NCBI GenBank assembly: GCA_016870215.1
Contig: VGCD01000008.1
Location: forward strand, 1 to 64,000
DNA length: 64,000 nt
Source of the DNA: Actinomycetota bacterium
GTDB taxonomy: Bacteria > Actinomycetota > Acidimicrobiia > Acidimicrobiales > Ilumatobacteraceae
Direction: 5' to 3'
The translations under genes and the position numbers were made by a program. Within the stretch, counting starts at the first letter, position 1; every line of letters starts with the position of its first letter. A model generated the notes under the pieces. The model was given only the letters and a program-made list of their open reading frames with translations. It was not told the origin of the DNA and did not search any database. Shown here in pieces: positions 1 to 64,000 of the stretch.

Positions 1-479
1 CCGAATGAACGGTTGTCAAGAAGTCCGCCATATTCACGCGCAAACGGAACACCTTGGGCGACCATCTGGTCGATGATGTTCACGCTCACCTGTGCGAGGC
101 GATGCACGTTGGCTTCGCGGGCACGGAAGTCACCGCCTTTGACGGTGTCGTAGAACAAACGATGCACACTGTCGCCGTCCCCTTGATAATTCTTCGCTGC
201 ATTGATGCCACCTTGAGCAGCAATCGAGTGCGCACGACGCGGTGAGTCGTGGAAGGTGAACGCGTCGACTTGGTAACCAAGCTCTGCGAGTGTCGCTGCT
301 GCTGATGCCCCGGCGAGGCCGGTGCCCACAACGATGACCTTGAACTTGCGCTTGTTATTGGGGTTCACCAGCTTCATGTCGGACTTGTAGGTGTCCCACA
401 TGTCGGCCACCGGTGCATCCGGAATCTTGCTGTCGAGTCGCACTGTGTTTTGTGCGAGCAGTTGCTGGGCGAGGCTCAT
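1..479 (-). CDS. sdhA: Succinate dehydrogenase/fumarate reductase flavoprotein subunit, N-terminal part
   Basis: Catalytic FAD subunit of succinate:quinone oxidoreductase (TCA cycle, complex II). The 159 visible codons run from ATG at 479 off the left edge, so the C-terminal part is outside the window. The sequence shows a Rossmann FAD loop (GTGLAGAS, about residues 47-54), then [20 protein letters not shown], where the His is the expected covalent FAD attachment site, then a GGDFRARE segment. The Ala-Ala-Gln-Gly-Gly-Ile-Asn context is typical of flavoproteins that pair with a single cytochrome b subunit, and such a subunit is encoded immediately upstream (sdhC). The iron-sulfur subunit presumably lies beyond the edge. 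Confidence 0.93.
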
Positions 480-499
480 GACTATCTCCGTCCGTCGTC

Positions 500-1282
500 T
501 CAGTAGGTCGCTTTTTCGAGAATTCCAGCCATGACTGCGACTGGGAACGTGACGTTCCCGATCACAACGATGGCCGCGAAACCTGTTGCGAATGCATTGC
601 GCCACTTGTTGAAGCGCGGGTTGTTCCAGCCAAGAGACTGGAAGATGCTCCATGCTCCGTGAAACAAGTGAATTCCGAGCAACACGTTGGCGACGATGTA
701 GAACACCGCGACAACAGGTCGCTCGAATGAATAGATGACTGCGTTGTAGACATCCTTCAAACGCTCGTCACCCTCCATGTAGAACGCGTTCGTCTGTGAA
801 TTCACCACACCAAATGTGAGGTCGAGCAGATGCCACACGATGAAGGCCAACACGATGACACCGCTCCAACGCATCGTGCGGCTGGCGAAGTTCGCGATTT
901 GGTAGTCACGAGCGCTCTGGTATTTCACCGGACGTGCCGTGCGGTTCATCACTGTCAGTGAATAGGCGGCGTGCAAGTGCAAGATGAGCATGCCAATGAG
1001 TCCTGCGCGAAGAATCCAGAGAACTGTCTTTTCCGGAGCGAGTGGGTAGAGCAACTTCTCGAGAAAGTGCGCGTAGTGGTTGAGGTCAGATGCCCCTAGG
1101 AACATCTTCAGGTTTCCGATCATGTGAAACAGAACAAAACCCATCATCGCGATGCCAGTGATGGCCATGACGTACTTCTTGCCGACCGCAGTCGAATACA
1201 GATCGAGGAGGAACGGCCGACGTGGCTTGGCCTTTGCGGTTCCCGTGACTGGTCCCCGCCGGCTTGCAATGACCTGTGCCAT
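500..1282 (-). CDS. sdhC: Succinate dehydrogenase cytochrome b subunit (single-anchor type)
   Basis: Membrane anchor of succinate:quinone oxidoreductase, 260 residues. About five hydrophobic helices are visible, with His residues in FHMIGN, LHLHAAY, VWHLLDL and HLFHGAW. These fit bis-heme ligation in the one-subunit (type B) anchor family. The ATG at 1282 is preceded by a strong GGAG/AAGGAG ribosome-binding site about 8 bases upstream. sdhA follows 20 bases after the stop, so the two form an sdhCA operon. The heme assignment is family knowledge; the histidines are seen directly. Confidence 0.92.
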
Positions 1283-1561
1283 GTGCGTCTCCTTCTCCTA
1301 CGTACTTCCGGTTCGATGCATGTCCGGTTCTAGGCGACCGCCGGACGGCTCACTGTCGAGCCCGACTGACGGTACTCCCGACACCGGATTGGAATGCAAC
1401 TTCCGAGGTCCCTTCAACAGCACCGGAGGCCGGCCCTGCAGAAGACACCGCTCTTATTGTCTCGCCTGTTTGGCGGCTCCCTGCCATCGTCCCCCCTATT
1501 TCGCTGTTCGGTGGCCAATTTCACTAGGGTTTCAACGTTCAACAAGGCGGGACGCCGAAAC

Positions 1562-3925
1562 ATGGCGCGCCCCCGATACCGCCGGGAGACAAATACGGTG
1601 TTTCAGATAATTGCTGCTGAAGGTGGCTACCAGGAGTTCACGCTGAAAGGTGGTGAGTGGACGGTCCTCTTCCTTTCGGCAGCGGCCGCTGTGCTTGCGC
1701 TCGCCGTCGGTTTCTACTTGGTCCGCTCTGTCATGGCTGCCGACGACGGCACCCCGAAGATGAAGGAAATCGCTGCGGCGATTCAAGAGGGTGCTTGGGC
1801 GTATCTCAAGCGCCAGTTCCGCACCATCTCCGTGATTCTCGTTCCGCTCGCAGTCATCGTGTTCGTCACGTCGACTGCGATCGCGAAGAAGAGTGGCGAA
1901 GAGGTGTTGAGCTTCACGCAGGCAGGAATCTGGCGAACAGTCGCCTTCTTGCTCGGTTGTGTGGCATCAGGTCTCACTGGGTACATCGGAATGACACTGG
2001 CGACGCGCGGCAACGTGCGCACCGCTGCAGCGGCGCTCACCAACTCGATGCCTCGTGCACTTGACGTGGCGTTCCGCACCGGTGGTGTTGCTGGCATGTT
2101 CACAGTCGGCCTCGGTCTGCTCGGTGCAACGGGCATCATCATGATTTTCCAGAACACCTCGAGCGTCATTCTCGTCGGCTTCGGTTTCGGCGGATCGCTC
2201 TTGGCTCTGTTCCTCCGCGTCGGTGGTGGCATTTTCACGAAGGCTGCTGACGTTGGCGCCGACCTCGTCGGAAAAGTTGAAGCAGGAATTCCAGAAGACG
2301 ACCCGCGCAACCCCGCCACCATTGCTGACAACGTCGGCGACAACGTGGGTGACTGTGCAGGTATGGCCGCTGACTTGTTCGAGAGTTACGAGGTCACCCT
2401 CGTCGCATCGATCATCCTCGGTGTTGCCGCGTTCAACTCGATTGGCTTGAACCCGGCTCTCGGCCTTGTGTTCCCGCTCGCCGCTCGCGCCATTGGCGTT
2501 ATCGCCTCGATCGCAGGCGTGTTCGCCGTAAAGGCAAAAGAAGACGAAACCAACGCGTTGAAGCCCATCAACAAGGGCTTCTTGGTTGCTGGTTCACTCA
2601 CTCTCATCGGCACACTGCTTCTGTCGCTGTTCTACGTCGGCAATGACAAGGGCGTTGAAGGCGAAGGCGTCATGCCACTTGGCGGAGCTGGTTGGCGCGT
2701 GTTTGGTGCCGTTGCAGTTGGTCTCGTACTCGCACAGTTGGTCAGCCGACTCACCGAGTACTACACCGCGACCCACTTCTCTCCTGTGAAGGAAATCGCT
2801 GAGTCGTCAGAAACAGGTCCGGCAACTGTCGTGTTATCGGGAACATCTGCTGGCCTTGAGAGCTCTGTCTACGCAGTCGTCGCAATCGCAATTGCCATTG
2901 GTGTTGCGCTTGCACTGGGCGGCGGAAACCTCACCTTCTCGCTGTACCTCGTCGCACTCTGCGGCATGGGCATGCTCGCCACCACCGGTGTCATCGTGTC
3001 GGAAGACACGTTCGGCCCAGTGTCGGACAACGCCGCAGGTATTGCAGAAATGAGTGGTGAGTTCCACGGTGAACCAGAGCGCATCATGGTGAGTCTCGAC
3101 GCCGTGGGCAACACCACAAAGGCAGTCACCAAGGGCTTCGCAATTGGTTCTGCTGTGATCGCAGCGGTCGCCTTGTTCGCATCGTTCATCGAAATCGCCG
3201 GTGCGGAACTTGGTGTTGTCGCCAAGAACCTCGCCGACGGTGTGTTCAAAGCGCCTGAGTTGGCAGTCAACGTTGCTGAGCCGCAGGTCTTCATCGGCCT
3301 CCTCATCGGCGGCGCAGTACCGTTCCTCTTCTCAGCACTCGCCATTCGCGCGGTCGGTCGTACGGCCGGAGTTGTCGTGCAAGAAGTGCGCAAGCAGTTC
3401 AAGGACGGCGGCATCATGGCAGGAACGAAGAAGCCTGACTATGCACCTGTCATTGACATCTGCACCGCAGCTTCGTTGCGCGAGCTCACAACACCTGCAT
3501 TGCTTGCCGTTCTGACACCAGTGATCATCGGCTTCGGTATTGACTGGAAGGCGCTCGGCGCATTCCTCGCGGCCGTCATCCTCACCGGTCAGTTGATGGC
3601 CAACTACCTCAGCAACGCTGGCGGTGCGTGGGACAACGCGAAGAAGTACATCGAAGATGGTCACCACGGTGGCAAAGGTTCAGAAGCTCACAAGGCAGCG
3701 GTCATTGGTGACACTGTCGGTGACCCATTCAAGGACACCGCCGGCCCAGCGCTCAACCCGCTCATCAAGGTGATGAACCTCGTCTCGTTGTTGATCCTTC
3801 CTGCAATCATCTCGACTGCCGACAACGACGGAGCTCGAATCTCCATCGCGATTGTCGCCGCAGTGGTGTTGATTGGTTCGATCATTCGGTCAAGCCGCAA
3901 GGCGACATCGTTCGCAGCGGCATGA
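1562..3925 (+). CDS. hppA: Membrane-bound proton-translocating pyrophosphatase
   Basis: Couples hydrolysis of pyrophosphate to proton export across the cytoplasmic membrane. The protein has about 16 hydrophobic segments and the substrate motifs DDPRNPATIADNVGDNVGDC and GDTVGDPFKDTAGPALNPL. The segment GNTTKAVTKGFAIGSA has Lys where K+-dependent enzymes have Ala, so a K+-independent H+ pump is expected. The start is uncertain: ATG 1562 has AAGGCGGG 10 bases upstream, and GTG 1598 has GGGAGA 9 bases upstream. The shorter start removes an arginine-rich N-terminus and may be the true one. The gene is divergent from sdhC. Confidence 0.95.
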   Translation: MARPRYRRETNTVFQIIAAEGGYQEFTLKGGEWTVLFLSAAAAVLALAVGFYLVRSVMAADDGTPKMKEIAAAIQEGAWAYLKRQFRTISVILVPLAVIVFVTSTAIAKKSGEEVLSFTQAGIWRTVAFLLGCVASGLTGYIGMTLATRGNVRTAAAALTNSMPRALDVAFRTGGVAGMFTVGLGLLGATGIIMIFQNTSSVILVGFGFGGSLLALFLRVGGGIFTKAADVGADLVGKVEAGIPEDDPRNPATIADNVGDNVGDCAGMAADLFESYEVTLVASIILGVAAFNSIGLNPALGLVFPLAARAIGVIASIAGVFAVKAKEDETNALKPINKGFLVAGSLTLIGTLLLSLFYVGNDKGVEGEGVMPLGGAGWRVFGAVAVGLVLAQLVSRLTEYYTATHFSPVKEIAESSETGPATVVLSGTSAGLESSVYAVVAIAIAIGVALALGGGNLTFSLYLVALCGMGMLATTGVIVSEDTFGPVSDNAAGIAEMSGEFHGEPERIMVSLDAVGNTTKAVTKGFAIGSAVIAAVALFASFIEIAGAELGVVAKNLADGVFKAPELAVNVAEPQVFIGLLIGGAVPFLFSALAIRAVGRTAGVVVQEVRKQFKDGGIMAGTKKPDYAPVIDICTAASLRELTTPALLAVLTPVIIGFGIDWKALGAFLAAVILTGQLMANYLSNAGGAWDNAKKYIEDGHHGGKGSEAHKAAVIGDTVGDPFKDTAGPALNPLIKVMNLVSLLILPAIISTADNDGARISIAIVAAVVLIGSIIRSSRKATSFAAA

Positions 3926-3929
3926 TCTG

Positions 3930-4319
3930 ATGCGGTACCTGAGCCTCGATTGGATCGATGCGCTCACTGGTGCCGTCTCACAAAACGCAACACTCGCGGA
4001 CCTCGCCAAAAACCACTCCATCGCAGTCACACAAGTGGTGACTGACGGACCGGAAGGTGACGTCACGTATCACTTCGTGGTGCGTGATGGCGAGGCCGCG
4101 TTTGGTGCGGGTGCTGCGCGCGACGAAGACGTGCGCATGGAGCAGTCATGGTCCGTCGCAGTGTCAGTTGCCACCGGCGAGGTGAACGCTCAAGACATGT
4201 TCATCAACGGGTCGATTCGCATTCACGGCGACGTGCAAAAACTCATCGGCGCTGAAGCGTTGTTTGCGGCTCTCGACTCGGTGTTTGAGTCGGTGCGTTC
4301 AGAGACGACCTACGGCTAG
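3930..4319 (+). CDS. SCP2 sterol-binding domain protein
   Basis: A 129-residue single-domain protein resembling the SCP2 (sterol carrier/lipid transfer) fold, which binds lipids or fatty acyl groups in a hydrophobic tunnel. The stretch from TYHFVVRDGEAAFGAGAA to MFINGSIRIHGDVQKLIGAE matches the family pattern, in which a 'G.I.GDV.KL' segment closes the domain. ATG 3930 is four bases after the hppA stop, so it is probably co-transcribed with that gene. The ligand is unknown. Confidence 0.72.
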   Translation: MRYLSLDWIDALTGAVSQNATLADLAKNHSIAVTQVVTDGPEGDVTYHFVVRDGEAAFGAGAARDEDVRMEQSWSVAVSVATGEVNAQDMFINGSIRIHGDVQKLIGAEALFAALDSVFESVRSETTYG

Positions 4320-4359
4320 CGGTTTTACTACTGCGGAGCGGGTGCGGCTTCCGCAAGTC

Positions 4360-5346
4360 TCAGATCAGGCCGAGGTCGCGCACTGCGGTGCGCTCTTCTT
4401 CCAGCTCTGCCACCGACGCATCGATCTTGCCGCGGCTGTAGGCGTCGATATCAAGGCCCTGCACGATGCTGTAGTCACCGTTCTTGCAGACACATGGGAA
4501 CGACGAGATGAGGCCCTCGGGAACGCCGTAGCTGCCGTCTGACGGCACTGCCATCGACACCCAGTCACCTGCTGCCGTGCCCTGGGCCCAGTCACGCATG
4601 TGGTCAATTGCGGCATTAGCTGCAGAAGCAGCCGACGATGATCCGCGGGCCTTGATGATGGCTGCACCGCGCTTGGCAACCGTGGGAATGAACTCACCGT
4701 CAAGCCATGCTTGATCATTCACCAACTGTGCGGCATTCTTGCCGTCAACTTCGCAGTGGAAAAGATCTGGGTACTGCGTCGTCGAGTGGTTACCCCAGAT
4801 GGTCATCTTCTTGATTGACGTAACTGGCTTGCCGACACGCTGTGCAAGCTGAGACACCGCGCGGTTGTGATCAAGGCGAGTCATCGCAGTGAATTGCCGC
4901 GGGTCGATGCCCTTTGCGTTGTTCATCGCAATCAGCGCGTTGGTGTTTGCTGGGTTGCCGACAACGAGAACCTTGATGTTCTTCTTCGCATTGCCCGCAA
5001 TGGCCTGTCCTTGAGGCTTGAAGATTCCGCCATTGGCTGACAACAGGTCAGAGCGCTCCATGCCATCCTTGCGCGGCATGGCACCAACGAGGAATGCGGC
5101 ATCGGCGTCACCAAAGGCAACGTCGGCCTTGTCCGTGCACACCACGTCGGTGAGCAACGGGAACGCACAATCGTCGAGTTCCATTCGCACGCCTTCGAGA
5201 GCACCGAGAGCGGGCGTCACCTCAAGCAGTTGCAGAAGAACTGGGGTCGACGGGCCGAAAACGGCTCCCGATGCGATTCGGAACAAAATGGCATATCCGA
5301 TCTGGCCGGCAGCGCCGGTGACCGTCACTCGTACTGGGTTCGTCAT
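4360..5346 (-). CDS. mdh: Malate dehydrogenase
   Basis: NAD-dependent oxidation of malate to oxaloacetate in the TCA cycle. The 328 residues start at ATG 5346. Visible features are the nucleotide-binding [10 protein letters not shown] near residue 11, the substrate loop with [23 protein letters not shown], and the catalytic His in [12 protein letters not shown]. Length and motifs fit the cytosolic-type MDH group common in actinobacteria. It converges on the SCP2 gene with only 40 bases between the stops. Confidence 0.96.
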
Positions 5347-5373
5347 GGCCTACAGAGTAGGCGCAGAGTGCCG

Positions 5374-7287
5374 TTAGCGACCTAATGCGCCGAGAATCTG
5401 GGTGATGTAGAAATCGCGACCGGCATCACTGAGATGCACGCCATCAGCGGCGAACAATCCCTTGCGATCTGCGGTGAGAGTGAACCAGTCAAGAATCTGA
5501 ACATTCGGATAGGTCGCTAGTAGCGCATTGATGAGGGCGTTGTTCTTCTTTTCCCAACCCGAACCCGGAATACGATTGGTCAACACCACCACACGGCGGA
5601 CATCTGCGAGTGGCTTCATTGCCGATGTGACACTTGCCTCGCTCATCGGACCATTCGTTCCGAGGTGAATGACGACATTGTCACCCAACTCACCCGTTGA
5701 CTTCAGATAGTTGAATATCTGAAGTGACTCACGGAATTGTCGGTTTTTCTGCGCATCAACGGTCACACCTTTTGCGCGAAGCAGATTGGCAGCACCAAGC
5801 ATGACCGAATCGCCCACAGCAAGCACGTCGATCTTCGTGGACGGGTTCACACTCGGCGTGGTGACATCAGTTGACTGTGTGGGAACCGAGGTCGTCGACG
5901 CAAGAACATTGGTCACCGCATCCTCGTTCTCATTCAATGTCGCGGTGATGTCGTCCTGTTTCACATCTGCTGTGGCGAGCGAAGCAACCGCGAAAATGGG
6001 TAACAAACTCGTGGCAACAATGCCGATGGTGAGACGTTGGCGAAGTTCAGGCCGTGACCTGATGTTCTTCAGGAAAGCGCCACGGCGAATGGGAACTTCG
6101 ATGAATCGATACGACAACTCGGTGATCACGAATGTGACTGCCATCAGCCACACGAACTGCGACGTAGTAAGTGGCTTGCCGGCAATCTTTCGATACGCCT
6201 GAAAGACCGGCCAGTGGTACAGGTAGAGGCCGTAGGAACGAACTCCGATCCACACGAAAAGTGGGTTGCCAATGATCCACCGCCCGAGATTTGACCTCGG
6301 ATGGGTGACGGCGACAATCGTGATGACTGAGGCCACACCAATGAGGAAAAAACCTCCCTGGAACAACAGGTCATATCCCTGGCGCCCATTGTCCTCGGTG
6401 ACAACCACTTCACGGAATGTCCATGCCATCCACGCGAGCGCACCAAGAGAAACAACGCCGAGCATGTCAAGCGGCGCAGCAGCGTAAGCCACTCTCCCAC
6501 CGATCAATTTCCACGGCCGCCACACACATGCGAGCGATGCACCGAGCAACAGGCCACTTGCACGGCTCACAGTGCTGAGATACAGGAAGTCGACTCGAAG
6601 TACGTCGCGACCGAACAAAGTGAAGTACTGCTCGGGAGTTTGAGCGATGGTGCCGATAGTTCCGGGTCGATACATGAGCACCGAGAACACCGTCAGCGCC
6701 ACGGCAATGGTGAAAAACCACAGACCAAGTGTCGGCAATGAGCGATGGCGAACACGGCGAAGAAGCATGTACATGACGAATGGCCACACGATGTAGAACT
6801 GTTCTTCGACAGCTAGCGACCACAGATGGCGAAGTGGCGCGAACGCAAACGCATCTGAATAGGACGACCCCGTCCACACTTGGAACCAGTTGGTGACATA
6901 GGTGAATGCACCTATGACGTCTCCGCGCAACATTCCAAGTCGGTCGGAATCAAAGAAAGCGCAGTACACGGATATCCCGACCAGCAATGTCCACAATGCG
7001 GGCAGCAAACGTCGTGCGCGACGCCACCAGAAATCGCCAAGCACTACACCACCGGTGCGCTCACGTTCCGCGATGAGAAGCAGCGTGATGAGATAACCAG
7101 AGATGACGAAGAAAACCTCGACGCCAATGAAACCACCACCAAGCCACGAGTGATTGGCGTGGTACATGATGACGGCGATGACCGCGACGGCGCGCAGACC
7201 GTCGAGGCCCGGAATGTATGGCACGACTGGTCCACGACGTGTGCCCCACGCTGGCGTGCCTTCGGTGGTGGTGATGATGGTGCTCAC
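5374..7287 (-). CDS. OafA/YrhL-type acyltransferase with C-terminal SGNH domain
   Basis: Integral membrane O-acyltransferase, 637 residues, GTG start. The N-terminal acyltransferase-3 domain (about 25-400) opens with IPGLDGLRAVAVIAVIMYH and continues GVEVFFVISGYLIT, followed by about ten helices. The C-terminal part (about 465-637) is an extracytoplasmic SGNH-hydrolase-like domain with GDSV, GTNG and DGVHLSDAG blocks holding the Ser and Asp-x-x-His residues. Fused proteins of this kind O-acetylate cell-surface glycans or peptidoglycan; the acceptor here cannot be told. A Thr/Ser-rich linker joins the domains. metF lies 7 bases upstream. Confidence 0.9.
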   Translation of the reverse strand: MSTIITTTEGTPAWGTRRGPVVPYIPGLDGLRAVAVIAVIMYHANHSWLGGGFIGVEVFFVISGYLITLLLIAERERTGGVVLGDFWWRRARRLLPALWTLLVGISVYCAFFDSDRLGMLRGDVIGAFTYVTNWFQVWTGSSYSDAFAFAPLRHLWSLAVEEQFYIVWPFVMYMLLRRVRHRSLPTLGLWFFTIAVALTVFSVLMYRPGTIGTIAQTPEQYFTLFGRDVLRVDFLYLSTVSRASGLLLGASLACVWRPWKLIGGRVAYAAAPLDMLGVVSLGALAWMAWTFREVVVTEDNGRQGYDLLFQGGFFLIGVASVITIVAVTHPRSNLGRWIIGNPLFVWIGVRSYGLYLYHWPVFQAYRKIAGKPLTTSQFVWLMAVTFVITELSYRFIEVPIRRGAFLKNIRSRPELRQRLTIGIVATSLLPIFAVASLATADVKQDDITATLNENEDAVTNVLASTTSVPTQSTDVTTPSVNPSTKIDVLAVGDSVMLGAANLLRAKGVTVDAQKNRQFRESLQIFNYLKSTGELGDNVVIHLGTNGPMSEASVTSAMKPLADVRRVVVLTNRIPGSGWEKKNNALINALLATYPNVQILDWFTLTADRKGLFAADGVHLSDAGRDFYITQILGALGR

Positions 7288-7294
7288 GATGTTG

Positions 7295-8155
7295 CTAGCC
7301 GACGGGCAGCCCGAGTTGGGCGTATATCTCCCGAGTCGCAGTGGACTTGTTCAGTGTGTAGAAGTGAAGTCCGGGTGCGCCAGCTTCGAGAAGTGCCGCG
7401 CACAACTCAGTGGCGGCCTCGACTCCGATTGTGCGCACCTCTTCAGGTGTCGCACCTTTCTCCAAACGCTCGCGTAACCAGTTGGGGAACGCTGCGCCGG
7501 ACAACTGCGCCATGCGCTCGACCTGGGCGAGATTCGTCACTGGCATGATGCCCGGCAAGATGGGTTTGTTCACACCGAGATCTGCAAGATCGTTCACCAA
7601 TGACACATAGTGTTCGATGTCGAAGAAGAACTGAGTGACAGCAAAATCTGCTTGCATCAACTTCGTGGCGAGGTGTCGCCTATCAGTTGCCAAGTCTGGA
7701 GATCGTGGATGCCCCTCAGGATGCGCAGCGACACCAATGGACATGGGTGCAATCGAACGCGCATGCTCTATGAGGTCTGTCGCGTACGTGTAATCGCTTG
7801 GTCGGGCATCTGCTGCGTCTTTCGGCGGGTCACCGGCCAGTGCCAGGACGTTCTCTACCCCTGCACTCACGTACGTCGAGATGATCTCTTCGATCTCGGC
7901 GCGTGAATGACCGACACAGGTGAGGTGCGCCATCGGCGGAATGGTGGTTTCCTTGCGCACCCACAGCACCACATCGCGAGTGAATTCACGGGTAGTGCCT
8001 CCGGCGCCGTATGTGACCGACACAAAAGACGGTGCCAACGGGGCCAGCTCAGCGATCGTGTGGCCAAGTGAGATCTGCGCTTGCACAGTCTTGGGGGGCG
8101 AGAACTCGAAGGAGAAGGTACAACCTGCTGCAAGAAGGTCTGCGATACGCGCCAC
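7295..8155 (-). CDS. metF: Methylenetetrahydrofolate reductase
   Basis: FAD enzyme that reduces 5,10-methylene-THF to 5-methyl-THF for methionine synthesis. It is 286 residues with a GTG start at 8155. The TIM-barrel motifs FEFSPPKT near residue 16, VTYGAGGTTRE, HLTCVGHS, ALAGDPP, GVAAHPEGHP, TQFFFD and PGIMPV are all present and in order, and the length matches bacterial MetF. It reads in the same direction as purH, 52 bases downstream of it. Confidence 0.96.
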   Translation of the reverse strand: MARIADLLAAGCTFSFEFSPPKTVQAQISLGHTIAELAPLAPSFVSVTYGAGGTTREFTRDVVLWVRKETTIPPMAHLTCVGHSRAEIEEIISTYVSAGVENVLALAGDPPKDAADARPSDYTYATDLIEHARSIAPMSIGVAAHPEGHPRSPDLATDRRHLATKLMQADFAVTQFFFDIEHYVSLVNDLADLGVNKPILPGIMPVTNLAQVERMAQLSGAAFPNWLRERLEKGATPEEVRTIGVEAATELCAALLEAGAPGLHFYTLNKSTATREIYAQLGLPVG

Positions 8156-8207
8156 TGCGTCAGTCTACGACGATGTCACGGCGCTGCCGTGGCAGTCAGA
8201 TTGTGTG

Positions 8208-9716
8208 TCAGTGTCGGAAATGTCGCATGCCGGTGTGAATCATCGCCATGCCACGTTCGTCAGCAGCCTGTGTGGATTCATCATCGCGCTTGCTTCCGCC
8301 AGGTTGCACCACTGCCGTTACCCCGGCACGAGCCAACTCGTCGATGGTGTCACGGAATGGGAAGAACGCATCGCTAGCAGCGACAGCACCAGCTGCGCGC
8401 TCGCCTGCTCGAGCAATTGCGATTCGTGCCGCATCGACACGGTTTGGTTGACCACCACAAATTCCAACTGCCACTCCGTCCTTGGCTAGAACGATGGCGT
8501 TGCTCCAAGTTGCAGCAACGACTTTCCAAGCCAGCAACATGTCTGTCCATTCGGCATCTGAAGGAGTGCGCTTGGTGACAACTTCATGTTCGTCAAGAGG
8601 TTGATCGACATCATCGATTGTCTGCACCAATACCCCTCCGTCGATGCTGCGTACATCAAGACCAGCATTGTTGAATGGCGCACCAGCCTCGTATACGCGC
8701 AAGGAATCTTTTTGCGCGAGGATGTCAAGCGCGCCCGAACTGTACGACGGCGCAATGACGACTTCAGTGAACACCTCAGCGATGGCTCGAGCTGTGTCGT
8801 CATCAATTTCCCGATTGACCGCCACAATGCCACCAAATGCACTCACGGGGTCTGCGGCGTGAGCGCGTGAGTACGCATCGAACGCAGACACACCGAGGGC
8901 GACTCCACACGGGTTCGCATGCTTCACGATGACTGCTGCGGGCTCTTCGAAAGCGTTGACCAACTGCCATGCAGCTTCCGCATCGAGCACGTTGAGGTAG
9001 GACATCTCTCTACCGTTCAGTTGCAATGCACTGTCCCACCAACTCTCGACACCGGGCAATCGATAACGAGCACCAGCTTGATGTGGGTTCTCTCCGTAAC
9101 GCAACACCTCGTCGCGCTCCGCAACGATCGTGAGAAGAGTCGGCAGAGAGATGTCGACGGTCTGATCGAAGTCAGAGCCCATCCACGCTGCGATTGCTGC
9201 GTCATATGCGCTTGTGATGCGAAATGCCTTTTGCGCCAGCTGACGACGAGTGTGAACACCGAAGTCTCCGTGGCGAAGCATGTCGAGCACGGTCTCATAG
9301 TCGGCAGGGTCAACGACCACTCCGACACGAGAAAAGTTCTTTGCTGCCGCACGCACAAGAGCCGGGCCGCCGATGTCAATGAGATCGACACTCGGATTCG
9401 ACTGGAACGGATACAAATTCACGACGACAAGGTCGATTGGTTCTATGTCGTGGCGGGCCATGTCCGCCTTGTGATCTGGGTCATTCAAGTCAGCGAGAAT
9501 TCCACCGTGAAGAGTGGGATGCAACGTGACAACCCGATGGCCGAGTATCGACGGCACTCCCGTCACTTCCGCGACGTCAGTAACCGACACACCCTCATCT
9601 GACAGAACTTTGGCGGTTCCGCCTGAGGAGACCAACTCCCAGCCAAGTTCGACCAGCGACACCGCTAACTCAACGATGCCGGACTTGTCGTAGACCGAGA
9701 GAAGTGCACGGGGCAC
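8208..9716 (-). CDS. purH: Bifunctional AICAR transformylase/IMP cyclohydrolase
   Basis: Catalyses the last two steps of IMP synthesis. It is 502 residues. The start is GTG at 9716, directly abutting the sucD stop. The N-terminal IMP cyclohydrolase (MGS fold, about 1-190) begins RALLSVYDKSGI and includes GHRVVTLHPTLHGGIL. The transformylase domain carries the catalytic KHANPCGVALG and the RYGENPHQ segment. The C-terminal part, with VQPGGSKRDDE in place of the commoner QPGGSxRD.E, is intact. It lies downstream of sucCD and may be read through from it. Confidence 0.96.
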   Translation of the reverse strand: MPRALLSVYDKSGIVELAVSLVELGWELVSSGGTAKVLSDEGVSVTDVAEVTGVPSILGHRVVTLHPTLHGGILADLNDPDHKADMARHDIEPIDLVVVNLYPFQSNPSVDLIDIGGPALVRAAAKNFSRVGVVVDPADYETVLDMLRHGDFGVHTRRQLAQKAFRITSAYDAAIAAWMGSDFDQTVDISLPTLLTIVAERDEVLRYGENPHQAGARYRLPGVESWWDSALQLNGREMSYLNVLDAEAAWQLVNAFEEPAAVIVKHANPCGVALGVSAFDAYSRAHAADPVSAFGGIVAVNREIDDDTARAIAEVFTEVVIAPSYSSGALDILAQKDSLRVYEAGAPFNNAGLDVRSIDGGVLVQTIDDVDQPLDEHEVVTKRTPSDAEWTDMLLAWKVVAATWSNAIVLAKDGVAVGICGGQPNRVDAARIAIARAGERAAGAVAASDAFFPFRDTIDELARAGVTAVVQPGGSKRDDESTQAADERGMAMIHTGMRHFRH

Positions 9717-10616
9717 TCAGCGAAGTCCCTTCACGATGTCGGACATGAGGGAGCCGGCTTCAGTCGGGTTCAGACCGACTTTGACGCCTGCGTCACGCAG
9801 CGCGTCCATCTTTCCCTGCGCGGTGCCCTTGCCACCCGACACGATTGCTCCGGCGTGGCCCATCTTCTTGCCCGCAGGCGCCGTGACACCAGCAATGTAT
9901 GCAGACATCGGCTTCGACACACTTGCCTTGATGAAATCGGCTGCTTCTTCTTCAGCGCTGCCTCCGATTTCGCCGATCATGATGATGGCATGCGTCTCAG
10001 GATCCTTCTCGAATTCAGCGAGACAATCAATGAACGACGTTCCCGGAACAGGGTCACCGCCGATACCGACACAGGTGCTCACTCCGATGCCAAGCTGCTT
10101 CAGCTCGTACAACGCTTGATACGTGAGTGTTCCAGAACGCGACACGATGCCGACGTTCGGACCCGTCGATGATGGCGACTGTGCGATTTCACCCGCGGTG
10201 ATACCGATGTTGCACTTACCTGGGCTGATGATGCCTGGGCAGTTCGGGCCGAGCAGACGAGTGCTCGCAAAGTCACGCTTCAGCGTGTTGAACGTACGTG
10301 CCTCATCTTGTGCAGGAATACCTTCGGTGATGCACACGACAAACCCGATGCCTGCTTGGGCCGCTTCAAGAGTTGCGGCGGGTGCTGCTTTTGGTGGCAC
10401 TGCTACAAACGATGCGGTCGCACCCGTAGCGGCTACAGCTTCTGCCACAGAGTTGAAGACCGGAATGCCTTCGACATCGGTGCCACCCTTACCGGGGGTC
10501 ACACCGCCAACTACCTGAGTGCCGTATGCCTTGTTACGCAAACCGTGATACTTGCCTTGTCCGCCAGTGAGGCCCTGGACAATGACTTTGGTGTTTTCAT
10601 TGACGAAAATTGCCAT
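9717..10616 (-). CDS. sucD: Succinyl-CoA synthetase alpha subunit
   Basis: Converts succinyl-CoA to succinate with NTP formation, together with SucC. It is 299 residues. The N-terminal CoA-binding fold contains GLTGGQGKYHGL and GGVTPGKGG. The active-site His that becomes phosphorylated is in MGHAGAIVSGGKGTA near residue 254. IGEIGGSAEEEAADF is also typical. ATG at 10616 lies 10 bases after the sucC stop. It forms an operon with sucC and the B12-binding subunit. Confidence 0.97.
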   Translation of the reverse strand: MAIFVNENTKVIVQGLTGGQGKYHGLRNKAYGTQVVGGVTPGKGGTDVEGIPVFNSVAEAVAATGATASFVAVPPKAAPAATLEAAQAGIGFVVCITEGIPAQDEARTFNTLKRDFASTRLLGPNCPGIISPGKCNIGITAGEIAQSPSSTGPNVGIVSRSGTLTYQALYELKQLGIGVSTCVGIGGDPVPGTSFIDCLAEFEKDPETHAIIMIGEIGGSAEEEAADFIKASVSKPMSAYIAGVTAPAGKKMGHAGAIVSGGKGTAQGKMDALRDAGVKVGLNPTEAGSLMSDIVKGLR

Positions 10617-10626
10617 GACGTCTTCC

Positions 10627-11775
10627 CTACTTCTTCGCGATCTCGACTGCGGCCTTTGCAGCCTCCAACATGGTGGGCTTGCTCACCAGCTTTGACTCTG
10701 GAATTCCTGCATTGCGCAGGATCTCGCGGCCTTCTTCGGCATTGGTGCCGTCGAGGCGAATCACGATTGGTGCGCGAAGATCAACACGGCCGAGCGCTTC
10801 GACAATTCCCTTGGCAACTTCCTCACCCCGGGTGATACCACCGAAGATATTGATGAAGATGCTCTTCACGTTCTTGTCGAAGTTGATGACTTCGAGTGCA
10901 CTTGCCATGACATCGGCATTGGCACCGCCACCAATGTCAAGGAAGTTCGCAGCCTTGCCACCCACTTGGTTGACCACGTCAAGAGTGCTCATTGCGAGGC
11001 CTGCACCGTTCGCGATGATTCCGACGAATCCGTCGAGGCCGATGTACTGAAGTCCTTTGTCACGTGCCAACTTCTCGCGATCGTCGAGTTCGACAGTGGC
11101 CTTGAACTCTTCCCATTCAGGGTGACGGAAGTCGGCGTTGGCATCGAGGCTGACTTTGGCGTCGAGTGCATGCACTTCGCCAGTTGGCTTCAAGATGAGC
11201 GGGTTGATTTCCGCCAGGTCGCAGTCACCTTCGGTGAAACAGTGATACAGCTTCACCAGGATGTCCGCGACGCCATCTTGGGCCTTCACAGGAATCTTCG
11301 CATCGACGGCAGCCTTCTTGGCGACTGCGTTCGACAAACCCTCGACTGGGTTGATGTGCAGCTTGACGATCGCATCAGGATCTTTTGCTGCGACTTCTTC
11401 GATGTCGACACCGCCCTGCGCACTCAACATGAGCAAGTGCTTCTTGGCAGCGCGATCAAGTGTGAACGAGGCGTAGTACTCCTCGTCGATGTCAGATGCA
11501 TGCTCGACCCACACGCGCTTGACCACATGTCCCTTGATATCCATACCGAGAATGTTCCCTGCATGCGTGCGAACTTCATCGGCATTGTTGGCGAGTTTGA
11601 TGCCACCGGCCTTGCCGCGCCCACCAACTTGCACTTGCGCCTTCACCACCACTGGGTATTGCGAACTGTCCGCCACTTTCACCGCTTGGTCGACGGTGTC
11701 TGCAACTCCGCCTGCCGATACCGGTATGTCGAAGCGCGCGAAATACTGCTTGCCCTGGTACTCAAAGAGGTCCAC
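10627..11775 (-). CDS. sucC: Succinyl-CoA synthetase beta subunit
   Basis: ATP-grasp subunit of succinyl-CoA synthetase, 382 residues. GTG start at 11775 (DLFEYQGKQYFA) with AAGGAG just upstream. The sequence shows the ATP-grasp core VVKAQVQVGGRGKAGG, EINPL, and the C-terminal succinate-binding NIFGGITRGEEVAKGI. The upstream cobalamin-binding gene ends 2 bases before the start, consistent with coupled translation. Confidence 0.97.
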   Translation of the reverse strand: MDLFEYQGKQYFARFDIPVSAGGVADTVDQAVKVADSSQYPVVVKAQVQVGGRGKAGGIKLANNADEVRTHAGNILGMDIKGHVVKRVWVEHASDIDEEYYASFTLDRAAKKHLLMLSAQGGVDIEEVAAKDPDAIVKLHINPVEGLSNAVAKKAAVDAKIPVKAQDGVADILVKLYHCFTEGDCDLAEINPLILKPTGEVHALDAKVSLDANADFRHPEWEEFKATVELDDREKLARDKGLQYIGLDGFVGIIANGAGLAMSTLDVVNQVGGKAANFLDIGGGANADVMASALEVINFDKNVKSIFINIFGGITRGEEVAKGIVEALGRVDLRAPIVIRLDGTNAEEGREILRNAGIPESKLVSKPTMLEAAKAAVEIAKK

Positions 11776-11777
11776 TC

Positions 11778-12179
11778 TTACTCCTTGTTGTCGAGTTCTT
11801 GTTCAAGCCACTGACAGATGCTCTTCAATGAAGAGCCAGGGCCGAAGATGTTGCCCACGCCTTGTTCCTTCAACGCGCGAGCATCGGCATCCGGAATGAC
11901 GCCGCCGCCAAAAATGAGGATGTCGCCAAGATCGCGAGCGCGAAGTTCTTCCATGACACGGGGGAAAAGAGTCAAGTGCGCGCCGGAGAGAAGTGAAAGG
12001 CCGACAGCATCGACATCTTCTTGGAGTGCGGTCTCTGCAATCTGCTCGGGCGTCTGGTGAAGGCCGGTGTAGATGACTTCAAAACCGTGGTCCCGCAGGG
12101 CGCGTGTGATGGTCTTGGCCCCACGGTCATGACCATCGAGGCCGGGTTTGGCAACGACGACTCGGTAAGGGCGCTTCAC
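11778..12179 (-). CDS. Cobalamin-binding subunit of methylmalonyl-CoA mutase
   Basis: A 133-residue stand-alone B12-binding domain. It has the DxHxxG cobalamin signature (GLDGHDRGAKT, residues 14-24) whose His ligates cobalt, then SLLSGAHLTLFP and FGGGVIPDAD, as in the C-terminal domain of methylmalonyl-CoA mutase. It lacks the TIM-barrel substrate domain, so it must pair with a separate large subunit encoded elsewhere. Its place directly upstream of sucCD fits feeding of succinyl-CoA into the TCA cycle. Start GTG 12179. Ethylmalonyl- or isobutyryl-CoA mutase small subunits are alternatives. Confidence 0.88.
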   Translation of the reverse strand: MKRPYRVVVAKPGLDGHDRGAKTITRALRDHGFEVIYTGLHQTPEQIAETALQEDVDAVGLSLLSGAHLTLFPRVMEELRARDLGDILIFGGGVIPDADARALKEQGVGNIFGPGSSLKSICQWLEQELDNKE

Positions 12180-12236
12180 AAGTGTTTAACCCTACGCCGT
12201 GAGGTGTTTCAGTCACGAAACGACCACAATGGGGTC

Positions 12237-12713
12237 ATGGCTGGCTTCCGCTTGCGCTCCCCCCTTGCCCGTGCCGTTGCTCCGGTACTCGCCGGAATCG
12301 CCTTCATCGCAGTGCTTTTTCTCGCCACTTGGGGTGTTGCGGCCTTCATCTCGGATCGCGGGGAGAACATCACAAACCTCGGGACATCGATCTTCGAGGT
12401 CGGTCAGGTGGAACGCATCGCAAAGGTCGTAGCCGAAGATGGCCCACTTCTCTTTCCAGACTTGAAGAGCCCCTCAGGGGTGCGCTCGGTAGTTCTCGAC
12501 CACACCGGCGACGACCCCACCAAGGGCTGGCAGGTGTACTACGGCTTCCCCGGGGGCAAAGATCCGTCGTGCCTTGTCGAGCACATACCGAGCACGCGCA
12601 CCTTCAAAGATTGTGATGGCAACATCATTGACGTCGAACAACTTGCCTTGCCACCTGATGTGCGGCCAGTTGTCGAAAACCGCGTGCGGCTCTACATCGA
12701 CCTTCGTGGCTAG
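12237..12713 (+). CDS. Single-pass membrane protein of unknown function
   Basis: 158 residues from ATG 12237. One N-terminal transmembrane helix (about 12-35, APVLAGIAFIAVLFLATWGV) is followed by a roughly 120-residue extracytoplasmic domain with two Cys (SCLVEH and DCDGN) that could form a disulfide. The C-terminus, with IPSTRTFKDCDGNIIDVEQL, loosely recalls the last strands of Rieske-type domains, but the CxH/CxxH cluster motifs are absent. It converges with the flavodoxin gene; the two stops share CTAG. No function assigned. Confidence 0.6.
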   Translation: MAGFRLRSPLARAVAPVLAGIAFIAVLFLATWGVAAFISDRGENITNLGTSIFEVGQVERIAKVVAEDGPLLFPDLKSPSGVRSVVLDHTGDDPTKGWQVYYGFPGGKDPSCLVEHIPSTRTFKDCDGNIIDVEQLALPPDVRPVVENRVRLYIDLRG

Positions 12714-13138
12714 CGCGTCGCGAGACTGTCGACGAGACGCACGGCAAACTCTACACAGTGCGCGTCGAGCTTTGCGCGATGCAGTGCAAGACCACCAATG
12801 ACATCTGCTCCGCGCGATGACACCGCACGTGTCATGCCGTCGAGTGACTTGCCTGGGTTGAGTGCGAACGTACAGAAAACCGCCGCGGTCTTTCCTGCCA
12901 TCGCAGGCAATGCTCGCAACTTGTCTATTGCCCAAGGTGCTTGACCTACAACGAACAGACCGTGCACCCATGTGCCGACAAGCACGACGTCAGCTTCTTG
13001 GATGCCTGCAAAGTCAGGTGACTTCACCGGCGAGAGTGAGGTGATGGACCAGTGCTCTTGTTGCAGGTTCGCGGCAATCTTCTCGCCGGCCTTCCACGTG
13101 TTGCCCGTCAGACTCTCAACCAGAATCGCTGCCTTCAT
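12710..13138 (-). CDS. Flavodoxin-like protein
   Basis: A 142-residue flavodoxin fold with an FMN phosphate loop near the N-terminus (ILVESLTGNTWKAGEKIA). The middle VVLVGTWVHGLFVVGQAP matches the flavin-contacting loop, and FCTFALNPGKSLDG is typical of the flavodoxin_5/WrbA-like group. ATG 13138 is chosen because the flavodoxin fold begins there (MKAAILVES); the longer reading frame upstream has no domain content. Possible redox partners in the window include the P450 system about 2.4 kb away, but that is inference. Confidence 0.78.
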   Translation of the reverse strand: MKAAILVESLTGNTWKAGEKIAANLQQEHWSITSLSPVKSPDFAGIQEADVVLVGTWVHGLFVVGQAPWAIDKLRALPAMAGKTAAVFCTFALNPGKSLDGMTRAVSSRGADVIGGLALHRAKLDAHCVEFAVRLVDSLATR

Positions 13139-13164
13139 GGCATCAAATCTAAAGCATGCCCCAG

Positions 13165-15414
13165 CTAGTTGACCTTCTTCAGAGGGGCCCACGCGAGAAC
13201 AAGATGTTTGGTGCCTGCGTCGCGGAAACGAACGGTGGCCTCCATCTTGTCGCCAGCACCCGTGATGTCGATGATGACCCCTTCTCCGAAGATGGCGTGT
13301 TCGACATCGTCGCCAATGCGCAACCCCATTTGGGAGGGGTCGAGGTTTCGTGGGGCGGGCCGTCGTGACGATGACTCGCGCGACGAAAAGCCAGCAGAGA
13401 TGACTTGTTCTTGTCGACGTTTGTACGCAGGCATGTCGTTGTTATGCCAATCACCCGGAGTCCGTCCGTACACGCGGTCATTGTCGTAACCAGCATCAAC
13501 GTGTCCTTGACGATCGAATAACTCTGCGGGAATCTCACCGAGAAACCGTGACGGAGGGTTGTACTGGGTTTGACCAAACAGCATGCGCTGCCACGCATGA
13601 GAGACGATCAGCTTCTCACGGGCACGCGTGATGCCGACATACGCAAGACGACGCTCTTCCTCTAATTCTGCGGGGTCGAGCAACGCACGATTGTGTGGGA
13701 AGACCCCCTCTTCGCATCCGACCAAAAAGACCACAGGAAACTCGAGACCTTTTGCAGAATGCAAAGTCATCAGCACAACTCGATTGTCGTCGTCCAAGTC
13801 GTCTGTGTCGGCGACCAATGCAACCTGTTCCAGAAACTCGTCGATGACAGTGAACTCAGCAGCTGAACCCACGAGTTCAGAAATATTCTCAAGTCGTCCT
13901 GCGGATTCCACAGTGTCCTCTGCCTCAAGTTCAGAGATGTATCCGCTGTCTTCGAGTGCTACTTGCAACGCAGCAGCAGGACCATCTTCAGCGGTGGAAG
14001 CCAACTTGTCGACAAGAGCAAGGAACGAATTGATGCCGCGCACAGCAGCGCCAGTGACACCAACTTCTGACGCCCGACGCAAGGCTTGAAGGAAACTTGT
14101 GTCGTTGGCTCGAGCCCACACGTCGAGCTTGCCAATGCTGGTGTCACCGATTCCGCGCTTCGGAACGTTGATGATGCGTTTGATGCTGACTTCATCGCTC
14201 GGATTGATGGCCAACTTCAGATAGGCGATTGCATCCTTCACTTCCTTGCGGTCGTAGAACTTGGTGCCACCCACCACGCGATACGGAATTCCTTGGCGCA
14301 TGAATGCTTCTTCTACGACACGACTCTGCGCATTGGTGCGGTACAGCACGCCGATTTCTCGCCATTGACGACCATCGCTCTCGTGCATGTCGTTGGCTGT
14401 GCTCGCCACCCAGCCGGCTTCCTCATGTTCGTCATCGGCGTAATAACGAACGATGTGATCACCACCACCATGTGCGGTCCAGAGTTCTTTGGGTTTTCGA
14501 TCTTGATTGTTAGCGATGACCGCATTCGCCGCATTCAAGATGGTCTGTGTGCTGCGGTAGTTCTGCGCAAGAACTACGACGGTCACTTCTGGGAAGGCAT
14601 TCTCAAAGTCTGTGATGTTGCGGAAATCGGCACCACGGAACTTGTAGACGCTCTGGTCGGTATCGCCGACGACACAGACATTGTGATGTTTTGCTCCGAG
14701 CATGAGCACAATCTGATTCTGAGCACGGTTGGTGTCTTGATACTCGTCAATCAGGATGTGTTGGAACTGATGCTGATAATGCGCGAGAACATCGGGGAAA
14801 TCGCGAAGTAACTTCACCGTGTTAACAAGTAAGTCGTCAAAGTCCATGGCCCCGGCGCGCTCGAGGCGCAACTGATATTCCTTGTATGCCTCGGCGTGGC
14901 GGCGATCAACAATGTGCTGAGCGGAATCGAGCGCAGCTGAGGGAGACACCAATTCGTTCTTCCACAAACTGATGTGCGCCTGAACGGCCTGGGCCGGAAA
15001 CTTGCGTGGGTCGAGCCCCATGTCACGAATGACATATCCAGCTAGTCGCTTGCTGTCTGATGCGTCGTAAATGCTGAACGTCTTTGGGTATCCGAGCTTG
15101 TCGGCATTCGCCCGCAACATACGGACGCAGCTTTTGTGAAAGGTGGTGACCCACATGTTTCGAGCCATCGGCCCAACCAGCACCGACACTCGCTCTTTCA
15201 TTTCGTCGGCAGCCTTGTTGGTGAACGTGATTGCAAGGATGTTCATCGGGTGCACACCCTGACGAATGAGCCATGCCACTCGCTGCGTGAGGACGCGCGT
15301 TTTTCCAGAACCTGCCCCTGCGATGACCAGAAGTGGGCCAGACGGGTGCGTGACGGCGTCGAGTTGCTGAGGGTTTAGGCCCTCATCAGATTCACTCGCA
15401 GCACCATTCACCAT
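13165..15414 (-). CDS. pcrA: UvrD/PcrA-type superfamily 1 DNA helicase
   Basis: ATP-dependent 3'-5' DNA helicase for repair and replication-fork processing, 749 residues. In order: Q-motif region LNPQQLDAVTH, Walker A GAGSGKTRVL (about residue 33), DEYQDTNRAQ (motif II), GDTDQSVYKFRGAD (III), QNYRST (IV), TLHSAKGLEFPVVFLVGCEEG (V) and AYVGITRARE (VI). The last 60 residues form the Tudor-like module with VEHAIFGEGVIIDI typical of PcrA, which contacts RNA polymerase in other species. Start ATG 15414. Confidence 0.95.
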   Translation of the reverse strand: MVNGAASESDEGLNPQQLDAVTHPSGPLLVIAGAGSGKTRVLTQRVAWLIRQGVHPMNILAITFTNKAADEMKERVSVLVGPMARNMWVTTFHKSCVRMLRANADKLGYPKTFSIYDASDSKRLAGYVIRDMGLDPRKFPAQAVQAHISLWKNELVSPSAALDSAQHIVDRRHAEAYKEYQLRLERAGAMDFDDLLVNTVKLLRDFPDVLAHYQHQFQHILIDEYQDTNRAQNQIVLMLGAKHHNVCVVGDTDQSVYKFRGADFRNITDFENAFPEVTVVVLAQNYRSTQTILNAANAVIANNQDRKPKELWTAHGGGDHIVRYYADDEHEEAGWVASTANDMHESDGRQWREIGVLYRTNAQSRVVEEAFMRQGIPYRVVGGTKFYDRKEVKDAIAYLKLAINPSDEVSIKRIINVPKRGIGDTSIGKLDVWARANDTSFLQALRRASEVGVTGAAVRGINSFLALVDKLASTAEDGPAAALQVALEDSGYISELEAEDTVESAGRLENISELVGSAAEFTVIDEFLEQVALVADTDDLDDDNRVVLMTLHSAKGLEFPVVFLVGCEEGVFPHNRALLDPAELEEERRLAYVGITRAREKLIVSHAWQRMLFGQTQYNPPSRFLGEIPAELFDRQGHVDAGYDNDRVYGRTPGDWHNNDMPAYKRRQEQVISAGFSSRESSSRRPAPRNLDPSQMGLRIGDDVEHAIFGEGVIIDITGAGDKMEATVRFRDAGTKHLVLAWAPLKKVN

Positions 15415-15501
15415 GACCGAGCCAGTGTAAGACGGGGCTGTGTCGCAGAGCGACTGCCCTCACCTACTGAGCGAAAAGGTCGCGGGAGATTGTCTGCGAT
15501 G

Positions 15502-16743
15502 TCAGCGTCGCGCGAGCACGCGAACAGGCAATGAACGAGGGCCACGAACCTGGCCCACACTCCACTTCACCTCTTCAGATGTGTTCAATTCGAAATCAGG
15601 GAAACGCTCGAGGAACACGTCGACAGCAACGTTCATCTCGAGACGCGCCAGGTTCGAACCCACGCAACGATGGATACCGAGGCCGAATGCCGCATGTCGA
15701 TTTTCTGCACGATCGATGACGACCTTGTCGGCATCTTCGAACACATTGGGGTCACGATTGGCTGCAGGGAACGGCAAGAGCACCCAGTCCTCCGCTTTCA
15801 TCGGGCAACCGTGAAAGTCGTAGTCCTCTTTCACCAGGCGAGCCATGGTGACTGGTGCATAGGCACGAAGGAATTCTTCGACTGCAGTCGGGCGCAAGTC
15901 TGGGTTCTCCACCAAGCGACGGCGGTCGACCGAATTCGTGGCGAGGTGCCACAGTGATGAGCCGATGCCACTCCAGGTGGTGTCGATACCGGCGATGAGC
16001 AATAACACGATCGTTCCGCGAACGTGTTCTGGCATGAGCTTGTTGCCCATGATTTCTGCATCTAAGAGATAGGAAATCAGGTCGTCACGCGGATTCTCGA
16101 TGTGGTCCTGCACATGCAAATCGAGATACGCATCGAATTCCTCGAACTTCTTACGACGTGTTTCAGGCTCTTCGTTCACTGCTTCGAGCACGAGATGCAC
16201 CCAACCGCGGAACTTGTCGGAGTCTTCCAATGGCAAGCCAAGCATGCGCGCAATCACCATCACTGGAATGTGTTGTGCATACTGCGCAGCTGCATCGACA
16301 AACTCTGCATCGCCCATCTTGTCGATGAGTTCATTACAGATCTGACGAACTTCTTCTTCCCAAGGCTCAATCTTCTTCGGTGCGAAAGCGGGAAGCAGAA
16401 GACGACGCGCTTCATGATGGAAAGGAGGATCACTCGTAATGGGAGGTGCATTGCCGATTGGCGCTGGCGGCGGCGGAATCTCCATCTGGCTTGGCTTCAA
16501 GCGACTAACGACAACTGAACGACTGGTGAAGTGTTCAGTGTCGTATGCGACTTCGTGCACATACTCATGTGTCAACGGCAACCAGGTTCCGCCGTAACGC
16601 TCTGTGTGCGCTACCGGACACTTCTTGTTCTCAAGTAAATCCGTCCAGATCTCGTGGATGTTCTCGTTGTACTTCGGATCAGCGTGATCGAAGTCGTTCT
16701 GCCAATCAGACACTGGGCCATACAGATCAGTCATGTCGGTCAC
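15502..16743 (-). CDS. Cytochrome P450
   Basis: Heme monooxygenase, 413 residues. I-helix oxygen-binding groove AGIDTTW, ExxR in EFLRAYAP, and heme-thiolate loop FGLGIHRCVGSNLAR are all intact. There is no membrane anchor, so this is a soluble bacterial type-I P450. The gene start overlaps the ferredoxin stop by GTGA (GTG 16743); ATG 16734 is an alternative. The ferredoxin is the likely electron donor. The substrate cannot be told from sequence; terpenoid, steroid or fatty-acid hydroxylases are all possible. Confidence 0.95.
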   Translation of the reverse strand: MTDMTDLYGPVSDWQNDFDHADPKYNENIHEIWTDLLENKKCPVAHTERYGGTWLPLTHEYVHEVAYDTEHFTSRSVVVSRLKPSQMEIPPPPAPIGNAPPITSDPPFHHEARRLLLPAFAPKKIEPWEEEVRQICNELIDKMGDAEFVDAAAQYAQHIPVMVIARMLGLPLEDSDKFRGWVHLVLEAVNEEPETRRKKFEEFDAYLDLHVQDHIENPRDDLISYLLDAEIMGNKLMPEHVRGTIVLLLIAGIDTTWSGIGSSLWHLATNSVDRRRLVENPDLRPTAVEEFLRAYAPVTMARLVKEDYDFHGCPMKAEDWVLLPFPAANRDPNVFEDADKVVIDRAENRHAAFGLGIHRCVGSNLARLEMNVAVDVFLERFPDFELNTSEEVKWSVGQVRGPRSLPVRVLARR

Positions 16744-16934
16744 TCCTCGATTGAAATTGCAAACTCAGGACAATTAGCAAGCGCCAGACGAGCCTTGTCT
16801 TCAAGGCCAGCAGGCACCACACCATCATTCAATTCGTGCGCATTGCCATAGTCGTCAACATCGAACAATTCAGGCGCCAACGCGTAACAACGGTTGTGGC
16901 CTTGGCACTTTGCTGTATCTACTCGCACTCGCAT
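16740..16934 (-). CDS. Small ferredoxin with CxxHxxC cluster motif
   Basis: A 64-residue ferredoxin beginning MRVRVDTAKCQGHNRCY. The cluster motif is CxxHxxC and later NCP, so His replaces one of the usual Cys ligands. This is seen in actinobacterial P450-partner ferredoxins, which are usually described as [3Fe-4S] or His-ligated. The ATG at 16934 places the Cys loop near residue 10. It overlaps the P450 start by 4 bases and is almost certainly co-translated with it. Its start codon shares CATG with a possible start of the divergent yaaA. Confidence 0.9.
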   Translation of the reverse strand: MRVRVDTAKCQGHNRCYALAPELFDVDDYGNAHELNDGVVPAGLEDKARLALANCPEFAISIEE

Positions 16935-17709
16935 GCCATTAAGAGTACGGCTGAGAGGCAAGAATGAGCACATCAGGGCGTCATCCATTCTCATTCTCCT
17001 TCCACCATCTGAGGGAAAAGCACCGGGCGGCAACGACAATCAGTCATGGGATCCGACAACTGGAACCTTCAGTGAGACACTGCAGGACAAGTGTCTCACT
17101 GTCGTGAAGGCTTTGAAAAAAGTTCGTGGCGGTGATGCCGCACTTCTTGGCGTGAAGGGTGAGCACCTCGAACGAGCTCGTCGCGTCAATACATCTCTCA
17201 TTGGTTCTCCTTCACTTCCTGCTTGGCAGCGCTACACCGGCGTCGTGTGGGATCACCTCGACCTTGAGTCACTCAGCGCAGCAGAGCGCAAACGGGCAGT
17301 GTCGTCAATTGCGATTGTGAGTGCACTCACAGGACTGGTGATGGCGAGTGATCCACTCCCCGACTATCGATTGAAGATGGGAGCGCGCCTTGACTCGATT
17401 GGCTCACTTGCCACTTGGTGGCGCCCTGAAGTCACAAGTGCTCTCCTTCAAGTGTCACGACGCCGCACAATCATTGATCTGTTGCCACAGGAGCATCGAG
17501 GTGCCGTCGAGTGGGAGAAACTGGATGGCGCCATCAGGCTCGAACTGATTGCCAAGAGTGGTGGCAAGGTCGGCGGACACAATGCAAAGGCAGCAAAAGG
17601 GCTGCTGGCGCGTTACCTGTTGTCTGCGATGTCAGGCGGTGCAACAGTGGCAAAGGCCGCAGGCTCCTTCAAGAACGCCGAGTACTCAGTGCGTGTCGTG
17701 GCACTCTGA
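16933..17709 (+). CDS. yaaA: YaaA family (DUF328) peroxide-stress protein
   Basis: YaaA lowers free iron and protects DNA during peroxide stress in E. coli. The conserved start ILILLPPSEGKAPGG, the central LTGLVMASDPLPDYRLKMGARL and the C-terminal GHNAKAAKGLLARYLL agree with the family. The conserved core begins with an ATT codon at 16987, and the only canonical in-frame start upstream is ATG 16933, which would add 18 residues and overlap the divergent ferredoxin start. Initiation at ATT or another rare codon is possible. The function is well supported; the exact start is not. Confidence 0.85.
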   Translation: MPLRVRLRGKNEHIRASSILILLPPSEGKAPGGNDNQSWDPTTGTFSETLQDKCLTVVKALKKVRGGDAALLGVKGEHLERARRVNTSLIGSPSLPAWQRYTGVVWDHLDLESLSAAERKRAVSSIAIVSALTGLVMASDPLPDYRLKMGARLDSIGSLATWWRPEVTSALLQVSRRRTIIDLLPQEHRGAVEWEKLDGAIRLELIAKSGGKVGGHNAKAAKGLLARYLLSAMSGGATVAKAAGSFKNAEYSVRVVAL

Positions 17710-17727
17710 GCCGGCGACAGTTTTTCG

Positions 17728-18468
17728 TCAGAGCAACTTGGATGCGAAAAAGTCCAACACCTTGACAACTGCTGCGTCATCACGTTGCTCCGTAAGCACT
17801 GAGTGGTCTTTCTTATCTTTTGACGGAAGCTCAATTGCGATAAATGCATCGCCGAGCATGTCGCGCAATGTCGAGAAGCGGTCACCGACCAGCTTGTCCT
17901 TGTCAAAACGAAGTCCGAGCACTTGACAACCTTCTGATGCGCGACGCTTGATGACGAGTGCATCATCAGGCGACAAGTTGAGGTCACCTGCGCGCTTCCT
18001 GCCAACTGCGAATGGAAGTGAGGGCTGCGAGAGCACTGGCGCAACCATAATGTCGTCGACCATCATGCCGAGAGCAAACCCTCCGCTGAAACACATACCG
18101 ACTGCGCCGACGCCCTTTCCACCAACCTCGTTGTGCAGGGAACGAGCCAAGGCACGCAGCCACGAGATGATCGGTGACGTCTTGTTCATTGCCATCGTGG
18201 TGAATTCGCGCGAGATGCACACCTTCAACATCGACGACCCGATGTACCCACCACTCACTGCTTTGCCTGGCGTACCGACAAGGTCTGGCATGACCACTGT
18301 GAAACCGCGAGCAACGACGTCTTCTGCGAAGCGTGCGACAGCTGGTGTGATGCCAGGAATTTCATGCACCACGATGACTGCCGGCCCTGATCCTTTTCGA
18401 TAGGTGTCCCGAGTGAGTCCACCCACCGAAAAAGAACCTCTCGTCCATCCATCCAACACACTCGTCAT
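17728..18468 (-). CDS. Dienelactone hydrolase family protein
   Basis: Alpha/beta-hydrolase, 246 residues. The nucleophile elbow GMCFSGG (about residue 127) has the Cys nucleophile typical of dienelactone hydrolases, and HEIPG near residue 35 matches the family's oxyanion region. Dienelactone hydrolases open enol-lactones in aromatic degradation, but many family members act on other esters. ATG 18468 overlaps the upstream kinase-like gene by 4 bases, so the two are coupled. Confidence 0.85.
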   Translation of the reverse strand: MTSVLDGWTRGSFSVGGLTRDTYRKGSGPAVIVVHEIPGITPAVARFAEDVVARGFTVVMPDLVGTPGKAVSGGYIGSSMLKVCISREFTTMAMNKTSPIISWLRALARSLHNEVGGKGVGAVGMCFSGGFALGMMVDDIMVAPVLSQPSLPFAVGRKRAGDLNLSPDDALVIKRRASEGCQVLGLRFDKDKLVGDRFSTLRDMLGDAFIAIELPSKDKKDHSVLTEQRDDAAVVKVLDFFASKLL

Positions 18469-19487
18469 GACATCCCCCTTACGGCTTCCAAGGCAGATTC
18501 TGCCAGCACCTCAGTGCTCGCCTTCATGAGCGACATGTCTTGGCCTGTATCGCCCATAACGCCTTTAGAGAACCGCGCGAAGACACCCTCGCTGATGATG
18601 GCAAGTCTCCAACTTGAAAACGCTCGGTAATACCCCACATTGGACACGTCACGGCCGGTTCTCATGGCATAGCGCTGCACCAAGTCGGCGTAGTTGGGGA
18701 ATCCTTCGATGCCAGAGGGGTCAACTTCGCGTAACAACGGATGCCCGTTGTCGGTCCAATACACACCGATGTATCCGAGGTCTGCCAACGGGTCACCAAG
18801 AGTGCAGAGTTCCCAATCCAACACAGCAACGATGCGACCAGTCGACACATCGGTCAGGCAGTTACCAAAGCGATAATCCCCGTGCGCCACCACCACCCCT
18901 TGTTGCTCTGGAATGTTGGTTGCGAGAATGCGACCAACTTCGTCGATGGATTCAAGATCGCGTGTCTTTGAATTCTCCCACTGAGTTGTCCAACGCTTCA
19001 CCTGTCGCTCGATGTAACCAGTTCGCTTTGCAAGGTCACCCAGACCGATGTCGTCAACATCAAGGGAATGAAGATCAGCGAGAACATCGACGAGGTGGTC
19101 TGCCGCTGGTCGTCGAAGGTGAACCGGCAGGCTCTCACCCTTTGCCGGCGAGTCGAGGACTGTGCCCTCAACGTATGACATCACGTAAAAGGGCGCGTCG
19201 TTCACCGAAATATCGGTGCACAACCCGAGTGTTTTCGGAACCGGCACTTTCGATGACCCGATAGCCGAGATAATTCGATGCTCTCGCGCCATGTCGTGGG
19301 CAGTTGCCAAGACATGTCCGAGAGGTGGCCGACGCAAGACGACTGCCCGCCATCGCGCATCGACCACTTTGTACGTGAGATTGCTGCGTCCACCCGCGAT
19401 AAGAGTGAATGAATACGGTGATGTCAGCTCTTCAATGTTGTCGTCAAGCCAACGACTGACATTGACTTCGTTGATTCCGGCCACCAC
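18465..19487 (-). CDS. APH-family phosphotransferase (ACAD10/11-like kinase)
   Basis: A 340-residue aminoglycoside-phosphotransferase-fold protein. It has the glycine-containing nucleotide loop GGRSNLTYKV, catalytic HGDYRFGNCL and metal-binding VLDWELCTLGDPLADLGY. These match the subfamily usually linked to acyl-CoA dehydrogenases (ACAD10/11-like), which phosphorylates hydroxyacyl substrates during catabolism, rather than drug-resistance enzymes. GTG start at 19487. The partner downstream is a dienelactone hydrolase. Confidence 0.85.
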   Translation of the reverse strand: MVAGINEVNVSRWLDDNIEELTSPYSFTLIAGGRSNLTYKVVDARWRAVVLRRPPLGHVLATAHDMAREHRIISAIGSSKVPVPKTLGLCTDISVNDAPFYVMSYVEGTVLDSPAKGESLPVHLRRPAADHLVDVLADLHSLDVDDIGLGDLAKRTGYIERQVKRWTTQWENSKTRDLESIDEVGRILATNIPEQQGVVVAHGDYRFGNCLTDVSTGRIVAVLDWELCTLGDPLADLGYIGVYWTDNGHPLLREVDPSGIEGFPNYADLVQRYAMRTGRDVSNVGYYRAFSSWRLAIISEGVFARFSKGVMGDTGQDMSLMKASTEVLAESALEAVRGMS

Positions 19488-19523
19488 AACTGCGAACCGT
19501 AGTACGCGCGCGGCACGTGCGAA

Positions 19524-20630
19524 TCAGCCGGGGCGAACGACTCCGACGACCTTGTACCAACGAACCGGTGACACTTTCACCACATCGCCAGTTTGTGGTG
19601 CGTGCACCATCTGTCCGCCACCAAGATAAATACCCACGTGGTGAATCGGCGAACCTGTAAAGACCAAGTCACCAGGAGCCGTTAACTCAGTCGGAATCTT
19701 CGGAAGACTCGCATATTGCGTGCGTGAACTTCGCTGCAAGCCGACTCCGGCACGACCCCATGCATACGCGGTGAGACCAGAGCAATCGAATGCGACACCA
19801 GGTTCGCTGCGCGCATACTGATACTTCACACCCAATTGGCCAAGCGCAGCATTGATCGCAGCCTGTGCACGAGCAGACACCTTCGGAATGTTCTTGTACT
19901 TCAATTGGGCCGATGAGTACTTGCTCTCATAGCCGGCCGCAATGCGACGAGCTTCTTCCAGCGCCTGGGCGTTGCGACGCTCACGTACTTGTCGCAGCAA
20001 CACCGCTAGTTCACCCTGAACACTTCCGAGACGATCTTGATATCTCGACGCAAGTGATTCAGCAGAACCCTGGCGCGTAAGAACTGTCTCAGCAAGATTC
20101 TGTGCTTGAGCTTGTTTCTTCTCGAGTACTTTGCGTTGCTTGTTCAGCTCGGTCGATAGTGACCCGAGAGAGTCCGTGGTCATCGCACCTGTGTTCAAGG
20201 CGATTGCCGTCAACTCTTGACGCTGAAGTGCGTCTTGCACTCCACCCGTACTCGTCAGCAAATTCGTGAGAGTGCTATTTCGACCACCGTTCATGAACTG
20301 ACTGACAGCTGCCGTGTACAGAGTTCCTCGCATTTGCGCCAACTTTGCCTCGTTTTCAGACACCTGCAACTTGGCTTGTTCGACTTCCACCCCCAGCTCT
20401 TCCTGGCGGGCAATCGCCTCAACGTAATCCTCACCCAACGAATCCATCTGTTCAGACAGTCGCTCAAGTTCGTCGGCAATGGCTTCGGCCTCACGCAACT
20501 TGTCGTCAACTCCTGTAGCTCCCGCGCGCTGTCCCACGGGGACAGCCACAGACGCCGCAACGAGAAGGGCGCAGACAATTCCGTTCGAGCGGACACGGTG
20601 CAGACGAGGACGACCTCGGGTGCCAGTCAT
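19524..20630 (-). CDS. Secreted NlpC/P60 peptidoglycan endopeptidase with coiled coil
   Basis: Predicted cell-wall hydrolase of the RipA/Usp type, 368 residues. The N-terminus has an arginine-rich start and a hydrophobic signal segment (GIVCALLVAASVAVPVGQRAGA). A long coiled coil (about 45-230, rich in Glu, Gln and Leu) follows, then a C-terminal NlpC/P60 domain. The catalytic Cys is in FDCSGLTAYAWGRAG, and the His residues are in PIHHVGIYLGGG and MVHAPQTGD. Start ATG 20630 is chosen because the signal peptide follows it directly. Confidence 0.92.
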   Translation of the reverse strand: MTGTRGRPRLHRVRSNGIVCALLVAASVAVPVGQRAGATGVDDKLREAEAIADELERLSEQMDSLGEDYVEAIARQEELGVEVEQAKLQVSENEAKLAQMRGTLYTAAVSQFMNGGRNSTLTNLLTSTGGVQDALQRQELTAIALNTGAMTTDSLGSLSTELNKQRKVLEKKQAQAQNLAETVLTRQGSAESLASRYQDRLGSVQGELAVLLRQVRERRNAQALEEARRIAAGYESKYSSAQLKYKNIPKVSARAQAAINAALGQLGVKYQYARSEPGVAFDCSGLTAYAWGRAGVGLQRSSRTQYASLPKIPTELTAPGDLVFTGSPIHHVGIYLGGGQMVHAPQTGDVVKVSPVRWYKVVGVVRPG

Positions 20631-20706
20631 GATGCGATAAAGGGTAATGAGTACCTGGGTGCTTTGGACATCGCCGTTCAAATCCTTGTGGGATAACGGT
20701 TTCGAA

Positions 20707-22251
20707 CTATTCCCACTCGATGGTGCCAGGTGGCTTCGATGTGACGTCGTAGACGACGCGATTGATGCCATCTACTTCGTTGATGATGCGACTCGACATC
20801 TTCTCGAGTAACTCATATGGCAGACGTGCCCAGTCGGCAGTCATTGCATCATCGCTTGTCACCGCTCTGATGATGATGGGACGGCCATACGTGCGCTCAT
20901 CACCCATGACACCGACGCTTCGAATATCTGCAAGCACCGCAAAGGCTTGCCAGATGTCGCGCTCGAGGCCGCCCGCCCGCACTTCCTCGCGCACGATTGC
21001 GTCTGCATGCTGAAGGGTTACGACTTTGTCTGGCGTCACTTCGCCAATGATGCGCACGCCCAACCCAGGACCTGGAAATGGCTGCCTCCACACGATGTCA
21101 TCAGAAAGTCCAAGTTCTGAGCCGACACGACGCACTTCGTCCTTGAAGAGATGGCGCAGCGGCTCAACAAGTTTCAGTGTCATGTCCTCGGGAAGGCCAC
21201 CCACATTGTGGTGACTCTTGATGACCGCAGCAGTCCCGTCACTTCCACCGCTTTCGATGATGTCGGGATACAACGTTCCTTGCACCAAGAACTTGGCGTC
21301 GGTCAAACCCCCGGTGTGCTCTTCGAAGATGCGCACGAACAACTCACCAATTGCTTTGCGCTTTGCCTCAGGTTCTGTGATGCCCTTCAATTTGTCGAAG
21401 AACCTTTGCCCTGCGTCGACGTGGATGAGTTCAATACCCATGCTGCGGCGGAATGTGTCGACAACTTGTTCGCTCTCGCCTTGGCGCATCAGGCCGGTGT
21501 CCACATAGATACATGTGAGCTGTGCACCAATTGCACGGTGAACCAGCGCAGCTGCAACTGAAGAATCGACCCCACCGCTCAGACCACAAATTGCTCGTTC
21601 ACTTCCCACTTGGGCTCGTACTGCGGCAACTTGATCCTCGACGATGGACGACATGGTCCAGTTGGGCTCACAACCGGCAACGTCAACGAGGAACTTACGC
21701 AAGAGTGCCTGCCCACCAACTGAATGCACAACTTCTGGGTGATGTTGAACTCCGAAGATCTTGCGGGCTGCGTTCTCAATGACTGCCATTGGCGCATCGG
21801 GGGTTGCTGCAGTTGCCACAAAGCCAGGAGGCAAGGTGCGCACCGCATCGAAATGGCTCATCCATACATCACTCGACTCGCCCATGACGTCGGGCAAGAG
21901 ATCGCTCTCACCTGTACGTGTCAGAGTGGCGCGACCATATTCACCCCTTCCACCGCGCTCGACGCCGCCACCAAGTTGCTGAGCAACCAATTGGCACCCA
22001 TAGCAAATTCCGAGAATCGGAATTCCGAGGTCATACACCGCCGGATCAAGTGTCGGTGCGCCTTCGACATGAACGCTCTTCGGCCCACCCGAAAGAATGA
22101 TCGCCTTCGGCCTTTTTGCTGCGATTTCTGCTGCCGATAGACGGTGAGAGACGATTTCTGAATACACCTCAGCCTCGCGCACACGGCGAGCAATGAGTTG
22201 GGCGTACTGGGCACCGAAATCAACGACAAGAACGGTGTCGTGTGTGCTCAT
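20707..22251 (-). CDS. guaA: GMP synthase (glutamine-hydrolysing)
   Basis: Converts XMP to GMP with glutamine-derived ammonia. It is 514 residues from ATG 22251 ([15 protein letters not shown]). Class I glutaminase: [10 protein letters not shown] (Cys nucleophile) and HHPEV. ATP-pyrophosphatase P-loop LSGGVDSSV near residue 210. The dimerisation domain ends PPGTIEWE, the family's usual C-terminus. The ATG 57 bases inside the longest frame fits the family start better than the frame's first codon. Confidence 0.97.
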
Positions 22252-22289
22252 AACTTGTTTCACCTTAGTTGGCGTGTGACGATGGAGCC

Positions 22290-22667
22290 ATGTCGACTCG
22301 TCGTGCATTCACAGTGGTCTCGCTTGCAATGTTGTTTTCTGCCTTGCCACCGACTGACGTAGCGCGGGCCAACTCCGGTCTGACAAAAAGTCAAGACTCA
22401 TCCGACGCCACGCTTCCCACTACACAATCCACGTTTGTCTACGACCTTGAAGAAGAGCCTTCCCAATGCATTGGTCTGCTCCCAAAGCCAAACTGTGGCA
22501 AGAAGCCTGAGCAAGCCGGTGACCGAGGCGGTGCGCTCCAGTGGCTCGTCTTCGCGATCCTCATTGCGGCAGTCGGGACGATTGCAACAGTGGTTGTGCG
22601 CAATGTGATCCGCCGTGACCGCGAGATTGCAGCTCGACTTGAGAGGGAATCGGCCCCGAAGAGTTAG
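22290..22667 (+). CDS. Small secreted or membrane-anchored protein, unknown function
   Basis: 125 residues. A signal-like segment ([20 protein letters not shown], cleavage perhaps after VARA) is followed by a low-complexity Ser/Thr/Gln linker, two Cys ([15 protein letters not shown]) that may form a disulfide, and a C-terminal transmembrane helix ([19 protein letters not shown]) with a basic tail. ATG 22290 has GGAG 5 bases upstream. I do not recognise a family. It converges on the alpha/beta hydrolase gene. Confidence 0.6.
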
Positions 22668-23572
22668 CGCAACAGGTCAGCACAGAACGCGACAGCGCCT
22701 GACACAAACTGATGTGGTGCCTCCCACGGCACAAAGTGGCCGCAGTCACGCAACAGAAATGGCCCGACATGATTCGTGAATACCAGTGCGGCCATCTTGT
22801 CGAAATCGGGATACAGCACACGATCGCTTGGCCCGAACAGAATCAATGTTTTCGTGTGTTGGTTCGGACCAAGTTTCACGTGAGCCGAGACGCGAGCACC
22901 CGGAATCGATGACTCGTAGTTGGCGAATGTGGCACGCAACTTAGAGCCATCAGCAAATGGTGCGACATGGAATTGGACATTGTCGTCAGAGAAGGATCCT
23001 GGGTGCGCCCAGTAACGCGACGTGTAGAACGTGGCGATGTAGTTCATTCGCGAACGTTCGGTCTGCAATTCACTGATGAGGCCATCTGCGTCGGTGGCTT
23101 GGCGGATGAAGTAATCCATTGATGCACGCGGCGGCCGCGTATCGAGATGCGACATCGTTGTTTTGTCATATGGCAGTGGTGAGTTGAAGAGCACCATGCG
23201 GTCGACCCAACCAGGCTCTGTGAGCGCCAAGTGCTGAATGATCGGGCCACCAAGGTCGCCACCAGCCAGCACGACCTTGTCGTATCCGAGATGATCTCTC
23301 ACGAGAGCAACGACGTCACCAGCGTGTGCTGCGACGTCATTGAACCCGTCAGGCGCGACATCTGAGTCTCCGAAACCTCGCAGGTCTGGAACGACAACGT
23401 TGAATCCGGCTTGGCGCAACGGCGCAATGACTTTCCAAAAAATGCGTTTTGTCTCTGGCCACCCATGCACACACACGATTGTTGGTGCATTGGCACCGAC
23501 CTTTTCATGAATGAACGCTTGTGCGAATCCTCGGGGTGAGGCGGTGTGCGTATTGAAGTCCTCAGGACTCAC
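22664..23572 (-). CDS. Alpha/beta hydrolase (epoxide-hydrolase or haloalkane-dehalogenase-like)
   Basis: A 302-residue alpha/beta hydrolase. Visible: HGWPE oxyanion motif (about 40), a nucleophile elbow with GGDLGGP, giving Asp rather than Ser as expected for epoxide hydrolases and dehalogenases, and the catalytic His in CGHFVPWEAP. GTG 23572 is chosen since the hydrolase fold starts just after it; there is no clear ribosome-binding site. The substrate is unknown. Its stop overlaps the end of the convergent small protein gene. Confidence 0.85.
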   Translation of the reverse strand: MSPEDFNTHTASPRGFAQAFIHEKVGANAPTIVCVHGWPETKRIFWKVIAPLRQAGFNVVVPDLRGFGDSDVAPDGFNDVAAHAGDVVALVRDHLGYDKVVLAGGDLGGPIIQHLALTEPGWVDRMVLFNSPLPYDKTTMSHLDTRPPRASMDYFIRQATDADGLISELQTERSRMNYIATFYTSRYWAHPGSFSDDNVQFHVAPFADGSKLRATFANYESSIPGARVSAHVKLGPNQHTKTLILFGPSDRVLYPDFDKMAALVFTNHVGPFLLRDCGHFVPWEAPHQFVSGAVAFCADLLR

Positions 23573-23580
23573 GTGGAGAC

Positions 23581-24114
23581 TCAGTTGGAACGATGTGGTG
23601 CGAAATACCGCTCGAGCGTGGAAAGCATGTCTGCGTAAACAGTCTCCATCTTTTCCTCGCGCGTTGTCTCCCACCAGCTGATGCGCATCGCGAGCACAAG
23701 CAGAAACGCGAGCACTGCAGCATCAGTCAGAGCAACGTGACTCAACACATAGAGATCAGAAAATGAGTTGTCAGGGTTTTGCTGCCAGAACCAAAGGAAG
23801 TTTGCACTCGCTTGCACGTTCTGCAGATACAAAGCGAAGGGCCCGATGACCTGAGACAGGGCAAGCCACGTGAGAAGAATTGGCAGAAAAAGACAGCCCG
23901 CTCGGACAATGTGCAGTAACCGAGGTGTTTCAGTTCGAAAGGGAATCAACTGTATGAAATTGACCCGAGACCACGATGCCAAATTGCTTTCATCGCGAAT
24001 GTCATCGGTCAGTTCTTTGATCACTGGGCTCATGTGGTTCTTTTGCTTGGACACCTTCAGCCATTGGTCAATTGACTGAAGCGCCACTTTGTTTGAGATT
24101 CTTTCCAAAGACAT
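23581..24114 (-). CDS. Two-pass membrane protein, possible MotA/ExbB-like partner
   Basis: 177 residues from ATG 24114, which has a strong AGGGAAGGGAA upstream. There is about 65 residues of polar N-terminus, then two hydrophobic helices (about 72-94 and 124-147), then a short basic/acidic tail. I recognise no established family. The following or preceding gene encodes a single-pass protein with a MotB/ExbD-like helix, so this could be the matching stator-type partner; this is a weak inference from topology. It is encoded 16 bases after the 192-residue gene stop. Confidence 0.55.
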   Translation of the reverse strand: MSLERISNKVALQSIDQWLKVSKQKNHMSPVIKELTDDIRDESNLASWSRVNFIQLIPFRTETPRLLHIVRAGCLFLPILLTWLALSQVIGPFALYLQNVQASANFLWFWQQNPDNSFSDLYVLSHVALTDAAVLAFLLVLAMRISWWETTREEKMETVYADMLSTLERYFAPHRSN

Positions 24115-24130
24115 ACGTCGATTCCCTTCC

Positions 24131-24709
24131 CTACTTTTCGCAATTCTCTTCGAGCTTCTCGCCGCTGTACACCAAGTACACGATGAGCACGTAGCTGCCG
24201 GCCCCACCAACGCCGACACGTTCACCATCTACGCGCAATGACGAGGCGCCGATTGTTCGGACTTCTACGCCGTTCAACAACGGAGTCGAGCTCCGCACGC
24301 TGGGCACCTTCCCTTGCGCTCTTTGATCACCCTCGCCTGGTTGTTCGCTCGAACTGAATCCTCCAGCAAGAATGACAAGTCCGGGCTTCGCTTGCTCTTC
24401 TGACCAACCACGATCCTTGATCTCAGCTGCGATGCCACTTTCGATTGCCTTACCAATGGCGGCTCGTCCACGTTCCATGATTTGGTTCGGCAATTTGATT
24501 CCGAATTCAGCACAACTCAATTGAAAAGTCGGCTGAGTGGTGGTGGTGGTGGTGACGGCTGGAGTTCCCGAACTCAGTGCGATGCCCGATGTGATGATGG
24601 CACTTCCCAACCCGACGATTGTCAGGGCGAGAAAGAGGTCGGCGTAGATCCAGCCTGCGCCGTCTTCCCCAGAGCTTCGTCTGCGGCGAAATCCGAAGTG
24701 TGACGGCAC
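24131..24709 (-). CDS. Single-pass membrane protein with MotB/ExbD-like helix, unknown function
   Basis: 192 residues. The N-terminus is arginine-rich (RRRRSS). Residues about 20-45 form one transmembrane helix that opens GWIYADLFLALTIVGLG, matching the Trp-x-x-Tyr-Ala-Asp-Leu pattern at the start of the MotB/ExbD proton-channel helix. The rest (about 50-192) is an extracytoplasmic domain with a Thr-rich linker, two Cys and GGFSSSEQPGEGDQRAQ, which recalls OmpA-like peptidoglycan-binding segments. The family is not established. It is followed by a two-pass membrane gene. Confidence 0.55.
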   Translation of the reverse strand: MPSHFGFRRRRSSGEDGAGWIYADLFLALTIVGLGSAIITSGIALSSGTPAVTTTTTTQPTFQLSCAEFGIKLPNQIMERGRAAIGKAIESGIAAEIKDRGWSEEQAKPGLVILAGGFSSSEQPGEGDQRAQGKVPSVRSSTPLLNGVEVRTIGASSLRVDGERVGVGGAGSYVLIVYLVYSGEKLEENCEK

Positions 24710-24720
24710 AGAGGTTGACT

Positions 24721-26646
24721 CTACGCCAACTGGACTTTGCGTCTACGTCTTGCCGGAATGACCAACGCGAAGAGCACAGCAAGCGCAATCGGGATCGCAA
24801 TGAGCACCTTGCCAGCAGTTGACACACCACCAGAGTTCGAGCCAATCACAATGCCAACTGCAAACGATGCGTCGTCTCCTGCAACGTTCTTGCCGTTCAA
24901 GGCCACACGGTGATTACCACTCTCAGCCCCACGTGGAAGCGGGAAAACCGCAGAAGCGGTGCCCTCAGCGTTCACAGTCACTGTGCCAAGCAAAGTTGGG
25001 GTCGAGAACAACCACACTTCAACATCTGAGTTCGGTGCGAACCCAGATGCTTCAACCTGAATCTGGTCACCTTCGCTCAGTCGAATGTTGCCCTCTGAGT
25101 CAAGTGGTGCGACAGCACCATCGGATGTCAGACCTGAAATCGTCGCCGCCATGTCGCCGGCTGAGATAACTAATTGATCATTACTTCGCGACAGCGTCGA
25201 CTTCACAGATTCTCCACCGACCAAAATCGCAGCCTCACCAGGAGCAGCTTCAGCAATCTCAGGAACCGTCGTGGTGGTTGAAGGTGTAGCAGCAGTTGCA
25301 ACTGGTCGCGCAATAGTTGTTGATGTCGAAGTGGTAGTAGCAGGTGAAATCGAGGTCGTCGTGGCAGATGTTGACAGTCGTGGCACTGTTGTAGTCGTTC
25401 CGACACGTGCTATTTGAGTCTGGCTTAAAAGAGTTGTAGTCGTAACCGCTGCACTAGTCGATGTAACTCCGACAACCGTGGTCACCGGAGCGATTGACGT
25501 TGATAAAGTAGAAGTGGTCGCCGGGGAAACTGTTGTGGTCGTTGACGACGGAGTGGTGGTCGTTGACGACGGAGTGGTGGTCGTTGACGACGGAGTGGTG
25601 GTCGTTGACGACGGAGTGGTCGTCGATGAGCCGCTATAGGTGTACGTACCGGCCTTCATAATTCGATTATTAGTCCCGTTACTCGAATACGCAACCAACA
25701 TCGATGCTCCTGCAATCACTGCAGTCCAGTTATTTGAAGCGGCCGCTGTTCCAGCAGTCCAAGTGACACCATCAGGAGAAGTCATTACTGACGAGTTACC
25801 AACAGCGACAAACTGATCTCCAAATGCATCCCAGGTCACGTCATTCCATGCAGTAGTCGACAAAGGTGATGCAAGTGTTCGCGCAACCCAAGTAACACCA
25901 TCAGTTGAGGTCATCACTCGATTTGTGCCAACCGTAGACACAGCAACAAAAACTCCATTTCCGAATGCAATATCGTATGCACTTACGGGCAAGGACGAAG
26001 TCAGCGTCCAGTTGACTCCATCGGTGGAAGTCAACGACCTAGCGAAGTGCGAGATTCCGACGAACCGTCCGTTGCCGTAAGCCACATCGCGCCACTGCGT
26101 ATCGTTAGTCATCGAGCTTGCTGCGTCGGCATCAATCGCCGTCCATGTGACAGCATCTGTCGAACGCAAAATCTTGCGACCAGGGAAATAAGACACTGCG
26201 ATGAATTGTCCCGCGCCATAGGTAATGCCGGTCCACTCTGCGGAATTGGCCGCACCTGGGTCGATAACGGTCCAAGTGGCGCCACCATCACTAGAAACAT
26301 GTATTTTTCGGTCATATCGTGAAGTCGCTACGAACTTGCCGTTTCCAAATGCAACCGACGTCATACAGATGTCCGTTGCTGTTCCTGAACCGATCCAAGT
26401 TGTTCCATTTGCCGAACGAATGAACTCGTTACCTGTGCCGGTGGTGCAGTTTGTGCCAACAAATGAACCATTGCCATAAGCAATTCCAGAGCCATCCACG
26501 ACTAGTCCCGTCGTATCAGTCGTGGTCCAGGTCTCTCCGGCAGCGAGAACGTCTCGACCGACAAGTGCAACTGCCATCACGAAAGACACCATTGCGACGA
26601 CGAGGCTGGTGGCCGCGGATACCGATTTGATTTGAAGACGATGCAT
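24721..26646 (-). CDS. Large secreted beta-propeller-like repeat protein with membrane anchor
   Basis: 641 residues. A signal sequence (about 1-36) is followed by roughly seven repeats of 40-50 residues, each with a Gly-Asn-Gly-x-Phe-Val core and STDGVTWT-like end, as in BNR/propeller repeats. A Thr/Ser/Pro linker with four copies of the 7-residue unit STTTTPS sits near residues 340-375. The C-terminal domain (GFAPNSDVEVWLFSTP) resembles the Ig/FN3-like cap common in actinobacterial surface proteins, then a helix (KVLIAIPIALAVLFALVIPA) with RRRRK tail. Ligand unknown. Confidence 0.75.
   Translation of the reverse strand: MHRLQIKSVSAATSLVVAMVSFVMAVALVGRDVLAAGETWTTTDTTGLVVDGSGIAYGNGSFVGTNCTTGTGNEFIRSANGTTWIGSGTATDICMTSVAFGNGKFVATSRYDRKIHVSSDGGATWTVIDPGAANSAEWTGITYGAGQFIAVSYFPGRKILRSTDAVTWTAIDADAASSMTNDTQWRDVAYGNGRFVGISHFARSLTSTDGVNWTLTSSLPVSAYDIAFGNGVFVAVSTVGTNRVMTSTDGVTWVARTLASPLSTTAWNDVTWDAFGDQFVAVGNSSVMTSPDGVTWTAGTAAASNNWTAVIAGASMLVAYSSNGTNNRIMKAGTYTYSGSSTTTPSSTTTTPSSTTTTPSSTTTTPSSTTTTVSPATTSTLSTSIAPVTTVVGVTSTSAAVTTTTLLSQTQIARVGTTTTVPRLSTSATTTSISPATTTSTSTTIARPVATAATPSTTTTVPEIAEAAPGEAAILVGGESVKSTLSRSNDQLVISAGDMAATISGLTSDGAVAPLDSEGNIRLSEGDQIQVEASGFAPNSDVEVWLFSTPTLLGTVTVNAEGTASAVFPLPRGAESGNHRVALNGKNVAGDDASFAVGIVIGSNSGGVSTAGKVLIAIPIALAVLFALVIPARRRRKVQLA
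25541..25624. repeat. Four 21-bp direct repeats within the surface protein gene
   Basis: Four head-to-tail copies of gttgacgacggagtggtggt plus c, at 25541, 25562, 25583 and 25604 (the last has one g to c change). On the coding strand each encodes the linker unit STTTTPS. 21 bases keep the frame, so copy-number change would only lengthen or shorten the linker. Confidence 0.85.
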
Positions 26647-26754
26647 TTTCGTAGTTTAGTGCCAACAGTCAATGACTATTAAGAAATAGACATCGACTGT
26701 GCTTTTTGTCTAGTGAGGGATTTTCAGAGAAACCCGTGCCGCTAAGTTGGCGCC

Positions 26755-27402
26755 GTGGCGGCGAAGAAGAAAACCCCCCCGCGTAAGGCTGCAGCGAAGA
26801 AGGCGCCTGCCAAAGGAACAAAGAAGACATCGAGCACGGCGAAGAAAGCCAAGCGGCGTTCGCCGGTTTCTCGTGCCGAGGGTGAACTTCGCCTCATTAA
26901 TGCCGCTATCGAACTGACACGCCAGCAACCATTTTCGGTGGTCGGCATTCGCGACATTGCGGAACGCGCAGACATCAACCACGGTTTTGTGCACACCTGG
27001 TTTGGTGGGAAGACAGAGCTGTTCCTTGCAATGCGTGACTACCTCACGCGGAGCATTGCCGGTCGAATTGGTGCACATCAGCGAGACTTCGTGTCTCCTG
27101 CGGCAATCATCGATGACGATCTTGTTCACCTCATCAAGCTGAATGCATGGCTGGCATTGGAAGGCGAAACGGATCGTCTTGCAATTCAGGATCGACCCGT
27201 CATCACCGCGATGGCCGCCAACCTTGAGAGTGTCCTTGGCTTGACCCCCACTGACTCGGTCAGAGCAGCCCAGATTTCATCTGCGCTCATGTTCGGTGCC
27301 CTCATTTTTGGCCCAGCCATGGGAATCGAAGAAGACCCCGACAAGTTGATTTCCTTCTGGCGTCACGTGCTCGGGTTGCTGGCCAAGAACCCCTGGTCGT
27401 AG
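26755..27402 (+). CDS. TetR-family transcriptional regulator
   Basis: 215 residues, GTG start at 26755. A Lys/Ala/Pro-rich basic tail (1-40) precedes the HTH domain: AAIELTRQQPFSVVGIRDIAERADINHGFVHTWFGGKTELF, the usual TetR order with recognition helix near VHTWFGGK. The C-terminal ligand-binding half is alpha-helical. The basic tail is unusual for TetR and may add nonspecific DNA binding. It is divergent from the surface-protein gene, which makes that gene a possible target. Confidence 0.85.
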   Translation: MAAKKKTPPRKAAAKKAPAKGTKKTSSTAKKAKRRSPVSRAEGELRLINAAIELTRQQPFSVVGIRDIAERADINHGFVHTWFGGKTELFLAMRDYLTRSIAGRIGAHQRDFVSPAAIIDDDLVHLIKLNAWLALEGETDRLAIQDRPVITAMAANLESVLGLTPTDSVRAAQISSALMFGALIFGPAMGIEEDPDKLISFWRHVLGLLAKNPWS

Positions 27403-27431
27403 CCTCACCCTTGGCAGATTCGTCTGCCGAC

Positions 27432-27561
27432 AACACACCCCTTGCAGGGTCGGGTGAAAGTCCCAACCGGCGGTTACAGCCCGCGAACCCCGTCATCTCG
27501 GTGGCGGGGCCGACTCAGTGAAATTCTGAGGCCGACGGTCACAGTCCGGATGGGAGCAAGG
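27432..27561 (+). promoter_or_regulatory. FMN riboswitch (RFN element)
   Basis: Untranslated leader of ribD matching the conserved FMN aptamer: GGGTGAAAGTCCCAACCGGC, CGGTTACAGCCCGCGA, GACTCAGTGAAATTCTGAGG and GACGGTCACAGTCCGGATG are all present in the expected order. P1 appears to pair CCTTGC (27440-27445) with GCAAGG (27556-27561), which includes part of the ribosome-binding site GGGAGCAAGGA of ribD. Flavin binding would hold P1 closed and block ribosome entry, giving translational repression. FMN identity is family knowledge. Confidence 0.95.
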
Positions 27562-27568
27562 ACACAAC

Positions 27569-28579
27569 ATGAACAACCACGAGACGCTGATGCGTCGTGC
27601 CATTGCCATGGCTGAGACCTCGCGCACTCGCGCGCGTCCAAACCCATGGGTCGGAGCCGTGTTGGTGTGCGCCGATGGATCTGTTCATGAAGGCGCTACT
27701 TCTGAGCCGGGTGGGCCACACGCCGAAGTTGTTGCACTTGAATCTGCTCGCCGTGCCGGCAACTCCACTGTGGGTGCAACCTTGTACTCCACTCTCGAGC
27801 CGTGCTCGCACACTGGTCGCACGGGCCCATGCACCACAGCAATCATCGATGCAGGAATCACTCGCGTCGTTTCAGCACTCGAAGACCCCGACATCAAAGT
27901 GTCGGGACAAGGTCATGCCGCACTTCGCAATGCTGGCATCGATGTCATCACAGACGTGTGCGCAAGTGATGTGCGTGAACAACTTGCCGCGTACATCTGC
28001 CATCGCAGAACCAAACGTCCGTTTGTGACATTGAAGATGGCCGTGACGATGGACGGATGCGCGACTGTTCCCGGCCGTCGGTGGATTACCGGTGATCGTG
28101 CGCGCACTCGCGTTCACGAACTTCGCGCAGATGCCGATGTGATCGTCACCGGCATAGGTACTGTGCGCGCAGACAACCCAGAGTTGACCGTTCGCCATGT
28201 TGCTGGACGTTCTCCGCGCCGCGTCGTTCTCACACGCTCTGGCAGCACTGTTCCATCTGATGCTGCGGTGCAACCGTGTACCCAGTGGTCGGGTTCGCTC
28301 AATGAGTTACTCGATGAATGTGGTTCGAATGGCGACATTCACATGATGGTGGAAGCCGGCCCCAAAGTTGCTCGTTCATTCCACGAACAGAGGCTCGTTG
28401 ATCGCTACGTCTTCCATATCGCTCCGGTGCTGTGCGCAGATCCTTCAGCACTCCCCGCCTTTGACGGGCTGCCAGCGCACACAGCCACCGACATGTGGCG
28501 TGGCGCACTGACCGCAATCACAGTTCTCGACCAAGACATCGAGGTCATTCTCGAGAGTCGAAAGGAAACAACATCATGA
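27569..28579 (+). CDS. ribD: Bifunctional riboflavin biosynthesis deaminase/reductase
   Basis: Deaminates and reduces the pyrimidine intermediate of riboflavin synthesis. It is 336 residues. The deaminase domain (about 1-145) has zinc-binding HAEVVAL and [11 protein letters not shown]. The reductase domain (about 150-336) has [12 protein letters not shown] and the NADPH-binding segment. The ATG at 27569 follows the FMN riboswitch directly. The stop overlaps the ribBA start by ATGA. Confidence 0.96.
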
Positions 28580-29820
28580 GCGAACACCCCTTTGCCCCGA
28601 TTGAAGACGTGGTTGTCGCCATCGCACGCGGTGAGATTGTCGTGATGGTCGATGATGAAGACCGCGAGAACGAAGGTGACCTCATCATGGCGGCACAGTT
28701 CGCCACCCCCGAGAAGCTTGCCTTCATCGTGCGCTACACGAGTGGTGTCGTGTGTGCACCGCTCACCGAAGAGCGCTGCAATGAATTGCGACTACCGCTC
28801 ATGGTTGAGCAGAACACAGAAAGCCAACGCACAGCATTCACTGACTCTGTTGACATCATCGAAGGAACAACAACTGGCATCAGCGCTGCTGATCGCGCTG
28901 CCACGTTGCGCGGATTAGCCGATGGCACAGTTGGCTTTGCCGAATTCGCGCGGCCGGGCCACATCTTTCCGTTGCGCGCTCGTCAAGGCGGAGTGCTGAA
29001 GCGTGCCGGTCACACCGAGGCTGCGGTTGACCTCGCGCGTCTCGCCGGTTGCTCACCAGCAGGCGTCATCTGTGAAATTCAAAACGACGACGGAACGATG
29101 ATGCGACTTCCCGAGCTGCGAAAGTTCTGCGCCGAACACGGTCTCTTGTTATCGTCGATTGCAGAGCTCATTCAATACCGTCGCCGCCATGAACGCCTCG
29201 TTGAACGAGTGGGTGAAGCAAAAGTGCCAACCGACTTTGGTGACTTCACTTGTGTCGCTTACCGCAGCACGATCGACCAGGTCGAACACCTGGCATTCGT
29301 GCAGGGTGATGTTGGAGACGGCAACCCAGTGCTCGTGCGTGTTCACAGTGAATGTCTCACTGGCGATGTGTTCTCATCTCGTCGATGTGATTGTGGGCCT
29401 CAGTTGGAAAGTGCGATGTCGCTCGTTGCGAAGGAGGGTCGCGGCGTGGTGGTGTACTTGCGCGGACATGAAGGTCGTGGCATCGGAATTGGTCACAAGA
29501 TTCGTGCATATTCATTACAAGACGAAGGTCTTGACACTGTTGATGCGAACTTGCAGTTGGGCCTGCCGGTCGACTCTCGCGAATACGGAATTGGCGCGCA
29601 GATCATCGCCGATCTCGGGGTCCATCAACTTCGCCTCATGACGAACAATCCGTCGAAATATGGTGGTCTTAGCGGTTACGGATTAACCGTGGTCGACCGC
29701 GTTCCGCTCAACACTGTTCCAACGCCAGAAAACGAGGCGTACCTGCGAACGAAGCGTGAACGCATGGGACATCTCATTGAATTCACAGACGAAAAGACCT
29801 CGACAAAGGAGAAGTCATGA
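28576..29820 (+). CDS. ribBA: 3,4-DHBP synthase/GTP cyclohydrolase II fusion
   Basis: Makes both riboflavin precursors: DHBP from ribulose-5-P (N-terminal half) and the pyrimidine from GTP (C-terminal half). It is 414 residues. N-terminal: [17 protein letters not shown] and [11 protein letters not shown]-terminal: [19 protein letters not shown] with the three zinc Cys, then [13 protein letters not shown] and [18 protein letters not shown] 28576 lies in the ATGA overlap with ribD. Confidence 0.96.
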
Positions 29821-30299
29821 CACGAGCAGGATCTACAGGAAGTGGCCCCACACTCGACGGTACGGGTCTTCGAATTGGCATTGTTGCCGCGCGGTTCAAT
29901 GACCACATCGTCTCTGCACTCCGTGACGGAGCCCGTCGCGGGCTTTCACGTCTCAATGTTGCTGACACTGATGTGATGGAGGCATGGGTGCCAGGTGCTT
30001 TCGAAGCCCCACTAGCTGCCAAAGCAATGGCGTCAAGCGGCAAGGTCGATGCTGTTATCTGCCTCGGCTGTGTGATTCGCGGCGACACTGCGCACTTTGA
30101 CTTTGTCGCAGGTGAAGCAGCGCGTGGCATTCAAGATACGCAACTCGCTACTGGAGTGCCGATCATGTTCGGCGTACTCACTGTCGACACCGAACAGCAA
30201 GCGCGTGACCGCAGCGGGTCCGGAATCGACAACAAGGGTGATGAGGCTGCGGTAGGAGCAGTCGAGATGGCCCAGTTGATGCGCTGCCTGAAGGGCTGA
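29817..30299 (+). CDS. ribH: 6,7-dimethyl-8-ribityllumazine synthase
   Basis: Condenses the RibD product with DHBP. It is 160 residues. Core [23 protein letters not shown], and [18 protein letters not shown], whose His is the general base. The C-terminal [13 protein letters not shown] matches the family. ATG 29817 overlaps the ribBA stop by ATGA. Riboflavin synthase (ribE), which normally belongs to this operon, is not encoded between ribD and ribH. Confidence 0.95.
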
Positions 30300-30369
30300 A
30301 TCGCACACACATTCGGGTAACCGACCAGACACAACACACAGTCCGTGATGTGTCGGAAAGGACAGCCCG

Positions 30370-30807
30370 ATGTTTCCATTTCTCATGTCGCTGGTGTTCG
30401 CCGCCTTTGGTGCCACGACACCTCATCAACCAGACGACTCAGTGTCGCTTGCGCGTCGGCTGGTGTTTTCAACATCTCTTGCGAACTTCATCACGTCGAC
30501 AGAAGTAAGCGAGCGTGATCCGCGTCTTGACTGGACCAGTGACGGCTGCTCGGCTCCACTCGTCGGGGGCACAGGTCGCAGTTTCGACTTCACCAACGCC
30601 TGTCGACGCCATGACTTCGGATATCGCAATTTCTCGCGCATTGATGCTGGAATCTGGTGGGACGCACCGATGCGACGGCGCATTGACGACAAGTTTCTCG
30701 CTGACATGCGCACGAGTTGTTCGCGCCGATCCACAAGAGACCGGCTGATCTGTCGTGGTTGGGCATTGGTGTTCTACCGAACAGTGCGCGCCTATGCCGG
30801 CCCTTAG
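30370..30807 (+). CDS. Secreted prokaryotic phospholipase A2
   Basis: 145 residues. Signal-like N-terminus (MFPFLMSLVFAAFGATT) after a good GGAAAGGAC ribosome-binding site. DWTSDGCSAP and ACRRHDFGYRN give the His-Asp dyad and disulfide Cys of the bacterial/fungal PLA2 family (PF09056 type). This family hydrolyses the sn-2 ester of phospholipids with Ca2+. It converges on the NUDIX gene; the stops share CTAG-type overlap. Role in the host is unknown. Confidence 0.85.
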   Translation: MFPFLMSLVFAAFGATTPHQPDDSVSLARRLVFSTSLANFITSTEVSERDPRLDWTSDGCSAPLVGGTGRSFDFTNACRRHDFGYRNFSRIDAGIWWDAPMRRRIDDKFLADMRTSCSRRSTRDRLICRGWALVFYRTVRAYAGP

Positions 30808-31487
30808 CGAGTGACGGCGTCGATGAGCTGTGCGAGCAGGTTTCCGGTGGCGCCCCACACGGTCTCGTCATCGAGCTCGAAGAAGTGAATCGTGATCTCA
30901 CCAAATGGCGTGGTCCAGAATTCGTGTCGGTATGTGTCGGTGCGCACAAGCTCAGTGAGCGGAAGAGTAATGATTCGTTCCACCTCGGCTGCGTGCGGTG
31001 TGAATTCGGGTTCTTCCTCGACCGCACCCACGATTGGCGTGATGGTGCTGTTGCTCACTCTTGTGGTGACCAAGTCGAGTACGCCAAGTGTGCGCACATG
31101 GTGTGGTGGCAGCGCTATCTCTTCATGAGCTTCGCGCAACGCCGCAGCTTCATGGTTTTCGCCGTCTTCCACTCGCCCTCCGGGAAATGAGATTTCACCT
31201 CGGTGGTTGTTCAGCCTGACACTTCGACGAGTGAGCACCATGTGGGGAACTTCGTCTCGCTTCACAAGTGGAAGCAATACTGCAGATGGTCGCGTTCCCT
31301 GAGCAGGCGCATACGGTGCGCGGATGTCTACGGGCGTTCGATCTAAGAAATAGTGCTCGAGTCGTCGAATGCATTCGTTGAAGTCGGTAAGTACGTCGAG
31401 GTCACGACCAGCCCACGGAGCCGATTCACCGACTCGAAATTCATCGGGGCGAGGAATTCGTTGGTCGCCGCCCGGACGCCGGTTCAT
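30804..31487 (-). CDS. NUDIX hydrolase (CoA pyrophosphatase-like)
   Basis: 227 residues. Nudix box GGRVEDGENHEAAALREAHEEIAL has the expected Gly, Glu and Arg positions, and the preceding LNNHRGEISFPGG is typical of CoA-pyrophosphatase (NudL/CoAse) members, which split CoA or its oxidised forms. ATG 31487 is chosen because it forms an ATGA overlap with the stop of the upstream 58-residue gene; the longer frame from 31511 would overlap it more deeply. Confidence 0.85.
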   Translation of the reverse strand: MNRRPGGDQRIPRPDEFRVGESAPWAGRDLDVLTDFNECIRRLEHYFLDRTPVDIRAPYAPAQGTRPSAVLLPLVKRDEVPHMVLTRRSVRLNNHRGEISFPGGRVEDGENHEAAALREAHEEIALPPHHVRTLGVLDLVTTRVSNSTITPIVGAVEEEPEFTPHAAEVERIITLPLTELVRTDTYRHEFWTTPFGEITIHFFELDDETVWGATGNLLAQLIDAVTR

Positions 31488-31660
31488 GCGGTCGGTGACG
31501 AAGGAGTCCAACCAGATGACTTCAGTTGCGCGAGAACGTCAGCCAAGCCAGCAGTCTTCAAGTTGGCGAGTGTCCGACCAGGGCTTTCAGCGCCTTTTTC
31601 CCATTCTTCCCATGCCGCAACGAGTTTGTTCAGATCAGGAGCAGGACGTTCAAATGCCAT
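31484..31660 (-). CDS. Small conserved-looking protein, unknown function
   Basis: 58 residues from ATG 31660 (MAFERPAPDLNKLVAAWEEW). It is helical and acidic in the first half. From memory, similar 55-60-residue proteins occur in actinobacteria, but I cannot name a function. The ATGA overlap with the NUDIX gene downstream supports it as a real coding sequence. The codon use resembles its neighbours. Confidence 0.6.
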   Translation of the reverse strand: MAFERPAPDLNKLVAAWEEWEKGAESPGRTLANLKTAGLADVLAQLKSSGWTPSSPTA

Positions 31661-31680
31661 GTGCGTCAGCGTACCGACGT

Positions 31681-32049
31681 TCACGCTTCAGTGTTGCGTC
31701 GGAACCACCGAGAGATGAACCCTGATCCAAGAAGAGCAATGACAATCGCTGCGCCGAACAGCGTCACCGACGTCGAAGAAGCCACATCGAAGGTGAACGC
31801 CACCACGAACATCAGGCCTGCAATACAGATGTCGATGAAACGATGCACATTGACAGTGGTGAGTCGATACGCCCCGAGCATTCCTTCAGTCGTCGCTGCA
31901 TTCACGAGAACTGCAAGTGCTGCTACCGACAACACAGCAGTATCTGCGGATTGCGCAGCAGAACTGACGAGAGCGAATGCAACGAAATACTCAGCCAACT
32001 GATGCAGCCAGAATCCGCGTCGGCGTCGCAATTGCGGAGAGTCGCTCAC
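31681..32049 (-). CDS. Small integral membrane protein, unknown function
   Basis: 122 residues, three or four predicted transmembrane helices (about 18-38, 40-55, 68-88 and 92-112), short charged ends. No motif that I recognise. It lies 20 bases upstream of the 58-residue gene and may share an operon with it and the NUDIX hydrolase. Confidence 0.5.
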   Translation of the reverse strand: MSDSPQLRRRRGFWLHQLAEYFVAFALVSSAAQSADTAVLSVAALAVLVNAATTEGMLGAYRLTTVNVHRFIDICIAGLMFVVAFTFDVASSTSVTLFGAAIVIALLGSGFISRWFRRNTEA

Positions 32050-32104
32050 AAGTAACGAACGCTATGCGCCGAGACACCGGAGCAACCTGCCCCAGAAAAC
32101 ACGT

Positions 32105-32130
32105 GAACCCGGACCTGACGGTCCGGGCTC
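32105..32130 (-). terminator. Probable rho-independent terminator of groESL
   Basis: A perfect 8-bp GC stem, CCCGGACC / GGTCCGGG, with a TGAC loop (32108-32127), extended by two more pairs at the base across one mismatch. On the minus strand it lies 70 bases after the groEL stop and is followed by a short T-rich stretch (GTGTTTTCTG). Confidence 0.6.
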
Positions 32131-32198
32131 ACATCGGGGGTACCGGGAACAACCACGAGGGGGGGTGAGTTATTCCCGGCGATCCGAGGGGGATGTTG

Positions 32199-34134
<1,936 letters not shown>

Positions 34135-34199
34135 TGGTGTTCCTCCATAGACAAGGTGGAAAGGGGTTGTTCCCGCCCCGGAAGACCCGGTTCGGGGAT

Positions 34200-34226
34200 T
34201 TAGCACTCGGCGAGTGCGATTGCTAA
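34200..34226 (-). promoter_or_regulatory. CIRCE operator, promoter-proximal copy (HrcA site)
   Basis: Inverted repeat TTAGCACTC-N9-GATTGCTAA, one mismatch from the CIRCE consensus TTAGCACTC-N9-GAGTGCTAA. It overlaps the end of the predicted groESL -10 element and the probable transcription start, a classic repressing position for HrcA. Confidence 0.9.
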
Positions 34227-34255
34227 GGATAGAGACTCAAGGCGCCTCTTAGCAA
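34226..34255 (-). promoter_or_regulatory. Predicted groESL promoter
   Basis: -35 TTGCTA (34255-34250), an 18-base spacer and -10 TATCCT (34231-34226), all on the minus strand. The promoter lies between the two CIRCE copies: the distal one covers the -35, the proximal one starts at the -10. A spacing and composition match only; no start site data. Confidence 0.5.
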
Positions 34256-34275
34256 CCGGAGCCCGAGAGTGCTAA
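34249..34275 (-). promoter_or_regulatory. Second CIRCE-like operator, distal copy
   Basis: TTAGCAACC-N9-GAGTGCTAA: one arm perfect, the other with two mismatches to CIRCE. It covers the predicted -35 region and overlaps the stop codon of the maf gene. Paired CIRCE sites are known upstream of some groE operons in actinobacteria. Confidence 0.75.
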
Positions 34276-34850
34276 CGGGCGGTGTCGGGCGGGGCTTGCA
34301 AGCCGAGAAGCCGTGCCGCGCAGGCAAGCGGTAGGCCCACCACGTTCGACATCGACCCCTGCACTCTTTCGACGAGGACTGAGCCTTGGCCTTGAACCGC
34401 ATACGCCCCGGCTTTGCCCACAGACTCCCCCGTCGCCAGGTACCACTCGAGGGTCTCGTCGTCGAGGGGTTGGAAGGTAACGAGCGAGGTGACGACATCA
34501 GAGGCTTCACCTTCAGAGTTGATGACGACAACAGCCGTATGCACGCGGTGTGTGCGCGCACTCAAGGAACGCAGCATCGATCGCGCTTCATTCAGGTCGG
34601 CAGGTTGACCGAGGATGCGACCATCGATGTCGACAGTGGTGTCGGCGGCGATGACTGTGGCGTCGGCATGGCGCTGCGCAACGCGACGTGCTTTGTCGAT
34701 GGCGACGCGACGCACATACGCAACCGGGTCTTCATTGACATGCGGTGTCTCGTCGACATCAGCCGAATCGACGAGCGGTTCGACTCCAAGTTCGGCCAAC
34801 AACTGCACTCGACGTGGTGAACGCGAGGCAAGAACGATGCGCTCAGCCAC
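34272..34850 (-). CDS. maf: Maf/YhdE nucleoside triphosphate pyrophosphatase
   Basis: House-cleaning NTP pyrophosphatase that removes dTTP/UTP or modified nucleotides. About 192 residues from GTG 34850 (or 34853). Motifs LASRSPRRVQLL at the N-terminus, ADTTVDIDG and VGKAGAYAVQGQGS are family hallmarks. The start overlaps the dusB end by 8 bases or so. Its stop lies inside the distal CIRCE-like site of groESL, so transcription of maf could run into that operator. Confidence 0.92.
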   Translation of the reverse strand: MAERIVLASRSPRRVQLLAELGVEPLVDSADVDETPHVNEDPVAYVRRVAIDKARRVAQRHADATVIAADTTVDIDGRILGQPADLNEARSMLRSLSARTHRVHTAVVVINSEGEASDVVTSLVTFQPLDDETLEWYLATGESVGKAGAYAVQGQGSVLVERVQGSMSNVVGLPLACAARLLGLQAPPDTAR

Positions 34851-35991
34851 CACTAAGTGCCACCACGTCGGCATCGTCTGGTGGTGTGAGGTCATCAAGA
34901 TCATCCAAGTAGCCCTGTGGCAACACGACGCGAATGGGTCCGTTGGTGTGACCACGCGCCAAACGCTCACCACCAGGAACAACGGTCATCGAAGGATCAA
35001 GCTCGCTGACAATCGACACGAGATCTGCGTGCGAAGAAACCAACGCCATTCGTCGACGCACGTCGGAACCAACTGGATAACCGGTGAGATACCAGCCGGT
35101 GTGTTTGCGGAAATTACGAATGCCAGAGTCATGCCCCGCATGCGTGCAGAGAGCATCTGCATGTTCAACCATCACTTTTGTGACATCACCCAATGTTGGT
35201 GTCGCGCGCACCTCACGACCTGCAAAAGCGTCGACGATGTCACGAAACAGCCACGGCTTTCCGAGGCACCCGCGACCAACCACTACGCCGTCGCAGCCAG
35301 TGGTGCGAACCATCTCGAGAGCATCTGTTGCTTCCAAGATGTCGCCATTGCCAAGAACGGGAATGCTGGAGACGTGACGCTTCAATTCGGCAATGGCCTC
35401 CCAACGCGCCTGCCCTGCATAGTGCTGCTCTGCAGTACGCGCGTGTAAAGCAATCATCGCGATGCCTTCTTCTTCTGCTGCTTTGCCGGTGTCGAGGTAG
35501 GTGACGATGTCGTCGTTGATACCGATACGGAACTTGCAAGTGACTGGAATGTCGAACTTCGATGCTTCACGCACTGCAGCAGCCATGATGGCCCTCATCA
35601 GTTGGCGCTTCACCGGGACTGCCGCGCCACCACCTTTTCGAGTCACCTTGTTGGCCGGACAACCAAAGTTCATGTCGATGTGGTCGACAACATCTTGCTC
35701 GCACAACGCACGCACTGCCCTGCCGACAAACTCCGGATCACTTCCGTAAATCTGGAGACTACGAAACTCCTCATCAGGTCCGAACGCCACCATGCGCCGC
35801 GTTTTGGCATTGCCATGCACGAGTGCGGCGGCCATCACCATCTCGTTCACGTACACAAGACCAGGCGCGAACGACCGACACAGTGAACGAAACGGCGCAT
35901 TCGTCACCCCGGCCATCGGTGCCAGAACAACTGGTGGTGACACGGTGGCGCGACCCAACTGCAACGGCTTCATCTCGTGGGCCATGCTCAT
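34843..35991 (-). CDS. dusB: tRNA-dihydrouridine synthase DusB
   Basis: FMN enzyme that reduces uridine in the tRNA D-loop, 382 residues. LAPMAGVTNAPFR near the N-terminus, DMNFGCPANKVTRKGGGAA with the catalytic Cys, HARTAEQHYAG and GNGDI are all present. The C-terminal recognition domain is present. It is coupled to tsaD by a 4-base overlap at 35988. The C-terminal ~60 residues extend past the usual bacterial DusB end. Confidence 0.94.
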   Translation of the reverse strand: MSMAHEMKPLQLGRATVSPPVVLAPMAGVTNAPFRSLCRSFAPGLVYVNEMVMAAALVHGNAKTRRMVAFGPDEEFRSLQIYGSDPEFVGRAVRALCEQDVVDHIDMNFGCPANKVTRKGGGAAVPVKRQLMRAIMAAAVREASKFDIPVTCKFRIGINDDIVTYLDTGKAAEEEGIAMIALHARTAEQHYAGQARWEAIAELKRHVSSIPVLGNGDILEATDALEMVRTTGCDGVVVGRGCLGKPWLFRDIVDAFAGREVRATPTLGDVTKVMVEHADALCTHAGHDSGIRNFRKHTGWYLTGYPVGSDVRRRMALVSSHADLVSIVSELDPSMTVVPGGERLARGHTNGPIRVVLPQGYLDDLDDLTPPDDADVVALSGG

Positions 35992-37058
35992 TTCGACGAT
36001 GCCCCAGATGAATCAATTGGCAAGCGCAGGTTCGGATACGCACCAGCAGCAAGCGAGGTTGGCCCATCGCTACGCAGGCGATGCCAACCTGCCGCGGCGA
36101 TCATTGCGGCATTGTCGGTGCACATTGCTCGACTTGGTAGCGCGACACGTAGCCCCTGTTCTGCACCAAATGTCGACATGTGCTCACGCAGGCGTGAGTT
36201 CGCTGCGACGCCACCACCAAGCACAATGCCCTTCGCGTTCGTCTGCTGCGCTGCTCGCACCGTTTTCGCCACGAGCACGTCAACCACTGCCGCCTGAAAC
36301 GAAGCTGCGACATCGTCGTTGGACACATCAGGATTCTTCTTGACATGGTTGATGACAGCGGTCTTCAGACCACTAAACGAGAAATTGAGACCGTCATGCA
36401 ACATGGCACGTGGGAAGTCGACTGCTTCCGCATCGCCACGAGCCGACGCCTTGTCGATTGCTGGCCCGCCCGGATATCCGAGATCGAGATAGCGAGCCAC
36501 TTTGTCGAACGCTTCACCGGCAGCATCGTCAATGGTGTGACCAAGCACGCGATAGCGACCGTGGTCCTGCATGTCGACGAGCATCGTGTGTCCACCGCTC
36601 ACCAACAACACGATCAGAGGAAACTCAAGTGTCGGGTCATCCAGAAGTCCGGCATAGAGGTGTGCCTCCATGTGATTCACTCCGATGAATGGCTTTTGCC
36701 ATGCGAGTGCGAGCGACTTTGCGGCAGACACTCCGACGAGCAACGCACCAATCAGACCTGGCCCCACGGTTGCTGCCACTGCATCGACGCGCTCTGGCTG
36801 AATACCGGTCTCTTCAATGGCACTCGATACCACAGGCAAAAGGTTTTGAAGATGTGCCCTACTGGCAACTTCCGGAACGACGCCACCGAACTTGGCATGG
36901 ATGTCGATTTGGCTGCTCACCACCGATGACAACACATCATTGCCACCCATCACGACTGCAGCGGCGGTTTCATCACAGCTAGTTTCAATCGCCAGCACAA
37001 CCGTCGACTCGTCAACGTTCAGTGCACTGGTTGCCGAGGTGAACGAAGTGGTGCTCAT
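35988..37058 (-). CDS. tsaD: tRNA N6-threonylcarbamoyladenosine transferase
   Basis: Transfers the threonylcarbamoyl group to A37 of ANN-decoding tRNAs. It is 356 residues. AIETSCDETAAAVV at the N-terminus, the HMEAH metal motif, LLVSGGHTMLV and the DDAAGEAFDK segment are conserved. It works with TsaB and TsaE, both encoded upstream in the same run of genes. ATG 37058 overlaps rimI by 4 bases. Confidence 0.97.
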   Translation of the reverse strand: MSTTSFTSATSALNVDESTVVLAIETSCDETAAAVVMGGNDVLSSVVSSQIDIHAKFGGVVPEVASRAHLQNLLPVVSSAIEETGIQPERVDAVAATVGPGLIGALLVGVSAAKSLALAWQKPFIGVNHMEAHLYAGLLDDPTLEFPLIVLLVSGGHTMLVDMQDHGRYRVLGHTIDDAAGEAFDKVARYLDLGYPGGPAIDKASARGDAEAVDFPRAMLHDGLNFSFSGLKTAVINHVKKNPDVSNDDVAASFQAAVVDVLVAKTVRAAQQTNAKGIVLGGGVAANSRLREHMSTFGAEQGLRVALPSRAMCTDNAAMIAAAGWHRLRSDGPTSLAAGAYPNLRLPIDSSGASSK

Positions 37059-37585
37059 CGACGTGACTCCTTGATGTGAGCCAGTCGTGACGCAAAGTCA
37101 GCGCCTTGCAGGTCATGACACCACATGACGATGGCATCTTCTGAGTTTTCGTAGTACTTCTTGCGCACGCCCGCGGGCACGAATCCGAAACGCCGATACA
37201 GCTTTTGCGCAACGTCATTCGACGCACGCACCTCCAACGTCATGGCTGTGCATTCGTTCAACACCGCCAGATCACACAGATCCAGCATCAACTCGGTTGC
37301 AATGCCACGACCCTGCCATGTGGGGTGGGTTGCGATGTTCGTGACATGGGCGTCACCCGCGGAATAGAAAAGCCCTGCATACCCAACCAAGGTGTCGCCG
37401 ACGTACGCCACGATATAACTGCGGCTTCCCGTACGAACCTGAGACAATTCGTCAACGAACACACGGTGTGTCCATGGTCGTTTGTGCACTGACTCTTCGA
37501 TGTCCAGCACACGTCGAAGATGACGTCGGCGCATTGGTTCCGTCGTCAATTCATTGGTGGGAGATGTACGAGTGATGCCCATCAT
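37055..37585 (-). CDS. rimI: Ribosomal protein S18 alanine N-acetyltransferase RimI
   Basis: GNAT acetyltransferase for the N-terminus of S18, 176 residues. ATG 37585 sits in an ATGA overlap with tsaB, so I prefer it to longer upstream frames. Motif A is THPTWQGRGIATELM, and motif B includes TLEVRASNDVAQKLYRRFGF. This position between tsaB and tsaD is the common arrangement in actinobacteria. Confidence 0.93.
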   Translation of the reverse strand: MMGITRTSPTNELTTEPMRRRHLRRVLDIEESVHKRPWTHRVFVDELSQVRTGSRSYIVAYVGDTLVGYAGLFYSAGDAHVTNIATHPTWQGRGIATELMLDLCDLAVLNECTAMTLEVRASNDVAQKLYRRFGFVPAGVRKKYYENSEDAIVMWCHDLQGADFASRLAHIKESRR

Positions 37586-38283
37586 CGACCCTCTCTGGTG
37601 GCCCAGTTGATCTCTGCATCTGGCACACGCAGATACAACGGTTCGAGCATGTGAGCTTCCACCCACTCTTCGCGAGCTGCTTGTTGACCGGCCAATACCA
37701 AGAGATCGTCGATGCTCGGCCATGTCGCCTGATCGGCCCGCATAGTTGTGCGGGTCAATGCTTCGAATGAATCGTGATGGCGCACGAACCCTGAGCCGAC
37801 ACAAGTGACGTACTGGTCGCGTTCAGCGAGATGGATGGCGCAATCATCTGGGGGTGTCACAACAGGTTCAGTAAGCCTCATCATGCGGCCGTCGCCTGGT
37901 TTGTACACCGCCCAGTACATTTCGCCGCGACGCGCGTCGAGGGCGGCAGCAACCACATCATCTTCAGTTCGTGCTGCTTGCTGTGCCAGCACATCGAGGC
38001 TGCACATGGGAACAACCGGAATATCGAGCGCCCATGCCAAGGACTGGGCTGCTGCAATGCCGACTCGCAGACCAGTGAAGAGACCAGGACCCACATCAAC
38101 TGCCACGGCATCGAGTTGACGAAGAGTCATACCGGCATGCGCACACACGAACTCGATCATCGGCGCCAGGCTTTCTGCATGCCGACGATCGCTGTTGACC
38201 GTGGCCGTGGCAAGCGTGCCGCGATGATCACCGAGAGCAACACCCACGTGTTCAACCGCTGTTTCGATACCAAGAATCAACAT
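37582..38283 (-). CDS. tsaB: tRNA threonylcarbamoyladenosine biosynthesis protein TsaB
   Basis: Scaffold partner of TsaD, 233 residues from ATG 38283 (MLILGIETAVEHVGVAL). Ribonuclease-H-like ASKHA fold: VDVGPGLFTGLRVGIAAAQSLAWAL is the family signature; DARRGEMYWAVY follows. The start lies one base after the tsaE stop, so it is translationally coupled. Confidence 0.95.
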   Translation of the reverse strand: MLILGIETAVEHVGVALGDHRGTLATATVNSDRRHAESLAPMIEFVCAHAGMTLRQLDAVAVDVGPGLFTGLRVGIAAAQSLAWALDIPVVPMCSLDVLAQQAARTEDDVVAAALDARRGEMYWAVYKPGDGRMMRLTEPVVTPPDDCAIHLAERDQYVTCVGSGFVRHHDSFEALTRTTMRADQATWPSIDDLLVLAGQQAAREEWVEAHMLEPLYLRVPDAEINWATREGR

Positions 38284-38284
38284 G

Positions 38285-38773
38285 TCAGTTGCCCCACTTG
38301 GCAAGTGCGCGCTTCAATTGTTCCCAGCGTGAATCCCATGTGTGTCCCACCACGGACACCACGACATGACGCGTGTCCTCTTCGTCGTCGTCGACTTCGA
38401 GAGACACAACAAGATGGTCACCCAGAACTTCTTCGGCAACATTGCCCCATTCAATAACCACGACATCTCCAAGATCGGCTAGCTCACGCAAACCGAGGTC
38501 TTCCACGTCGGACAATCGACCGAGGCGATACAAGTCGGCGTGATGGATGACAAGCTTTCCCGTGTCGTAGGTATGCACCAATGTGAACGTGGGCGATGAC
38601 ACCGTCTCATCTGACGACACACCCATACCTGTCGCAAAACCTCGCACAAAAGCGGTTTTCCCGGCTCCCATCTCGCCCGAGAGCACGATGATGTCGCGTG
38701 GTCGTACGAGTGCTGCAAGTGCAGCTGCCAACTCTTCTGTCTGCTCGACGTGGGTGGTACGTGCGTCAATCAC
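38285..38773 (-). CDS. tsaE: tRNA threonylcarbamoyladenosine ATPase TsaE
   Basis: P-loop ATPase of the t6A system, 162 residues. Walker A GEMGAGKTAF, SSPTFTLVHTYDTG and HADLYRLG. Start GTG 38773 forms a GTGA overlap with the alr stop and gives a typical TsaE length. Confidence 0.94.
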   Translation of the reverse strand: MIDARTTHVEQTEELAAALAALVRPRDIIVLSGEMGAGKTAFVRGFATGMGVSSDETVSSPTFTLVHTYDTGKLVIHHADLYRLGRLSDVEDLGLRELADLGDVVVIEWGNVAEEVLGDHLVVSLEVDDDEEDTRHVVVSVVGHTWDSRWEQLKRALAKWGN

Positions 38774-39897
38774 AGATATCGACGCTCCATTCGTGCACTG
38801 ATTCCGCAGACAATTTCGTAATCGATGGTGCCCACAGACGAAGACCAATCAGACACAGTGATTGTCTCGTTGTTGTCGGTGCCAATGAGGGTCACGACAT
38901 CACCAGGCTGCACCCCATCACAATCTGTGACATCGACCATCAACTGATCCATGGTCACTGTTCCGGCAATAGGACAGCGCTTTCCGTGAACCAGCACATC
39001 TTGTGCAGTGGCCCACAGTGCACGGGGAACTCCATCGGCGTATCCGAGAGGAACCGTGGCAATCGTCGACGGGCGCGTCACCGCGCGACGGAGGCCATAT
39101 GACACCGCATCACCAGCAGCAATCATTCGCACAGCACTTACTCGTGCTTTCACTGACAATGCGGGTGTGAATTCGCCGCAAAGTTCTGCCACCCCTGCAC
39201 CTGGCACCAAACCGTAAGTAACGATGCCAGTGCGCACCATGTTGAAACGGGCCGACGGCATCGCAAGTGTTGTTGCGCTGTTGGCAGCATGAACGACACC
39301 GGGGTCTATTCCCTGGCCACGTATCTCATCGAGCACCACGTTGAATGTCGCAAGTTGCCGTGCGTTTGCTTCGTGGTGAGGCTCATCGGCGCAAGCAAAG
39401 TGTGTGAATACTCCGGCGAGAGCGAGGTGCCCTGCACGATGCACTGCCGACACCAGATCGACGGCATTATGTGGATCGACACCGGCGCGATGCATACCAC
39501 TGTCGACTTTCACGTGTACTGCCGCTTCGACACCCGCCTTCGTTGCAGCGTCGTTCAATGATGCGAGCCCCTCATGTGACGTGATGGTTGCGATGAGACC
39601 ATGGCGCACGATGTCCGGGGCTTGCACTGGCGGTTGCTCGCTCAGAATGAGTATCGGCGCATCGACGCCGGCTTCACGAAGACGAACACCCTCTTGCACA
39701 AGTGCGACACACAAGCCACTTGCACCTCCGGCAATGGCAGCCCGCGCAACCTGTACTGCACCGTGGCCATAGCCGTCTGCCTTCACGACGGTCCACACTT
39801 CACTCGGCGCAACCAATTCGCAAAGACGTACAACATTGTGTTGCAGAGCTGTGGTGTCCACTTCAACCCACGCCCACCGAGTAGCTGACGATGTCAT
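38770..39897 (-). CDS. alr: Alanine racemase
   Basis: PLP enzyme that makes D-alanine for peptidoglycan, 375 residues from ATG 39897, which overlaps the nnrDE stop by ATGA. The PLP lysine is in TVVKADGYGHGA (residues 36-47) and the C-terminal catalytic Tyr region SYGLR is present. GYADGVPR follows. Length and motifs are complete. Confidence 0.96.
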   Translation of the reverse strand: MTSSATRWAWVEVDTTALQHNVVRLCELVAPSEVWTVVKADGYGHGAVQVARAAIAGGASGLCVALVQEGVRLREAGVDAPILILSEQPPVQAPDIVRHGLIATITSHEGLASLNDAATKAGVEAAVHVKVDSGMHRAGVDPHNAVDLVSAVHRAGHLALAGVFTHFACADEPHHEANARQLATFNVVLDEIRGQGIDPGVVHAANSATTLAMPSARFNMVRTGIVTYGLVPGAGVAELCGEFTPALSVKARVSAVRMIAAGDAVSYGLRRAVTRPSTIATVPLGYADGVPRALWATAQDVLVHGKRCPIAGTVTMDQLMVDVTDCDGVQPGDVVTLIGTDNNETITVSDWSSSVGTIDYEIVCGISARMERRYL

Positions 39898-41318
39898 TGA
39901 GGGCCACACATTTCAGCCAGCACATGGGCGATTTCGCCGACGACGTCGCGTGCAATGGTGCCTTCGGTCGAGCACAACGAGGCTGCAACGCCGTGCACCA
40001 CCGCAGCCGCAGTGGCTGCCGGAGCTGCATCCATGCCACGCGACAAGAACGCCGCGATGATTCCGGACAACACATCGCCACTACCAGCCGTCGCCAGGCG
40101 CTGGTCACCTGAAGCAACAAGAAATGTGGGCCCGTCCGGAGACGTCACGATGGTGGTGGGACCCTTACGAAGAACGACACACCCGGTGCGCTCAGCAAGC
40201 TGACGAGTTGCTGAGATTTTGTCAACTGCGTGGACATCGCCACCGAGAGATGCGAACTCACCGTCGTGCGGTGTGAGCACCGTTGGGGCAGTGCGTGTCG
40301 TGATACTGGAGGAATCACCATGGGCGTCAACGACCGCAGCCAAACCATCCCCATCGACCACCACCGGAATCGACACGGAGCGCACGACATCGCGCACCAA
40401 CTCTGAGACGTCGTCACCACGACCAAGACCTGGCCCAATGACGAGGGCTGCAAAACGATGCGCATCGGCTGCCACTTGCGCTCCCCAATGAACTGATGTT
40501 AAGTGACGCTGCACCACTTCAGTAGGTAGAGCATTTGAACTCTCAAATGATGAATCGCGCATCGACACATGCACGATGCCCGCACCGGCGCGCATCGCAG
40601 CCGCGCAAACAAGTGCGGCGGCTCCAGTCATACCGCCGCATCCGGCGATCACGCGAACAGCGTGAGACCACTTATGCGCATCACGATTGCGTGGCGGAAT
40701 CCACGCAGCAACATCTGTGGGTTCAACCAGATACGTCGCGACATCATCACAATGATCGACGACATCGACACCAATGTCAGCAATTTCGATGTCTCCGCAC
40801 ACTTGCGGCCCGTCGTTCATCAAGTGACCGACTTTCAATGCCGCGAAAGTAATAGTGCGATCCGCGCGCAACACATCGCCAGCACATGTACCGACATCAG
40901 CGTCAAGCCCACTCGGAACATCAACCGCGAGCACAGGCACACCAAACACCAGCGGTGGCTCCCACGTGCCGCGAAACCCAGTGCCGTATGCGGCATCAAT
41001 GACCAGATCAGCGCGTTGCGAGTCGACCACTTCATCTGCTGCTACGTCTGCAGCGATTACTTCGACCGCTGCTCCCCTGTCGGCGAGTCGGCGAGCTGCC
41101 ACCTTCCCGTCAGCCCCATTGCTGCCCTTTCCGGCGATCACCACGACACGCTTCCCATACGCCCCGCTCAACATCCGAAGCGCTGCGAATGCGACTGCAG
41201 CACCTGCTCGCTCGACCAATACAGCGTGACCATGTTGACCATGACCATGTTGATCAAGAACGGCAATCTGCGCCTCGTCGGCACGACGCATTTGGGTGAC
41301 GGTGACGACCGGAATCAC
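39894..41318 (-). CDS. nnrDE: Bifunctional NAD(P)H-hydrate epimerase/dehydratase
   Basis: Repairs hydrated NAD(P)H. It is 474 residues. The N-terminal epimerase (about 1-200) has VIAGKGSNGADGKVAARRL; the C-terminal ADP/ATP-dependent dehydratase (about 220-470) has VIGPGLGRG, VLTPHDGEF and GSGDVLSGIIAAFL. A GHGQHGH run near residue 25 is repetitive but in frame. Coupled to alr downstream. Confidence 0.94.
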   Translation of the reverse strand: MIPVVTVTQMRRADEAQIAVLDQHGHGQHGHAVLVERAGAAVAFAALRMLSGAYGKRVVVIAGKGSNGADGKVAARRLADRGAAVEVIAADVAADEVVDSQRADLVIDAAYGTGFRGTWEPPLVFGVPVLAVDVPSGLDADVGTCAGDVLRADRTITFAALKVGHLMNDGPQVCGDIEIADIGVDVVDHCDDVATYLVEPTDVAAWIPPRNRDAHKWSHAVRVIAGCGGMTGAAALVCAAAMRAGAGIVHVSMRDSSFESSNALPTEVVQRHLTSVHWGAQVAADAHRFAALVIGPGLGRGDDVSELVRDVVRSVSIPVVVDGDGLAAVVDAHGDSSSITTRTAPTVLTPHDGEFASLGGDVHAVDKISATRQLAERTGCVVLRKGPTTIVTSPDGPTFLVASGDQRLATAGSGDVLSGIIAAFLSRGMDAAPAATAAAVVHGVAASLCSTEGTIARDVVGEIAHVLAEMCGPQ

Positions 41319-41354
41319 CCTTCAAAGCGTACGGAGGAACTGAGCAGAAGGCTC

Positions 41355-41720
41355 TTAGAGAGCAGCCACAACCGCAACTGCGACCGAATCGGTATGGCTG
41401 ATGGACACCATCCAACTCGACACTCCCGCTTGGCGTGCGAGTTCTTCCGCACGGCCTTCGACATGCAGCACCGGTGCACCAGATTCGGCTCGGTCGAGCC
41501 ACACGTCATGGAAGCCGAATGCACCAAGACCCACGCCGAGCGCCTTCATGGTCGCTTCGCGTACAGCAAATCGCGCAGCAAGTGATCGTGGATCATCGGC
41601 GCGTTCCTCGAGCTTTGCCAACTCAGCAGAAGTGAACAAACGCTCGCGCATGCCAGGGCGTCTATCCAATAACGAACGGAATCGTTCGACATCGACGGCA
41701 TCAATACCGATACCACGCAT
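41355..41720 (-). CDS. acpS: Holo-[acyl-carrier-protein] synthase
   Basis: Transfers phosphopantetheine from CoA to acyl carrier protein, 121 residues. GIGIDAVDVERF near the N-terminus and FAVREATMKALG (normally ...KEA..KAL) give the metal-binding Asp and Glu. ATG 41720 begins six bases after the glmS stop; a TTG at 41729 would overlap that stop. The start is therefore not certain. Confidence 0.92.
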   Translation of the reverse strand: MRGIGIDAVDVERFRSLLDRRPGMRERLFTSAELAKLEERADDPRSLAARFAVREATMKALGVGLGAFGFHDVWLDRAESGAPVLHVEGRAEELARQAGVSSWMVSISHTDSVAVAVVAAL

Positions 41721-41725
41721 GGTGG

Positions 41726-44700
41726 TCAATTCGTGCGCCAGTGATCCGCGGTTTCGGATACCGGCAAGATGAGCAAGTCGGCAATCGAAATCTCGGCAAG
41801 TCGATCGTCGCGGAACGAGCCCTCCGTCTCTGTCACCCAGTCGACCAGTCGGTCATAGCGTCGGTCGTAACCCTGCAACACGTTCTTCACTGCAGTTGAA
41901 GTCAACTTGTCATGGAACGACACATGCAACAACGTGAGTCCGGTTGTCTGTGAGCCCTTTATCTCCGGAACGAGAATGACGGTACGACCGTCACTTCGCC
42001 CACGAGCCACCAACACTTCTTGTTCGCTCGCAACACGTCGCTTAGTGCCCACAAGAGAGTTGCTCGCGTCAACTCGCGACTTCAACTCACGAGCAAGACC
42101 ACCTCGATCAACAATCGAGATACTCGCAGAACCAGCAGCGACATCGCCTTCAATGCGATACCGCGTGTAGCCATTCACTGCAGTCACCGCACCGTCTAGT
42201 GCCGCGAGAACTTTCATGGTGCCGTATGACAAACGGTCTCGTGACGCACCTGCATCAATGACGGCGCGAACAAGTGCGCGGTCGAGCAGACCCTCTTCAC
42301 TCCGTGAGATACCAACAGTGATGGTCTTGGCTTGGTGTTTGATGGCATCGACAGGACGAGTCAGTTCGTCGATACCACGTGTCAGCGCAGAAATGAGATC
42401 GTCGAGGAGCACTTCAGGTGATGCGACACGACCTGTGTCGCGTTGGTACGACTCAAGTGGCGACGATGCAGTCACTGTTCGCAACAACGACACAATGCGC
42501 ACTGCAGTTGAAGCCTCAAGGTTGCCGTCATACTGACCGGTCTGCAGTGCATTCTGAAATGCCTGCATTGGAGCACCGATTGCGTCATGCACCCGGGCAA
42601 GTGCATCATCGGCTTGCGCCCCACGCTCAACGACATGCTCGATTGCTTCACGAGCCTCGCGAAGTGGTCGGGCAAGTGCATCAATGGCAAGAGCTGCTTC
42701 GTAACCAAACAAATGCCCCGCCATGGCGGACAGTACAAATGCCAAACTCGACTCAACGACCGGTACAGAAATGACGGCGCTCGCACTATCGAACCGGGAC
42801 TCGCCCTCAGAAGCCACCACTATTGGTAGTGCCTTGTGAGCCCTATAAATAGCCACTTCTTTGGCAACATCAGTGGCAGTGCCGTCAGCAAGACCTGCAG
42901 CGCACACAAGAATCATCGGCTCACAGGACAAGTCGATGTGTTTCTTGTCTTCGGTTACGTCGCACGAGATCGACTTGTAACAGAGCTCGGACAACTTGAT
43001 ACGTACCTCGTGCGCTGCAACCGTGTTCGGGCCGTTACCCACCACCGCCCAATATCGACGAGACGGTGCGAAGCGATGTGCCGCATCGGCGATGGCGGGT
43101 CGCAGGGCGATGACTCTTTCCATTGCGGCTGGCATGTCGCGAAGTGACCGCACGACACGGTCGGTGACTTCGCGGTTCACTCGTCCGGATGCTTCTGCAA
43201 TCGCGCACGACAACAACGCGCCAGCAGCCACCTGGGCATAGAACGCTTTCGTACTTGCCACACTCATCTCGACATCGCGCCCGTCGGAGGTGTAGAGAAC
43301 ACCATGGGCTTTGTTGGCCAATTCAGAACCGCGACGATTCACGATGGCAATAACCGATGCCCCACGATTCTTCAACAGATCAACGGTGCGATTGGTATCT
43401 GTCGTAGTACCACTCTGGCTGACCGCCACCACCAACATGTCGGACATGTCAGTGCGCATGTCAAAGCCGGACAATTCAGTTGCCGTCAGCGCGTCGACGT
43501 GAATGCGACTATCTGACACGGCAGACAGCACAGCAACCATCGAAGTGCCGGCTACTGCAGCTGTACCTTGGCCAATCACCCGAATACGCGTAATTGTGCC
43601 GTTCGCCAACTTCTGTCGGATGTCGTCGGGAAGACTTTCCACCGGAAGATCCGCATGAAAACCACCGTCACGCTCGATGATTCGACCGCGCAACGTCTTT
43701 CTGAAACTCCGCGGTGCTTCGAGTATTTCTTTGAGAAGAAAGTGCGGTGAATCTCCACGATCGATGTCACGTGTCGTGACTTCTGCGGTGATGACAGAGT
43801 CAGTAGCAATCGCAAGTGCCGTGCCGTCGTAGGCGGACATTGAAAGACCATCGATGCTGCCGGCACCATCAGCATCAAGCACCATGATCTGACCACGGCT
43901 TGCAGGTTGATCGGCATGCGCAAGTGCCTCCCCGTCCATACGCACGTACTGCAATGTCTCTTCGACCACCCCATAGGGCTCACTGGCCACGATGTAGCGA
44001 TCTTCCGCAAGACCAATACACAGACCCTGACCGCTTCCGTGAAGCGCAAGCAACATCTTGTGAGGGTGATCGGCGCTGACTAGACCAATCGCCACAGACC
44101 CCTCGAACGACGACACGGTCTTTCGAAACGCTTCAGTCAGTTCATTCTCCGCGCGGAACCTCTGCACGAGAGCCGGAATGACCTTTGCATCTGTCGTGAT
44201 GGGATCAGCGATCTTCAATGAATGGCGAACCTTGAGATCTGCATGATTGTCAACGTCGCCGTTCAACACTCCGATAGCAATGGTTGCTGCAGCCTCACCA
44301 TCTTCTTCACTGGTGACGGGGTGGGCATTCGGTTCAGAGATAATGCCGACACTTGCCCACCGTGTGTGTCCGAGAACGGTGGTTCGCACACCAGGCAATG
44401 ACAGAGCACGACGCAGCAATTCATCGTCCATGATTGATGAACGCATCTTGCGAGTGTTGTCACCTAATTCACCGATTTCAGCTGCCGCTTTGTAGACGAA
44501 CACCAATGAACGCCCTTGAGCACGGACGCTGTTGTTGGTGAACAGCGGGTCGCCACTTCGCTCGCGCAGCATCGATGCGAACGGTTCCTGTGCAGGGTCG
44601 AGAGCTTCGCCCCACACGATGACGCCAACTCCGGCAGAGTCGCGTCCACGTACTTCCAAACGATCGAGCGCAGAAAGCGCCTGTTGGATGCTGTAGTAAC

Positions 44701-45118
44701 CACACAACGCCGACGAAGATGCATGACGACCAGCAAGTGCTTGCACTGCATCGGCGGTACGAAGTCGATCACGGCGAATCGACCAGAGCGGGTCTCGCAC
44801 CGCAGCCACCAAGGCGGCTTCCGCCTCGATATACGCGGGGTTGCCGGTGAGCGAGTCAACACGTTGATCTTCTTCAACTGCGTATGCGTCGAGTGCGTCG
44901 AGCCGTGAGGTCATCGCAGCGACAAGCTCGAGGTTGCCCGCCATCGCTTGCATTCCTGCATCGCCGCGCAACAATTCGTCGACTCGCTGCAAGTGCTGGG
45001 CAACCAATGCATTGTCGCCGCGAGCTGCGATGGCCGAATCGAGGCCGTTCAACACCTCTTCACGACTGGGTATTGCACGACCCGTCGGGCGGGACACGAT
45101 TCCGATGATGCCGCACAT
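41726..45118 (-). CDS. glmS: Oversized glutamine:fructose-6-phosphate aminotransferase
   Basis: Makes glucosamine-6-phosphate for cell-wall synthesis. It is 1130 residues, nearly twice the usual ~610. MCGIIGIV has the Cys2 nucleophile; RGRDSAG (157-163), HTRWA (251), NAHP (264) and the NG of VLNGDVDN are the glutaminase landmarks. SQSGTTTDTN (568) and VASTKAF (620) are SIS-domain motifs. K708, E711 and H727 match E. coli K485, E488 and H504 with exact spacing, and KTITVG (931) matches the C-terminal Lys. About 135 residues are inserted after residue 9, about 100 before KTITVG, and about 190 follow it. Confidence 0.9.
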   Translation of the reverse strand: MCGIIGIVSRPTGRAIPSREEVLNGLDSAIAARGDNALVAQHLQRVDELLRGDAGMQAMAGNLELVAAMTSRLDALDAYAVEEDQRVDSLTGNPAYIEAEAALVAAVRDPLWSIRRDRLRTADAVQALAGRHASSSALCGYYSIQQALSALDRLEVRGRDSAGVGVIVWGEALDPAQEPFASMLRERSGDPLFTNNSVRAQGRSLVFVYKAAAEIGELGDNTRKMRSSIMDDELLRRALSLPGVRTTVLGHTRWASVGIISEPNAHPVTSEEDGEAAATIAIGVLNGDVDNHADLKVRHSLKIADPITTDAKVIPALVQRFRAENELTEAFRKTVSSFEGSVAIGLVSADHPHKMLLALHGSGQGLCIGLAEDRYIVASEPYGVVEETLQYVRMDGEALAHADQPASRGQIMVLDADGAGSIDGLSMSAYDGTALAIATDSVITAEVTTRDIDRGDSPHFLLKEILEAPRSFRKTLRGRIIERDGGFHADLPVESLPDDIRQKLANGTITRIRVIGQGTAAVAGTSMVAVLSAVSDSRIHVDALTATELSGFDMRTDMSDMLVVAVSQSGTTTDTNRTVDLLKNRGASVIAIVNRRGSELANKAHGVLYTSDGRDVEMSVASTKAFYAQVAAGALLSCAIAEASGRVNREVTDRVVRSLRDMPAAMERVIALRPAIADAAHRFAPSRRYWAVVGNGPNTVAAHEVRIKLSELCYKSISCDVTEDKKHIDLSCEPMILVCAAGLADGTATDVAKEVAIYRAHKALPIVVASEGESRFDSASAVISVPVVESSLAFVLSAMAGHLFGYEAALAIDALARPLREAREAIEHVVERGAQADDALARVHDAIGAPMQAFQNALQTGQYDGNLEASTAVRIVSLLRTVTASSPLESYQRDTGRVASPEVLLDDLISALTRGIDELTRPVDAIKHQAKTITVGISRSEEGLLDRALVRAVIDAGASRDRLSYGTMKVLAALDGAVTAVNGYTRYRIEGDVAAGSASISIVDRGGLARELKSRVDASNSLVGTKRRVASEQEVLVARGRSDGRTVILVPEIKGSQTTGLTLLHVSFHDKLTSTAVKNVLQGYDRRYDRLVDWVTETEGSFRDDRLAEISIADLLILPVSETADHWRTN

Positions 45119-45127
45119 GGTTCGAGA

Positions 45128-46450
45128 TTAGTGAGCCTCGTCGGCCGCACGGACCGCATCGGCGAGACTTCCTGCTACTTCTCGGGCGAGCTCGGCAGTC
45201 TCAGCCTCAACCATGACGCGAATCACAGGTTCGGTACCCGAGGCGCGTAGCAACACCCGCCCGTTACCAGCAAGCAAACGTTCGGCGGTCGCTACTTGTT
45301 CAGCGAGAACGTCAGCCGGATCTGCAATCTTGTTGTTCGTTCGCACATTGACCAACACTTGCGGGTACGAGGTCATCACATCTTTTGACACGTGGGAAAA
45401 ATCAGACTTGGTGCGCTGCAAGTACTCCGCAAGCATGAGGCCAGCGAGTAAGCCGTCGCCCGTGGTGGCGTGTGCCGCGTAAATGATGTGGCCACTCTGT
45501 TCACCACCCAAAACCAAATCGCTGTGCTCAAGTGCTTCGAGAACATGTCGATCGCCAACTGGCGTGACCACTACGTCAATGTCGTGCGATTGCATCGCTC
45601 GATGAAAGCCAAGGTTCGACATGACCGTGACGGCCACAGATTTGTTACGAAGGAGACCGCGCTGTGCCAAGTCGATGGCTGCGAGTGCAATGAGACGATC
45701 ACCATCGACAATGTCTCCTGTGGCAGTCACGCCGATGACTCGGTCGCCATCGCCGTCAAAGCTGAGGCCAAGCCCTGCGTGTGCATTCGCCATGTGTGCT
45801 GCCAGGGCTTCCGGATGAGTGGCTCCACAACGGTCGTTGATGTTGGTGCCATCGGGCCCAGCGTTGATGACGTCGACGGCGGCACCAGTGCGGGAGAAAA
45901 CCTTTGCTGCCACTTCTGACATTGCACCGTTGGCACAATCAAGCGCGACCGTGACCCCAGACAGGCGACCCTCACCGATAATCGACACGCGATGGTCGAT
46001 GTACTCATCAAGCAGTTCGGTCGCAGAGTGCACCATCGCCTCGGGAATGCCCTGCTCAGCAGTGCTCACTGCGTGCCATTCACGTTCGATGTCAACCTGT
46101 TGTGCATCGGACAACTTGGCTCCACCAGCAGCAAACACTTTGATGCCGTTGTCTTTCCAGGGGTTGTGCGATGCGGTGATGGACACGCCCACCCAGTCGT
46201 GCGTTTCTGCGATGAAAGCGATTGCAGGTGTCGGCGCCACACCAAGTAGGTGAACCTCTACGCCTTCAGCAGTGATTCCTTGCACAAGTGCAGACTGAAG
46301 TGACGGACCGCTCTGACGTGTGTCGCGACCAACGACGACCGCAGTAGGAGAAAGCACGCGTGCGATTGCACGACCGAGATCGCGGACCGATTCGACGGAC
46401 AAATCCTCGAACGCCGTGCCACGAACACCATCTGTTCCGAAGTGAAGCAT
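45128..46450 (-). CDS. glmM: Phosphoglucosamine mutase
   Basis: Converts GlcN-6-P to GlcN-1-P, the step after GlmS. 440 residues from ATG 46450 (MLHFGTDGVRG); the longer GTG at 46480 lacks family support. Active-site Ser in TASHNPWKDNGIKVF, metal loop SFDGDGDR, sugar loop GGEQSGHII and phosphate-binding LLRASGTEPVIRVMVEA. It forms a pathway pair with the glmS gene 10 bases downstream. Confidence 0.96.
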   Translation of the reverse strand: MLHFGTDGVRGTAFEDLSVESVRDLGRAIARVLSPTAVVVGRDTRQSGPSLQSALVQGITAEGVEVHLLGVAPTPAIAFIAETHDWVGVSITASHNPWKDNGIKVFAAGGAKLSDAQQVDIEREWHAVSTAEQGIPEAMVHSATELLDEYIDHRVSIIGEGRLSGVTVALDCANGAMSEVAAKVFSRTGAAVDVINAGPDGTNINDRCGATHPEALAAHMANAHAGLGLSFDGDGDRVIGVTATGDIVDGDRLIALAAIDLAQRGLLRNKSVAVTVMSNLGFHRAMQSHDIDVVVTPVGDRHVLEALEHSDLVLGGEQSGHIIYAAHATTGDGLLAGLMLAEYLQRTKSDFSHVSKDVMTSYPQVLVNVRTNNKIADPADVLAEQVATAERLLAGNGRVLLRASGTEPVIRVMVEAETAELAREVAGSLADAVRAADEAH

Positions 46451-46497
46451 GACCTTGGGTGTTGAAAGTTGCGCGCACACGGTGCACGCGGCGCGGT

Positions 46498-46893
46498 TCA
46501 GCGCTTGGTGTACTGCGGAGCCTTACGGGCCTTCTTGAGGCCGTACTTCTTGCTCTCTTTGCGACGTGAATCGCGAGTGAGCAGGCCGGCCTTCTTCAGT
46601 GCCGGACGAGTTTCAGGGTCCATCTCGACGAGTGAGCGGGCAATTGCCATGCGCAACGCACCGGCTTGGCCGTTTACTCCGCCGCCGTAGATGTTTGCAT
46701 CGACATCGAAAGTTGTTTCGTTGTTCGTGACACGCAGTGCCTCGATGGCGACCATGCGTTGCGTTGGCGTGGTGAAGTACGCCTCGATTGCTCGACCGTT
46801 GACGGTGACCTTGCCAGTTCCGGTGCGCACGTTTGCGCGTGCGACGGCTTCCTTACGGCGACCTGTTGTCTGTGTGAGCGGTGCAGTTGCCAC
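46498..46893 (-). CDS. rpsI: 30S ribosomal protein S9
   Basis: 131 residues. Ends PQYTKR with the basic C-terminal tail that reaches the P-site tRNA (SRRKESKKYGLKKARKAPQYTKR). GRRKEAVARANVRTGTGKVTVNG at the N-terminus is typical. It follows rplM in the standard pair. Confidence 0.98.
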   Translation of the reverse strand: MATAPLTQTTGRRKEAVARANVRTGTGKVTVNGRAIEAYFTTPTQRMVAIEALRVTNNETTFDVDANIYGGGVNGQAGALRMAIARSLVEMDPETRPALKKAGLLTRDSRRKESKKYGLKKARKAPQYTKR

Positions 46894-46913
46894 GAATGAC
46901 TCCTTGAATTTGT

Positions 46914-47360
46914 TCAGCGCGCCTTGGCAGCGCTGACGTCGAACGGAACGGGATTTTGTGGTGCGTGCGGATGCGTTGCTCCTGCGTACACCTTGAGCTT
47001 CTTCACCATCTGGCGACCGAGTGGGCCTTTCGGCAACATGCCTGCGATGGAACGACGAATTGCATCGTCGGGCTTGCGTGCCAACAATTCGGCATACGAC
47101 TCGCTCTTCAAACCACCGGGGTATCCGGAGTACGTGTAGATCATGCTCTTCTCGGCCTTGTTCGACGTCATGACGACCTTCGAGGCGTTGATGATGATGA
47201 CGTGATCACCGGTGTCGATGTGAGGAGCAAAGATCGGCTTGTGCTTGCCGCGGAGCAGACGGGCGGCTTCGGTACAGATGCGACCAAGCACCATGCCCTC
47301 GGCGTCGATGACGTGCCAAGTGCGTGTGATGTCGCTCGGAGTTGGTGTGTAAGTGGCCAT
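46914..47360 (-). CDS. rplM: 50S ribosomal protein L13
   Basis: 148 residues from ATG 47360. WHVIDAEGMVLGRICTEAARLLRGKHKPIFAPH and the C-terminal MLPKGPLGRQMVKKLKVYAG are the family core. AAGGAAG lies 5 bases upstream of the ATG. It is paired with rpsI as in most bacteria. Confidence 0.98.
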   Translation of the reverse strand: MATYTPTPSDITRTWHVIDAEGMVLGRICTEAARLLRGKHKPIFAPHIDTGDHVIIINASKVVMTSNKAEKSMIYTYSGYPGGLKSESYAELLARKPDDAIRRSIAGMLPKGPLGRQMVKKLKVYAGATHPHAPQNPVPFDVSAAKAR

Positions 47361-47421
47361 GGAACTTCCTTGACGACGGCGGACGACCCGCCGGCTGACC
47401 GGTTTGCACCGGAACCTCGAA

Positions 47422-47451
47422 AGGATACGGGCAGGGTTGGCCGGCCTACAA
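47422..47451 (-). promoter_or_regulatory. Predicted promoter of rplM-rpsI
   Basis: -35 TTGTAG (47451-47446), 18-base spacer, -10 TATCCT (47427-47422). The same -10 and spacer length as the groESL promoter. Composition and spacing only. Confidence 0.4.
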
Positions 47452-47480
47452 CCGCCCCCGCCTGAAATCGGGTCTATTCC

Positions 47481-47501
47481 GCAGGGCAGCGGGTGCCCTG
47501 C
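47481..47501 (-). terminator. Hairpin after truA, possible terminator
   Basis: A perfect 8-bp stem GCAGGGCA / TGCCCTGC with a 5-base GCGGG loop, 10 bases past the truA stop on the minus strand. No clear T-run follows, so it may be a weak terminator or pause site separating truA from the rplM promoter. Confidence 0.35.
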
Positions 47502-47511
47502 CCCCACCTCG

Positions 47512-48288
47512 TCAGTAGCCGACTTCCACAAGGCAGAGCCCGTGCGGCGGAGCCAAGGGGGCGTTCAGCGTGCGGTCTTTGGCCAGCATGATGCGGCGCA
47601 TATCGCTCGGTAGGTGCTTGCCCTGACCAATATCGACCATGAGGCCGACAATCGACCGCACCATCTGATGGCAAAACGCATTTGCCTTTATATGAAAGGT
47701 GAGCACATCGTCGTGTTGCTCCCACTTCGCCTGCATGACATACCGGCCCATCGAGGCCGGTTGCTGCCCAACTTCGGTCGGCGGGCGCTTGCAAAACGAC
47801 GTGAAGTCGTGTTCACCAATGATTGCATCGCATGCAAGACGCATGGCGTGCACACGCAATGGTTCTCGTATGTGCCATGCGGTGTTCAACAGGAATGGAT
47901 CAGGCGTGGGTGCATTCAACACGGTGTATTCGTAGCGCCTCCATTTGGCGCTGAAGCGGGCATGAAAATCTTCGTCAGCCCAAGCGATGTCGCGCACGAC
48001 GATGTGCGGCGCACACAGTGCGTTCACGCTTCGTTGCACTTGTGTGAGATCAGCGTCTGCTGGCACATCAGCGCTCACCACTTGCGCACGTGCATGTACT
48101 CCGGCATCAGTACGGCCTGCTCCGACTATGGCAACAGGTGTGCGCACCACCGTTGACAACGCTTCGTTCAGCCGCCCCGCGACAGTGTCGACTCCGTCGT
48201 TGGCAGCAAAACCTCGAAACGGTGTGCCGTCGTAGGCCACATGCAAACGGACCCGCGCAAGCGCGGGTCCGTCAGTAGATGTCGTCAT
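47512..48288 (-). CDS. truA: tRNA pseudouridine synthase A
   Basis: Forms pseudouridine at positions 38-40 of tRNA anticodon arms, 258 residues. Catalytic Asp in VGAGRTDAGVHARAQVV and NAFCHQMVRSIVGLM near the C-terminus. It follows rplQ by 32 bases, the common actinobacterial order rplQ-truA-rplM-rpsI. Confidence 0.97.
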   Translation of the reverse strand: MTTSTDGPALARVRLHVAYDGTPFRGFAANDGVDTVAGRLNEALSTVVRTPVAIVGAGRTDAGVHARAQVVSADVPADADLTQVQRSVNALCAPHIVVRDIAWADEDFHARFSAKWRRYEYTVLNAPTPDPFLLNTAWHIREPLRVHAMRLACDAIIGEHDFTSFCKRPPTEVGQQPASMGRYVMQAKWEQHDDVLTFHIKANAFCHQMVRSIVGLMVDIGQGKHLPSDMRRIMLAKDRTLNAPLAPPHGLCLVEVGY

Positions 48289-48320
48289 CTCTCGACCGGT
48301 TCACTCACCGGCGACAGTGG

Positions 48321-48692
48321 TCAGACCAGTTCGATGCGCGCCATCGGCGCAGCGTCACCCTGGCGAGTTCCGAGCTTCAAGATGCGTGTGTATCCACCGT
48401 TGCGTTCGAGGTAACGAGGTGCAACCTCGTTCACCAACTTGGTGGTCATCTCTTTGTCGCCCAAGTAACCCTGGATCTGACGAATGCGGTGGATGCGCAT
48501 CGGCGACTCACTCTGAGCCTTCTTGGCTTTCGTGATGAGCTTTTCTGCGATGGGACGTAGAGCTTTGGCTTTGGCCTCAGTGGTGACAATTCCTTCAGCG
48601 GCAAAAAGTGACGCAGCAAGGTTCGCCATGAGAAGGCGCTGGTGAGCGGCGCTTCCGCCGAACCTTGGCGCGCGACGTGGTGTTGCGGGCAT
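48321..48692 (-). CDS. rplQ: 50S ribosomal protein L17
   Basis: 123 residues from ATG 48692 (MPATPRRAPRFGGSAAHQR). RRAPRFGGSAAHQRLLMANLAASLF and the C-terminal DAAPMARIELV fit L17. It follows rpoA in the alpha operon. Confidence 0.97.
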   Translation of the reverse strand: MPATPRRAPRFGGSAAHQRLLMANLAASLFAAEGIVTTEAKAKALRPIAEKLITKAKKAQSESPMRIHRIRQIQGYLGDKEMTTKLVNEVAPRYLERNGGYTRILKLGTRQGDAAPMARIELV

Positions 48693-48714
48693 GTGACTAC
48701 TCCTTAGACGTTTC

Positions 48715-49647
48715 TCAGAGGCGCAGCGACAGGCCGCGCTCGTCGAGCTTCTGAATGATTTCGTCGAGGCTCTTCTGACCAAAGTTGGTGATGTTCAGAA
48801 GATCTTCCTCACTGCGCTGGAGCAACTCACCAATGGTGTTGACCTGCGCGCGCTTGAGGCAGTTGCGAGGACGCTCGGACAGATCGAGGTCTTCGATTGG
48901 GTGATCAAGATCGGGCATGCCGACATTTGCACCGAGCACTTCTGACAACTCGAGACCTTGGGGCTCGTCGGACAACATGGCAACGATGTCAACGAGTGAA
49001 CGCAAGGTGGCACCGGCAGATGCAAGTGACTCACGTGGGGTCATCGAACCGTCGGTCTCGATGTCGAGAACGAGACGGTCATAGTTGGTGCTCTGACCAA
49101 CGCGAGTTGGCTCGATTTCGAACATGACGCGACGCACTGGCGAGAAGATCGCGTCGATCGGCACAACACCGATGATGCGGTTCTCGAGGTCGCGCTCGCT
49201 GGACACGTATCCACGACCACGCTCGACAGTGAGGTCGACAGCGAGGTGTGCACCGGAGTTCAACGTTGCGATGTGCAAGTCCTTGTTCAGGATTTCAATT
49301 TCAGCGGGGCACGGAATGTCGCCAGCCTTCAACTCGGTCGCACCCTTGACATCGAGACGCAACACCACTGGCTCATCGCTCGTGCTGGTGATGACGATGT
49401 CTTTGAGATTGAGGATGATCTCGGTGATGTCCTCTGTGACTCCGTTGACGGTGGTGAACTCGTGCTGTGCGTTGTCGAACTTCACGGTGGTGATTGCAGC
49501 ACCGGGAATAGACGACAGAAGCACGCGACGCAGCGAGTTTCCGATGGTGTGTCCGAAGCCGGGCTCGAGCGGGCCGACAGCGAAACGCTGACGGTTGTTC
49601 TGCTCTTCGCCGATTGCTTCGACTGTGGGGCGCTGAATGACAAGCAT
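48715..49647 (-). CDS. rpoA: RNA polymerase alpha subunit
   Basis: 310 residues. The N-terminal dimerisation domain contains GHTIGNSLRRVLLSSIPGAAI; the C-terminal domain (about 250-310) has PIEDLDLSERPRNCLKRAQVNTIGELL, the region contacting DNA and activators. The internal ATG at 49647 is used because the longer frame's N-terminus is serine-rich and unlike the family. Confidence 0.98.
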   Translation of the reverse strand: MLVIQRPTVEAIGEEQNNRQRFAVGPLEPGFGHTIGNSLRRVLLSSIPGAAITTVKFDNAQHEFTTVNGVTEDITEIILNLKDIVITSTSDEPVVLRLDVKGATELKAGDIPCPAEIEILNKDLHIATLNSGAHLAVDLTVERGRGYVSSERDLENRIIGVVPIDAIFSPVRRVMFEIEPTRVGQSTNYDRLVLDIETDGSMTPRESLASAGATLRSLVDIVAMLSDEPQGLELSEVLGANVGMPDLDHPIEDLDLSERPRNCLKRAQVNTIGELLQRSEEDLLNITNFGQKSLDEIIQKLDERGLSLRL

Positions 49648-49675
49648 GGTGATCTCCTGGGCCTGGAGGGAAGGG

Positions 49676-50287
49676 TTACTTGGAGTAGAGCTCGACGATG
49701 AGCTGTTCGCGGACGGGGACGTCGATGTGTTCGCGCTGTGGCAATTCACGCACGGTCACGTTCTTGTCTCCGGCCTCGAGCCAGCCGACGAGCGGACGGT
49801 CGAGAGTGTCGATGTTGTGCTGAATTTGGATCATGTTGACGGCCTTGGGTGACAAGGACACCACCTGTCCACGCTTCGCGCGATACGACGGGATATTGAC
49901 TCGCTTGCCATCGACCTGAATGAGACCGTGGCTGACGAACTGACGCGCTTGCGGACGGGTGCTGGCCCATCCGGCGCGGAAGACGATGTTGTCGAGACGC
50001 TGCTCGAGCAGACGAAGCAAGTTCTCACCGGTCGGACCCTGGAGGCGGTTGGCCTCTTCATAAGTGCGACGGAACTGACGCTCAAGAACGCCGTAGATGT
50101 ACTTGGCCTTCTGCTTCTCTTGCAGCTGGGCGAGGTATTCGCTGCCGGCATTGCGACGACGAGTACGACCGTGCGCACCCGGAGGGAACGGACGACGATC
50201 GAGAGCCTTGCTTCCCTTCGCGTTCTCAAACAGGTTGGTGTTGAGACGACGGGATAGGCGGACTTTGGGGCCTGTGTAACGCGCCAT
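49676..50287 (-). CDS. rpsD: 30S ribosomal protein S4
   Basis: 203 residues. The zinc-free form: the N-terminus MARYTGPKVRLSRRL lacks Cys residues. The S4 RNA-binding domain ARQFVSHGLIQVDGKRVNIPSY is intact. Primary 16S assembly protein. Confidence 0.98.
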   Translation of the reverse strand: MARYTGPKVRLSRRLNTNLFENAKGSKALDRRPFPPGAHGRTRRRNAGSEYLAQLQEKQKAKYIYGVLERQFRRTYEEANRLQGPTGENLLRLLEQRLDNIVFRAGWASTRPQARQFVSHGLIQVDGKRVNIPSYRAKRGQVVSLSPKAVNMIQIQHNIDTLDRPLVGWLEAGDKNVTVRELPQREHIDVPVREQLIVELYSK

Positions 50288-50289
50288 GA

Positions 50290-50688
50290 TCAGCTCCTAC
50301 GACGCTTCGCTTGACGACAACCGTTGTGCGGCACTGGGGTGACGTCTTTGATTCCGGATACTTCGATGCCGACGTTCTGAATGGAACGCAACGCGGTGTC
50401 ACGACCAGAACCTGGGCCCTTCACGTACACCTCGGCGCGACGAAGACCATGCTCCATTGCTGCACGCGCTGCTTTCTCGGCTGCCATTTGAGCGGCGAAC
50501 GGAGTGGACTTACGTGAGCCCTTGAAACCGACGCCACCAGATGACGCCCAGGAAATGACATTTCCTTCGGTGTCGGTGATGGACACGATGGTGTTGTTGA
50601 ACGAACTCTTGATGTGAACGACACCGTTGGTGACGTTCTTGCGCTCGCGCTTACGCGGACGACGACCGCCTGCTGCTGGCTTTGCCAT
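50290..50688 (-). CDS. rpsK: 30S ribosomal protein S11
   Basis: 132 residues. [27 protein letters not shown] and the C-terminal [18 protein letters not shown] match S11. It helps form the 30S platform. Directly upstream of rpsD. Confidence 0.98.
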
Positions 50689-50695
50689 GACTGGA

Positions 50696-51073
50696 TTACC
50701 TCACTGCCTTCTTCTTGTTGGCAACCGTCTTCTTCGGACCCTTGCGCGTACGAGCATTTGTGTGGGTGCGCTGACCGCGCACTGGAAGTCCCTTGCGGTG
50801 ACGAACGCCCTGGAGGCAACCAATTTCGATCTTGCGCTTGATGTCTTGCTGCACGTCACGACGAAGGTCACCTTCGACGGTGACGTTTGCATCAACCCAT
50901 GCGCGAATTCGGTTCACCTCTTCTTCGGTGAGATCACGGACGCGGGTGTTCTTGTCGAGACCTGTGTCGTTGCAGATGCGATTAGCGGTCGTGCGACCGA
51001 TACCGAAGATGTAGGTGAGCGAAACTTCCAAGCGCTTTTCGCGCGGGATGTCGACGCCAGCAATACGTGCCAT
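50696..51073 (-). CDS. rpsM: 30S ribosomal protein S13
   Basis: 125 residues from ATG 51073 ([19 protein letters not shown]). The helix-two-turn-helix and basic C-terminal tail ([20 protein letters not shown]) that contact P-site tRNA are seen. Confidence 0.98.
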
Positions 51074-51099
51074 TGAACTGTTGATCCTTCGTGTGTCTC

Positions 51100-51213
51100 T
51101 CAGCCCTGGCGCTGCTTGTGCCGGGGGTTCTCGCAAATCACCATCACACGCCCATGGCGACGGATGACTTTGCACTTCTCACAGATTTTTTTGACGCTTG
51201 GGCGTACCTTCAT
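51100..51213 (-). CDS. rpmJ: 50S ribosomal protein L36
   Basis: 37 residues: [20 protein letters not shown] begins the protein. It has the zinc ribbon Cys11, Cys14, Cys27 and His32, the zinc-binding form. It is too short for most ORF cut-offs but sits in its usual place between infA and rpsM. Confidence 0.97.
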
Positions 51214-51220
51214 TGCGATC

Positions 51221-51445
51221 TCACTTGAAGCGGTATGTGATACGACCTCGGGTGAGGTCGTATGGGGTGAGCTCAACTTGAACCTTGTCACCAGGAAGAA
51301 TTCGGATGTAGTGCATGCGCATCTTTCCGGAGATGTGCGCCAACACTTTGTGTCCGTTCTCGAGTTCGACCTTGAACATGGCGTTCGGTAGCGACTCGAG
51401 GATCGTGCCTTCCAACACAATCGCGTCTTCCTTGGGCTTGGCCAG
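51221..51445 (-). CDS. infA: Translation initiation factor IF-1, probable CTG start
   Basis: OB-fold factor that blocks the A site during initiation, 74 residues when started at CTG 51445 ([19 protein letters not shown]). This is the family's normal start point. A perfect AAGGAG lies six bases upstream of the CTG. The nearest canonical in-frame ATG (51496) would add 17 residues and has no ribosome-binding site. Conserved [18 protein letters not shown] and [11 protein letters not shown] follow. Confidence 0.92.
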
Positions 51446-51510
51446 ATGAGTCTCCTTATTAGTGACTTTGGGTTGTCCCGCCGGCGAACCCGCCATAGGG
51501 ACAAGTGACA

Positions 51511-51539
51511 ATGCTATCGGCGGGGTTCCGTTGTCCCAC
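51511..51539 (-). promoter_or_regulatory. Predicted promoter upstream of infA
   Basis: GTGGGA (51539-51534), a 17-base spacer and TAGCAT (51516-51511) on the minus strand. The same architecture with a nearly identical spacer end, CCCGCCGA, occurs upstream of rplC. It implies a transcription start near 51504, about 48 bases before the AAGGAG of infA. Confidence 0.5.
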
Positions 51540-51574
51540 GAGGCGCTTCCGACCGATGTGGCCGAAAAAGGGGC

Positions 51575-52231
51575 TTACCTATGGCGTTCGATGGCTGAGG
51601 TCAGCCTGCCGAAGACCACGTCGGGGTCGCCCACGCCATCGACAGACTCGAGTCGCCCACTACCTCCGTAGTAGTCGATGAGCGGTTGGGTCTGGGTCTC
51701 ATACAAGTCGAGTCGACGGTTGATGGCATCAGGAGTGTCGTCGGCGCGCTGCACCACGTCTCCACCGCACATGTCGCACACCCACGGGCTGCGATCAATT
51801 CCGGTACTCGTGTAGTTGGCACCACAGTCACGACACACACGACGTGATGTCAATCGCTCAAGCACCAGTTCGCGTGGAACTACGAGGTCGATCACCACAT
51901 CAAGGGGACGTGCCTTCGCCAACTTGTCGTGTGCCTGGGCCTGCGCCACTGTGCGTGGAAAGCCATCGAGGATGTAACCACGGGTACGAGCATCGTCCAT
52001 TCGAAGGCGTTCATCGACGAGAGCAACCATGATGTCGTCACCCACCAGACTTCCTGCCTCGATGACAGTCTTTGCTGATTTGCCGAGTTCTGTTCCCTCG
52101 CGAACAGCTGCGCGCAACATGTCACCTGTTGAGATATGCGGTACTACGAAGTGGCGCGACATGCGCACGCACTGTGTGCCCTTGCCCGCACCTTGGCGGC
52201 CCAACATCACCAAGCGAACTCCGGGAATCAT
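51575..52231 (-). CDS. adk: Adenylate kinase
   Basis: ATP + AMP to 2 ADP, 218 residues. P-loop GRQGAGKGTQ, LDGFPRTVAQAQ and a zinc-binding lid (CRDCGANY ... CDMCGGDV with four Cys). ATG 52231. It follows secY by 35 bases, as in most bacteria, but the map gene that usually follows adk is absent here. Confidence 0.97.
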   Translation of the reverse strand: MIPGVRLVMLGRQGAGKGTQCVRMSRHFVVPHISTGDMLRAAVREGTELGKSAKTVIEAGSLVGDDIMVALVDERLRMDDARTRGYILDGFPRTVAQAQAHDKLAKARPLDVVIDLVVPRELVLERLTSRRVCRDCGANYTSTGIDRSPWVCDMCGGDVVQRADDTPDAINRRLDLYETQTQPLIDYYGGSGRLESVDGVGDPDVVFGRLTSAIERHR

Positions 52232-52266
52232 GTCGCTACCTGATCAGTGCCTCGACGGCACACCGA

Positions 52267-53586
52267 TCACCTGAGGAATCCCTCGTAGTTGCGCAGCATG
52301 AGTTGACTGTCGATTTGACGCATCAATTCGAGCGCAACACCCACTGCAATAAGAACGGTTGTTCCGGCGAATGGGAATGACTGAACATCGCCCACCCACA
52401 AGATGATGTACGGCGTGATGGCAATAAAAGCAATGAACATTGCGCCTGGCAATGTGATGCGATTGACAGTCTTTCCGAGGAACTTCTCGGTTTGCGGCCC
52501 AGGGCGAATGCCGGGGATGAACCCACCTTGTTTGCGCAACTGATCAGCTTGGCGCACAGGGTCAAATGCGATGGAGTTGTAGAAGTAGGCAAACGCGACG
52601 ATGAGACCAAAGAACAACACGATGTACACGAGATTCTGGCTATTGATGAGGTATTGATCAACAAATCGAGCAATAGAACCGCGCCAGCCCTCACCACTAC
52701 CAAGAATGTTTGAACCCAGAACGGGGAGCAACAACACGGACGACGCGAAGATGATCGGCACCACACCGGACTGATTCACCTTGAGTGGAATGTAGGTGTT
52801 CTGACCACCGTACATACGCCGCCCAACGACGCGCTTGGCGAACTGCACCGGGATACGACGCTGACCCAACTCGACGCGCACGACCGCAAAGAGAATGGCA
52901 ATCGACACGATGATGAGCAGTGCGAACACCACGAACTTCTTGCTCTGCAAGATCGAGAAATAGCCGTACGGAAGACCAGATACCACCGAAGCAAAAATGA
53001 GAACAGACATGCCGTTGCTGATGCCGCGCTGGCTGATGAGTTCTCCGAGCCACATCAGGAAAGCTGTTCCGGCAACAAGTGACGGAATAACCAGCAATGC
53101 CTTGGGCATAAACGGATCAAGGAGCACCACGTCGGGAGCCTGTGCCGCAGCACCAAAGAACGCAGAACCATTGCCCTGACCGAAGATGAATGTGAGACCA
53201 GCACCTTGCAAGGTGGCAATCGCGATGGCCACATAACGAGTCCACTGAGTGATCTTGCGCTGACCAACAGCGCCCATTTCTTGCCATTCCTGCAACTTCG
53301 GAATGACCACGTTCAAGACCTGCATGATGATGCTTGCCGTGATGTACGGCATGATGCCCATCGCGAAAATCGAGAACGAGCTAAACGCACCACCCGAGAA
53401 CAAGTTCAAGAAGCCCAATGCACCTTGGGTGCGTGCAGATTCACGCAACTGTGCAACAGCGGCGGCGTCGACACCGGGTACTCGAATGGCGGAACCGAAT
53501 CGGTACACCATGATGATCGCCATAGTGAAGAGAACCTTCTTACGAAGATCCTCCACCTTGAAGATGTTCTTCATATTCGCGAACAC
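52267..53586 (-). CDS. secY: Preprotein translocase subunit SecY
   Basis: Channel subunit of the Sec translocon, 439 residues, ten helices. Plug and pore region GSAIRVPGVD, LISQRGISNGMSVLIFASVVSGLP (cytoplasmic loop), and VGRRMYGGQNTYIPLKVNQSGVVPIIFASSVLLLP are diagnostic. GTG 53586 has GAGGGAG just upstream; ATG 53574 is an alternative. Confidence 0.97.
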   Translation of the reverse strand: MFANMKNIFKVEDLRKKVLFTMAIIMVYRFGSAIRVPGVDAAAVAQLRESARTQGALGFLNLFSGGAFSSFSIFAMGIMPYITASIIMQVLNVVIPKLQEWQEMGAVGQRKITQWTRYVAIAIATLQGAGLTFIFGQGNGSAFFGAAAQAPDVVLLDPFMPKALLVIPSLVAGTAFLMWLGELISQRGISNGMSVLIFASVVSGLPYGYFSILQSKKFVVFALLIIVSIAILFAVVRVELGQRRIPVQFAKRVVGRRMYGGQNTYIPLKVNQSGVVPIIFASSVLLLPVLGSNILGSGEGWRGSIARFVDQYLINSQNLVYIVLFFGLIVAFAYFYNSIAFDPVRQADQLRKQGGFIPGIRPGPQTEKFLGKTVNRITLPGAMFIAFIAITPYIILWVGDVQSFPFAGTTVLIAVGVALELMRQIDSQLMLRNYEGFLR

Positions 53587-53635
53587 TGGCGACTCCCTCT
53601 AGATCGAGCGGCGACGTGGATAACAGCCGCTGAAA

Positions 53636-54121
53636 TCAGCGGTTGGTGAACTGGTTGCCCTTTGCCGCAGGACGAACCTTGTGCGGCAACGGCAAGATGG
53701 TGACGCTTCCGCCAGCGGCGACGATGGCCTGTTCGGCCGCCTTCGACACTGCATGAGCCGAGACCTTCACCGGCTTGGTGATGGTGCCACGTGCAAGAAC
53801 TTTGACGAGCGTGCCTTTGTGGGCAACGCCACGCTTCACGAGAATCTCTGGCGTGACTTCGCTCTCGCCGATTTCCTCGAGTGAATCGAGATTGACGGCG
53901 TAGTACTCGACGCGGAATGGGTTGTTGAAGCCCTTCAACTTCGGCACGCGTTGCTTGAGTGGCATCTGTCCACCTTCGAAACCACGTGCAACGGTGTTAC
54001 GCGCGTATTGACCCTTGGTACCACGACCTGCGGTCTTTCCGCCCTTACCGCCGATACCGCGACCAACGCGCTTGCGACGCTTGGTGCTTCCTGGTGCTGG
54101 TGCGAGTTCATCGACGCGCAT
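53636..54121 (-). CDS. rplO: 50S ribosomal protein L15
   Basis: 161 residues. RRKRVGRGIGGKGGKTAGRGTKGQ at the N-terminus with the Gly/Arg/Lys-rich rRNA-binding tail, and KRGVAHKGTLVKVLARG. Standard place before secY. Confidence 0.97.
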   Translation of the reverse strand: MRVDELAPAPGSTKRRKRVGRGIGGKGGKTAGRGTKGQYARNTVARGFEGGQMPLKQRVPKLKGFNNPFRVEYYAVNLDSLEEIGESEVTPEILVKRGVAHKGTLVKVLARGTITKPVKVSAHAVSKAAEQAIVAAGGSVTILPLPHKVRPAAKGNQFTNR

Positions 54122-54123
54122 GA

Positions 54124-54309
54124 TCAGTTCTCCTCTACTTCAATGAGGTGCGGAACGCGCGAGATCATTCCCCGAATTTCGGGGCGATCAGGCAGCGTGT
54201 TCGTGTCGCCGATCTTGGTCAAACCGAGTGCGCGCAGCGTGCCGCGAGCCTTCGGCTTGTTGCCGATCTTCGAACGCTTGAGAGTGACTTTGAGTGTCTT
54301 CTCAGCCAT
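54124..54309 (-). CDS. rpmD: 50S ribosomal protein L30
   Basis: 61 residues, KVTLKRSKIGNKPKARGTLRALGL. The family's LRALGL and the terminal NTLPDRPEIRGMISRV are seen. It follows rpsE by 2 bases. Confidence 0.96.
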   Translation of the reverse strand: MAEKTLKVTLKRSKIGNKPKARGTLRALGLTKIGDTNTLPDRPEIRGMISRVPHLIEVEEN

Positions 54310-54311
54310 GG

Positions 54312-54887
54312 TCAGTGTCCTCCACCCGAGGCGATCGCCTTCTGGCGCTCGTTGTAGGCCTTCAACATTCCCTTTGGAACGAACGAATCTGCGGGAATGC
54401 CGCGGCGCTTCGCCACAACATCGGGGCGCTGCAGTTGCTGCAGACCTGCGATGGTTGCACGAGCAACGTTGATTGCATTGGCCGAGCCAAGTGACTTCGC
54501 GAGCACGTCGTGAATTCCGGCTTCTTCCAAGATGATGCGAGCTGCACCACCAGCGATAACTCCGGTACCAGGAGCAGCGGGCTTCAACAGCACGCGACCT
54601 GCACCCGAGATGCCTTCGATGGGATGGGTGATGGTGCTGCCGGCAAGTGCGACTGAGAACAAGTTCTTCTTCGCCTCTTCGGTGCCCTTCTGAATAGCCA
54701 ACGGAACTTCTTTAGCCTTTCCGTAACCGAGACCGACTCGACCATTGCCGTCACCGACAACGACGAGGGCAGTGAACGAGAAACGACGTCCACCTTTCAC
54801 AACCTTCGCAACGCGATTGATGTGAATGACGCGTGACTCACGCAATGCACCCGGCTCAGGTGTGGTTATTGCTTGAAAGTTGCTCAT
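54312..54887 (-). CDS. rpsE: 30S ribosomal protein S5
   Basis: 191 residues. [28 protein letters not shown] (N-terminal RNA-binding domain), [27 protein letters not shown]. The stop of rplR and start of rpsE share a base, so translation is coupled. S5 mutations cause ambiguity in other species. Confidence 0.98.
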
Positions 54888-55252
54888 CAGAACTCCAGTC
54901 CTGCTTCGCGGGCGGCTTCTGCCGCTGCCGCTACGCGACCGTGGTACCTGTAGCCACCGCGGTCGAACACGACCTTGTTGACACCAGCTGCCTTGGCGCG
55001 CTGTGCGAGAAGTTTGCCCACCTGTGCGGCGGCCGACACTGTGGCTCCGCTCGATGAACGCATGTCAGCTTCGACTGACGATGCAGCAGCGACAGTGCGC
55101 CCTGCTTCATCATCGATGAGCTGCAAGTTGAAGTGCTTGTTGGTGCGATGCACTGCAAGACGTGGACGCTCTGCGGTGCCGTGAATCTTCTTGCGCACGC
55201 GACGGTGGCGACGAAGACGGCCTTCGCGGCGGACCTTGGCGATGTTAGACAT
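54887..55252 (-). CDS. rplR: 50S ribosomal protein L18
   Basis: 121 residues. [26 protein letters not shown] and [29 protein letters not shown] match L18, which binds 5S rRNA. Confidence 0.97.
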
Positions 55253-55264
55253 GACGACCTACCA

Positions 55265-55804
55265 CTATTTCTTTCCGGCTTTGCCGGCCTTGCGAATGAT
55301 GCGCTCGTTCACGTAACGCACACCCTTGCCCTTGTATGGCTCTGGCTTACGAATGGAACGGATGTTTGCCGCGACCTGTCCGACAAGTTCCTTGTCAATG
55401 CCCTTCACGATGACTTTCGTCTGTTGGGGCACTTCAAAGGTGATTCCTTGCGGTGCAGGAACGATGACCGGGTGCGAGAAACCAAGTGCGAGACGCAGGT
55501 TCTGGCCCTGAGCTTCGGCGCGGTAACCAACGCCGACGATGTCGAGTTCCTTGGCATAGCCATCGGTGACACCCACCACCATGTTGCTGATGAGCGTGCG
55601 GGTGAGTCCGTGCAGCGACCGATTGACACGATCGTCAGCGGGACGCGACACCGTGATGGTGCTGTCTTCCTTGGTGACGATGATGTCGCCGGGGATGTCG
55701 CGGGTAAGAGAACCCTTTGAACCCTTCACGGTGATGGTGCGTCCGGCAATGGACACCTCGACACCTGAGGGAATGGAGATCGGTGCTTTTCCGATTCTTG
55801 ACAT
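55265..55804 (-). CDS. rplF: 50S ribosomal protein L6
   Basis: 179 residues from ATG 55804 ([19 protein letters not shown]). Two repeated L6 domains, [23 protein letters not shown] in the second. The C-terminus contacts the GTPase centre rRNA. Confidence 0.97.
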
Positions 55805-55820
55805 GGTCAGTTCCTCTCGT

Positions 55821-56222
55821 TCACCACACGAAACAGAGCACTTCACCACCGACCTTGCGCTGACGCGCTTCACGGTCGGTCATGAGGCCCTGGCTGGTGG
55901 ACAGGACGGCGACTCCCAAACCACCGAGAACTCGGGGAAGGGTTTTTGAATTGCGGTACACGCGCAGGCCCGGGGTGGACACACGCTTCACACCAGAGAT
56001 GGTGCGACGACGATCGTCGGAGTACTTCATAGAGATGGAAAGCACGTTGCCCGGACCCTTCGGGTTCGGATTCACGCTGTAGTCAGAGATGTAACCCTCT
56101 TTCTTCAGCACTTCGGCAAGTGCCACCTTCTGCTTGGACGAGGGCATGTCGACCGTCTCGCGCAACGACTGGTTGGCGTTACGGATGCGGGTGAGCATGT
56201 CGGCAATGGGATCAGTCATCAT
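55821..56222 (-). CDS. rpsH: 30S ribosomal protein S8
   Basis: 133 residues (132 if the second ATG is used). [16 protein letters not shown] start and [29 protein letters not shown] 56222 has GAGGT 7 bases upstream; ATG 56219 is equally plausible. Confidence 0.97.
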
Positions 56223-56232
56223 GATGCGTACC

Positions 56233-56418
56233 TCACCAACTTGCCTTCGTCAGACCTGGGATCTCACCGGCATGTGCCAGCTCGCGCAGACACACTCGGC
56301 ACAGACCGAACTTACGGAACACAGAACGAGCGCGACCACAGCGACGGCAACGCGTGTATGCACGCACCTTGTACTTGGGCTTGGCGTTCGACTTGTTGAT
56401 CAGAGACTTTTTGGCCAT
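56233..56418 (-). CDS. rpsZ: 30S ribosomal protein S14, zinc-binding (type Z)
   Basis: 61 residues, the short Cys-rich form: Cys24, Cys27, Cys40 and Cys43 ([20 protein letters not shown] then VCLREL). This Cys-containing form is the usual one in actinobacterial spc operons. Confidence 0.96.
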
Positions 56419-56429
56419 GTCTTCCTCAC

Positions 56430-57053
56430 CTACTTCTTTCCACCGCGGGCACCAGGACGGCTCGAACGCTTCTTGCGTGATGCCGCCCCTCCCTCGTTGC
56501 CCTTCTTGAAGGGGAATCCGAATGCGTCGAGCAGCGCTTTACCCTGCTCGTCACTTGTTGCACTTGTGACGATGGTGATGTCCATGCCACGAGGTGCATC
56601 GATCTTGTCGTAATCGATTTCTGGGAACACTGTTTGGTCGGCGAGACCAAAGGTGTAGTTACCACGGCCGTCCCATGACACAGCCGGCAAGCCGCGGAAG
56701 TCGCGGATACGCGGGATGGCCACCGAGATGAGGCGATCGAAGAATTCCCACATGCGGTCGCCACGAAGTGTGACCTTGCAACCAATTGCTTGGTTCTCGC
56801 GCAACTTGAAGTTGGCGATGGAGTCACGTGACTTGGTGACCACTGGCTTTTGACCGGCAATCAGCGTGAGGTCGGCGACTGCACCTTCGAGCAGCGACGG
56901 CTGCTGAGTGGCTTTGCCGACACCCATGTTGATGACGATCTTTTCGAGCGTGGGAACCTGCATCGGGTTGCTGTATCCGTACTGGCTCATCAGCGCAGAG
57001 CGAACATCGGTCGCATAGCGCTGCTTGAGACGCGGAGCAGTGGTGGTTGTCAT
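56430..57053 (-). CDS. rplE: 50S ribosomal protein L5
   Basis: 207 residues. The core [37 protein letters not shown] and [19 protein letters not shown] are conserved; it binds 5S rRNA and contacts P-site tRNA. The tail is Lys/Arg/Gly-rich. Start overlaps the rplX end by one base. Confidence 0.97.
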
Positions 57054-57355
57054 CAGACTTCCTCCCCTGTCTTCTTGGCGACGCGCACCTTGGTGCCGTC
57101 GGCGTTGATCTTGAAACCGACGCGCGTTGGCTTGCCCTTACTGAGCAACATGACGTTTGACGCATCGATCGGCAATTCCTTTTCGATGATGCCGGCCTGC
57201 TGCGTCTGCGAGCGCGCCTTGGTGTGACGCTTCACGGTGTTGACACCTTGAACAATCACTTTGTTGTCTTTGGGAAGAACGGACTCAATGACGCCCTTCT
57301 TTCCCTTGTGCTTGCCTGCGATGACAACCACTTCGTCGCCTTGACGCAACTTCAT
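57053..57355 (-). CDS. rplX: 50S ribosomal protein L24
   Basis: 100 residues from ATG 57355 ([20 protein letters not shown], the KOW motif). Early 50S assembly protein. The internal ATG is used as the longer reading frame lacks family sequence. Confidence 0.97.
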
Positions 57356-57356
57356 G

Positions 57357-57725
57357 TCACAACACCTCCGGTGCGAGCGAGACAATTCGCATGAACTTCT
57401 TGTCACGCAGCTCACGACCGACTGGGCCGAAGATGCGTGTTCCACGCGGCGTGAGGTCATCTTTGATGAGAACGGCAGCGTTCTCATCGAAGCGAATGTA
57501 CGAACCGTCGGGGCGGCGCTTTTCCTTCTTGGTGCGCACGACGACACAGCGGACGACTTCGCCCTTCTTGACGCCGGCGCCAGGAATTGCGTCCTTGACG
57601 GTTCCGATGAAGACATCGCCGATCGAGGCGTAACGGCGACGTGTACCGCCAAGCACCTTGATGACGAGCACTTCACGTGCACCGCTGTTATCCGCAACGC
57701 GGAGACGGGACTCTTGCTGGATCAC
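57357..57725 (-). CDS. rplN: 50S ribosomal protein L14
   Basis: 122 residues, GTG start overlapping the rpsQ stop by [26 protein letters not shown] and the C-terminal [24 protein letters not shown] are L14 hallmarks. Confidence 0.98.
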
Positions 57726-58009
57726 TTTGCACGCTCCAGAACTTCGACGACGCGCCAGCGCTTGGACTTTGACAACGGGCGGGTCTCCATGACGCGCACT
57801 TTGTCGCCCACTTGGACATCGTTTGTTTCATCGTGTGCGTACAGCTTCTTGGTGCGCAACACGAACTTGTCGTACTTGGGGTGACGAACGCGCTCGACAA
57901 CAGCGACAACGGCGGTCTTGTCCATCTTGTTGGACACGACGACACCATCGCGCACTTTGCGCGTTGTGCGTTCGGCAGATGTGGTTTCTTCAGCCATCTC
58001 TGTGCTCAC
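57722..58009 (-). CDS. rpsQ: 30S ribosomal protein S17
   Basis: 95 residues. The OB-fold core [21 protein letters not shown] and [17 protein letters not shown] Thr/Glu-rich N-terminus of about 18 residues is longer than in most species. Start overlaps the rpmC stop. Confidence 0.96.
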
Positions 58010-58224
58010 TTCCCTGCTGCCTCGGCCGCGGCGATTTCACGCTGACGGATGAGAGTGTTGATGCGTGCGATTTGACGACGCACGTTGCGCAACTCGGCGG
58101 TGTTGTCGAGCTGGCCAGTGGCGTTGCGGAATCGCAGATTGAGTGCTTCCTGCTTGGTGGCGCGCAGCTCGGAAACGAGCGTTGCGAGATCCAAGTCGCG
58201 AAGGTCATCGAGTGAACGAGTCAT
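58006..58224 (-). CDS. rpmC: 50S ribosomal protein L29
   Basis: 72 residues from ATG 58224, starting [20 protein letters not shown]. Two-helix coiled protein near the exit tunnel. [25 protein letters not shown] is the family motif. Confidence 0.96.
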
Positions 58225-58237
58225 CGTTGTCTCCTTC

Positions 58238-58654
58238 TCAGATCGGCTCGTCGCGTGTGATGACGCGAGCCTTGATGGGGAGCTTCTGCGCGGCACGCTC
58301 AAGAGCGGACTTTGCAATCTCCGGGGTTGGATACGACAGTTCAAACAACACTCGACCAGGACGCACAACTGCGACCCACAATTCGGGGTTGCCCTTTCCA
58401 GAACCCATGCGAGTTTCCGCAGGCTTCTTGGTGACCGGCTTGTCGGGGAACACGTTGATCCAGACCTTGCCACCACGCTTGATGTGACGGGTCATGGCAA
58501 TACGTGCCGCTTCAATTTGGCGCGCGGTGAGCCAGCCCGGCTCGAGAGCCTGAATGCCGTACTCGCCGAATGCGAGAGCGTTGCCGCCCTTCGAATCGCC
58601 CTTCATACGACCGCGCTGTTGCTTGCGGTGCTTGACCTTGCGAGGCATCAACAT
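58238..58654 (-). CDS. rplP: 50S ribosomal protein L16
   Basis: 138 residues. [17 protein letters not shown] (second ATG, 58648, is the usual start), [28 protein letters not shown]. Binds A- and P-site tRNA regions. The first two codons may not be translated. Confidence 0.97.
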
Positions 58655-58656
58655 GA

Positions 58657-59541
58657 TCAGTCATCTCCCCTGAGCTTGGGTGTCTCGTGTGCGTCTTGCA
58701 TGCGACGCTCGATTGCCTCTTCCTCTTCGAGCAAGCGCTCGAACTCGGGGTCGGCTTCCTTCACGAGTGGTGTCACTTCTGCTTCAACGAATTCAGTTGC
58801 ACGCGGACCGCCCGACGACACCACGCGGCGTGGCTCTGCCTGTGACTGACCAGAGGTTTCACCGACAGCCATTGCTGCTTCGCGTGAGATCTTGTCTTGA
58901 GTCGAGCTCTTGTACGGCAAGATGTCGCCCTTGTACAGCCACACCTTGACGCCAATGCGTCCGGATGTTGTGCGAGCTTCGCGGAAGCCGTAATCGATGT
59001 CGGCACGAAGCGTGTGCAACGGCACGCGACCTTCGCGATACCACTCTGTGCGGCTCATTTCTGCGCCACCAAGACGACCAGAACACTGCACGCGAATTCC
59101 GAGCGCACCGTACTTCTGTGCGTTCTGCACTGCACGCTTCATGGCGCGGCGGAATGCGATGCGGTTGGCCAACTGATCAGCGACACCTTGTGCGATGAGC
59201 GCTGCATCAAGTTCAGCCTGCTTGATTTCGACAATGTTCAACTGCACGCGTGGGTTACCCGTGATGCGAGTGAGACCTGCGCGAAGCTCATCGGCTTTCG
59301 CGCCTTTACGACCAATGACGATGCCAGGACGTGCGGTGTGCACGTCGATACGCAACTTGTCGCGAGTGCGCTCGACTTCGATGCGGCTGACTGCTGCATC
59401 TTCGAGTGAACCCATGAGGTACTCGCGAATCTTCCAGTCCTCGGTGAGGTAGTCCTTGTATTCGCGGGTGCTGAACCAACGGCTCTTCCAGTCGGTGGTG
59501 ACACCAAGACGGAAGCCGTACGGATTGATCTTCTGGCCCAT
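58657..59541 (-). CDS. rpsC: 30S ribosomal protein S3 with long C-terminal tail
   Basis: 294 residues, longer than the typical 220-240. Core [24 protein letters not shown] domain [16 protein letters not shown] and [16 protein letters not shown]. The last ~70 residues are Glu/Ser-rich and acidic ([15 protein letters not shown]). Tail length varies between actinobacteria. Confidence 0.96.
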
Positions 59542-60116
59542 CAGTTACCCGTTTCCTCTGAAGTTGCTTCGGTGGTGGCTGCATCGGTCGACTCGATTGT
59601 TGGCTCTGTCGACTCAGCGGCCTTCTCGCCACCAGAACGTTTGCGGCTTGCTTCGACGCGCGCACGACGTGTCGAAAGCGCGCTTCCGCGAGCACTCGAC
59701 TTTGCGTCGCGCTTCGCCATCATGTCGTCAGACATTTGGTCAACAACGACCGTGATGTGGCAGGTGCGCTTGTTGATATGACCTGCGCGACCACGAGCAC
59801 GTGGGCGCATGCGCTTGAGGGTCGGGCCCTCATCGGCAAAACACGCCTTCACGTACAGGTCGTCGGCATCGAATTGAGTCTTTTCGTCGTTGACGGCATT
59901 GGCGACGGCCGATGCGAGAACTTTGCGCACCACACGAGCTGCCTCGCGATCGGTGAACTGCAGAATCTCGTCGGCGCGCTTCACGTCGACGTCGCGAATG
60001 AGGTTGAGCACCACTCGCGCCTTTGACGCGGACATGCGCACGAAACGAGCAGACGACTTGACGCCGCTCTTCGTGCCCGCCACGCGGTTTGCTTCGTTCA
60101 GCTTGGGACCAGTCAT
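59541..60116 (-). CDS. rplV: 50S ribosomal protein L22 with acidic C-terminal extension
   Basis: 191 residues; the typical core ends near 120. [27 protein letters not shown] and [22 protein letters not shown] are the L22 core and its loop into the exit tunnel. After this comes a basic then Glu/Thr/Ser-rich extension of about 65 residues. The start overlaps nothing and follows rpsS by 2 bases. Confidence 0.95.
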
Positions 60117-60118
60117 GA

Positions 60119-60397
60119 CTACTTCTTCACGTTCTTTTCTTGGCCGGAGTGGAACTTGAATGTGCGTGTTGGCGCGAACTCACCCAACTTGTGACCCACC
60201 ATGGACTCGGTGACATACACCGGTACGTGCTTGCGTCCGTCGTGCACGGCGATGGTGTGACCGACCATGTCGGGCACAACTGTCGAACGACGCGACCAGG
60301 TTTTGATGACCTTGCGATCACCAGATGCATTTGCTGCATCGACTTTCTTCAGCAGGTGCTCGTCCACGAACGGGCCCTTCTTCAGACTGCGAGACAT
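60119..60397 (-). CDS. rpsS: 30S ribosomal protein S19
   Basis: 92 residues. [18 protein letters not shown] and [23 protein letters not shown] are invariant S19 segments. Binds the 30S head with S13. Confidence 0.98.
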
Positions 60398-60400
60398 TGA

Positions 60401-61237
60401 TTACCTCCGACCCTTGCCTGTGCGGCGACGGCGAACGATGAGTGATTGAGACGGCTTGTTGTTGTTACGAGTACGACCCTCGGGCTTGCCCCACGGCGAC
60501 ACGGCGGGACGACCACCAGAGGTCTTTCCTTCACCACCACCGAGTGGGTGGTCGACCGGGTTCATGGCGACACCGCGTGACTGCGGACGAACGCCCTTCC
60601 AACGGTTACGACCGGCCTTACCGATCTTGATGAGTTCGTGTTCGCTGTTGCCTACTTCACCGACAGTTGCGCGACAGTCGAGCAACACGCGACGCATTTC
60701 TGTACTTGGCATACGCAAGGTGGCGAAGTCACCGTCTTTGGCGACGAGTTGCACTGCGGTGCCAGCAGAACGACCGAGCTTGCCGCCCTGACCAGGACGC
60801 AACTCAACGTTGTGAACGGTGGTACCAACCGGCATGTAACGCAACGGAAGTGCGTTGCCTGGCTTGATGTCAGCGCCTTGACCGCTCTCGACGCGCATTC
60901 CGACTTCGAGACCCTTCGGCGCAAGGATGTACGCCTTTGTGCCGTCGACGTAGTGAAGAAGCGCAATGCGACATGTGCGGTTCGGGTCGTATTCGATGGC
61001 GACGACCTTGGCCTGCACGCCATCTTTGACGCGCTTGAAATCGATGATGCGGTACTGACGCTTGTGCGCGCCACCGCGGTGACGTGCGGTCTTGCGACCA
61101 TAGGCGTTGCGTCCACCAGAGTTCTTGGTGGGTGCGAGCAGCGTCTTTTCCGGTGTCGACTTCGTGATTTCGCTGAAGTCGGCAACGGTCTGGAAACGAC
61201 GACCTGCACTCGTTGGCTTGCGCTTGCGAATACCCAT
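60401..61237 (-). CDS. rplB: 50S ribosomal protein L2
   Basis: 278 residues. [18 protein letters not shown] (N-terminal RNA-binding) and [22 protein letters not shown], whose His is near the peptidyl-transferase centre. Full length. Confidence 0.98.
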
Positions 61238-61244
61238 GTTCAGC

Positions 61245-61535
61245 TCAGCTTTCGAACAACGGGATCTTGCTTCCCGCTGCTAGAGTGACGATCGCGCGCT
61301 TTGTTGCAGCGCGCTGACCGAGACGGTTGGTGTTACGTGTGCGGCGATACTTGCCGCGACGGTTCAAGGTGTTGACCTTGAGAACCTTGACGCCCCAGAT
61401 TGCTTCGATGGCGTCATGAATTTCAGGCTTGCTCGCATCGGGATGAACCTGGAACGTGTACACGTCTTGTTCCATCAGTGCGTAGCTTTTCTCGGAGACC
61501 ACGGGGGCCAGGATGATGTCGCGTGGATCTTTCAT
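61245..61535 (-). CDS. rplW: 50S ribosomal protein L23
   Basis: 96 residues from ATG 61535 ([20 protein letters not shown]). [26 protein letters not shown] is the family core; contacts SRP and trigger factor at the tunnel exit. Start overlaps rplD stop by one base. Confidence 0.97.
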
Positions 61536-62155
61536 CACGCACCTTCCTTCTGTGCCGGGAGACTGGCTGAGGTGAACACGATCCAGTCGTTGCACAGCAC
61601 GTCGTAAGCGTTCAGTTCGCCCACCGAGATGATCTGCACTTCAGGGATGTTGCGGAAGCTCTTTGCTGCTGCTTCATCGGCGTTGGTAAGAACCACGAGT
61701 GCGCGACCTTCGATACCGAGGGCGGCCAGCGCTGCAACTGCACCCTTGGTGCTGGGCTCTGCGAAGCCCCAAGAATCGACAACAACGATGCGACCCTCTG
61801 CGTTGCGGTCGGACAATGCCGAATGCAAAGCGAGACGCACCATCTTGCGTGGTGTCTTCTGTGAGTACTTACGTGGCTTGGGTCCGAGTGCAATACCACC
61901 ACCGCTGTAGTGCGGGGCGCGCGTCGAACCTTGACGGGCACCACCGGTTCCTTTTTGACGGAACGGCTTCTTGCCACCACCGGCCACTTCGGCGCGAGTC
62001 TTGGTGCTCTGCGTTCCGGCGCGACGATGTGCAAGTTGTGCAGTGACTACTTGGTGCATGACCGGCACGTTCGGCTGAATGCCGAAAATCGCGTCAGCGA
62101 TTTCGACCTTGCCGCTGTCTTTACCGGACGCTGTTTTGACTGTGAGCGATGCCAT
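61535..62155 (-). CDS. rplD: 50S ribosomal protein L4
   Basis: 206 residues from ATG 62155; GTG 62164, which overlaps the rplC stop by GTGA, is an alternative. [34 protein letters not shown] forms the tunnel loop. L4 represses its own operon in E. coli; whether it does so here is unknown. Confidence 0.97.
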
Positions 62156-62160
62156 GGGAA

Positions 62161-62799
62161 TCACTTGGCCTTTACTGCGTTACGAACGATGACGACGCCG
62201 CCGTTGGGGCCGGGTACTGAACCCTTCACCAACAACAAGCCGCGCTCAACATCTGCCTGTACAACTTCAAGATTGAGAGTGGTGACTTGCTCCTGACCCA
62301 TGTGGCCAGCCATGCGCAAACCCTTGAACACGCGACCAGGGAAAGAACATGAACCGATGGAACCAGGTGCACGGTGGTGCTTGTGGTTACCGTGGCTCGC
62401 GCCCTGACCATTGAAGTTGTGACGCTTCATGCCACCAGCAAAACCCTTGCCTCGGCTCACTGCCGTGACATCCACCTTTTCGCCAGCAGCGAGTGTGTCG
62501 ACGGTGATTTCCTGACCAACTTCAAAACCATCGACAGAATCGAGACGCAGTTCGACGAGACGTCGACCGGGCTCGACACCAGCTTTGGCAAAGTGTCCGA
62601 CTTCTGCTTTGTTGATCTTGCGCGCGTTCTTCGTACCGAAGGTCACCTGAACTGCCGAGTATCCGTCACGCTCGCTGGTTTTCACCTGAACGATGCGCGC
62701 CGGCTCGACGCGAAGCACTGTGACGGGGATGACGCGTTGGTCATCTCCCCACACTTGTGTCATGCCGACTTTTTCGCCGACGATCGCTTTTTGTGCCAT
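62161..62799 (-). CDS. rplC: 50S ribosomal protein L3
   Basis: 212 residues from ATG 62799 ([20 protein letters not shown]). [30 protein letters not shown] contains the conserved methylated-Gln loop. It is the first gene of the ribosomal supercluster here; rpsJ, which normally precedes rplC, is not present. Confidence 0.97.
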
Positions 62800-63200
62800 G
62801 GCGGCAACCCTTTTCTTGTTCGTGTGTGTTGATCTGTTGTCTTCACGCAAATGCTCCGCACAACCAGAGGTCGTGGCGGAGCACCGTGTTGGGTTGTGCC
62901 GTGCGGTTCCTCAATGACCTTGCGGTCATGTCGGCCTTCACGGACGTCGATTGTTGGAAACAGGTTCGACGATCGATCCTTGAGCCAAGGGCCGAAACCC
63001 CAGACGCATGAGTTGATGACGCTATCGGCGGGTCTGGCCGACCCCACCTGGGTCAGCCCGGTTCTGAGGCCTCCTTTCTATGACCTGGCTCTGGTCCATC
63101 CACCGTTCGCCGGCCCTTTTGTGCGTTTGTGAATTCTCTGGCCAGGGTTGGCCTCATCGCAGCCGTCGAACGGGGCGGTGGGTGCCTACGCTGACCCGCG
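62800..63200. other. Intergenic region with rplC leader and divergent promoters
   Basis: 401 bases without a recognisable gene. It holds a predicted promoter (63019-63047, minus strand), a stem-loop ATGACC-TTGC-GGTCAT (62914-62929) within the expected rplC leader of about 210 bases, and a second stem at 63036-63058. The plus side drives the dioxygenase gene: TACGCT lies about 9 bases before its ATG, so that message may be leaderless. Confidence 0.6.
63019..63047 (-). promoter_or_regulatory. Predicted promoter of the S10/spc ribosomal operon
   Basis: GTGGGG (63047-63042), a 17-base spacer ending ACCCGCCGA, and TAGCGT (63024-63019). The same layout precedes infA. The -10 is a normal actinobacterial TAnnnT; the -35 is not TTGACA-like. 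Confidence 0.5.
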
Positions 63201-64000
63201 ATGCATGAGGTCACTGCCACCGACATCGAGACCTACCGCCGCCAGGGGGTCGTAGTCATTCGCCAGGTCCTCGATGCCGATCTACTCACCCAGATTGGTG
63301 AAGGCATCGACGACAACATGGCATCCCCCAGTTCCTGGTCGAACGACTACACGGTGGAGGGTGCCGGCGGGCGATTTTTCGATGACTACGTGAATTGGGA
63401 ACGCATCGAGCAATTCAAAGATGCCGCCACGACCGGCGCACTGCCCCACATTGCTGGTGCGCTCATGGGCACCCACCGACCTCGTTTTTTCCACGAGCAC
63501 GTGCTGGTGAAAGAACCTGGCACCGTCACTCCCACTCCGTGGCACCACGACGATCCGTATTACGGAGTCGACGGTATGGACAATGTCAGCTTGTGGGTAC
63601 CACTCGACGACGTTCCCGAACATGTCGCACTTCGTTGTGTCGCGGGTAGCCATCGCCTTGGTCGACGTTTCATTCCGAATCGGTTCATCGACGACTCGCC
63701 TTATGTTGATGCAGCTGCGGGTTTCGAGAGATTCCCTTCAGTTGACGAACTTGAATCGCTGGGTGACATCGTCTCGTGCACGGCATCGCCAGGAGATGTC
63801 GTCGCATTTCATTTCCGCACGCTTCACTCTGCGCCTGGTACCGAGCACCATCGCAGTCGTCGTCGCGTTGCAAGCTTTCGTTACGTGGGTGACGATGTGC
63901 GATGGACGACGCGACCGTGGAAGACATCACCACCGTTCGAGCCGAATGGACTGAAAGATGGTGATGTGCTCGACGAGCAACGCTTCCCGTTGATCGCGCT
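63201..64000 (+). CDS. Phytanoyl-CoA dioxygenase (PhyH) family protein, 5' part
   Basis: Fe(II)/2-oxoglutarate oxygenase, at least 266 residues, running off the right edge. WHHDDPYYGV gives the HxD of the iron triad; RTLHSAPGTEHHRSRR carries the distal His and the Arg for 2-oxoglutarate. These enzymes hydroxylate varied substrates; phytanoyl-CoA is only one. ATG 63201 has no ribosome-binding site and a TACGCT hexamer sits about 9 bases upstream, so leaderless translation is plausible. Confidence 0.85.
   Translation, partial: MHEVTATDIETYRRQGVVVIRQVLDADLLTQIGEGIDDNMASPSSWSNDYTVEGAGGRFFDDYVNWERIEQFKDAATTGALPHIAGALMGTHRPRFFHEHVLVKEPGTVTPTPWHHDDPYYGVDGMDNVSLWVPLDDVPEHVALRCVAGSHRLGRRFIPNRFIDDSPYVDAAAGFERFPSVDELESLGDIVSCTASPGDVVAFHFRTLHSAPGTEHHRSRRRVASFRYVGDDVRWTTRPWKTSPPFEPNGLKDGDVLDEQRFPLIA

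Follow-up and report, generated by a model that had tools for sequence, protein, structure and literature searches.

The locus studied here raises the question of how a glucosamine-6-phosphate synthase (GlmS) of almost double the normal size could work, and what its added regions are for. GlmS opens the route to the amino sugars of the cell wall and is a drug target; the mobility of its C-tail is central to its mechanism. Within the window, i.e. the whole 64,000-nucleotide stretch of DNA that was analysed, the large glmS gene reported by an earlier sequence-only reading lies at 41726..45118 on the minus strand and encodes 1130 amino acids in a single uninterrupted frame with an ATG start. That reading had also named glmM (phosphoglucosamine mutase) as the upstream neighbour, and the gene at 45128..46480 on the minus strand indeed matched TIGR01455, barely passing the cut-off (448.6 against 447.55 bits). 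The glmM stop and the glmS start are 9 bases apart. Directly downstream, the glmS stop overlaps the first possible start of acpS (holo-ACP synthase; 41355..41729, minus strand; NF000832, 111.1 bits with a cut-off of 107). We also sought an RNA element upstream of glmS, and no Rfam match at the gathering score was found within 40000-48000.

The protein was compared with E. coli GlmS, and a structural model of the whole chain was predicted with AF2 (pLDDT 88). This model has a GlmS/GFAT fold (overall fold match Z about 42) to which three elements are added: a helical N-terminal insert, a further helical insert ahead of the C-tail, and a domain at the C-terminus. The three added regions described from the sequence were recovered: residues 10-146 (about 130 extra), 812-921 (about 107 extra) and the part that follows KTITVG (about 194), these lengths being derived by hand from alignments with E. 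coli GlmS as the reference. Two smaller expansions had escaped the earlier reading, namely one of about 50 residues that separates RDSAG from HTRWA (around 171-205) and some 40 residues scattered over 251-811. The insert in the glutaminase domain, which follows MCGIIGIVS (residues 10-146; 44681..45091, minus strand), is predicted to form long helices; its mean column identity is 51% with 6 of 137 positions invariant, and residues 1-273 gave no Pfam match at E 5. The remaining glutaminase domain and linker with the extra loop at about 171-205 (residues 147-450; 43769..44680, minus strand) hold RDSAG, HTRWA, NAHP, NGD and TTDAK, with a GATase_6 match at 246-380. The isomerase half (residues 451-811; 42686..43768, minus strand; mean column identity 76%) carries SQSGTT, VASTKAF, E704/K708/E711 and H727. 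Pfam marks only its first SIS domain (511-636), while the structural match to 2v4m_D (Z 42.5, 342 residues, 456-814) indicates two. In the model, the glutaminase domain likewise matches 1xff (Z 29.5), and the C-tail aligns within the GlmS C-tail range of 1mos (449..939 against 242..608).

The second helical insert (residues 812-921; 42356..42685, minus strand; mean column identity 63% and helical in the AF2 model) precedes the catalytic C-tail with K931 (residues 922-940; 42299..42355, minus strand), which is thus internal and not terminal. No other segment of the protein is as conserved as the C-tail (mean column identity 96%, 14 of 19 positions invariant), and residues 923-940 are the only segment with a pLDDT below 50. 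This combination is what would be expected of a mobile lid. The chain ends with residues 941-1130 (41729..42298, minus strand). Folded alone by AF2 (pLDDT 95.4, pTM 0.91), this region forms a five-stranded sheet with helices of the PAS/GAF type and is predicted to be a separately folding domain.

The majority of the structural matches listed for residues 941-1130 were PAS, GAF and CACHE domains, as judged by titles and recall (best Z 7.3). PDB entry 7jsr was the only one among the matches listed to span nearly the whole domain (7jsr_A, VIA Z 8.9, rmsd 4.6, 163 aligned residues, model 7..190 against chain 171..360), a modest score given that the typical best Z of this tool in cases with no clear match is 7 to 8. 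In Foldseek the same entry, a dehydrogenase structure at 6.27 A resolution, reached E 5.3e-4 with prob 1.00, yet TMq was 0.44 and rmsd 7.9. Comparisons of the domain with dehydrogenase profiles by hhalign gave weak sequence support, shuffles matching the real score in 0/200, 8/200 and 13/300 cases depending on the profile. An hmmsearch of the large GlmS proteins gave a best E of 0.0083 against 0.38 for the best decoy, the best 40 matches including 27 at the same place and 8 decoys. The reverse HMM search of the domain against dehydrogenases gave nothing (best E 0.15, off the expected place), and the PDB profile search gave no match to 7jsr. No Pfam PAS, GAF or GDH domain matched residues 806-1130 or any of 63 members; residues 806-1130 matched Alpha-mann_mid alone (E 0.0089, unconvincing), the best match among the 63 members was DUF7124 in 5 of them (E 0.0018), and GDH_HM1 (PF21073) was absent from the 11 families matched by any member at E 0.5. 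Searching the added regions yielded a structural PAS/GAF-like match for 941-1130 and nothing convincing in Pfam. A Roadblock/LC7 topology, suggested by the order of helices and strands, was set aside when the fold search gave PAS/GAF-like domains instead, although the absence of a match is weak ground for exclusion. We take the modest match to indicate a predicted PAS/GAF-like domain, which is probably regulatory. The earlier suggestion that the added regions regulate the enzyme or bind a partner thus gains plausibility from a C-terminal domain predicted to fold alone, any ligand or partner being putative.

From the conserved residues and the predicted fold we infer that Cys2 would hydrolyse glutamine and deliver ammonia to the SIS half, where fructose-6-phosphate would be aminated and isomerised by E711, H727 and K931. 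In known GlmS and GFAT enzymes the chain ends freely with the C-tail, which is the chief mobile element between the halves. What appears to be new is the layout, in which the catalytic C-tail would be an internal lid, tethered on both sides between a helical insert and the PAS/GAF-like domain. The latter may sense a metabolite or state and shift its position or dimer contacts, which would open or restrain the lid and so tune flux into UDP-GlcNAc. Most likely, this is a working GlmS with its catalytic lid linked to a domain that senses metabolites or serves as a scaffold. The best joint explanation, which we favour at somewhat better than even confidence, is that the protein is the sole, working GlmS of a large replacing subfamily, with a PAS/GAF-like domain that senses and controls the lid. 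A narrower version, in which a PAS-type metabolite sensor, possibly of shared origin with that of large glutamate dehydrogenases (GDH), exerts direct allosteric control through the doubly tethered lid, is more tentative.

A working GlmS could also carry the added regions for structural purposes, stabilising a dimer, shielding the lid or docking a partner, for instance GlmM, while sensing no small molecule; we consider this a possible, though not the preferred, reading. A PAS-like fold may be purely structural, many such folds act as dimer contacts, conservation is lower in the two helical inserts (51% and 63%) than in the isomerase half (76%), and both glmM and acpS adjoin most large loci. However, 17 of the 130 positions in 941-1070 are invariant and several of these are charged (R960, R986, R1015, K1026, D1043, R1045), which is seemingly more than a spacer requires. 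Moreover, one family of another class has the gene at a distance from both glmM and acpS (L032 and L035, with 1.5-kb flanks, and L161).

All 35 large sequences compared keep the equivalents of E. coli C1, R73, W74, H86, N98, G99 and D123, as well as S347, Q348, S349, T352, E481, K485, E488, H504 and K603. The alignment bears out that K708, E711 and H727 correspond to E. coli K485, E488 and H504, while the counterpart of K603 is K931 in KTITVG. PMC9272926 gives Glu488, His504 and Lys603 as isomerase catalytic residues, and their counterparts E711, H727 and K931 are present in 35/35 large sequences. The N-terminal nucleophile Cys and the glutamine-site residues are retained equally widely, with the exception of two positions. 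We take the glutamine site of GlmS to comprise R73, W74, T76, H77, N98, G99 and D123. E. coli T76, H77, S303 and E351 are replaced by S, V/I, A and T in every large sequence, S303A also being present in some standard GlmS. The earlier view that both half-reactions look intact must be qualified for these four positions.

These replacements, together with a core identity of 30% to standard GlmS (27% on average to E. coli GlmS), scores of the source-genome protein below the GlmS cut-offs (TIGR01135, 240.6 versus 418.05 bits; NF001484, 263.6 versus 381) and a very long stem of 8.4 changes per column leading to the single clade formed by the 35 sequences, might indicate that the core has diverged to another aminosugar reaction, using another sugar-phosphate acceptor or acting as a deaminase, with glucosamine-6-phosphate made otherwise. 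We regard this as improbable. The three isomerase catalytic residues and the Cys are invariant, the phosphate-loop residues S347, Q348, S349 and T352 are kept, the gene follows glmM, and standard GlmS over the cut-off was absent from every large-form genome of the class. Nor was any further GlmS found in the source genome (2.0 Mb, 91.8% complete), where the large GlmS was the sole match to its own protein; the second, weaker TIGR01135 match, a 503-aa frame covering only positions 1-221, is presumably PurF, judged by the extent of the match. The GlmS identity of the large form is well supported, and the kept catalytic residues, the operon slot and the lack of another GlmS found agree with the earlier view of a functional enzyme, so that the large form is most likely a working glucosamine-6-phosphate synthase.

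The distribution of the large form was determined in 198 genomes of the class. The large form was present in 81 and standard GlmS over the TIGR01135 cut-off in 104, none having both and 13 having neither; that the two forms never occur together concerns standard GlmS over the cut-off, and a partial standard copy in a large-form genome might still lie beyond the below-cut-off matches listed. The TIGR01135 search recovered GlmS in 14/14 control genomes. Within the class, 26 families have the large form and 19 standard GlmS, with no mixed family, and in the family of the source genome the large form occurs in 15/15 genomes examined, the source genome included. By these numbers the outcome that the sequence-only reading had named as counting against an oddity largely applies, and the large form is a lineage trait. 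It is not the usual form throughout actinobacteria, since only 9/269 genomes of the phylum outside the class have it. In one family of another class, the g182/g263 genomes (5/5, two of them just 81% and 64% complete) carry the large form and lack standard GlmS, which is present in the g208 genome. glmM and/or acpS adjoin 110/115 large and 18/20 standard loci, and both adjoin 90/115 and 11/20, respectively, the loci not all being from independent genomes. This position being usual for both forms, the large form occupies the GlmS slot, and most likely a distinct large subfamily replaces standard GlmS across much of Acidimicrobiia. In some draft genomes the large glmS is fragmented at contig ends, and in one (G149) it is split into two frames.

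The genome comparison also bears on whether the extra regions provide a second pathway activity, such as the glucosamine acetyltransferase step seemingly missing from the short GlmU of the source genome (366 aa, with a match that stops at position 344 of the 452 in the model). An acetyltransferase role was rejected on the distribution of short GlmU, and the idea is very unlikely: short GlmU tracks the order and not the GlmS form, a genome of the same order with standard GlmS (G047) has a GlmU matching only 2-336, a full-length GlmU occurs in genomes with the large form from families f27 and f28 (G020, G072), and no acetyltransferase was among the best 50 matches of either fold search of 941-1130. 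A sequencing, assembly or gene-fusion artefact is scarcely credible, because many genomes have relatives that match over the full length at 46-74% identity, which also argues against chance, and near-full-length homologues lie in single-contig assemblies (G002, G027, G157, G003, G110, G190) and in the complete genome of Aquihabitans sp. G128 (L101).

Among open-licence PMC papers we found nothing on an enlarged GlmS or GlmS in Acidimicrobiia, nor on a GlmS with a PAS domain; a GFAT review was the one paper retrieved for extensions or insertions in GlmS. Listed titles and abstract openings on GlmS domain architecture in actinobacteria held nothing on an enlarged form, titles on Ilumatobacter and glmS concerned ecology only, and the matches listed for GlmU acetyltransferase contained no mention of Acidimicrobiia (all open-licence PMC papers). 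Based on its sequences, a large group of environmental actinobacteria most likely makes the first cell-wall amino sugar with a much-altered enzyme. As the protein of the source genome falls under the NCBIfam GlmS cut-offs, members of the subfamily may be misnamed in these bacteria. PMC8041777 reports that N- or C-terminal tags on GFAT disturb catalysis. A natural form with a folded domain fused behind the C-tail, kept across a large part of the class, thus offers a natural experiment on the working of the lid and on ways in which it can be regulated. If sensing and lid coupling are as we infer, regulation would reside within the enzyme itself, as direct allosteric control of amino-sugar synthesis via the lid.

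Known systems share parts of this architecture. PAS, GAF and CACHE sensors have the same sheet of five strands flanked by helices (many of them matching at Z 5.8-7.3 over 75-105 residues), whereas the large-GlmS domain has extra C-terminal helices and no Pfam PAS/GAF family match. The nearest solved match is L-GDH180 of Mycobacterium smegmatis (7jsr), a 180-kDa glutamate dehydrogenase whose PAS region between ACT1 and helical motif 1 resembles 947-1130 in fold. There is weak collinear sequence likeness, GYTRYRIEG with LGYREYQI and, as a by-eye extension of a very weak match, RLVDWVTETEGSFRDDRL with QLVQIFDSFPKDELF. In L-GDH180 the region is joined to a dehydrogenase, whereas in the large GlmS it is C-terminal and has no ACT domains, a common origin being putative; PF05088 had no match in the source genome or its congener G091. 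Standard GlmS of the same class also adjoins glmM (17/20 loci). E. coli GlmS and human GFAT-1 (PDB 1jxa, 2j6h, 6r4e) share the Ntn glutaminase, the two SIS domains, the catalytic residues and a C-tail with a KTVTV-like motif. Compared with them the large form is about 520 residues longer, and relative to E. coli GlmS it carries T76S, H77V, S303A and E351T. Above all, the standard chain of about 610 aa stops at the C-tail, whereas in the large form 194 residues follow KTITVG and the C-tail has become internal.

The sequence-only reading had pointed to an enlarged glmS at 41726-45118, and this observation was borne out: the gene runs from 45118 to 41726 on the minus strand and encodes 1130 residues in an uninterrupted open reading frame. 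It is preceded by glmM at a gap of 9 bases, and its stop codon overlaps the first possible start of acpS (family matches confirmed the identities of glmM, acpS and nnr in the window). From their translations, we take the genes downstream beyond acpS to be nnr, alr, tsaE, tsaB, rimI and tsaD, and those upstream of glmM to be rpsI, rplM, truA, rplQ and rpoA. GC content is uniform along the window (0.53 to 0.59), no tRNA genes were found in it, and positions 40000-48000 gave no Rfam match at gathering score. A second GlmS was not found in this genome, which is 91.8% complete.

The suggestion that the large GlmS is an oddity did not hold, since it belongs to a subfamily found across much of the Acidimicrobiia, in all 15 genomes of its own family (the window's genome counted) and in 81 of the 198 genomes surveyed in the class. 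A standard GlmS, counted only above the TIGR01135 cut-off with matches below it considered among those listed, is present in 104 genomes; none has both forms and 13 have neither. The same search recovered GlmS in 14 of 14 well-known control genomes. Within the 13, G192 carries a contig-end fragment of standard GlmS spanning 245 positions, and some of the 81 have a fragmented or partial gene (e.g. G158 and G162). In the two-contig genome G149, large glmS (L163, G149:C1:1179743-1183031) is split, by a frameshift or an error in sequencing, over two overlapping frames covering query residues 39-732 and 713-1130. The two forms occupy 26 and 19 families, respectively, without overlap. Of 534 related stretches, the 80 best-matching were considered; most of these are labelled Acidimicrobiia (including Ilumatobacteraceae, Microthrixaceae, Candidatus Microthrix and Aquihabitans), and some that are labelled Bifidobacterium breve, Acidobacteria or Thermoanaerobacterales are probably mislabelled bins. 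Both forms use the same slot: glmM and/or acpS adjoins 110 of 115 large and 18 of 20 standard loci, and both genes flank 90 and 11 of these, respectively, the flanks being unequal in length and the two large-locus sets possibly sharing genomes. It is chiefly on this mutual exclusion in a common slot that we base the view of the large protein as the functional GlmS. The open-licence papers searched yielded no description of the subfamily.

Beyond the class, the large form was found in 9 of 269 other Actinomycetota genomes. Family f82 includes five genomes with the large form and without standard GlmS (two of them only 81% and 64% complete), and a sister genus within that family carries standard GlmS. 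In one f82 genome (G350, locus L161) large glmS adjoins genes matching peptidase M24 and RtcB rather than glmM or acpS, and no glmM or acpS match lies within the 1.5-kb flanks of two other f82 loci (L032, L035). This distribution, together with the neighbours in G350, suggests horizontal transfer with replacement of standard GlmS. Both forms are present in G237, but this is a 6.5-Mb assembly with 5% contamination.

In a tree of 72 rows and 600 core columns, the 35 large sequences form a single clade (SH-aLRT 100) whose stem measures 8.4 changes per column; the attachment point of this clade is unreliable with the quick method used. Core sequences of the large form are on average 67% identical to one another, and those of standard GlmS 55%; the mean is 30% between the two forms, compared to 45% between standard GlmS and E. 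coli. In the GlmM tree (42 of 55 loci), carriers of the two forms are split by an ordinary branch of 0.49. Remodelling therefore seems specific to GlmS, rather than the whole lineage having sped up.

Pfam recognizes GATase_6 and one SIS domain in the large GlmS; NCBIfam GlmS models align to 146-811 and 246-811, both under cut-off, and the proteins of solved structure that come closest in sequence are E. coli GlmS and human GFAT. In E. coli numbering, C1, R73, W74, H86, N98, G99, D123, S347, Q348, S349, T352, E481, K485, E488, H504 and K603 are invariant in 35 of 35 large sequences. These include Cys1, Glu488, His504 and Lys603, named as the catalytic residues in PMC9272926, and catalysis by the large form is predicted from residue conservation. 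Four positions differ from E. coli in all 35: T76 is S, H77 is V/I, E351 is T, and S303 is A, the last change being shared with some standard GlmS.

The AlphaFold2 model of the whole protein (63 sequences) has a mean pLDDT of 87.9 and a pTM of 0.81, and its top match is GFAT/GlmS by both Foldseek (6zmj, E 6.9e-28) and VIA-align (Z about 42). The inserts at 10-146 and 812-921 are both helical in this model. The C-tail (922-940, with K931), which is internal in the chain, has a mean column identity of 96%, the highest among ten stretches compared, versus 76% for the isomerase half; 923-940 is the sole segment with pLDDT below 50.

Modelled by itself, the C-terminal domain (941-1130) reaches a pLDDT of 95.4 and a pTM of 0.91. 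Its best PDB match is 7jsr, the 180-kDa glutamate dehydrogenase of Mycobacterium smegmatis (Foldseek E 5.3e-4, prob 1.00, TM 0.44; VIA Z 8.9, 163 aligned, residues 171-360). GAF, PAS and CACHE domains rank behind (Z of at most 7.3, about half of the domain covered), and a PAS/GAF-like fold is likely. With numbering transferred by alignment, the corresponding region of a dehydrogenase homologue (L203) lies between Pfam GDH_ACT1 (58-186) and GDH_ACT2 (429 on), including part of GDH_HM1 (366-424). For this N-terminal segment of the dehydrogenase, PMC8175468 describes a PAS-type domain and proposes it to be a metabolic sensor. In sequence, the evidence for a link to the dehydrogenase is weak. The hhalign scores were 22.0 for domain against dehydrogenase (matched by 0 of 200 shuffles), 23.3 in a second comparison (8 of 200) and 19.5 with a broader dehydrogenase profile (13 of 300), all three alignments falling at the same place. 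An HMM of the dehydrogenase region run against 63 large GlmS and decoys gave a best E of 0.0083 (best decoy 0.38); among the 40 matches listed, 27 fall at the same place, these being related and hence non-independent sequences, 8 are decoys and 5 lie elsewhere. The reverse search with the GlmS domain profile found nothing among dehydrogenases (best E 0.15, at another place), nor did a PDB profile search with the domain (best E 0.24). A common origin with the dehydrogenase module is possible. In 119 class genomes, with at most 28 candidates scored per genome, the domain profile found no further carriers except two weak matches (E 0.004 and 0.07). PF05088, the large glutamate dehydrogenase family, has no match in the window's genome or its congener G091, and is over cut-off in G002, G019, G027, G043 and G051, five further genomes from the same bacterial family.

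The genome's GlmU (L210:1483-2583; G000:C10:45808-46869) has only 366 residues; it aligns with TIGR01173 as far as position 344 of 452 and thus lacks the end of the acetyltransferase domain. GlmU matches exceed the cut-off in 1 of 44 cases in the own order (G149, itself 2-344) and in 128 of 134 in the rest of the class, a pattern independent of which GlmS form the class genomes have.

In topological terms the lid (922-940) would be anchored on both sides, by a helical insert at one end and by the PAS-like domain at the other; tethered in this way, it could be pulled or freed by a change in that domain, for which the modelled fold suggests a sensing role. The chief rival is that the added regions are purely structural. 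Substitution by the extra regions for the missing acetyltransferase half of GlmU is contradicted by the distribution of short GlmU. The way the large GlmS is laid out around its catalytic tail is unusual and can be tested.
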